From the NCBI GenBank assembly GCA_028702675.1, contig JAQVOJ010000023.1, forward strand, positions 1-33,025: DNA of 33,025 bases. The letters are read 5' to 3'. The DNA is from Bacteroidales bacterium. Its GTDB lineage: Bacteria; Bacteroidota; Bacteroidia; Bacteroidales; ML635J-15. The notes below the pieces were generated by a model. That model saw nothing but the letters and a program-made list of their open reading frames with translations, searched no databases and had not been told where the DNA came from. Below are positions 1 through 33,025 of the stretch, one piece after another (position 1 is the first letter of the stretch; each line of letters begins with the position of its first letter). The translations under genes were made by a program, and so were the position numbers.

Positions 1-811
1 TTTTATACATACGTTCACCGTCGTATGTCATTGAGAATGTTTGACCGCCTAATTCTACATAAAAAGTATCTGATTCGCTATTAACAAAAACTTCATTAGC
101 CCAGCCGGAGCTATTACTGCCGTAAGTTAAAACTACAGAATAAATAGTATGCCCAAAAGGTTCAGATAGCTCAGGATCGGCAGGTCTGTATCCATCATCG
201 CCTAAATCCGGATCGGGATTAACGGTAATGGGAGTTGGATGAGATTCGGAATAAATTTTAATTTCCGGTTTCACTCCTTCTTCGTTATAATACTTTACAT
301 CTCCAATCCAGCAATCTTCACCGGATATCGAAAAATTTGCTACAACAAGTTGTTCATGTTTCCCTTCAAATTCTACAGTTTCTACGAACTTGTTGTCGCC
401 AATAGTAATAGTAATTTCGTCTCCTGCAGGATTTACTTTAAGAAATCCTTTTTCTTCATCTGTAAAGGCAGCAGTTTCAAAACTACGGTCTATTTTTTGA
501 ATATTATAAACATCGCGACCCCAATCTAGTGTTGTGTTGTAATAACCCGACTCAATTGTTATACCATCGGGATCGGCTTGCGAAGAATAATTGATAGTTA
601 CCGTTTCTCCCGAAAGAGTTTCAGGAGCTAAATTTGCAACATATCTTAAATCATTATCTCCAACCCATAAACCTTCGTCAGAACCATATATAATATCCAT
701 GTAAGAGTTTTCTAAATCAATAGGGTCTTTTTTACATGAACTAAAAATAGTTACAGATACAAGTAATACTAAAACAAATAGTCTTTCAAATTTTTTCATC
801 ATTTTCATCAT
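1..811 (-). CDS. Hypothetical lipoprotein, 3' end cut off by the window edge
   Basis: Reading the minus strand gives an uninterrupted frame of about 270 codons that runs off the left edge, so the C terminus is missing. The N terminus has a lysine-rich start, a hydrophobic stretch and a lipobox ending FSSC (Cys22 counted from the ATG at 799), followed by KKDP, so it is probably a lipidated envelope protein. Four in-frame ATGs (811, 808, 802, 799) precede the signal peptide. I chose 811 because an A-rich stretch lies just upstream, but 799 is equally possible. The mature part is rich in Asp, Glu, Tyr and Thr, has a GLWVGDNDLRY segment near its start and beta-strand-like alternation. No family is recognised. 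It is separated from the next gene by about 200 bases and has its own promoter-like box at 852-859. Confidence 0.8.
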   Translation of the reverse strand, partial: MMKMMKKFERLFVLVLLVSVTIFSSCKKDPIDLENSYMDIIYGSDEGLWVGDNDLRYVANLAPETLSGETVTINYSSQADPDGITIESGYYNTTLDWGRDVYNIQKIDRSFETAAFTDEEKGFLKVNPAGDEITITIGDNKFVETVEFEGKHEQLVVANFSISGEDCWIGDVKYYNEEGVKPEIKIYSESHPTPITVNPDPDLGDDGYRPADPELSEPFGHTIYSVVLTYGSNSSGWANEVFVNSESDTFYVELGGQTFSMTYDGERMYK

Positions 812-851
812 TTTAATTTTTAATTAATAGTTAAGTCGTTTTTTATTTTTG

Positions 852-859
852 CAAAAATA
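852..859 (-). promoter_or_regulatory. -7 box (TAnnTTTG type) for the left-edge lipoprotein gene
   Basis: On the minus strand this reads TATTTTTG, a full match to the Bacteroidota -7 consensus TAnnTTTG. It lies about 40 bases ahead of the ATG cluster at 799-811. A TTG about 24 bases upstream is a weak -33 candidate. The match is seen; promoter activity is inferred. Confidence 0.45.
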
Positions 860-1016
860 GACAATGCAGGTTTTTAAGAAAAGCAACAATAAACTTTTTA
901 AATTAAGTTATACTTTGGTCTAAATCAATGCAACTAAGCACTATGAATAACAATACATTATTCCAGAAATAAATTATTAAATATTTAATTTGAATTATAT
1001 AAATACAACAATAGAT

Positions 1017-1514
1017 TTATTTTTCTTCAATATTTGTAATTACGTCAACTTCTCGCATTATAGTACCACCATCTGCTTTGTTGTAAAATTCTATCTCTTC
1101 GGTTTTATACTCTACAAAAAACTCTGTACTTTGGTATTGATGATCGTTGTCCATAGGCTGTACGCTAAAGAATAAATCACGTGCTTTTTGGCAATCGCCA
1201 TTATCGTAAAACTTGTATTCGTTACCATCTTTGTCAGAAAATAAAAACCATGTTCCATCTGTTGCCGGAGCTAAGATATCAAACATGCCGGTAAAGCTTT
1301 TTACTTTGTTTTGGGTTTTGGTTTCCTCTATCGTTTTTTCGGGTACTTCTTGTACCTCGTTTACAGACTTCTCTGTATCATTTGCTTCAGATTGTTCAGC
1401 TTGTTTATTAGTTTCACTTTTTGGCTCGTCTTTATTTTGTTCTGATGTATTATTACACGAAAAAATGACTAAACCCATAGCTATCGCCATTGATATAAAT
1501 AAAATGTTTTTCAT
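1017..1514 (-). CDS. Small hypothetical lipoprotein
   Basis: A 165-residue protein starting MKNILF at 1514. A longer in-frame start at 1571 would place a charged 19-residue tail before the signal peptide and overlap the upstream gene, so it was rejected. The signal peptide ends in a lipobox (VIFSC, Cys20). Residues about 21-70 are a Glu/Lys/Thr/Asn-rich low-complexity linker, followed by a compact C-terminal domain containing TDGTWFLFSDKDGNEYKFYDNGDC. That domain resembles a small beta-sheet ligand-binding or stress-type lipoprotein, but no family can be named. It is last of three consecutive lipoprotein genes on the same strand, 20 bases after the previous one, so an operon is likely. Role unknown; location inferred to be the periplasmic face of an envelope membrane. 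Confidence 0.75.
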   Translation of the reverse strand: MKNILFISMAIAMGLVIFSCNNTSEQNKDEPKSETNKQAEQSEANDTEKSVNEVQEVPEKTIEETKTQNKVKSFTGMFDILAPATDGTWFLFSDKDGNEYKFYDNGDCQKARDLFFSVQPMDNDHQYQSTEFFVEYKTEEIEFYNKADGGTIMREVDVITNIEEK

Positions 1515-1534
1515 TTCAATTAAAATTTTACGAT

Positions 1535-1990
1535 TTACAAACTCATATCTGTTCTTTCGGTAAGGTACCATTTACCTTCAATAAGCTCGAAAGTATAGGT
1601 AATTCCAAAACCGCTATTTGGGAGATAAATCTTATGCTCAATTCTGTTATCATCCTCTAAAATTTCAACCGTAAACTCGTTTTGGTCAACATTGCTTACA
1701 TCCGATAACATTCTCCAGTTTTCAGTTGTCCATTCTTCTGACTCTTCGTAATCTATTATATTGGAACCTATAACAGGAAACTTTACTCTTTCTATCTGAA
1801 AATTCTCGTCGGACACAAACTTTTTGTAAAACTCCTCAAAATCTTCGTTAGTTTCTCCGGTCTTGTTAATTTCTGATTTCTTTTCTTCGTTGTCAAGCTT
1901 TTCTGTATCGTTTTTCTTTTCAGTATTGTTGCATGCAAACAATAAGAACAAAAAGCTTAAACTCAATACTAATAATCCTGTTTTTTTCAT
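1535..1990 (-). CDS. Small hypothetical lipoprotein
   Basis: A 151-residue protein starting MKKTGL at 1990. A start at 2032 would add 14 residues before the signal sequence and overlap the preceding gene's 3' end, so it is not favoured. The hydrophobic core ends in LLFAC (Cys20), a lipobox. A Lys/Glu/Asn-rich linker runs to about residue 50. The C-terminal domain (about residues 55-151) has the segments SDENFQIERVKFPVIG and GKWYLTERTDMSL, an arrangement common in Bacteroidota DUF4348-like lipoproteins, although that assignment is only a suggestion. It sits 10 bases after the 268-residue lipoprotein gene and 20 bases before the 165-residue one. Function unknown. Confidence 0.72.
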   Translation of the reverse strand: MKKTGLLVLSLSFLFLLFACNNTEKKNDTEKLDNEEKKSEINKTGETNEDFEEFYKKFVSDENFQIERVKFPVIGSNIIDYEESEEWTTENWRMLSDVSNVDQNEFTVEILEDDNRIEHKIYLPNSGFGITYTFELIEGKWYLTERTDMSL

Positions 1991-2000
1991 AAACTTATTT

Positions 2001-2807
2001 TTATTTGTTATTATAAATCGAATCAATTTCATTTAAAATATTATAAACTGTTTCCATATTACCCTCGTGATTTCTACGCATCCAGAACGATAAAGAATTG
2101 TTTCCATAAAGTGGATCGTATCTATCAATTTCAAGATACTGGCATATTATTTCAGTTAAATTGTGTACATCTAAGCCATACGCATTATTAAATGTCTCAA
2201 AAACTAAGGTATCTCCATAGTCATATAAAACTCCTGTTGCAGTATCTGCATGCATATAAGCTTTTGTTAGTAATTCATGGTAATTATCAATTTCTACAAG
2301 AATATCGTAAGACCTGATTCTTTTTTCAAGCTCCTGATTAATCTTTAAACTATGGTAAAGATTTTCAGAAACAATGTCTTTAAGCTCAGGCTTAATCATT
2401 TCAAACATTTTAGTAAGATTTTCGGGACTGCGGTCTATTTTATAAATTGAATAAGCAATTAGTCTTTCTTCTTCGGCTTGGTCATTTTCACCTGCATAAT
2501 ACCCTTGGTGCCTTTCGTTTTCATTAACAAATTCGGGCAATGCATTATATACATACCAAAAATAATTTGACACAATTCCACTACTAACCGGATTACTAGA
2601 AGCTAAAAGATATTTTTTAGCATATTCTTTCATTACATCAAACGAGTTTGTTGTAAAACTCTTTTCTTTAAGCTTTAACACTTCTTCGAATTTCTGTTCT
2701 TCGGTTTCCGGTAGTTCCGAATAATTAGTTTTAATCTCTAATTGTTTTTGATTGCACGATGTTAAAAAAACTGTAATGATAATAGCGAAAATTGAAATTG
2801 ATCTCAT
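2001..2807 (-). CDS. Hypothetical lipoprotein, first of a three-gene set
   Basis: A 268-residue protein with a short signal peptide and lipobox (VFLTSC, Cys18). The mature chain looks mainly alpha-helical, with many Glu, Leu, Tyr and Asn residues, and has no obvious catalytic motif or repeat. The order of helices (for example around residues 40-70 and 150-185) would suit a TPR-like or all-helical scaffold, but no clear 34-residue repeat is visible. It opens a minus-strand series of three lipoproteins with 10- and 20-base gaps. Upstream is the gene-free region with the inverted-repeat element. Function is not recognised. Confidence 0.72.
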   Translation of the reverse strand: MRSISIFAIIITVFLTSCNQKQLEIKTNYSELPETEEQKFEEVLKLKEKSFTTNSFDVMKEYAKKYLLASSNPVSSGIVSNYFWYVYNALPEFVNENERHQGYYAGENDQAEEERLIAYSIYKIDRSPENLTKMFEMIKPELKDIVSENLYHSLKINQELEKRIRSYDILVEIDNYHELLTKAYMHADTATGVLYDYGDTLVFETFNNAYGLDVHNLTEIICQYLEIDRYDPLYGNNSLSFWMRRNHEGNMETVYNILNEIDSIYNNK

Positions 2808-3082
2808 AAACTTTAGTATTTTGATAAATTAATAAAATATAGGTGCAAATTCATCCCAAATAATGTGCCGAAATTAAGAAAATATTTTGAGTGAATTTTA
2901 GCGTAATTCAGTCGTTGTGCCTCGAACTGTTGCAGCGTAGTGGGTTTGTGAAACTATTTAAGGATGAGATGTCTTTTGCTGCTATTTAGGAACCCAAATC
3001 GTCATCGTTTCATACAAAGGCAGACCCGTGCAATAATGAAGGTTTTTATCGGACAACAATGTTTACTTTTTACATCTGAATA
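2808..3082. other. Gene-free stretch next to the inverted-repeat element
   Basis: No open frame of useful length was found on either strand, and no tRNA or known RNA is recognised. The first 60 bases presumably hold the promoter of the lipoprotein gene at 2807. From about 2900 on, base composition is visibly less AT-rich than in the other intergenic stretches of this window, suggesting that the segment belongs with the element that follows rather than being simple spacer. It may be decayed mobile DNA. Confidence 0.4.
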
Positions 3083-3312
3083 ATTTAACCCGCATTATTC
3101 ATACGATTAGCTTTGTGTAGCTGGTAGGCGTCGAAACTTGCAGATATATCCTTATATTTCAAGAGTTTTGCAACGAAGCAGATGCACAAAGATAATTGTA
3201 AGCTTTCTCAAAATTTGGCTAATAATAAAACCATAAGCACCGTGCCAATCCACAGACTAACAACTTGTTACGAGCCAGCCAAGAATAATGCGATGAATAA
3301 TGCGGGTTAAAT
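3083..3312. repeat. Element of about 230 bases bounded by a perfect 20-base inverted repeat
   Basis: The left arm at 3083-3102 (ATTTAACCCGCATTATTCAT) is the exact reverse complement of the right arm at 3293-3312. Just inside the right arm, the ten bases GAATAATGCG occur twice (3283-3292 and 3295-3304), a 12-base period. The interior has no open frame worth calling. The structure fits a non-autonomous, MITE-like mobile element or the remnant of one. A structured RNA is the alternative. No clear target-site duplication could be made out at the edges, and no transposase is present. The repeat is directly visible; the mobile-element reading is inference. Confidence 0.55.
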
Positions 3313-3354
3313 AGAGTTTTCAATATCTTTTAAACAACAGGATTCTAATACAAC

Positions 3355-4680
3355 TTATTCTTTATCGTTGCCGTAAGGATTTGGGCGTTTCCATTGTGAA
3401 TAATACATTAATGCAATTGCCAGTATTAAGAAAAATATTCCAATTGCAAAAGTAAAACTGTATCCAAAATTTTGATAGAAATATACGCCAATTAGGGGTG
3501 CAAATAAGGCTCTAACTCCAACAAATGATAAGTGTACCGATTGATAGTCGCCACTTAAGCTATCGTTACGGCAAAAAAATGCAGAGCCTATATACCATAA
3601 AATTGCCATTCCGGCAGTAAAAATTCCTTGAATAATAAATGCAATTACAAGAGTGTAATATATTTTGTATTCTCCTATCTGAAAATGATATGGTAAATAT
3701 TCGGTAATCATAACAAACGCAATATAAGCAGCCATAAGCATATACGCAATTCGACTATATCTGCGAGGATCGGTATTGCCCATAAATCTTCCGAAAAATG
3801 GCATGCATAAAATAGTAACAAATGCTCCAAGATTTTTATAAGCCGAAATTGAAGTATAATTTAAATGCAAATGCTTTTCCATAAAAAATGTAATTACGGT
3901 TACAGTTATCATAAATGCTATACCGTACAAGAAAAAACTTATCTCGAAGTTTAAAAATGGTCGATTTCTTTTTAAGATTTTACACATGGTTTTGATAGAA
4001 TTTCCGACAGAAACGAACAATCCTTTGTTTATGCTATTTATGAGTTGTGGTGTATATGATATGTTAGAAAGTGACCAAATTCCGGCAATACCAATAAGTC
4101 CGATTATGGGATATATCCATTTGAAAATAAAGTAATTATGGTCGAGTAAAATACCAAAACAGAAAGTTGCTAATAAAGCAAAAGTTTTATTTATAGTATT
4201 AGCATATCCATATAAAACTCCGAAATGTTTATTTCCGTAAGATGAACGTAGAAGTAAGTTTACTGTCGGTAAAGTAACAGGAGTACTCATGTAATAAATA
4301 AGAATGATAAGCAAAAACAAGAAATACCAAATTGGGTTTTCGATATAGCTTGATAAATGTGTAGGGAACACTAAAAAAATAAGTAGAGGTAGTCGAGTAA
4401 TTAGAGCAGTTCGCCTAAGAAGCTTTTTTTTGTTTTGGTTCCGGCGAAGTATTTCGTTTCCGAATAGTAACAGAGTAAATACAGCCATACTAAAGGTAAA
4501 GAGTAGCCCCATAAGATAATCGTTACCTTTAAGACTTTTTATAAAAACAAATTCATTAAGAACAAAAGTTCCAAACAATGTTCCTTCTGCCATTGAGTAC
4601 CACGAATGTAACCTGAAAGTTTTTCGTTGTTCTGAAGGCAATGATGCGTATTCTTTAAAGAGTTTATTTTTTATTCCCAT
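3355..4680 (-). CDS. MFS-type membrane transporter
   Basis: A 441-residue polytopic protein with about 12 hydrophobic segments, in two halves separated by a more polar loop around residues 215-235. It has the length and topology of the major facilitator superfamily. Charged loops such as [13 protein letters not shown] (about residues 78-90) and [15 protein letters not shown] (about 297-311) resemble the cytoplasmic loops after TM2 and TM8. The substrate cannot be told from sequence. The ATG at 4680 lies inside the 3' end of guaA, a 10-base overlap, so the two are probably translationally coupled. This hints at a link with nucleotides or purine salvage, but that is only inference. It is followed by the gene-free region at 3354. 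Confidence 0.8.
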
Positions 4681-6200
4681 TCTATAGTTGCAGGAGGTTT
4701 ACTGCTGATATCATACACTACTCGATTTACACCTTTTACTTTATTAATAATTTCGTTTGACATTTTTGCTAAAAAATCGTAGGGTAGGTGTACCCAATCT
4801 GCTGTCATTCCGTCTGTGCTTTGAACGGCACGAAGAGCTACAACATTTTCGTAAGTTCTTTCGTCACCCATAACTCCTACCGATTGAACGGGAAGTAGCA
4901 TTACTCCGGCTTGCCATACAGAATGGTATAGTTTCCAGTTTTTTAATCCTTCAATAAATATTGAGTCAACGTCCTGTAGTATTCTTACTTTTTCAGGAGT
5001 AATATCACTTAGTATTCTTATTGCAAGTCCGGGACCGGGAAAGGGATGTCGTTGCAAAATATTATCAGGTACCTTAATTGCTTTACCAACAAGTCTTACT
5101 TCGTCTTTAAATAAAAGCTTTAGAGGTTCTACTATTTTCAATTTCATTCTTTCAGGAAGACCACCTACGTTGTGATGCGATTTTATTGTGGCAGATGGTC
5201 CGTTTACCGAAACAGATTCGATTACATCAGGATAAATTGTGCCTTGTGCCAACCATTTTACGTTTTGGATTTTTTGAGCTTCATCGTCAAAAACTTCAAT
5301 AAATTCACGACCAATAATTTTTCGCTTTTTTTCTGGTTCTGAAACTCCTGCAAGGGCTTTATAAAACCTTTCTTTTGCATCAACTCCAATTACATTTAAT
5401 CCAATACCCTTATATGAATCTAAAACTGTTTCAAATTCGTTTTTCCTCAATAATCCGTTGTCAACAAATATACATGTTAGGTTTTTGCCAATTGCTTTAT
5501 GCAATAGTATTGCAGCTACCGAAGAATCAACTCCGCCCGAAAGCCCAAGTACTACCTTGTCGTTATCGAGTTTTTGTTTAAGATCGTTTATTGTGATATT
5601 TACAAAAGAATCCGGTGTCCAGTTTTGTTCGCATTTGCAAATATCAACTAAAAAGTTCTTTAATAACTGAGAGCCATCACTTGAATGATAAACTTCTGGA
5701 TGAAATTGTATTCCGTAAGTTTGTTCTTGCTCAATTTTGTATGCTGCTATTTTTACATCTTGTGTTGAGGCAATAATGTCATAGTTCTCCGGAATCTTAG
5801 TTATAGTGTCTCCATGCGACATCCAGACTTGTGAGCCTGTATTTATATCCTTAAATAATTCAGATTTTTTATCAATATAATTAAGGTTTGCCCGACCATA
5901 TTCTCGTGAACCACTAGGTGCTACGTTGCCACCAAAAAAATGAGCGAGATATTGTGCCCCGTAGCAAATTCCTAAGAGCGGAACATTATGTTTTATAGAT
6001 TCTATATTTGGAATTGGAGCTAATTTGTCGCGTACCGAAAAAGGACTGCCACTCAATATAACGCCTTTTACAAAATTGTCGAGATTGGGAAAATTATTGT
6101 AAGGATAAATTTCGCAATATACATTTAATTCCCTTACTCTTCTTGCTATTAGCTGAGTGTACTGGGAACCAAAATCTAAAATTAATATCTTTTCTTGCAT
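4671..6200 (-). CDS. guaA: GMP synthase (glutamine-hydrolysing)
   Basis: A 509-residue protein that converts XMP to GMP using ATP and glutamine in the cytoplasm, the last step of guanine nucleotide synthesis. Residues about 4-190 form a class I glutamine amidotransferase domain with nucleophile Cys79 in GICYG and the His167/Glu169 pair in QFHPE. The ATP pyrophosphatase domain follows, with the PP-loop SGGVDSS at 221-227. The C-terminal dimerisation domain ends in the usual PPATIEWE. Length matches the family. The start at 6200 ([13 protein letters not shown]) was chosen over one at 6236, because family members begin right at this strand and a -7 box lies at 6220-6227. It overlaps the downstream MFS gene by 10 bases. 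Confidence 0.97.
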
Positions 6201-6219
6201 AGAATAATATTTCGGTGGG

Positions 6220-6227
6220 TAAAGATA
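6220..6227 (-). promoter_or_regulatory. -7 box for guaA
   Basis: The minus strand reads TATCTTTA, one mismatch from TAnnTTTG, leaving a leader of about 15 bases before the ATG at 6200. This placement would rule out the longer start at 6236, which lies upstream of the box. No good -33 TTTG was found at the ideal distance. Confidence 0.4.
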
Positions 6228-6357
6228 ATAAATCACTTAAAAATAAATATATATTATTGAAAATTGAAAACTTATGAAAATAATTTTTGCTACTTATTAA
6301 GGCTTAAGTAGTATCGTAAAAATTGTTTGATAATTAGGGTAGTAGTATTTTTACAGA

Positions 6358-7086
6358 TTATTTTTCTAATCCGCACTGAATCTTAAACAAAACCTGATAA
6401 CTTAAGTTAGTTTTAGTAATGTCAAATTCTCTTACACTAATAAGCTTAAAAACAATATCATCCTTATTCCCAATTTGAACAACCGTGCCGGGTACTTTGT
6501 ACAGAAAGTTTACAAATGCTTTGTTATAATCAATTTCTTCGGTGTACCATAATGTGTATTCTTTGCCGTAATAGTTTAAGTTAGCCTTTCTACAAAGATA
6601 GTTTCCAATTTGTTTTTCTTCTTTTAAATATTCTATATCTATCTCATAATTATTAGAATCATTTATTAATCCGGTATTTTTTACAAACTCTTCATATTCC
6701 TTTCCTGTATGGCTTTTTACTTCCTTACTTTGCGAATTCCAGCATTTCGTTAAAAAATAAAAGTCGGTATATCCTGTATCTTTTTTATAAGTGTTTAAGT
6801 TTATATCAATAAAACTTTTGTTTTTGGTGTTTACTAGTTTTGCATTATTATTAGGTTTAATGCTGTCAATAACATTATATGTTTTTTCAGCTAAATCAAC
6901 ATATATATGTTTTTCGCACATGGTAAAATTAAGAACTATATTTTCGGATAATAACAGCAGATGTTGTTGACAAATATTGTTTTTTGAGTTAAATAATTTA
7001 TCTTCAAAAACTACATGTAAGCACTGGGAATAAGAGTATGCAGAGCAAAATAGGGCAAACGACAAAACAAGAAATAATTTTTTCAT
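6358..7086 (-). CDS. Secreted GLPGLI-like protein
   Basis: A 242-residue protein with a cleavable signal peptide (MKKLFLVLSFALFCSAYSYS, then QC). The start at 7086 was preferred over 7119, which adds 11 residues ahead of the signal. The central and C-terminal parts have the pattern of the GLPGLI (Porph_ging) family of Bacteroidota: an IGNYLCRKA segment (usual form: I-x-G-Y-x-C-x-K-A), then LWYTEEI, then FLYKVPGTVVQI where the family usually has F-x-GLPGLI. The signature itself is thus degenerate (KVPGTVV), making this a divergent member at best. Family function is unknown; members are envelope proteins. It stands alone between guaA and the SRP RNA gene and is transcribed in the same direction as both. 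Confidence 0.65.
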   Translation of the reverse strand: MKKLFLVLSFALFCSAYSYSQCLHVVFEDKLFNSKNNICQQHLLLLSENIVLNFTMCEKHIYVDLAEKTYNVIDSIKPNNNAKLVNTKNKSFIDINLNTYKKDTGYTDFYFLTKCWNSQSKEVKSHTGKEYEEFVKNTGLINDSNNYEIDIEYLKEEKQIGNYLCRKANLNYYGKEYTLWYTEEIDYNKAFVNFLYKVPGTVVQIGNKDDIVFKLISVREFDITKTNLSYQVLFKIQCGLEK

Positions 7087-7153
7087 GTCATCTTGGATTA
7101 ATAAAATTATTGGAAGCAAAATTAGTTAATTATTTTTTTTTAAAAATTTTTTT

Positions 7154-7160
7154 AAAAAAA
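7154..7160 (-). terminator. U-run ending the SRP RNA transcript
   Basis: Read on the minus strand, seven T residues follow directly after the CCCC that closes the SRP RNA helix. The RNA's own terminal stem plus this U-run forms an intrinsic terminator. Confidence 0.6.
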
Positions 7161-7262
7161 GGGGCAAGCTACTTGCATCGCACCGCTACAACTGCCTACC
7201 CTTGCTACCTTCCGGTCCTGGGGGAGTTCAGCAGGAGCTGGTCGTACAAGACTTACCCCGCA
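7161..7262 (-). ncRNA. ffs: Signal recognition particle RNA (4.5S-type, small bacterial SRP RNA)
   Basis: The minus strand carries the conserved SRP domain IV hairpin: CAGGACCGGAAGGTAGCA near 7205-7222, with the GGAA tetraloop and the asymmetric internal loop bound by Ffh. The outer ends pair (GGGGTAAG at the 5' end with CTTGCCCC at the 3' end), giving a hairpin of about 100 bases without an Alu domain, the size of the E. coli-type RNA. With Ffh and FtsY it directs membrane and secretory proteins to the Sec translocon. A very good promoter lies directly upstream (7263-7294) and a U-run directly downstream. The exact 5' end is uncertain by a few bases. Confidence 0.95.
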
Positions 7263-7294
7263 CAAAAGTAATACTAAAAAATAAACTTGTCAAA
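7263..7294 (-). promoter_or_regulatory. Promoter of the SRP RNA gene
   Basis: On the minus strand, TTTG (7291-7294) is followed after exactly 20 bases by TACTTTTG (7263-7270). Both match the Bacteroidota sigma-ABfr-type consensus TTTG / TAnnTTTG at the expected spacing, and the RNA 5' end follows within a few bases. This is the most complete promoter in the window. Confidence 0.75.
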
Positions 7295-7325
7295 TGTTAA
7301 TGCAGATTTTCTAAAAAAATATGAA

Positions 7326-7333
7326 TATCTTTG
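7326..7333 (+). promoter_or_regulatory. -7 box for the DUF4199 / GT2 / Wzz genes
   Basis: TATCTTTG fits TAnnTTTG fully and leaves a leader of roughly 15 bases before the ATG at 7353. No convincing -33 TTTG lies at the ideal distance. The box lies downstream of the alternative TTG start at 7287, which argues against that start. It is divergent from the SRP RNA promoter, with about 30 bases between them. Confidence 0.5.
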
Positions 7334-7352
7334 TTTCCAAACGACAATAATT

Positions 7353-7928
7353 ATGAACGAAAAAACAAAGCAAATATTAGTTTATGGCGTTTACATTGGT
7401 TTAGTAAATATTGCCATTAGTGTAATTACCTATGTTTTCGATCTTGCTTTTATTAGTATGTGGTCGGGGACATTAATATTTCTTGCAGTGTTAATAATTA
7501 ATATCGCACTATTGGTTGTTTTTGGAAGGAAGTTAAGAGATAAGTTTTATGATGGGGTTATCAAGTATTCAAAAGCACTTCTTAATGCATTTCTGATGAT
7601 TATTTGCATGTCTATATTAAGTAGTATTTATGATTATTCTTTTCATAAATTGATAGCTCCGGATTATCAGGAAACATCAAAAATTGTAATAGCCGAGCGA
7701 ACCTCTCAAAGCTTATACGAAAAAGGATTATCAGAAAAAGAAATTGATAAAATTACTGATACTATACTTGACCGACCAACACCATCTGCTGAAAAAACAG
7801 TTGCATTAGGTTTACTCGGATATTTTGTAATGGGCTTGATATATAGTTTAATTGCTGCAGCAATGACAAAAAAGAATCCTGATATATTTCAGAATGAGAA
7901 TATGATTAACACAGATACAGACGTTTAA
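7353..7928 (+). CDS. DUF4199 family membrane protein
   Basis: A 191-residue integral membrane protein with four hydrophobic segments at about residues 9-29, 37-57, 75-95 and 150-171, and a polar helical region (about 100-145, containing GLSEKEIDKITD) between the third and fourth. This arrangement is that of DUF4199, a family found almost only in Bacteroidota, of unknown function. In the phylum it is often next to a GT2 glycosyltransferase like the one here. I chose the ATG at 7353 rather than a TTG at 7287 because a TAnnTTTG box lies between them. Its stop overlaps the start of the next gene (TAATG), so translation is probably coupled. Confidence 0.8.
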   Translation: MNEKTKQILVYGVYIGLVNIAISVITYVFDLAFISMWSGTLIFLAVLIINIALLVVFGRKLRDKFYDGVIKYSKALLNAFLMIICMSILSSIYDYSFHKLIAPDYQETSKIVIAERTSQSLYEKGLSEKEIDKITDTILDRPTPSAEKTVALGLLGYFVMGLIYSLIAAAMTKKNPDIFQNENMINTDTDV

Positions 7929-8875
7929 TGGATATTTCAATAGTAATACCTCTTTACAACGAAGAAGAATCTTTACCTGAACTTGTAGAATGGATATCGC
8001 AGGTAATGACAAAACATAATCATAGCTTTGAAATCATTATGGTTGACGATGGTAGTAATGATGATTCATGGAAAGTAATTGAGAGTTTGTCGGTTAAATA
8101 CCCTCAACTTAGAGCTGTAAAATTTCGGCGTAATTATGGAAAATCACCTGCTTTGCATACAGCATTTCAGATAGCTAAAGGTAATGTTATAATTACTATG
8201 GACGCTGATTTGCAGGACAGCCCTGAAGAAATTCCGGAATTGTATCGCATGATTATTGAAGATAAATTTGATTTGGTTTCAGGATGGAAGAAAAAACGCC
8301 ATGATCCGTTGTCCAAACGATTGCCCAGCAAATTCTTTAATCGCATTACACGAATAACATCAGGAATTAGGCTACACGATTTTAATTGTGGGTTAAAGGC
8401 TTACAGGGCTTCGGTAGTAAAAAGTATTGAGATTTTTGGAGAAATGCATCGCTACATTCCTGTTCTAGCTAAGCAAGCAGGTTTTAAACGAATTGGGGAA
8501 AAAGTTGTTTCGCATCAGGCACGAAAATTCGGTAAAAGCAAATTTGGTTTCGAACGTTTTGTTAATGGATATCTTGATTTGTTAACCGTTTTGTTTATAA
8601 CTCGGTTTGGTAAAAAGCCAATGCATATTTTTGGCGTTTTGGGTAGTATATTATTTATTTTAGGATTTGTTTCGGCAGCATATCTTGGAATTCATAAGCT
8701 TGTTGCAATGCACAACGGAGTGCTAATTGAGAGAGTTACGGCAAGTCCTTATTTTTATTTGTCATTGGTATGTATTGTTATGGGAACTATGCTGTTTCTT
8801 ACAGGATTTTTAGGTGAGCTAATTTCTCGAAGTGCAGCAGACAGAAATCATTATTTAATTGAAAAGGAGATATGA
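7928..8875 (+). CDS. GT2 glycosyltransferase, polyprenyl-phosphate sugar transferase type
   Basis: A 315-residue inner-membrane enzyme. The N-terminal GT-A domain (about residues 1-225) has VIPLYNEEESL, the VDDGS motif at 39-43 and the metal/nucleotide-binding DAD at 92-94 within MDADLQD. That combination and the two C-terminal membrane segments (about 232-254 and 275-297) place it with the DPM1/GtrB/ArnC-like group, which moves a sugar from a nucleotide donor to undecaprenyl phosphate. The sugar is unknown. It overlaps the DUF4199 gene by one base and the Wzz-like gene by four (ATGA), so the three form a coupled operon. Confidence 0.88.
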   Translation: MDISIVIPLYNEEESLPELVEWISQVMTKHNHSFEIIMVDDGSNDDSWKVIESLSVKYPQLRAVKFRRNYGKSPALHTAFQIAKGNVIITMDADLQDSPEEIPELYRMIIEDKFDLVSGWKKKRHDPLSKRLPSKFFNRITRITSGIRLHDFNCGLKAYRASVVKSIEIFGEMHRYIPVLAKQAGFKRIGEKVVSHQARKFGKSKFGFERFVNGYLDLLTVLFITRFGKKPMHIFGVLGSILFILGFVSAAYLGIHKLVAMHNGVLIERVTASPYFYLSLVCIVMGTMLFLTGFLGELISRSAADRNHYLIEKEI

Positions 8876-9672
8876 TAGAATCAAAAGAACAACAAATAGA
8901 TTTAGTGAACTTATCTATTAAGTGCATTTTGTTTTTAAGGAGAAGAATAGTATTAATAGCAATATTTTTTATTATTGGAGTTGGAGCTGCTATTGCTGAT
9001 TATTATTTTTCCGGTAACAAGTATTCTACACAGTTTGTGGTTAGCACCCCTATGTTCAATAGTAGTATTGTCTCGGCTTTATCACAACCGTTAGAATTTT
9101 ATATTGAAACTAATAATATTGATTCGGTTGCATCAATTATGGGTATAAGTACTAAAATTGCATCAGAGATTTGTAAGTTTGAACAAGACACAAGTATTTC
9201 AGGAGTTGTTTTAATAGATGTAACTTACTCAAATCCCGAAAGTGTTGATAGTATTAAGAACGGATTAGTTTATTTTTATAATAATTTAACCTTTGTTAAG
9301 CAGGAGATTAATAATAATAAAGTTGAATTGCAGGAGCAAATAAATGTGTTAGAAGAAAAAATCGCCAACTTAAATCAAATTCAGGAATTAGAGTTAAAAG
9401 CTCTGCAGGAGGGGGATTTTGGAGTACTTGAAGCAAAAGGGCAGTCGTTTAATGAAATTGTAATGCTTTACGAAAAAATGTATTCACTAAAAAAAGAGTA
9501 TAATAGATTAAAGCCCTTTTCTGTTATCAATCAAAGTCTTATTGCAACCAAAACTAACTCGCAGATAAAGCTTATTGCTATTTATGGTATTGCAGCTTTG
9601 ATCCTTGGATTATTGGTTTCTTTGTTTTTAGAATTGAATTACCTGATAGAAAACAGAAAAGTAATCGATTAA
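8872..9672 (+). CDS. Wzz-like polysaccharide chain-length protein
   Basis: A 266-residue protein with the layout of polysaccharide co-polymerases: a first membrane segment at about residues 26-44 after a short cytoplasmic tail, a periplasmic domain with a coiled-coil stretch at about 140-180, and a second membrane segment at about 235-257 close to the C terminus. There is no cytoplasmic tyrosine kinase domain. Wzz proteins set the length of Wzy-made O-antigen or capsule chains, which fits the Wzx/Wzy genes nearby on the other strand. Overall similarity to classical Wzz is low, so family membership rests on topology and context. The stop overlaps the convergent WbuB-like gene by four bases. 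Confidence 0.75.
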   Translation: MIESKEQQIDLVNLSIKCILFLRRRIVLIAIFFIIGVGAAIADYYFSGNKYSTQFVVSTPMFNSSIVSALSQPLEFYIETNNIDSVASIMGISTKIASEICKFEQDTSISGVVLIDVTYSNPESVDSIKNGLVYFYNNLTFVKQEINNNKVELQEQINVLEEKIANLNQIQELELKALQEGDFGVLEAKGQSFNEIVMLYEKMYSLKKEYNRLKPFSVINQSLIATKTNSQIKLIAIYGIAALILGLLVSLFLELNYLIENRKVID

Positions 9673-10916
9673 TTGGCTTTTTCAGTAATTAGCTTTTCCA
9701 TTAATTTTAGAAATTTTTGAGATAGAATATTGTAAGAATTATTTCTTAAAACATATTCATTTCCATTTTTACCCATTTTATTAAGTTCGTCATCAGAAAG
9801 TTTTGTCATTTTTATAATAGCTTCTGTAAGTTTATTTACATTTTCAGGTTCTATACTTACTCCGCAATTAGCTTCAGTAACCATGTCGTTTCCTGCATTA
9901 ATTGCTTGAATGATGGGTTTTCCTGCCATCATGTAGTCGAGTAGTTTATTTGGACTAATGCCAAAACGGAATAAAGGTTGATTTTGAAGACCTATATATA
10001 AAATGTCAAATTGATCTAAAATTGGGGGAATTAAATCTTTATTTACTTGGTGCAAAAAAAACACATTTTGTAATTTTAACTTAACAGCTGTTTTAATTAA
10101 TTTTGGTTTTTCAGGACCATCTCCAATTAAAAACAGAGAAAAGGGTTCCTCTTTTAATTCAAACATCGCTTCCAATAATGTATTTAATGAATTGGCTGGT
10201 CCATGACTACCAGTATAACCAATTATTTTATGCTCTTTGCTTTTTTGTTGTTGGAAAAGAGCACGAAATTCTTTTGGTATATCATTCGCTGTTTTCCAAT
10301 CATCAATAACAACACCATTTGGAACATAATGAAACTTATCTGGATGTAATCCATGTTCAATCATATGCTCTTTTGCCTTAGGCAACAAAGATACTACGGC
10401 ATTGCAGTGTTTGTATGCAAAATTCTCAGCAGCTTGCATCATCATAATAAATGGATGGTATTTTGAATATCCGCCTAATTCTTGGGGCGATAATGGCCAT
10501 AAATCATGGACTTCGTAAATCATTTTTGCTCCTGAGAGTTTACATATTTTGCGTGCAGGATAATTGTCAAGAGGGTATGTCGAAGATGATATTACTATAT
10601 CCGGTTTAAATGTTTCAGCTATATATTTTGATTTATTTAAACATGCTTTAATAAAAGATGCCATGTTTCTTATTCGCCCAAAACCGTTTCCCGAATATTT
10701 AGGTGTTTTAATAACGAAATATTTTATTCCGTCTATTTCGGTATAAGTAAATATTTTTTCAGTTTCAAATTGTATTTTCCTTGTGTGCGAAAATGATGAA
10801 GTTACAATTAATACATTATTACTCTTTTTTTGCCATTCCCTTGCCATATAATATGGTCTGAACTCCATTCCCATTTTGGGGCTACCGGCATAATGATTTA
10901 TTAGCAGTATATTCAT
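9669..10916 (-). CDS. WbuB-like GT4 glycosyltransferase
   Basis: A 415-residue GT-B fold enzyme. The N terminus INHYAGSPKMGMEFRPYY followed by MAREW is characteristic of the WbuB-like group (amino-sugar transferases such as L-FucNAc transferase in O-antigen clusters). The C-terminal half carries the donor-binding region, with GYTGSHGPANSL, LIGDGPEKPKL and SPNKLLDYMMAGKPII. It acts at the cytoplasmic face of the inner membrane on an undecaprenyl-linked acceptor. The acceptor and the donor sugar are inferred only. It is the last gene of the minus-strand polysaccharide run, five bases after wecB, and its stop overlaps that of the Wzz-like gene coming the other way. Confidence 0.85.
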   Translation of the reverse strand: MNILLINHYAGSPKMGMEFRPYYMAREWQKKSNNVLIVTSSFSHTRKIQFETEKIFTYTEIDGIKYFVIKTPKYSGNGFGRIRNMASFIKACLNKSKYIAETFKPDIVISSSTYPLDNYPARKICKLSGAKMIYEVHDLWPLSPQELGGYSKYHPFIMMMQAAENFAYKHCNAVVSLLPKAKEHMIEHGLHPDKFHYVPNGVVIDDWKTANDIPKEFRALFQQQKSKEHKIIGYTGSHGPANSLNTLLEAMFELKEEPFSLFLIGDGPEKPKLIKTAVKLKLQNVFFLHQVNKDLIPPILDQFDILYIGLQNQPLFRFGISPNKLLDYMMAGKPIIQAINAGNDMVTEANCGVSIEPENVNKLTEAIIKMTKLSDDELNKMGKNGNEYVLRNNSYNILSQKFLKLMEKLITEKAN

Positions 10917-10921
10917 AATTG

Positions 10922-11986
10922 CTATTTTATCAATGAATCAACAATCTGTTCTGCTGCATTTCCGCATCCGTAAATCTTCGCTTCAAAATTAATGTTTTGC
11001 TTTAAAATCATTTTATAACTATTCAAAATGTTTTCATGATTGCTTCCTGCAATTATATTTGCTCCTAAGTTAACTAATTCGACCCATTCTGTTTCATCAC
11101 GCAAAGTTATACATGGCTTTTTAAAGAAGTATGCTTCTTTTTGCATGCCACCACTATCAGTCATAACTAATTTACAATTTTGCAGAAGATACAGAATTTC
11201 GAAATAACCTACAGGGGCGGTTAGCAAGATTCGGTTTTTGTTAAAAGATAAATTATTTTCAGAAATTATTTTTTGTGTTCTTGGATGAAGAGGCAGCACT
11301 ATATTACAGTCTTCGCTTAAATTATTTAAAGCAAAAACAATTGATTTTAATTTTTCGATATTATCTGTGTTTTCAGCTCTGTGTATTGTTGTTAAAATGA
11401 ATTGTGAGGGTAACTTAAAAGATGGTGGTTTAGCTTTTTGATTGTAAAATAGAGCAGCATCAAGCATAACGTCTCCACTGTTAATTATTTCGATATTAAA
11501 ATTCTTGAAGCCTTCTTCTGTTAAATTTTTAATGGCTTGCTCTGTAGGACAAAATAAAATATCGGAAATTCGATCGCTTAGTATCCGATTTATTTCTTCG
11601 GGCATTTTCATGTTAAAAGATCGTAAACCAGCCTCGACATGTGCAAGTTTTATGTGCATTTTTTTTGCAGCAAGAGCACCTGCTAAAGTAGAATTTGTAT
11701 CTCCATAAACCAAAACATAATCGGGAGTTTCACTTTTTAAAACTTCTTCAATTTTTTCTAACATTTGGCCTGTCATGGCACCATGCCCTAAGCCATTTAT
11801 ATTTAAATTATAGTTAGGTTTTGGTATTTCCATTTCATTAAAAAAAATATCAGACATATTAATGTCAAAATGCTGACCAGTGTGTACTATAATTTCCTCA
11901 ATATTTTTAGTATCTCTTATTACTCGGCTTACAGTTGCTGCCTTAATGAATTGAGGTCGTGCTCCTATTATTGTTACTATTTTCAT
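10922..11986 (-). CDS. wecB: UDP-N-acetylglucosamine 2-epimerase (non-hydrolysing)
   Basis: A 354-residue cytoplasmic enzyme that interconverts UDP-GlcNAc and UDP-ManNAc. It shows GARPQFIK at 8-15, HTGQH at 35-39, YGDTNST (Asp96), HVEAGLRS (Glu118), the PEEINR segment (Glu130/131) and a later TTIHRAENT containing the catalytic-type His. These match the conserved acids and His of WecB/MnaA. Full length for the family. Because a WbuB-like transferase follows, it could instead be FnlC/WbjD, the homologous epimerase of UDP-FucNAc synthesis, but the partner genes fnlA and fnlB are not in the window. Its ATG abuts the stop of the upstream glycosyltransferase. Confidence 0.9.
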   Translation of the reverse strand: MKIVTIIGARPQFIKAATVSRVIRDTKNIEEIIVHTGQHFDINMSDIFFNEMEIPKPNYNLNINGLGHGAMTGQMLEKIEEVLKSETPDYVLVYGDTNSTLAGALAAKKMHIKLAHVEAGLRSFNMKMPEEINRILSDRISDILFCPTEQAIKNLTEEGFKNFNIEIINSGDVMLDAALFYNQKAKPPSFKLPSQFILTTIHRAENTDNIEKLKSIVFALNNLSEDCNIVLPLHPRTQKIISENNLSFNKNRILLTAPVGYFEILYLLQNCKLVMTDSGGMQKEAYFFKKPCITLRDETEWVELVNLGANIIAGSNHENILNSYKMILKQNINFEAKIYGCGNAAEQIVDSLIK

Positions 11987-13087
11987 TTATACAAGTTTAC
12001 TATAAATATTTATCATTTGTTCGAGGTTATCGTTCCATTCATATAGTTTTTGTACTCTTTCTCTTCCGGCTTTACCCATTGAATGCAATAATTCTTTGTT
12101 ATAAATAAGTTTTTCAATTGCATCGGCAGCTTTTGAGGGATTGTTTGGAGGAACAAGAATACCGGTTTCATTATCTTTTATAATCTCCGTAAAGCCTCCA
12201 ACCTTACTAGCAATAACCGGCTTGCCGCATGAACTGGCTTCAAGTGCAGCAACGCCAAAGCTTTCGCTATTAGATAAAAATACAGGGATATCTATTTGAT
12301 TATGATAATTGACAATATCATCGTAATTGATTCTACCGATAAAAGTAACAAGTGTTGAAATATCTAACTCTTTTACTAATGTTTCATATTCTTGTTTCTT
12401 AGTTCCATCACCAACAATTAACAGTTTCAGAGGTAGTTGGGGATGTTTCTTAACTAAGATTTTGAATGTTTTTATTAAAGTATCAATGCCATATACTTCT
12501 TCTAAACTTTTAATTGTTCCTATTACAATATCTGAGTCTTTATATATTGTTTTTATGCTATTTGGAGAAAATAGATGAGTATTAATTCCAAAGGGAGTAA
12601 CAATAACTGTTTTATTTGTGTATTTTATAATTTCTTGAGACATTATTACTGAAGTAGATAGTATTTTATCAGCTTTATTTAAGATATGTTTAAAAATAAT
12701 TTTATTTAAAAGAGATCTCTTGGGGAAATCGAATACATCAGACCCCCAAACAGATAATATAAAAGGATGAAATCCTGTTAATGTAGCTAATGTCCCGTAA
12801 CTACTAGCATAATGTGCATGAATTATATCTGGTTTATATTGTTTAATTATTTTTTTAATTCTAAATATTGAAAATAAATAAGAAAGTTTTTTTAATGATT
12901 GATTATTATTTATAGTTGACTTACTGTAATTTAGCCCTATAATTTTAATCTTTTCACTTTCATAGGCTTGCTCGTTGTATATACTAGACAAGCTAATAAT
13001 CAATATTTCCAAACCTTTACTAGCAAGTGATTTAACCCATTTAATTATGTGGCTACTATTCGAATCTCCAAGTATTATAATTTTCAT
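11987..13087 (-). CDS. GT4 family glycosyltransferase
   Basis: A 366-residue GT-B enzyme. The N-terminal acceptor domain has IIHAHYASSYG and SVWGSDVFDFP, usual for this family. The C-terminal GT4 domain has the glycine-rich LLIVGDG segment, FIGRI and the E-x7-E motif in SESFGVAALEASSCGKPVIA, which binds the nucleotide-sugar donor. It presumably adds one residue of the surface polysaccharide repeat unit at the cytoplasmic side of the inner membrane; the sugar is unknown. The stop codon directly abuts the wecB start, and its own start overlaps the upstream transferase by four bases, so coupling is likely on both sides. Confidence 0.88.
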   Translation of the reverse strand: MKIIILGDSNSSHIIKWVKSLASKGLEILIISLSSIYNEQAYESEKIKIIGLNYSKSTINNNQSLKKLSYLFSIFRIKKIIKQYKPDIIHAHYASSYGTLATLTGFHPFILSVWGSDVFDFPKRSLLNKIIFKHILNKADKILSTSVIMSQEIIKYTNKTVIVTPFGINTHLFSPNSIKTIYKDSDIVIGTIKSLEEVYGIDTLIKTFKILVKKHPQLPLKLLIVGDGTKKQEYETLVKELDISTLVTFIGRINYDDIVNYHNQIDIPVFLSNSESFGVAALEASSCGKPVIASKVGGFTEIIKDNETGILVPPNNPSKAADAIEKLIYNKELLHSMGKAGRERVQKLYEWNDNLEQMINIYSKLV

Positions 13088-14181
13088 ATTGATAAATCCT
13101 TACTTATTTGTTTTACTCTATTCTGCCATGAGTTTATTTCTGCACATTTTTGAATGTTTTGCTTTTTAATGTTAATTTCCTGTTTGTTATTATTAATATG
13201 CTCTAATAATTCTTTTAATTTACTATAGTTGTAATCAATAACCCATCCGATATCATTTTCTTTTACAAATTCTCCTACTGCTGTATTTGATGTTGCTAGT
13301 ATTGGTTTCCCCTTTTCAATATACTCAAAAAGTTTAAATGGCATTGCAAATTTTCTGTATTCATTTGGTTCTAAAAAAAGACTTAAGATATCAGCGTTAG
13401 AAAAATATGGCAACAAATCCTTTCCACTCTTATGAATTATATTGATATTCTGATTGATATATATATCATAAGCATCTTTCTCATTAATCCATTCTAATTC
13501 TCTTAAACAGACAGTAAGATTTATATTTTTCATTTCTGAAATTACTTTTAGCAGTACAGGAAATTTATAAACTTTACCAATGCCTCCAACATAAAATATA
13601 TTAAGTTCTTTATTTATGCTGTCTTTATTATTGGGAACAAATTTTGTAGTAACACCAGGTGGTAATGCCTTAATATTAAAACCATCTGTTTTTATGTTTG
13701 GAAGATAATCCAGCATTTTCATTGAAGGTAAATATAAATAATTTATAGTTTTTTTATAGTTGTAGATATCATATTTATAAAAAAAATTTAGGATTAGACG
13801 TTTTAACAAAGAATTTGGTTGATACTCGGGGAATTTCCAATATATGTCTCTATAAAACAGTCCTATAGGTATTTGTTGTTTTTTGCAGTATTTAAAAAAA
13901 TTAAAATCAAGATTTAAGTATTTTGGAATATGATTAGGTTCTGTTAATGCCGTTGGCATTGTTGATGATTCTGAGTATAAAAAATCATATTTAACTCCGG
14001 ATTTAATAGATTTTTTAATGTTTCGAATTAGGTGTTTTCGTTGTTTACCATACCCAGCTATGGTATCTACAATAAAACCTTCATCTTTAAATGCTTTTAA
14101 AAGCAATTGTGGACGAATTTGGCTCCCTGATGCTATATTTTTGTCTAAGTTAACAGGTATGTGAAATATAATTCTTCTCAT
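13084..14181 (-). CDS. GT4-like glycosyltransferase, divergent
   Basis: A 365-residue protein with GT-B features: an N-terminal domain containing SGSQIRPQLLLKAF and YGKQRK, a middle FYVGGIGKVYKFP resembling the start of the C-terminal nucleotide-binding domain, and the donor-site stretch PFKLFEYIEKGKPILAT. The classical E-x7-E motif is replaced by EPNEYRKFAMPFKLFEY, as in several capsule glycosyltransferases. The exact reaction is unknown. It overlaps the Wzy gene upstream by 32 bases and the next transferase by four. AT content is high, in line with the block from about 12 to 17 kb. Confidence 0.78.
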   Translation of the reverse strand: MRRIIFHIPVNLDKNIASGSQIRPQLLLKAFKDEGFIVDTIAGYGKQRKHLIRNIKKSIKSGVKYDFLYSESSTMPTALTEPNHIPKYLNLDFNFFKYCKKQQIPIGLFYRDIYWKFPEYQPNSLLKRLILNFFYKYDIYNYKKTINYLYLPSMKMLDYLPNIKTDGFNIKALPPGVTTKFVPNNKDSINKELNIFYVGGIGKVYKFPVLLKVISEMKNINLTVCLRELEWINEKDAYDIYINQNINIIHKSGKDLLPYFSNADILSLFLEPNEYRKFAMPFKLFEYIEKGKPILATSNTAVGEFVKENDIGWVIDYNYSKLKELLEHINNNKQEINIKKQNIQKCAEINSWQNRVKQISKDLSI

Positions 14182-15298
14182 AATTTTTTATGGAATATTT
14201 CAATAGATATGCTTTTTCAATGAAATATGGTAATATAATTAATGCAGATGAGAGACTTACTCCAAAAGGAAATGCACTCTCAAAAAACATTCTAATTTGA
14301 ATTGCTAAAATAAAAGATTTTGTAATATTTGTTTTTGCATTTCTAAATAAAAAGAAAACTAATAATATATATGTAGATAAAAACAACAAACCTCCTTCTA
14401 AGTATAGTTTCAGAAATGTGTTATGTGGAGATAAATCTTTATGAATAAAATTATTAATGTAATCATTTGAGTTTCCAAATCCTATCCCATAAATTGGAGA
14501 AGGATTTGTCTCAATTACTATTTTCCACAATTCTTCTCTACCTGCACCATAAAATAAGTCTGATCCAAAAATCTTTATATTTGATAAGTCTAATGAGTAC
14601 ATTATCTTACTAATAAATAAATTATTTGGATAAACAAAAAACAACATCAATATAATTAAGAAGATTATTACAATGTTAAATGACAGATTACGTAACTTGA
14701 AGAAATTAAGGTTTTTAAAAAATAGATACAAAATAATTGCGAGTAATAAACTTCTACTCTCGATACTTATTAGATAGATGGGTAAAAAAATAAAATAATT
14801 TAGTAATTTCTGAGGTTTTGTTCCGAACAACTCGATGATAAAAAATAACAACAAATAAACGCTCGCTAATGAATTAGCATTTAATAAAAATGACTTGTAT
14901 TGTAAGCTGCTATCTAAAATTGAGGGGTGCAATAAAAGAATAAATAATAAAAACAATGCAAATTTGGTAATTGAGTTATGTTTGAGATTAAAGCTAGCTA
15001 TACTGCTATATAGTATAAACCCAATAATAATTAATAATGAATATATTATAGATCTTAAAGATATGTTAAATAGTACCTGAATAATAATATTTAATAAGAA
15101 AAGAATAAATAAGAATAAGTATGATTTTTCTACAAATAATTTATTCTTGATTAAAAGTATTCTTAGTGTAAGAGCAAAATAAGCAATAAATATTAGTGAG
15201 TATGATAATAATGAGTGAGTTGCAATAAATCCTAGTATTAATATTACGAATAGAAAGGTATCTAAACTTTTAGATGTAATACAGAATGCATTATTCAT
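14150..15298 (-). CDS. wzy: O-antigen polymerase (Wzy-like)
   Basis: A 382-residue polytopic protein with about ten or more hydrophobic segments. A larger periplasmic loop in the C-terminal half contains FGSDLFYGAGREELWK, YGIGFGNSNDYINN and LSPHNTFLKLYLEGG. The GxGxGN...HNTxL pattern is the conserved core of the Wzy_C / O-antigen ligase superfamily. Given the flippase and Wzz-like gene nearby, polymerase is more likely than ligase, but the two cannot be separated on sequence alone. It joins undecaprenyl-linked repeat units in the periplasm. It is very AT-rich, as Wzy genes often are. The 3' end overlaps the next gene by 32 bases. Confidence 0.82.
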   Translation of the reverse strand: MNNAFCITSKSLDTFLFVILILGFIATHSLLSYSLIFIAYFALTLRILLIKNKLFVEKSYLFLFILFLLNIIIQVLFNISLRSIIYSLLIIIGFILYSSIASFNLKHNSITKFALFLLFILLLHPSILDSSLQYKSFLLNANSLASVYLLLFFIIELFGTKPQKLLNYFIFLPIYLISIESRSLLLAIILYLFFKNLNFFKLRNLSFNIVIIFLIILMLFFVYPNNLFISKIMYSLDLSNIKIFGSDLFYGAGREELWKIVIETNPSPIYGIGFGNSNDYINNFIHKDLSPHNTFLKLYLEGGLLFLSTYILLVFFLFRNAKTNITKSFILAIQIRMFFESAFPFGVSLSSALIILPYFIEKAYLLKYSIKNYEKNYISHTC

Positions 15299-15312
15299 TG
15301 AGTTCGTAGTTT

Positions 15313-15864
15313 TTAATTCTTTAGTAGTTTTATTATTTTTGCAGGATTACCAGCAATTAAAAGGTTATCTTCTTTGAAGCTTTTAGTAACAACAGAACCT
15401 GCCCCTATAATACAATTGTTCCCAATCTCTACTCCAGGTAAAATAATTGCAGAGGTACCCATCCAAACATTATCTCCTATAATGACAGGAGATGTTTTAC
15501 TTGGCAAATCTCTATTTTTAAAATCATGATTACTACTAATAATTTTAATCCCTGGTGCAAATAAAAAGTTTTTGCCAATTTTTATACCACTATGAGCTTG
15601 AAAATAACAATTTCCACTAAGAACAAAGCTATTCATTGTAGTTTTATCCTTAATAAGCTCTATTCTTGATGGATAAGAAATTTTTGATGTAAAGTGAATT
15701 GAGAAACTAACTTTACAGTTAATCCGTAATATTCGCTGAAAGAAGAAATTTATAATTAATAAATTAAATGCTTTACCTGCAAGTTCCCATTCAAACACAT
15801 AGTATTTAATAAAAGGAATAAATCTAAACCTCAATAGTAGCCATTTAATAAACTTTTTTACCAT
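15313..15864 (-). CDS. Hexapeptide-repeat acyltransferase (LbH, WcaF/Maa type)
   Basis: A 183-residue protein. From about residue 85 it shows left-handed beta-helix hexapeptide repeats: IKIGKNFLFAPGIKI, then VIIGDNVWMGTSAIILPGV, then IGNNCIIGAGSVV, ending with the family's IAGNPAKIIK tail. ISSNHDF supplies the catalytic-type histidine. Such trimeric enzymes usually acetylate a sugar with acetyl-CoA, so this one probably decorates the polysaccharide or its precursor. The first 80 residues (RFRFIPFIKYYVFEWEL and onward) are a membrane-associated helix region common to polysaccharide-linked members. The start overlaps the Wzx gene by 20 bases. Confidence 0.87.
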   Translation of the reverse strand: MVKKFIKWLLLRFRFIPFIKYYVFEWELAGKAFNLLIINFFFQRILRINCKVSFSIHFTSKISYPSRIELIKDKTTMNSFVLSGNCYFQAHSGIKIGKNFLFAPGIKIISSNHDFKNRDLPSKTSPVIIGDNVWMGTSAIILPGVEIGNNCIIGAGSVVTKSFKEDNLLIAGNPAKIIKLLKN

Positions 15865-17101
15865 TAGATAAACGATAATAAATTAGTATAAAAAGAGAAT
15901 ACTCAATACTTAATGTAATACTCCAATAAAACAATATTTTTTCAAAGCCTAAATTAAGAAAATTAGCAGTAAAAAGAATTACTATAATACTAAATAATAA
16001 AGTTAGATTTATTAGTAACGCAATTTTCTGCTTCTCAAAGATATTTAATATTGAACTTAATGAGCCACTTACAAATCTTATGAAAAACATTGGTGTAAGG
16101 ATTTTACAGTATAATCCAGTAATTCGCCATATTTCTCCAAATATCAATGCAATAGCATCTTCAATAAAAAAGAAGATTAATGTAAATATTGGAATTCCGA
16201 TAATAATAAGTTTTTTAAGTGTACTTACAAATATTTTTTTTGTATTATTATATTTTTGATATTCTATACTAGCTTGTTGAAAGAAAACTTGTCCAATTGA
16301 ACTTCCTAGAAGGGATGATGGCATTCCGAGTGTCCTATTTGCTAAAGAAAAAAAACCTAAAGTTTTGCTTGAATAAATTATATTAATAAAAATGTTTGAA
16401 ACATGAATACTTAGGGTATTTGCAAGGGTTGACCATAGCATAAACTTTGGGAAATCAATATATCTTTTACCCATTAGTTTCATCCTTTTATAAGAGAATA
16501 ATTTACTTTTTTTCAATATTTTAGTTGAAAGTTTATAATTCCCAGAAAAGAAAGACGCGAGTTGTCCTGATATTAAACCAGCTGTACCTACCTTAGCAAA
16601 TCCCAATGATACTTGAATTATAGCTAAAACCATAGCTTTAATAATATTTGCTTTAGCAATGTTTCTATATTGTTTTATTCTTACGTTGTAATAACTAAAA
16701 ATATTAAACCACGAAATAGCCAATACACTAACTGGAACAAGATATAGCCATAAAGAAAATTCTACGTTGCCGAGTATAGTACTTATTGGTTTGTTGAATA
16801 CTATTACTGTTACTAGAAGTAATATGCTGAACACGAATGCAATTAATGCTCCTAAAACTGCTATATTAATTGCATCACTATCTTTCTTCGGAAGAATTAC
16901 TGCAAATTCATAACATCCATTTGCAATTGCACCTAGAATAAAAGAAAGTGAAGTAAAAAGTGCTAGTAACCCAAATTCTTCGGGTGTGTATAAACGTGTG
17001 AGGATTGGTGAAATAAGTATAGGTACTGCTTGGGCTATTGTGGTACCTGAAAGCAATGTTATTACATTCTTAGAAAATTCTGATGTTGAAAATTTTCTCA
17101 T
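15845..17101 (-). CDS. wzx: Polysaccharide flippase (Wzx-like)
   Basis: A 418-residue, strongly hydrophobic protein with about 12 membrane segments. The N-terminal segment GTTIAQAVPILISPILTRLY followed by TPEEFGLLALF is a signature of the polysaccharide biosynthesis / MATE-like (MOP) flippases. It moves undecaprenyl-linked repeat units across the inner membrane. A usual C-terminal pair of segments seems slightly shortened compared with 450-500 residue relatives, but no break in the frame is seen. It sits between the CapI-like epimerase (7-base gap) and the acyltransferase (20-base overlap). Confidence 0.87.
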   Translation of the reverse strand: MRKFSTSEFSKNVITLLSGTTIAQAVPILISPILTRLYTPEEFGLLALFTSLSFILGAIANGCYEFAVILPKKDSDAINIAVLGALIAFVFSILLLVTVIVFNKPISTILGNVEFSLWLYLVPVSVLAISWFNIFSYYNVRIKQYRNIAKANIIKAMVLAIIQVSLGFAKVGTAGLISGQLASFFSGNYKLSTKILKKSKLFSYKRMKLMGKRYIDFPKFMLWSTLANTLSIHVSNIFINIIYSSKTLGFFSLANRTLGMPSSLLGSSIGQVFFQQASIEYQKYNNTKKIFVSTLKKLIIIGIPIFTLIFFFIEDAIALIFGEIWRITGLYCKILTPMFFIRFVSGSLSSILNIFEKQKIALLINLTLLFSIIVILFTANFLNLGFEKILFYWSITLSIEYSLFILIYYRLSNGKKVY

Positions 17102-17108
17102 GTTTTAT

Positions 17109-18059
17109 TTAGTTTTTACATTTATTTACAAACCATTTGCAGAACAATTCCACTCCGGTATCAAAATCGGTATGTGCAATAAAGTTTAAGGTTTGTTTTG
17201 CTTTTTCGGTATTTGCCCATGTTTTGTCGGCTTCTTCTTTTATACTGTTTGTAAATTCTAATATTGCTTTTTTGTTTAAATGTTTTTCAAGAGTATTTAC
17301 CATTTCTAGTAAGCTGTGTGCTTTACCATATCCAAGATTAAAAATATCTGTTTTCTTTTTGTTGTAGAGTATAGCATTGTATATTCCTTCAACAATATCA
17401 TCTACATATGTGTAATCTCGCATACTGCTACCATCACCAAATAATCGGATAGGTTCATTATTTAGTATTTTTTCACTAAAGCTGTAAAGTGCTAAATCGG
17501 GTCGCATGTGTGGACCATAAACACTAAAAAACCTAAGCGAAATAAAATCGAAGTTATGTTTTTTAGAATATTCCATTCCCATTTGTTCGCAAAGGAGTTT
17601 TGTAAATGCATACGGGCTTATTGGTTGAAGGGGAGAAATATTTTCGTGCCAGGGTAATTCTTTAGAGTTGCCGTATATACTGCTCGAAGAAGCAAAAACT
17701 ACTTTTGGAATATTGTTTTTAATAACATAATTAAATACTTGCCGGGTTCCTTCTACATTTACTTCGTGATATATTTCTTTTTGTTTAATCGATAATCGCA
17801 CTCCACCTTTAGAGGCTAAATGTATAAGCATATCAAATTTACCATTTACAGAGCTTGTATTTGGTAAGTTATGCATATCAATATTAATTAAGTGGAATTT
17901 TTTGCAATTAAGAAAATCATGAATATTGGCAAATTTGATTTTTGGGCTATAAAACTCGTCAAAATTATCAACTACAGTTATTTCAAGCCCCTTATTAAGT
18001 AAGAATCTTACTAAATTACTACCTATAAAACCTGCTCCGCCGGTAATTAATACATGCAT
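17109..18059 (-). CDS. NAD-dependent epimerase, UDP-glucuronate 4-epimerase-like
   Basis: A 316-residue extended short-chain dehydrogenase. The NAD-binding GGAGFIGSN is at residues 7-15, the catalytic Tyr150/Lys154 pair is in SPYAFTK, and the Ser cluster is in FASSSSIYG. The segment VDNFDEFYSPKIK after the second strand resembles the CapI/GAE group (UDP-GlcA to UDP-GalA), where an NDYYD-x-xLK motif is usual. UDP-galactose 4-epimerase or an ADP-heptose-like specificity cannot be excluded. It supplies an activated sugar in the cytoplasm for the polysaccharide made by the following genes. Only one base separates it from the other epimerase gene. Confidence 0.8.
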   Translation of the reverse strand: MHVLITGGAGFIGSNLVRFLLNKGLEITVVDNFDEFYSPKIKFANIHDFLNCKKFHLINIDMHNLPNTSSVNGKFDMLIHLASKGGVRLSIKQKEIYHEVNVEGTRQVFNYVIKNNIPKVVFASSSSIYGNSKELPWHENISPLQPISPYAFTKLLCEQMGMEYSKKHNFDFISLRFFSVYGPHMRPDLALYSFSEKILNNEPIRLFGDGSSMRDYTYVDDIVEGIYNAILYNKKKTDIFNLGYGKAHSLLEMVNTLEKHLNKKAILEFTNSIKEEADKTWANTEKAKQTLNFIAHTDFDTGVELFCKWFVNKCKN

Positions 18060-18060
18060 A

Positions 18061-19050
18061 TTATTTTAGATTCTTGTAATACCATTCTATTGCTTGTTCA
18101 AGCCCTTTATGAACATCATATTTTGGATTATAGCCAAGTAATTCTTTTGCTTTATTAATTGAAGCTAACGAGTGTTTAATATCTCCTTGTCTTTCGGGTC
18201 CGTGTAAAGGTTTAATTTTGCTAACCTCCGGTTTAAATTTTGTTAGTTGAGCAATCAGTTCTTGTGTTAAATTATTCAAGGAGTTGCTTTCGCCATACGC
18301 GATATTAAAAACAGTATTAAGTGCTTTTTGATTTTGAGTTGTTGCAGCTAACTCATTAGCTTGTATTACATTGTCGATATAAGTAAAATCTCTTGATTGG
18401 TTACCGTCTCCGTTAATTATTGGAGCTTCTCCTTTAAGTAGCAATTTTATAAAAAGTGGAAATACAGCGGCGTAAGCACCATAAGGATCTTGTCTTCTTC
18501 CAAAAACATTGAAATATCTTAATCCTATTGTTTCTAGTCCGTAAAGTTTTGAAAATATTTCGGCGTATAATTCATTTACATACTTAGTAATAGCATAAGG
18601 CGATAGAGGTTTCCCTATATTATCTTCGATTTTGGGTAAATCTTTATTATCACCATATGTAGAACTACTGGCAGCATAAACAAAGCGTTTTACACCTTGT
18701 TCTTTTGCTGCTACCAGCATATTTATAAAGCCACCAATATTAACATCATTAGTAGTTTTAGGATCGTTTATTGAACGAGGTACGCTTCCTAAAGCAGCCT
18801 GATGAAGAATAACATCAATGTTTTTTACTGCTTTTTTGCAGGTTTCAAAATTCCTGATGTCTCCTTCTACAAACTCAAAATTGTTAAGTTTAAGGTATTC
18901 CGAAATATTTTCAATCTTTCCGGTTGCTAAATTATCTACACATACGATTTCGTTATCTTGTTTAATGAGTTTATCAATTATATTAGATCCAATAAATCCG
19001 GCGCCGCCAGTTACAAGGACTCTTTTATTGGTTAATATAGCTTTTTTCAT
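18061..19050 (-). CDS. UDP-N-acetylglucosamine(-uronate) C4-epimerase, WbpP/TviC-like
   Basis: A 329-residue extended SDR. It has NAD-binding GGAGFIGSN at 15-23, Ser128-130 in YAASSSTYGD and the Tyr152/Lys156 pair in SPYAITK. The stretch HQAALGSVPRSINDPKTTN and the later RYFNVFGRRQDPYGAYAAV are typical of WbpP/TviC, which epimerise UDP-GlcNAc or UDP-GlcNAcA at C4 to the galacto form. Its usual partner, a UDP-GlcNAc 6-dehydrogenase (WbpO/TviB), is absent from this window. It starts only five bases after rny and one base before the second epimerase, suggesting read-through from the housekeeping gene into the polysaccharide cluster. Confidence 0.88.
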   Translation of the reverse strand: MKKAILTNKRVLVTGGAGFIGSNIIDKLIKQDNEIVCVDNLATGKIENISEYLKLNNFEFVEGDIRNFETCKKAVKNIDVILHQAALGSVPRSINDPKTTNDVNIGGFINMLVAAKEQGVKRFVYAASSSTYGDNKDLPKIEDNIGKPLSPYAITKYVNELYAEIFSKLYGLETIGLRYFNVFGRRQDPYGAYAAVFPLFIKLLLKGEAPIINGDGNQSRDFTYIDNVIQANELAATTQNQKALNTVFNIAYGESNSLNNLTQELIAQLTKFKPEVSKIKPLHGPERQGDIKHSLASINKAKELLGYNPKYDVHKGLEQAIEWYYKNLK

Positions 19051-19055
19051 AAACT

Positions 19056-20594
19056 CTATTTAGCGTAGTTTACAGCTCTTGTTTCGCGTATAACTGTAAT
19101 TTTTACTTGCCCCGGGTATGTCATTTCATCCTGAATTCTATTAGCAATTTCTATACTTAGATTATTTGCTTCTTCGTCAGTCATTTTTTCGCTTCCAACA
19201 ATTACTCTAAGTTCTCTACCTGCTTGTATAGCATAAGTTTTTAGTACTCCCGGATAACTTAATGCAAGTGCTTCTAAGTCTTTTAGTCTTTTGATATAAG
19301 ATTCAACAATTTCTCTTCTTGCTCCTGGTCTTGCTCCAGATATAGCATCGCAAACTTGTACTATTGGAGATATTAAATTATTCATTTCCACTTCTTCGTG
19401 GTGAGCTCCAATTGCGTTGCAAACTTCAGGTTTTTCTTTAAATTTTTCGGCTAATTGCATACCATAAATTGCGTGAGGTAATTCAGTTTCTTCTTCGGGT
19501 ATTTTACCTATATCGTGAAGAAGTCCGGCACGTTTAGCGAGTTTTGCATTAAGACCTAATTCCGAAGCCATAATTGCACTTAAATTAGCCACTTCGCGTG
19601 AATGTTGCAAAAGGTTTTGTCCGTATGATGAGCGATATTTCATCCTTCCTACCATTCTCACTAATTCGGGATGTAGTCCGTGAACACCTAAATCTATGGT
19701 AGTGCGTTTACCTATTTCTATTATTTCCTCTTCAACTTGTTTTTTAGTTTTATTTACAACCTCTTCGATTCTTGCAGGGTGTATTCTTCCGTCGGTAACC
19801 AATTGGTGAAGCGAAAGTCTGGCAATTTCTCTTTTTACGGGGTCGAATCCTGAAAGAATAATAGCTTCGGGAGTATCATCCACAATAATTTCTATACCTG
19901 TTGCAGCTTCGAGGGCTCTAATATTTCTACCTTCGCGTCCAATAATTCTACCTTTCATATCGTCGTTTTCGATATGAAAGACTGTAACAGCATTTTCGAT
20001 TGTCGTTTCGGTTGCAACTCTTTGAATTGCTTCAATTACAAGTTTTTTTGCTTTTTTATTTGCAGTAAGTTTTGCTTCTTCTATTATTTCGTTTATTTGC
20101 GATGCTGCTTCTGTATGTGCTTCGCCTACAAGCGATTCAACGAGTTGAGCTTTTGCTTCTTCTGCCGAAAGTCCTGATACAACTTCTAAGTTTTTTACTT
20201 GTTCTTTATGAAGTTTATCAAGCTCTTCGGTTTTACGTTGTAAGTGGTCTAACTGTAAAGTTAAATTTTCTCGCTGGTTTTCCAGGTCTTTTTTTGTTCT
20301 TTGAGTTTCTTCAATTCTTTGGTTTAAACTCGATTCTTTTTGTTTAATTCTGTTTTCGGCATGAGCAATTTTTTGGTTTTTTTCGTTTATTATTTCTTCG
20401 TGTTCCGATTTTAATTGAAGAAACTTTTCTTTTGCTTGAAGTATTTTATCCTTTTTAATTACTTCTGCATCGAGTTTGCCTTCTTCAATTATTCGTTGTT
20501 TTTTTTTGCTCAGTGCAAAGTCCCACAAAAAATAAGAACCTCCAGCACCTACCAACAAAGCAATTGCTCCTACTATTAATGTTATAGTTTCCAT
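19056..20594 (-). CDS. rny: Ribonuclease Y
   Basis: A 512-residue membrane-anchored endoribonuclease that starts decay of many mRNAs. Domains in order: one N-terminal membrane helix (about 4-24), a long Glu/Lys/Gln-rich coiled coil (about 30-190), a KH RNA-binding domain with [10 protein letters not shown] at 215-224, and a metal-dependent HD domain with His331, the HD pair at 360-361 (LLHDIGK) and HH at 398-399. The C-terminal part ends with VRAVNYAK-like residues usual in the family. Full length and intact. It lies downstream of the 6S RNA gene and directly upstream of the polysaccharide genes, with a 5-base gap. Confidence 0.97.
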
Positions 20595-20619
20595 TGTTTT
20601 AATTTAGTTTTTAGTTATT

Positions 20620-20817
20620 AAAAAACCCGTATTAAATTCTTCAATATGTTAAGTAAAACCCCTGCAATAACATGGGTGGAGCTGCCTCCGGATTTCCGCC
20701 TTCCCCTGTTCTGTAAAGAATCCCGCTAGGGATGGGGCCTGCCGTACATCCGATAGAGCTTTGCTCCAATTGTGAAAGTGTTGAGTTTTCTTAGCATTAA
20801 AGAATCAATACGGGCTA
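20620..20817 (-). ncRNA. ssrS: 6S RNA (Bacteroidota type)
   Basis: On the minus strand, CCCGTATT (20807-20814) pairs with AATACGGG (20626-20633), and the closing stem goes on with TTCTT / AAGAA and TAATG / CATATTG inside. The middle is GC-richer, with an internal region around 20680-20765 that can form the large bubble and apical arm of 6S RNA. A run of six T follows the 3' arm (20620-20625), so the closing stem doubles as a terminator. 6S RNA binds the RNA polymerase holoenzyme by mimicking an open promoter. Position just after zapA is the same as ssrS in proteobacteria. Assigned from structure and synteny; exact ends are estimates. Confidence 0.82.
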
Positions 20818-20842
20818 TGTCGTAAAATATTTAAAGAACGTT

Positions 20843-21151
20843 TTACTCTTCTTCGATAACCTCTTCTATTATTCTGTCGAGGTTCCTTATTTTATTCAGC
20901 ACAGGTGCTAATTCGTTTTCTCCGCCTAATGACAACGCTTGTACTGCAAACTGTAATGTTACCATTGCTAAGTAATCTTGGTCGTCTCTGTCTTTATATC
21001 CTTTTTTCTTAAACTGCAAAACTAATTCATTTATTTTGTTTGCAGCTTTTCGAATAAGTTCTTCTTTCTGTCCGTCTCCTCGTGCTATCTTTACCGGATA
21101 GTTTCTGCCTTGTAAATTTATATTTATTGTTATTATCGACTTATCTTCCAT
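20843..21151 (-). CDS. zapA: Cell division protein ZapA
   Basis: A 102-residue protein of the ZapA family, which binds FtsZ and bundles its protofilaments at mid-cell. The N-terminal globular part has the typical TININLQGRNYPVKI strand pattern followed by EELIRKAANKINELV. The C-terminal helix (about residues 60-102, DYLAMVTLQFAVQAL onwards) would make the tetrameric coiled coil. Length is usual for the family. It is seven bases downstream of a coiled-coil gene on the same strand and about 28 bases upstream of the 6S RNA 5' end. The 6S RNA may be transcribed partly through zapA, as known in E. coli; that is inference here. Confidence 0.92.
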   Translation of the reverse strand: MEDKSIITININLQGRNYPVKIARGDGQKEELIRKAANKINELVLQFKKKGYKDRDDQDYLAMVTLQFAVQALSLGGENELAPVLNKIRNLDRIIEEVIEEE

Positions 21152-21158
21152 CCGGCTA

Positions 21159-21455
21159 TTATTTATTCAAAAGAGCTATGCAATTATCAATTTCCCGTAT
21201 TATTTTATTTAATCTTAATCTGGCTACTTTTTCCTCTCCTTCTTCATCTGTTACTAATGCTTTTGCCAATTTAAGATTTTCGTATTGTTTTGTTAATTCG
21301 TAAAGTTTTTCCTTATAAGCTGTGTTTTCTTTTTGTTTTAATTCTAATTCTTGCTCTAAGATACGATAATTTTTTAACGAAGTTTCATATTTTGACAATA
21401 ATATTGAAATGTTTTTCTCATGTCGTTCTAATATGTTTTCGTAATCCTTATTCAT
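21159..21455 (-). CDS. Small coiled-coil protein upstream of zapA
   Basis: A 98-residue, charged, almost wholly helical protein. Residues about 5-65 show heptad spacing of Leu, Ile and Tyr, which predicts a coiled coil. The C-terminal half, with LKLAKALVTDEEGEEKVARL and a following NKIIREIDNCIALL, is a conserved block seen in small proteins next to zapA in Bacteroidota. Given size, coiled coil and position, a ZapB-like division role is plausible but unproven. It is the first gene of the zapA - 6S - rny series; a -7 box at 21473-21480 lies about 20 bases upstream. Confidence 0.82.
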   Translation of the reverse strand: MNKDYENILERHEKNISILLSKYETSLKNYRILEQELELKQKENTAYKEKLYELTKQYENLKLAKALVTDEEGEEKVARLRLNKIIREIDNCIALLNK

Positions 21456-21472
21456 ATCTTAATTTATAATTA

Positions 21473-21480
21473 CAAAAATA
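21473..21480 (-). promoter_or_regulatory. -7 box for the coiled-coil / zapA genes
   Basis: The minus strand reads TATTTTTG, a full match to TAnnTTTG, with a TTG about 23 bases further upstream as weak -33. The leader would be about 15 bases. It is divergent from the M23 gene promoter, and the two overlap in their -33 regions. Confidence 0.5.
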
Positions 21481-21515
21481 ATGTTATTTTACTTTAAATA
21501 AAACAATATTGCATG

Positions 21516-21523
21516 TAGTTTTG
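21516..21523 (+). promoter_or_regulatory. -7 box for the M23 peptidase gene
   Basis: TAGTTTTG fits TAnnTTTG, with TTTA 19 bases upstream at 21493-21496 as -33. It places the start of transcription near 21529, which favours the ATG at 21545 and argues against the frame openings at 21509 and 21527. Confidence 0.5.
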
Positions 21524-21544
21524 CACATGACTAAAATAATAACT

Positions 21545-23233
21545 ATGATACAACGGATTTTGTTTAAAATATTTATATTGATTTTAATATTATTTGGCGC
21601 CTTACAGTCTTATGCTCAACTAGATACTATCAAGTTTGCGAAACCTTTAAATATTGATCTTTTGCTTACCGGAAATTTTGCCGAGCCACGTGGAGCTCAT
21701 TTTCATTCCGGTTTAGATTTTCGTACTTATGGCGAAGGAAAAGCTCTAATGTCTATTGCAGAGGGATATGTTTCAAGAATTAATATTTCTCCGTGGGGAT
21801 ATGGTAAAGCTGTTTATATTAAGCATCCAAACGGATATACCTCGGTGTATGGACATATTAGCAGGTTCGAAGAGCCTTTGGCATCTTATGTTGAAAGATT
21901 GCAATATCAGATTGAATCTTTTTCTGTTGATACTATTTTGCCCGAAAATTTATTGCAAATTACAAAAGGACAAATATTTGCATACTCTGGTAATACAGGG
22001 CATTCTGCCGGTCCGCATCTGCATTTTGAGCTTAGAGAATCAAATACGGAAAAACCTGTAAATACTTTAAATTCAGTTTATAAAATTAAAGATAATATTA
22101 GTCCTACTATCTTATCCATTGTAGTATATGCAAGCGAAACAGAGCTTAAAAGAATTGTTGCTGATAAAAGAATTGTTGGTACTCCACCTAAATATAATGC
22201 TGGAATAATCAGTGTTAATATTGCCAATAATGAACAAATAAGTTTTGGACTAGAATATGTGGATAGAATGAATAATACTCATAATAAATTTGGTGTTAAG
22301 CAGCTCAAAATGTGGGTAAACGATACGCTTTATTATCATAGTTGTATCGAAAAAATTGATTTTGCCAAACAAGCGCAAAAAAATAGTTTCTTCGATTATT
22401 ATTATTATTTAAATTTTTCACGAAATATACATAGATGTTTTATTGAGCCTAATAATGATTTAGAGCATTATATGAGCATTCAAAATAGAGGATGGGTAAA
22501 TGTTAAATCCGACACAAAATATGATGTTAAGATTGAAGTAATAGATTATAATGATAATAGCTCAATTGTAGAGTGTGAATTGTTTGTTGAAAAAAATGAG
22601 CACGAAAACACTAATGGTTTTTTAAGATGGGATACTGATAATTTTTTACTTACCGAAAATGCAAGATTAGAAATAAATACGGGTAGCTTTTTCGACAATG
22701 AAACATTACAATTTTTTAAGTCAGGAGAGGCAAAGTTTTCCGGCAAATATACTGTTGAGCCATATAATATTGCTTTAAAAAGTGGAGTAGAAATAAGTAT
22801 TGCAATTAATGAGGTTGCTGAGAAGTATTATGATAAATTATTCATTGCATGCGAAAGAAAAGGACGTGTTCATTACCTAAAAGCAAAACATAACTATGAT
22901 TATTTAACAGCTTATGCTAAGGTATTAGGTACCTATTATGTTGCTGCTGATACTACTCCTCCCAAGCTTACAAGCATTAATCTAAGTAATGGTAGTAATA
23001 TGTCAGGAATATCTGAAATTAAACTAAAGATGACTGATGATTTGTCGGGCATTGCAAATTTCAATGGCTATATAAACGATAAATGGGTTTTGTTTAGTTA
23101 TGAACCAAAAAACCAAATAGCAAGTTATAGGTTCGATGAGTTTTTTCCCGAAGGAGGAAGTTATAAGCTAAAATTTATAGCCGAAGATGATTGTGGAAAC
23201 ATGTCGGTTTTAGAGCGAAACTTTACTAGGTAA
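21545..23233 (+). CDS. M23 family metallopeptidase (secreted)
   Basis: A 562-residue protein with a signal peptide (residues 1-24, cut before QLD). The LytM/M23 domain lies at about residues 40-170, with zinc ligands His54 and Asp58 in HFHSGLDF, the YGH histidine at 104 and His158/His160 in GPHLHFEL. All expected catalytic and metal residues are present, so it should cleave peptidoglycan cross-links in the periplasm. The remaining 390 residues are beta-rich and resemble Ig-like or sugar-binding modules, ending in a DDLSGIANFNGYINDKW-type domain. The start at 21545 was set by the signal peptide and the promoter box. It is divergent from zapA, and its stop abuts that of the DUF1573 gene. Confidence 0.9.
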   Translation: MIQRILFKIFILILILFGALQSYAQLDTIKFAKPLNIDLLLTGNFAEPRGAHFHSGLDFRTYGEGKALMSIAEGYVSRINISPWGYGKAVYIKHPNGYTSVYGHISRFEEPLASYVERLQYQIESFSVDTILPENLLQITKGQIFAYSGNTGHSAGPHLHFELRESNTEKPVNTLNSVYKIKDNISPTILSIVVYASETELKRIVADKRIVGTPPKYNAGIISVNIANNEQISFGLEYVDRMNNTHNKFGVKQLKMWVNDTLYYHSCIEKIDFAKQAQKNSFFDYYYYLNFSRNIHRCFIEPNNDLEHYMSIQNRGWVNVKSDTKYDVKIEVIDYNDNSSIVECELFVEKNEHENTNGFLRWDTDNFLLTENARLEINTGSFFDNETLQFFKSGEAKFSGKYTVEPYNIALKSGVEISIAINEVAEKYYDKLFIACERKGRVHYLKAKHNYDYLTAYAKVLGTYYVAADTTPPKLTSINLSNGSNMSGISEIKLKMTDDLSGIANFNGYINDKWVLFSYEPKNQIASYRFDEFFPEGGSYKLKFIAEDDCGNMSVLERNFTR

Positions 23234-23620
23234 TTACTTCTTAGCTAAAACAGTTCCCTTTATTTCAAGGGTAATTGGCGTATTTTCGGCATTTGATTTA
23301 ATTACTATTGATTTATTAAAATTACCGGGGCGCCTTGTATCGTATTTAATTATAATATCGGCAGACTCATTTTTCATAATTGGTTTTCTGGGCCAATCAA
23401 CGGCAGCACAGCCGCAACTGGTAGTTACTTCGTTAATAACCAATGGGGTAGAACCGTCGTTTGTTATTACAAACTTACAATTGCCATCGCCTTTGTATGG
23501 TATTTCGCCGTAATCATAAATAAGGGTGTCAAATTTCATAAGCGGTTTATTAGATGGGTTGCTTTGAGCTATTAGTAAGTTTGTGCTTAATGCTAAGAAG
23601 ATTATTGTTAGTAGTCTCAT
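23234..23620 (-). CDS. DUF1573 domain protein (secreted)
   Basis: A 128-residue protein with a signal peptide ending at LLIAQ, then a single Ig-like beta-sandwich: YDYGEIPYKGDGNCKFVITN, VTTSCGCAAVDWP, and DIIIKYDTRRPGNFNKSI onward to LEIKGTV. The Thr-x-x-Cys-Gly-Cys core and the order of strands are those of DUF1573, widespread in Bacteroidota and of unknown function, probably structural or binding in the periplasm. Its stop directly abuts the stop of the convergent M23 gene, with no terminator between. It is 47 bases downstream of the outer-membrane barrel gene and may belong to that transcript. Confidence 0.88.
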   Translation of the reverse strand: MRLLTIIFLALSTNLLIAQSNPSNKPLMKFDTLIYDYGEIPYKGDGNCKFVITNDGSTPLVINEVTTSCGCAAVDWPRKPIMKNESADIIIKYDTRRPGNFNKSIVIKSNAENTPITLEIKGTVLAKK

Positions 23621-23667
23621 AATTTAAAGTTTTTTCTTTTGCGTACAAAAATTTTGCCGAAAAGTGT

Positions 23668-24693
23668 TTAGTGATTATTAAAGTTTAAATCATACGAGAT
23701 ATTTACCGCAAAAGCATAATTAGTAGCTAATTGTAACCCCTTATACTTTTGATATAGTGGGAAATCAGCCATTATAGAAATGTTTAGCTTAGAAGCAATT
23801 GTATAATTTATTTGCGGAGAAATAAAGAATACATCGCTACCCGAATTCCTTGTTGTTTCCCATTCTTCATATACAGGATTATCACCTTGGCTAATTTGTG
23901 ATCTCATTTGGTTTTGCCACTTATGTTCATGCCGAACTTGTAGTATTACAGTCCAGTTTTCGCTAAGCCATGCAAGTGCAGGAGGCATGTGTAAATGCTT
24001 AGTTACAAAAAATGAAGTATTAAGAGAATTCCCAAAATTATATTGTTTCTTTTGGAAGAAACCTTCGGGTGTAATAAAATTGTGTTCGTAATTTACAAGA
24101 GCAAAAAGGCGTAGTGCACTAAAGGGGTATTCTTTAATAATGTATAATTGTGTAACAAAGCCCATGCATCCCAAAGAAGGTTGTACGTCTGGATGTAAGT
24201 CTGCCATAAAATTGCCCTCTGCCAATATTTGCTTTTTTCGACGTAGGGGTATTTTAGCACCAGCTTTTGCAGAAATCTCAAATCGATTTACAGGATTGTA
24301 ATAAATATTGTATTTTGCTGATAAAACGATATTACTAAAACCATAGCCTCTACTTGGCGTAATAAAATTCTTTATTTTATTTATATAATATCCTCCATCT
24401 GCTTCTAAAGTTAATTTGTTTGTTACTCCGTATGCCAGCATCATTGAGGCATAATTGTAAACGGCATCAGCCATTTGGTATAAAGAGTTTTCAAAAAGTT
24501 CATCCTCCAAAAAGTATCTTCCAGAATAACTATGTTTATAAAATGTATTAAATTTTAGAACATTTTTTTCCATTACCCCCATATTTGCTGTACCACCAAT
24601 AGGATTGCCTGTTGATGAAAAACACTGGGCAAATAAACCGTAACTAATAAAAATCAATAATGAACTTAAAATTAGAATTCTACCACTATTCAT
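23668..24693 (-). CDS. Outer-membrane beta-barrel protein, transporter-like
   Basis: A 341-residue protein with a signal peptide (to about residue 22, cut near AQC). The chain alternates hydrophobic and polar residues with many Tyr, Asn and Phe, ending in NYAFAVNISYDLNF, a barrel-closing strand. The mature start CFSSTGNPIGGTANMGVM is common to Bacteroidota barrel proteins annotated as transporters or MetA-pathway-like. A barrel of roughly 12-14 strands is likely. Substrate is unknown. It follows the small lipoprotein gene by two bases, and barrel plus lipoprotein may form one outer-membrane complex; that is inference. Confidence 0.75.
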   Translation of the reverse strand: MNSGRILILSSLLIFISYGLFAQCFSSTGNPIGGTANMGVMEKNVLKFNTFYKHSYSGRYFLEDELFENSLYQMADAVYNYASMMLAYGVTNKLTLEADGGYYINKIKNFITPSRGYGFSNIVLSAKYNIYYNPVNRFEISAKAGAKIPLRRKKQILAEGNFMADLHPDVQPSLGCMGFVTQLYIIKEYPFSALRLFALVNYEHNFITPEGFFQKKQYNFGNSLNTSFFVTKHLHMPPALAWLSENWTVILQVRHEHKWQNQMRSQISQGDNPVYEEWETTRNSGSDVFFISPQINYTIASKLNISIMADFPLYQKYKGLQLATNYAFAVNISYDLNFNNH

Positions 24694-24695
24694 AA

Positions 24696-25064
24696 TTAAT
24701 TAGCTATTAATATTATCGAATCCCTCTTTGTTTCTTCTCTATTGTCGGCTATAATTGTGCAGTCAACGTATTTTTTCCCTGGATTTAGGCAAGGGTCTGC
24801 ATAAAAAAGAACTACACTGTCAACACCTTCGATAGGTATTAATGGAGCATTACTGCTAGTTTGCCAGTAGTAAACCAGATTTGTGCCAGTTGCATGAGCT
24901 GTAACTCTTGTTGTATCTAACATGCTAATAGTATCGAGTTCTATGTTTACGCCAATGAACTCTTCGAGATATGATTCATCTTCATTTCCGTTTCCGTTGT
25001 TATCGTCGCAAGCATAAAAACTGAATGCGAGACCTAAAATTAAAAAAAATACAATTTTTCTCAT
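24696..25064 (-). CDS. Small lipoprotein with Ig/PKD-like domain
   Basis: A 122-residue protein with a signal peptide and lipobox (SFYAC, Cys19), followed by an Asp/Asn/Gly-rich tether (DDNNGNGNEDES). Such acidic residues right after the Cys are the known surface-export pattern of Bacteroidota lipoproteins, so it is probably surface exposed. The rest looks like a single Ig/PKD-like beta-sandwich with two Cys (in DPCLNPG and VDCTI) that could form a disulfide. It lies two bases from its neighbours on each side, within a four-gene surface cluster. Function not recognised. Confidence 0.72.
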   Translation of the reverse strand: MRKIVFFLILGLAFSFYACDDNNGNGNEDESYLEEFIGVNIELDTISMLDTTRVTAHATGTNLVYYWQTSSNAPLIPIEGVDSVVLFYADPCLNPGKKYVDCTIIADNREETKRDSIILIAN

Positions 25065-25066
25065 AA

Positions 25067-27136
25067 CTAATTATTTTTAAGACATCTAACTGATAATGAC
25101 CATGATTTTGGGAATGTATCCCATCTACCAACATTTGAATCTCCTGCACGTAAGCATCTACGAAAAGAATTTGTAGCCCCCATTTCTGAAGCAGTATTAG
25201 GATAATCGTAAGAATTAATAAGAGCGAAACTGTTAGCTCCTGCCATTCTTCCTCCAAAAATACTTTCGTATCCCGATGAGCCTCCTGCTAGCATATCGGT
25301 ACCTACAGGAGATCCACGCCAAGTATTAAGCATGTCAGCTTCGGTTTGAGTCATTCCTAATTCCATTTCTAAAGTTTTGTATTCTTCATCGGTAGGTACA
25401 TGCCAACCGGGTGGACATATTCCTTGATGATTACTTGAAATTTGAGCTGCACACGAAGTAGTTTCGCAAGAGTTAGGTAGGTCCATCATTTCACGCCAAG
25501 TATATAATCCTCCAAAAATATCACAATTGTCGGTATTGTTATTGTAACAATATTTTTCTACTACACCGTTATCAGTAGCATGAACATTTCCTTGTGTATA
25601 AGTTCCGTAATTGAGGTTTTCGGAAAACCAACATTGGTCTCCAATTTGAACCGTATTGTATGTTTGCCCGTCTCTAGTATCAAGAAATGGTTGCCCACAC
25701 GCCCATGCATTAGAAAAGCTAATAATTACATCATCATAAGATTCTCCACAGGAATTACTTATAGTCCATCTTAGTTGATAGGTTTCGCCTGATTGTCCTG
25801 TAAATTGGGTATTGTATTGTGAACTGTTGCTAAAGTTTCCACCTGTACCGCTTATAATGCTCCATTCACCTGTGCCATTTGTTGGATTGTTTGCTTCAAG
25901 GCTTGTGTTAGAGCCTGATATTCCAGTTTGATCGGGACCTGCATTTGCTTGGTCGGGTAAGGGTAAAATATTTACGAAAAATTCGGATGCTGTTCCTTGT
26001 CCGCAATCGTTGATAGGAGCGACACTAATGTTTCCTGATTGAGCTGTATTGGAGAAGTTTACACTTATGCTATAAGTAAATTCCCCTGCTACTATTGTAG
26101 CGTCTTGAGGTAAATTCCATTGATAGCCGGTCGCATTATTTACAGGAGAGATACTATAATTAATTCCTGTTGTTCCTTGACATATATCAGTACTTCCTGA
26201 AATAGTTCCTGCTGCTTCGGGTAGTTCTGCGATTGTAACTTCAGTATTTACTGCTTGTGATGCACCGCAATCGTTGCTAGTTACTAATGTATAAGTACCT
26301 TCGTGTTGAAAGCCAACCGGAAATATAATAGGGTTTTCAAGATTGCTTGTAAATCCATTTGGCCCTGTCCACGAACAGTTTGCGCCTCCTGCATTTACAG
26401 CAAATAATTTTAGAGTATCGCCTTCGCATGCAGGACTATTTGTGTTAATATTAGGTTGGGGTGGGGGTATGCAATCTCCACACAGCTCGAACCATCCGCC
26501 TGGTTTGTACACATTAATACAATCGGTGTCTAAATTGTAAATCATAAGTCCTATTTCGGGGGTGCTTATTAAGTCTCGTTGGTCTTCTGTCATTCGAGGT
26601 GGTAAAAAACCTTTGCTTGTGCTATTAATTTCTAAGGCTGCACTCGAATGTGGATTTTCTGTGCCAATGCCAACGTTTCCCGAATTGTAATAAATATCAT
26701 TTCCTATCGCAGTCCATAACGAAGAACCTCCTGATCCACTTCCTGAAGTTTCTGCATAAAATGCGTAAGGTACTGAAAGCAACTGGCTAACTCCCATTGT
26801 GCTATAATTAAGTCCACCGGTTGTGTCCATATCAACTTTTATCCATTTGCTTTGTCCGTTTCCCCATTGAATATGGCTTAAATCGGTGTTGCTGTTACCT
26901 TCGCCTATATTAAGGTTTACAAGTCCCAACTCGTTACTTTGTGTTATATGACTTTCTTGATATACAATTACTCCGTCATCTGAGCCTTCAAGGATTGTAA
27001 AACGTAATCTAATATCTTGATTACAAATTGCCTGTCCGCCTTCGTTACGCACAACTGCCTGATATTTTATGCTTTGTGGTACTTGTGCAAGTAACAGTAG
27101 TGGAAAGAATAATATTATTAATGTAAGTAGTCTCAT
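25067..27136 (-). CDS. Large secreted multidomain protein with C-terminal FISUMP domain
   Basis: A 689-residue protein with a signal peptide (to LLLAQ). Order of parts: an N-terminal domain (about 18-130, QSIKYQAVVRNEGGQ start) usual ahead of FISUMP domains; a phage tail-fibre-like segment (about 145-200, NVGIGTENPHSSAALEI); two or three Ig/PKD-like domains (about 220-475), the last with PDQANAGPDQTG; and a C-terminal Fibrobacter succinogenes major paralogous (FISUMP) domain (about 480-689) with DTRDGQTYNTVQIGDQCWFS, CPPGWHVPTDEEY and the end LSVRCLKN. It is probably an adhesin or binding protein at the cell surface. No T9SS sorting domain is seen at its end, unlike the neighbour upstream. 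Confidence 0.85.
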   Translation of the reverse strand: MRLLTLIILFFPLLLLAQVPQSIKYQAVVRNEGGQAICNQDIRLRFTILEGSDDGVIVYQESHITQSNELGLVNLNIGEGNSNTDLSHIQWGNGQSKWIKVDMDTTGGLNYSTMGVSQLLSVPYAFYAETSGSGSGGSSLWTAIGNDIYYNSGNVGIGTENPHSSAALEINSTSKGFLPPRMTEDQRDLISTPEIGLMIYNLDTDCINVYKPGGWFELCGDCIPPPQPNINTNSPACEGDTLKLFAVNAGGANCSWTGPNGFTSNLENPIIFPVGFQHEGTYTLVTSNDCGASQAVNTEVTIAELPEAAGTISGSTDICQGTTGINYSISPVNNATGYQWNLPQDATIVAGEFTYSISVNFSNTAQSGNISVAPINDCGQGTASEFFVNILPLPDQANAGPDQTGISGSNTSLEANNPTNGTGEWSIISGTGGNFSNSSQYNTQFTGQSGETYQLRWTISNSCGESYDDVIISFSNAWACGQPFLDTRDGQTYNTVQIGDQCWFSENLNYGTYTQGNVHATDNGVVEKYCYNNNTDNCDIFGGLYTWREMMDLPNSCETTSCAAQISSNHQGICPPGWHVPTDEEYKTLEMELGMTQTEADMLNTWRGSPVGTDMLAGGSSGYESIFGGRMAGANSFALINSYDYPNTASEMGATNSFRRCLRAGDSNVGRWDTFPKSWSLSVRCLKNN

Positions 27137-27138
27137 GG

Positions 27139-28284
27139 CTAGTAAATTGATATTTTATCTTGATGTATTAATGAATTATTATTATCAAAGATACTTAATA
27201 AATATGTTCCCTGTTTAATGTCGTTAACAATTATTTTTCCATTTAAACATGTGCCTTGTTTAATACATTTTCCGAGAATGTTATAGATTTTATATGATGA
27301 CTTATTCTTAATTCCGCTTATTTTGATGTAATTATCACTTGGGTTGGGATAAATTATTATAATATTAGAATCATTCTGATAATTCCCTGTATGCTCGTTT
27401 GCAGCCCCTTCGAAAACACATCTTACATAATTATTTACATAAACAAATCCGGCACAGTTTTCCCATTCACCTGTAAGATTATTAACTGACCATCTTTTTA
27501 CAGCATAAGTTTTAAATAATGAAGAAGTCCATAAATAGCAATTATTATTTCCTTGATATGCTATATCGAAGCCATTTCCTGTTCCTTCTTCATCGTTAAA
27601 GTGCCCAACTTCTAAGTCGGTAGGGAGTCGCCAGCCTTTACCGTATTTGCTAACACAATAGCTTGTATGCTGGGCAGTGTCTAATTGTTGTTGCGAGTAT
27701 CTTTGATTTAAACTTCCTTGAGGTTTTATTTCTCCGGCACTTATTAGTTCTTCGCCTGTCCATAGCTGATAGGTTCCTGTATCGGGTAAATATTCAGGAT
27801 ATGCTAATGTTTCTATGTTTCCACTTATTGTAGCATTGCAATCGCCATAATTGCAATTAGTAAATTCTTGGTCTAAAGCTTTTGCATAATTCATTATTTC
27901 GTCTGAAAGTGGACTTACAAACATTTTTGTTCTGTCGAATTCCGAATATTCGCTTAAAACAGATTGTTCGTCCCATGCAAAATTATTGTCGTTAGGTGTA
28001 ATATTTGTTCCATAGCCACGTAATTCTAATGTATCGATGTAATTTCCATTTGGGGTTTCGCTTAGGTCGGGAATTAAAACATATTGCAAATATCTATATT
28101 GTTTGTGATTTTCGGAATACTGATATACAAAATTTCCGTTGTTAATAGTAACATCATTAAAACCTATTTCAGACTCTGTAATATAAGCCTCGTTGCCATT
28201 GCTGTAGTGGTTTTGTGAATGCATTGATAAACCGGCAATGACGAGGCAACCCAATAGCAGACCGATTTTAAATATATTTGGCAT
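27139..28284 (-). CDS. Secreted protein with lectin-like DUF1566 domain and T9SS sorting domain
   Basis: A 381-residue protein starting at 28284 (MPNIFKIG) rather than 28299, with a signal peptide. The middle (about residues 200-300) carries GKGWRLPTDLEVGHFNDEEG and an NCYLWTSSLF ... YVRCVFEG pattern, as in DUF1566/FISUMP-like C-type-lectin-fold domains. The last 75 residues (IIYPNPSDNYIKI, then YKIYNILGKCI and DIKQGTYLLSIF) are a type A C-terminal sorting domain, so it is a cargo of the type IX secretion system and ends up on the surface or released. First gene of the four-gene cluster; two bases from the FISUMP gene. The ligand is unknown. Confidence 0.85.
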   Translation of the reverse strand: MPNIFKIGLLLGCLVIAGLSMHSQNHYSNGNEAYITESEIGFNDVTINNGNFVYQYSENHKQYRYLQYVLIPDLSETPNGNYIDTLELRGYGTNITPNDNNFAWDEQSVLSEYSEFDRTKMFVSPLSDEIMNYAKALDQEFTNCNYGDCNATISGNIETLAYPEYLPDTGTYQLWTGEELISAGEIKPQGSLNQRYSQQQLDTAQHTSYCVSKYGKGWRLPTDLEVGHFNDEEGTGNGFDIAYQGNNNCYLWTSSLFKTYAVKRWSVNNLTGEWENCAGFVYVNNYVRCVFEGAANEHTGNYQNDSNIIIIYPNPSDNYIKISGIKNKSSYKIYNILGKCIKQGTCLNGKIIVNDIKQGTYLLSIFDNNNSLIHQDKISIY

Positions 28285-28288
28285 AATG

Positions 28289-28296
28289 CAAATATA
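28289..28296 (-). promoter_or_regulatory. -7-like box ahead of the surface-protein cluster
   Basis: The minus strand reads TATATTTG, a full TAnnTTTG match, but it ends only four bases before the ATG at 28284. If real, the transcript would be nearly leaderless. No -33 TTTG was found at the expected distance, so it is uncertain. Confidence 0.35.
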
Positions 28297-28370
28297 CAAA
28301 TTTATTAAGAATTAATCTTAATATAAATATACGAATTTAGCAAGTAAATAATTTGTTTGTTAACAGTTAA

Positions 28371-29117
28371 TTATTCCGACAAAAATCCTTGTTTTTTGAG
28401 TACTTCTATGAATGTATTTGAGAAGTGAATATTGTCTTCTGTTTTGTATCTGATATTAGTGAATACCTGAGCCAGAGTTTCGAGGTTATTTTCGTTTATA
28501 AATTGTTTACTGTCTTCTCGTTCTTCTTTTTCCTTATATAAATTATTAATGTCTTCGTTAGTATAGTCTTGATATTTCTCGTTATGTACCACAGCTTCAA
28601 TCGGTAGCCTATCGGTAAGTTTGGGGTTTTCGTCAGGGTAACCTACTACCACAGTTGTAATTGGAACTACTCCTTTAGGTAAGTCAAGAACTTCAATAAT
28701 TTTTTCTGCCATATATGTTGTTGTTCCTAAGTAACAAATTCCAAGCCCGTTATCTTCGGCTTCGATACAAGCGTTTTGAGCCGCAAGCATTGCATCTATA
28801 GTAGCGTTAACAAACCACAGCATATTATTGTAACCTGGAATTGCATTTCTAAGATTGCACCATTTGTTAAATCTGTTTATATCAGCACAAAAAGTTAGCA
28901 CAATGGGTGCATCGTTTACCATTTGTTGATTAAAATGTAAGGGTAGGAGTTGTTTTTTTATTGTTGCATCTTTTGTTGCTATTATGCTGTAAACTTGCAT
29001 GTTGCCGGTGTTGGAGGCTCTTGTGGCAGCTTCAAGGATTTTATTAATTATTTCATCAGATATTTGATCTGATTTGAATTTACGAATTGATTTGTGTTCA
29101 AAAATTGCATTAACCAT
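28371..29117 (-). CDS. Nitroreductase family FMN-dependent oxidoreductase
   Basis: A 248-residue cytoplasmic flavoprotein. The N terminus has EHKSIRKFKSDQISDE with the FMN-phosphate-binding Arg, then ATRASNTGNMQVYSII. The middle carries ATIDAMLAAQNACIEAEDNGLGICYLG, and then VVPITTVVVGYPDENPKLTDRLP. These are the usual nitroreductase landmarks, and the length with a C-terminal helical extension fits the NfsA/Frp-like group, which reduces nitro compounds or flavins using NAD(P)H. Physiological substrate unknown. It is 44 bases downstream of the histidine kinase gene with its own -7 box, so it is likely a separate unit. Confidence 0.9.
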   Translation of the reverse strand: MVNAIFEHKSIRKFKSDQISDEIINKILEAATRASNTGNMQVYSIIATKDATIKKQLLPLHFNQQMVNDAPIVLTFCADINRFNKWCNLRNAIPGYNNMLWFVNATIDAMLAAQNACIEAEDNGLGICYLGTTTYMAEKIIEVLDLPKGVVPITTVVVGYPDENPKLTDRLPIEAVVHNEKYQDYTNEDINNLYKEKEEREDSKQFINENNLETLAQVFTNIRYKTEDNIHFSNTFIEVLKKQGFLSE

Positions 29118-29134
29118 AATTGTATTATTTTTTG

Positions 29135-29142
29135 CAAAAATA
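29135..29142 (-). promoter_or_regulatory. -7 box for the nitroreductase gene
   Basis: The minus strand reads TATTTTTG, a full TAnnTTTG match, leaving a leader of about 15 bases to the ATG at 29117. A -33 element would fall inside the end of the kinase gene and is not obvious. Confidence 0.45.
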
Positions 29143-29161
29143 AGGATATGATTTTAAGCTA

Positions 29162-32100
29162 TCAAGGATTTACATCAGGTTTTGGGAAACGGATATAAAA
29201 ACTTGTTCCTTGTCCGAGTTCTGTCTCAAACCAAATTTCGCCACCAATATTGGCAATAATATTTCTGACCATGCTTAGTCCAAGACCCATACCGCTAGAT
29301 TTTGTAGTGAAATTTGGTTGAAATATTTTAGGTTTCATTTCATCCGAAATACCGGTGCCATTATCAGCAATTTTTAGAATATAATGATTTATTTCTTCAT
29401 TAATCTCAATCGTAATTATACCATGTTGGTCGTCAGGGATTGCTTGAATACTGTTTTTAAGGAGATTATTAAATACTCTGAGTATTTGTTCTTTGTCTGC
29501 GGTAATAATAGCTTCATTAATATTATTAGTTATAAAATTTATGGTAATATTGTTTTCTTGCTTAAACAACTCAGAAGTATTATAGATTTTATGAATTAAA
29601 TTAACCCTTTCGTTTATAGGTATTGGCATTTTAGCAAAATTACTAAACTCGGTAGCAATAGCAGATAAAGTATCTATTTGTTCAATTATGGTTTTAGACA
29701 TTTTGTCGAGTGTTTTTTGCCAATCTTTATTATTTGGTTCGTAGCTGTGTACAAGATGTTGAACACTTAATTTCATTGGAGTAAGAGGATTTTTTATTTC
29801 GTGAGCAATTTGTTTAGCCATTTCACGCCATGCCGATTCTCTTTCGCTTTGAGCCAACTTTTGAGCACTTATAGCAAGTTCGTCAATTTTGCGATTGTAT
29901 TCTTTAATTAATCCTCCTAACTCGTCTCTGCGTTTATAATCAATTTTTTCTCCTTTTTTGCCAATATCTATTGTTCGGATTTTTTCTTGAATCAGTGCAA
30001 GAGGTTTTGTAAGCTGATTCCCAATAAAAACTCCTATTAAGATACTTACTAGCAGTAGTATCATAAACACATTTGTAAATGCTATAATAAATTCTGATAT
30101 TTCTTTTTGGAATTCGTCTTGATGGGCAAAATATGGCAGATTTAAATAGGCAATTACTTCGTTATTATAATTACGAAAAGGGATGTATGCCGACAAATAC
30201 TTTAATTTCCCAATTTGTTCTTCAATAATTACCATTCCTGATTTATAGAGCTTAAACTCTTGTATTGCTTGTGGTTTAATAAAACGACCTTGTAATCCGT
30301 TTTCATAAATTTCGTTTCTTGAACTTGCAAAAAGTAGTCCGTTTAAGTCGTAAATATTAATATCTGTGAAAAATACATTGCTGAACTTAATAAGTGAAAA
30401 CTCTGTAAACTCTCTAATGTCTTCGCTTAAGTAGGGTTCGTTACCAATTTTGTGCTCAACTTCTACTTGAACACTTCTTACTTTGTCCTGAAGGTTTTGT
30501 ATCTGTCGTTGTTTATAGCCTTCAAGAATGAAATAATACGAAATACTTCCCGTGAGTATAAGACTTAACAGTAAAATGCTCATTATCGAAACCTGGATTT
30601 TGTTCTTCATGCTTCCGGGTTTTAAAGCACCTTTCTTGTTTAAGGATTTAAGAAGTTGTATTAGATTGTTGATAATAAATAGGATAAAGAATATGATTGA
30701 AAATGCAACTAGTTTTGTAGAGTATCTCTCTCTTTTTAAGCTTATTACTATAATTGTATCAGGATCGGGTGTATAATATAAATGGCTATAATTGTTGTTC
30801 TGCACTAAATAATACTCTTCGGTCTGGTTTTCGGGTTTTTGTATTACTAAAGGGTATTCGTAAGTTCCTTTGAAATCTATAAGCCTGCCTTTGTTATATT
30901 TCGCGAAAGAATATGCTTTAAGTGTGCTTTTGGTAGCAAATGCTTTATCGAGTAATAACTCGGGGTAACCTAAACCTTCGCTAAATATTTTACTGTCAAT
31001 TTCAATAAATAAATTTCGTTGTGTACTATCATTGATAAGGTATTGAAAATAACCAAAATAAGAGATTCTGCCGTTGTGATTATCAAGATAATAAAAATTT
31101 GTTTCTGGAATTGGTATTCCTGTTTCAGATAGGATTTCGGAGAAAAATGTTAAGCAGTGGGTGTAAAGATCATCCGGTTTTATGAATAAGCTATCGTTAC
31201 CCTCGCAGATTGAGATTTGTAAATCGTATTTATTAAGGTATTTTTTAAAATGATTTTCATAAATAATATTATAAACTTTTTCATGGTCTTTTTGCATAAC
31301 ATACTTTGTAAGTTCCTTGTTATCATTAATCTCGTGATTAAGTATTGTTATAAAAAATTCTGCTCCGGCATCTCTTTCATTGGCTAAATTTGCTGCAAGA
31401 ACTTTTCTAATGTCTTCTTCCTTTTCATTAGAGATAGAAGTAAATTCCTCTGCAGAAATCATAGAAATTGCTATGATTATTAAAATTAGACTGTAAATAC
31501 TGTAATCTTTTTTAGTTAGTCTAATCCACGAAACTATTGAAATTACGAATATAAAAAATGTTAATGAGATAGCTGATTGTTGCGATATGAATAGAAAATA
31601 ATAAGCAGTAGATAATACTAACAATAAGGGTATGAAAATTTTATAATTTATTAAGCTTTCAAGTTGTCTAATAATTCTATCGAATATTAATAAAAACGAA
31701 AATATAATTAGTAATATAATAGTAAGCCCAACAATGCTATATGCAGAGATATTAATTATTGAAGCGAATGTAAATTCTATAGATGAGTTAATAACCAAAT
31801 TATTAAAAGAATCTATAATGAACGAGTAAAAGATTAATGAAAATCCTATAACCGAAATCATGATTATTCCAATTGCTGTATTATTAGCTTTTCCAGGTTT
31901 GTATGTAAAATATTTTTGAAATACTGCTGCAAATACAAAAAAGCATATTGCATTAATAAGGTAGTCGCCAAGCGATGGTAACCAGAAATTTTGAGCAAAC
32001 AATTCAGGTGAAAATAGTTTGAATTGATAAAAAATTGTAGGAAACCCGAATTTTAGCATTAAAAATCGTAAAATTATAAGGTCGGCACACAAGGCAAGTA

Positions 32101-32827
32101 ATAGTAACCAGTATAATTTAGTAATTTTTGCAGATATTTTAAATATAAGCACTAATAGTGTTAAAAATAATATTGTGCTTATTATCCAGAAAACTAAACT
32201 GAGTACTTGCAATATGTAATTATTGGGACTTATGTTTGCGTAATTTATGTAAAATAGCACTGTATCATTGTGCTTTACCTCATAAGAATGTTCATCTTGT
32301 TTTGAGCTAAATTTTGCTTTACAAGGTAAATTGAAGGTTTTGTTGAAGTTACTAGATAATAATTCGTTTTGGTAAGAATAGTCGTGAGAAATTAAGCATA
32401 AGCCTATGATATTAAGGTTATTATGTGTTTTGATAGTTTTTAGATACCAACCGTCAGAAAGCTTTATTAGCCTATTATCGGAGTTTATTGTTTCAATATC
32501 AATAGGTGCAGGGATTCGGTTTGTTGACCAAGATTGTAGAGTATCGTTCTGGTAAATAAAAATTCCTGATTCATACTCTTTAAATAGATTTTTTGTTACA
32601 TCAAAGAAGTAATTTTCGAGTTTTTGTTCCTCTACAATTCGATTTATAATATCATTGGTAATAGAATCTTGTAGTTTACATAAATTTTTTATGGTTTCTT
32701 CAGGTTTTGATGCCTCAACTACAGCTTCGGAGCCGGTAAAGGAATTTATTTCTGTTATTATTGCACTTACTAAGGATAAAATTAGTGCTGCAATAATTAT
32801 TATAATATGTTTGAATTTACGAATCAT
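29162..32827 (-). CDS. Polytopic NtrY-like sensor histidine kinase
   Basis: A 1221-residue membrane kinase. Order: N-terminal membrane helix (about 8-25), an extracytoplasmic region to about 205, a block of several membrane helices (about 206-455), a second large extracytoplasmic domain (about 460-695), membrane helices near 700 and 740, a third sensor region (about 765-900), a last membrane helix, HAMP (about 932-985), then the kinase core. The core shows AHEIKNPLTPMKLS with phospho-acceptor His1009, the N box (NNLLKNSIQAIPD), DNGTGI and GMGLGLSMV. The sequence around the His is NtrY-like. All ATP-binding motifs are present, so it should be active. No response regulator is found nearby. The signal is unknown. 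Confidence 0.92.
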   Translation of the reverse strand: MIRKFKHIIIIIAALILSLVSAIITEINSFTGSEAVVEASKPEETIKNLCKLQDSITNDIINRIVEEQKLENYFFDVTKNLFKEYESGIFIYQNDTLQSWSTNRIPAPIDIETINSDNRLIKLSDGWYLKTIKTHNNLNIIGLCLISHDYSYQNELLSSNFNKTFNLPCKAKFSSKQDEHSYEVKHNDTVLFYINYANISPNNYILQVLSLVFWIISTILFLTLLVLIFKISAKITKLYWLLLLALCADLIILRFLMLKFGFPTIFYQFKLFSPELFAQNFWLPSLGDYLINAICFFVFAAVFQKYFTYKPGKANNTAIGIIMISVIGFSLIFYSFIIDSFNNLVINSSIEFTFASIINISAYSIVGLTIILLIIFSFLLIFDRIIRQLESLINYKIFIPLLLVLSTAYYFLFISQQSAISLTFFIFVISIVSWIRLTKKDYSIYSLILIIIAISMISAEEFTSISNEKEEDIRKVLAANLANERDAGAEFFITILNHEINDNKELTKYVMQKDHEKVYNIIYENHFKKYLNKYDLQISICEGNDSLFIKPDDLYTHCLTFFSEILSETGIPIPETNFYYLDNHNGRISYFGYFQYLINDSTQRNLFIEIDSKIFSEGLGYPELLLDKAFATKSTLKAYSFAKYNKGRLIDFKGTYEYPLVIQKPENQTEEYYLVQNNNYSHLYYTPDPDTIIVISLKRERYSTKLVAFSIIFFILFIINNLIQLLKSLNKKGALKPGSMKNKIQVSIMSILLLSLILTGSISYYFILEGYKQRQIQNLQDKVRSVQVEVEHKIGNEPYLSEDIREFTEFSLIKFSNVFFTDINIYDLNGLLFASSRNEIYENGLQGRFIKPQAIQEFKLYKSGMVIIEEQIGKLKYLSAYIPFRNYNNEVIAYLNLPYFAHQDEFQKEISEFIIAFTNVFMILLLVSILIGVFIGNQLTKPLALIQEKIRTIDIGKKGEKIDYKRRDELGGLIKEYNRKIDELAISAQKLAQSERESAWREMAKQIAHEIKNPLTPMKLSVQHLVHSYEPNNKDWQKTLDKMSKTIIEQIDTLSAIATEFSNFAKMPIPINERVNLIHKIYNTSELFKQENNITINFITNNINEAIITADKEQILRVFNNLLKNSIQAIPDDQHGIITIEINEEINHYILKIADNGTGISDEMKPKIFQPNFTTKSSGMGLGLSMVRNIIANIGGEIWFETELGQGTSFYIRFPKPDVNP

Positions 32828-32843
32828 TTAACAATGGTTTTTG

Positions 32844-32878
32844 TAAAAATAGTAATTTTAAAGGATACTGTTTTCAAA
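32844..32878 (-). promoter_or_regulatory. Possible promoter of the histidine kinase gene
   Basis: The minus strand reads TTTG (32875-32878), a 23-base spacer, then TATTTTTA (32844-32851), one mismatch from TAnnTTTG. The leader to the ATG at 32827 would be about 15 bases. Spacing is at the long end of the range. Confidence 0.4.
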
Positions 32879-32925
32879 TAATTCATTTTAGTTAGTTTTC
32901 TTTTGGTTAAGTAATAATTATGTTT

Positions 32926-32980
32926 GGGTTTTGGCATGTGTTTTTGCTTTTCTTCGATGCAAAAAACCATGCCAAAACCC
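32926..32980. repeat. Long intergenic hairpin
   Basis: GGGTTTTGGCATG (32926-32938) is the perfect reverse complement of CATGCCAAAACCC (32968-32980). After a 2-base mismatch, TTTTTGC (32941-32947) pairs with GCAAAAA (32959-32965), leaving an 11-base loop. No U-run follows on either strand, so it does not look like a standard intrinsic terminator. It could still end transcription of a gene beyond the right edge, or be a small repeat element. Confidence 0.6.
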
Positions 32981-33025
32981 GCACCTTGATTTAGCAGTAA
33001 TTTTGTTTGCTTTTTTAAATATTAT

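Follow-up and report, generated by a model that had tools for sequence, protein, structure and literature searches.

What might four exported proteins, encoded two bases apart on one strand of a Bacteroidales genome, do together? The window analysed here, meaning the whole 33,025-nucleotide stretch of DNA, carries genes for a T9SS cargo, a FISUMP protein, a small lipoprotein and an outer-membrane barrel, with a stop-to-start gap of 2 bp at all three junctions (Table 1). A first-pass annotation had taken these genes for a single unit with four exported products, namely two binding-type proteins, a lipoprotein and a barrel, and had known of no named system with this set. That picture was borne out: coordinates, strand and spacing were right, export signals are predicted on all four products, domain matches and a barrel model agree with the product types, and the set is conserved across relatives. 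The literature searched likewise yielded no name for the four-gene set, for the obligate lipoprotein/barrel pair within it or for the arsenic-associated sister of that pair described below, and the component parts all belong to known families or folds. Taken together, the operon probably serves to hold something at the cell surface or to take it up, and we tentatively read genes 1 to 4 as encoding a cell-surface capture module.

Table 1. Features of the four-gene operon (28284 to 23668) and its downstream neighbour, in window coordinates.
Feature	Position	Strand	Description
Gene 1, T9SS type A cargo	27139..28284	-	Sec signal peptide, weak Lcl_C-like domain, sorting domain
Lcl_C-like (lectin-like) domain of gene 1	about 27415-27675	-	Pfam 19.6 bits, under cut-off 34.9
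T9SS type A sorting domain of gene 1	27169-27354	-	TIGR04183
Gene 2, 689-aa FISUMP protein	25067..27136	-	signal peptide, MAT-N-like N-terminus, PKD_6, FISUMP domain
MAT-N-like N-terminus of gene 2	about 26888-27118	-	NF053851 34.4 bits, under family cut-off 60
PKD_6 domain of gene 2	about 25979-26221	-	domain match
FISUMP domain of gene 2	25076-25651	-	TIGR02145 / PF09603
Gene 3, 122-aa lipoprotein	24696..25064	-	acidic start, one Ig/PKD-like domain, two conserved cysteines (alignment)
Gene 4, 12-stranded outer-membrane barrel	23668..24693	-	predicted model; mature N-terminus QCF
DUF1573 protein with signal peptide, possibly a fifth member	23234..23620	-	PF07610 E 2.5e-30

Gene 1 starts with ATG at 28284, with an alternative TTG at 28299 in the open-reading-frame list. 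A few bases short of this start codon, at window 28282-28296, lies the stretch TATATTTG, which we take to resemble the Bacteroidota -7 promoter element, and because it ends so near the start the message may be almost leaderless. At the other end, the DUF1573 gene begins 47 bp past the barrel, and a DUF1573 gene also follows the barrel in loci L038 (6 bp) and L070 (7 bp). Elsewhere in the window, a nitroreductase gene is immediately preceded by a gene (29162-32827) for a histidine kinase of 1221 aa that begins with a long N-terminal membrane region.

Only gene 1, among the four products, has a surface-delivery signal of a known type. We class it as T9SS type A cargo on the strength of a sorting domain over the cut-off (TIGR04183, 35.4 bits vs 23) and of SprA in the genome (match of 2719 bits), which is 98.9% complete and holds 130 sorting-domain matches. 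Its Lcl_C-like region aligns with the FISUMP domain of gene 2 over the GWxxPxDxE region (hhalign 97%), which makes it probable that the two proteins have lectin-like domains related to each other. DUF1566 is presumably the older name of Lcl_C. The alignment agrees with the similarity of DUF1566 and Fib_succ_major reported in excerpts of PMC4159848. Across relatives the passenger of the T9SS-tailed first gene varies, with the 386-aa lectin-like type in the window and L038, a peptide of ~25 residues plus tail in seven loci, PKD-like passengers in six and different ones in L039 and L082. Of 393 genomes of the order, five have the gene 1-type passenger, and each of these belongs to the 20 with a FISUMP-type barrel (P 2e-7). 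In the window, L037, L038 and L066 this passenger and the barrel share a gene run (the passenger being behind the barrel in L037 and L066), and in genomes G082 and G186 it is on other contigs than the barrel.

Gene 2, predicted to encode a large, cysteine-rich, folded multidomain protein, matches both FISUMP models well over their cut-offs (TIGR02145, 109.8 bits vs 41.65; PF09603, 91.8 bits vs 33.9). No T9SS tail was found on it, the protein ending three residues past the FISUMP domain, and such a tail is likewise lacking in 27 of the 29 FISUMP-type loci that have FISUMP. The two others, L073 (over the Pfam cut-off) and L069 (under it), carry a T9SS-like tail on FISUMP itself and no separate tail gene, and since they are sisters in the tree we count this as one event. 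Among readable loci, L040, L070, L076 and L078 lack both an immediately upstream tail gene and a tail of FISUMP's own. Modelling of the FISUMP structure, which the first-pass annotation had suggested, went half way: a lectin fold is likely, and a firm structural match did not emerge. The model matched Lcl_C 8q4e at Z 7.8 (110 aligned, 5.1 Å) and InvE at Z 9.0 with an rmsd of 11.4 Å, and because PKD domains dominated the search we go no further than likely for the fold. A profile of the FISUMP protein found GhpA of Aureispira among solved structures, which the structure search puts on the PKD-like domain.

The word FISUMP was not found in the literature searched. One FISUMP protein is listed among cell-envelope proteins of the Fibrobacter membrane proteome in excerpts of PMC4619616, and the domain is described as a known target of diversity-generating retroelements in excerpts of PMC4159848. 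We rejected gene 2 as such a target, as reverse transcriptase (PF00078) was not matched in the window genome. A MAT-N-like N-terminus occurs on FISUMP in the window, L038, L039, L040, L076 and L078, and MAT-N as the barrel-docking part was rejected as a general rule because many FISUMP-type loci are without it. A putative disulfide joining the FISUMP N-terminus (YC) to the small T9SS partner (IPxCP) was set aside as evidence: both cysteines are present in 7/7 small-partner loci and absent at those places in six loci with a PKD-type partner, and, given that six of the seven come from the family of the window and that the seventh, where placed in the tree, groups with them, the pattern may be a single event. 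The window's genome also encodes two large FISUMP repeat proteins (L125:4087-11139 and L126:3505-6762) with a sorting-tail-like domain near the N-terminus, which precedes the FISUMP domains and thus cannot serve as a C-terminal signal.

Gene 3 is a predicted lipoprotein with the lipobox context FYAC-DDNNG, for which the first-pass annotation had claimed an acidic surface-export motif. The acidic start stood, and an exact match to a published consensus did not: the export (LES) motifs after the lipid cysteine are of the SDDDD, SDDFE or K-(D/E)2 type (PMC5080379), and the gene 3 sequence matches no consensus of that paper exactly. Mean net charge at positions +2 to +6 is -0.93 in FISUMP-type lipoproteins vs +0.48 in arsenic-type ones (some cysteines were misplaced by the script). 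The roughly acidic start of gene 3 is suggestive of surface export. Searched against solved structures, the lipoprotein profile returned only general Ig-like chains (best E 9.7e-5).

The model of gene 4 has 12 strands at a mean pLDDT of 79.9, and its best PDB match is the COG4313 channel 4rl8 (Z 26.3, 260 aligned, 2.4 Å), followed by FapF (Z 23.5) and then autotransporter barrels (about 19), with FapF ranking best by Foldseek E-value. From signal peptide to first strand there are about 20 residues with no long coiled coil, and the N-terminus, where a plug would be expected, is modelled at pLDDT under 50 (residues 12-35). By sequence, PF13557 gives 13.8 bits on the window barrel vs a gathering score of 22 and matches 4 of 17 relatives at E ≤ 1 (best E 4.2e-10), no NCBIfam family matches gene 4 at E ≤ 1, and the barrel profile matched no solved structure. 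Neither did the window barrel match any plasmid sequence; an arsenic-type barrel gave two distant plasmid matches named transporter. A distant family barrel (L058:5787-6911) ends in a cysteine- and histidine-rich tail (YYCPMHPDE...CSKCGMEL) that resembles a heavy-metal-binding domain.

Evaluating conservation, we found the barrel in 24 of 100 sampled relatives, at 102 profile matches in 80 of the 393 genomes of the order, and in 20 of 394 sampled phylum genomes at E ≤ 1e-30 (the window's own counted; best match outside it 4e-75). Surroundings were read for all matching relatives and for 76 of the 102 order-level matches, the other 26 all being weaker than about 1e-46, and the contexts of the resulting 91 barrel ORFs come from greedy gene calling and small home-made HMMs, with split ORFs at two loci. 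Barrels with a QCF or QCL start, as in the window, have FISUMP at most four genes upstream in 29 of 31 cases, the two others being L064, which has the lipoprotein/barrel pair without FISUMP, and L067, which ends at a contig edge. The lipoprotein is upstream in all 31, although at two of them a spurious ORF masked it and a six-frame search was needed to see it. Directly before FISUMP, a T9SS-tail gene stands in 17 of 23 readable loci vs 9 of 332 background genes (Fisher P 6e-18, treating related loci as independent, with a tail HMM trained partly on the same loci); when the 19 tails of the 17 upstream proteins and the two tailed FISUMP proteins were tested independently with TIGR04183, 18 were matched at E ≤ 0.01. 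The first-pass annotation had proposed looking for the same gene order in other Bacteroidota, and it is there: the full order with the T9SS-tail gene first recurs at 17 loci in 11 family-level groups, and the FISUMP-lipoprotein-barrel order in 16 family-level groups, which is more than chance.

The last two genes are also tied to each other. At E ≤ 1e-20 the lipoprotein profile has 61 matches in the 393 genomes, 58 of them directly upstream of a barrel match, and as the remaining three are repeats of tandem-domain lipoproteins that themselves stand upstream of barrels, lipoprotein and barrel make up one two-part unit. The converse is looser: counting distant members too, 70 of the 91 barrel ORFs have a called lipoprotein directly upstream. 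In a tree of 84 barrels the FISUMP-type forms one clade (28 rows, support 99/98), beside a sister set of 15 rows, less well supported, that starts with QCC and has no FISUMP. A further clade comprises 32 rows (100/97), and the surroundings are of the arsenic type in 29 of these; FISUMP is upstream of 0 of 46 QCC barrels. The arsenic-type neighbours comprise ArsR/SmtB regulators, ArsF, ArsG, ACR3 (Acr3), arsenate reductase, ArsP_1 permeases and DGC proteins, and a locus was assigned to this context if one or more of 15 neighbouring ORFs matched a seed set picked by hand, a loose definition that flags the FISUMP-type L069 too. Lipoprotein and barrel are thus an obligate, co-inherited pair that is older than the FISUMP operon. 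Because the pair occurs without FISUMP in two sister clades, of which one sits in arsenic-resistance operons, its older role must be a different one, and the earlier suggestion of lipoprotein and barrel as an anchor for the large proteins is not supported in that form.

The two proteins also differ between clades in their cysteines. Arsenic-type barrels start with QCC and pair with a three-cysteine lipoprotein loop, and FISUMP-type barrels start with QCF or QCL and pair with a two-cysteine loop, so that QCC together with the extra loop cysteine is found in 26/26 arsenic-type pairs, 2/15 other QCC pairs and 0/29 FISUMP-type pairs. Clear by clade as this change is, it comprises few independent events and therefore shows co-inheritance, not contact. 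The sister pair lies inside arsenic-resistance operons at L054:8513-9852, L085, L086, L093, L114 and other arsenic-type loci, and at L110, L113 and L114 two T9SS-tailed proteins (~260 aa, one thioredoxin-like) directly follow the arsenic-type barrel. An outer-membrane arsenic component of the lipoprotein/barrel kind was not found in the literature searched.

The explanation that we lean towards, while holding it short of even confidence, is that a COG4313-like outer-membrane channel with its lipoprotein has been re-used as the base of, or port for, a lectin-like surface layer that in part reaches its place through the T9SS. Its computed support consists of gene order, co-inheritance, clade structure and fold, from which we infer contact between the products, a FISUMP protein outside the cell, and the holding or passage of a ligand. 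In this picture the FISUMP protein and T9SS cargo would make up an external binding layer resting on a base of Ig-like lipoprotein and barrel in the outer membrane, and the barrel would be a channel, or former channel, for the bound ligand. For the tail-less FISUMP, the most likely route from the periplasm would be co-export with the T9SS-tailed partner encoded beside it; we count against the surface-module reading the 6 of 23 readable loci without a T9SS-tail gene upstream of FISUMP, the FISUMP-free pair of L064, the Pfam score of the barrel under the cut-off for its fold family, its low-pLDDT N-terminus, the restriction of known surface signals to gene 1 and the loose structural matches of the FISUMP domain. 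The cysteine change may mark a shift from a thiol or metalloid ligand in the arsenic operons to another ligand here.

It is unlikely, in our estimate, that barrel and lipoprotein serve only as an adhesin anchor, holding the FISUMP and T9SS proteins as PorP/SprF barrels hold type B cargo and transporting nothing. The cargo gene does adjoin a dedicated barrel, and barrels are known to carry and anchor type B cargo (excerpts of PMC9143113). The invariant N-terminal barrel cysteine also recalls the periplasmic SprF/PorG cysteines that are disulfide-linked to GldK (excerpts of PMC12635249), and the MAT-N-like N-terminus of the window and the five loci named above has a Bdellovibrio MAT counterpart that is expected to bind an unidentified surface element (excerpts of PMC10769870). 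However, the gene 1 tail is of type A, which uses the general carrier PorV (excerpts of PMC9143113), the lack of an NCBIfam match at E ≤ 1 extends to the PorP/SprF model, and the sister pairs in arsenic operons stand without a FISUMP-like surface protein. That last point bears equally on the barrel as a dedicated FapF-like exporter, which would pass the tail-less FISUMP, or part of it, over the outer membrane while the lipoprotein acted as a gate or chaperone: the sister barrels are without FISUMP-like cargo, the window barrel has nothing of FapF's long N-terminal coiled coil, FISUMP is large, cysteine-rich, folded and multidomain, and in two loci it bears a T9SS-like tail. We therefore regard export by the barrel as a long shot, even with FapF as second-best fold match, and best by Foldseek E-value, and with FISUMP so rarely tailed.

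Quite improbable, too, is that the operon transports small molecules or metals in the manner of the arsenic sister operons, with the FISUMP and T9SS proteins as mere accessories. The sister clade's place beside ArsR, ArsF, ArsG, Acr3 and arsenate reductase, and the lipoprotein/barrel pair as the constant part, speak for it, but the extra cysteines of both proteins are missing in all 29 FISUMP-type pairs and FISUMP association is near-complete in the clade (29/31). A broader and more doubtful version of the re-used channel would make the Ig-lipoprotein/COG4313-like barrel, a pair named by no family library, an undescribed two-part port of Bacteroidota with exchangeable service, either for a metalloid through paired cysteines or for a T9SS-delivered lectin layer with FISUMP exported in trans. 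The arsenic-type cysteines (CC in the barrel, three in the lipoprotein loop) would then handle a thiol-bound metalloid, and the port of the FISUMP operon would have lost these ligands, FISUMP and its tailed neighbour being a split cargo.

These findings bring together FISUMP proteins, an unnamed lipoprotein/barrel pair and T9SS cargo whose partner was unclear. Arsenic operons would gain an outer-membrane step through the sister clade, and should the T9SS-tailed neighbour of FISUMP export it in trans, gene order would allow tail-less surface proteins of Bacteroidota to be predicted.

Among known systems, the COG4313 / Phenol_MetA_deg channels (Pput2725, SphA, TcpY), proposed in excerpts of PMC4493636 to take up hydrophobic molecules, have the 12-stranded fold (by the model) and similar length in common with the window barrel, which differs from them in falling under the Pfam cut-off, in its dedicated Ig-like lipoprotein and invariant N-terminal QC, and in sitting with T9SS cargo and FISUMP. 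FapF of Pseudomonas, whose plugged barrel has a periplasmic coiled coil and serves to export amyloid subunits (excerpts of PMC5557850), shares the barrel fold of gene 4 as judged from the predicted model, whereas gene 4 has no N-terminal coiled coil and its neighbours are not amyloid subunits. Bdellovibrio MAT fibre proteins, one of which is known with a C-type lectin tip (excerpts of PMC10769870), have an N-terminal domain related to that of gene 2, although gene 2 scores under the family cut-off (Table 1) and many FISUMP-type loci lack the domain. With T9SS type B cargo and PorP/SprF barrels the operon shares a surface protein, the T9SS, a dedicated barrel and a conserved barrel cysteine, and unlike them it has a type A tail, no family match, its cysteine at the N- rather than the C-terminus and an extra lipoprotein. 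Sus-type uptake captures ligands at the surface with the lipoprotein SusD and a TonB-dependent receptor barrel. While the window barrel is small and 12-stranded rather than a TonB-dependent receptor, and its lipoprotein is Ig-like and not SusD, the window operon has in common with Sus-type systems a lipoprotein, an outer-membrane barrel and the proposed capture of a ligand at the cell surface.
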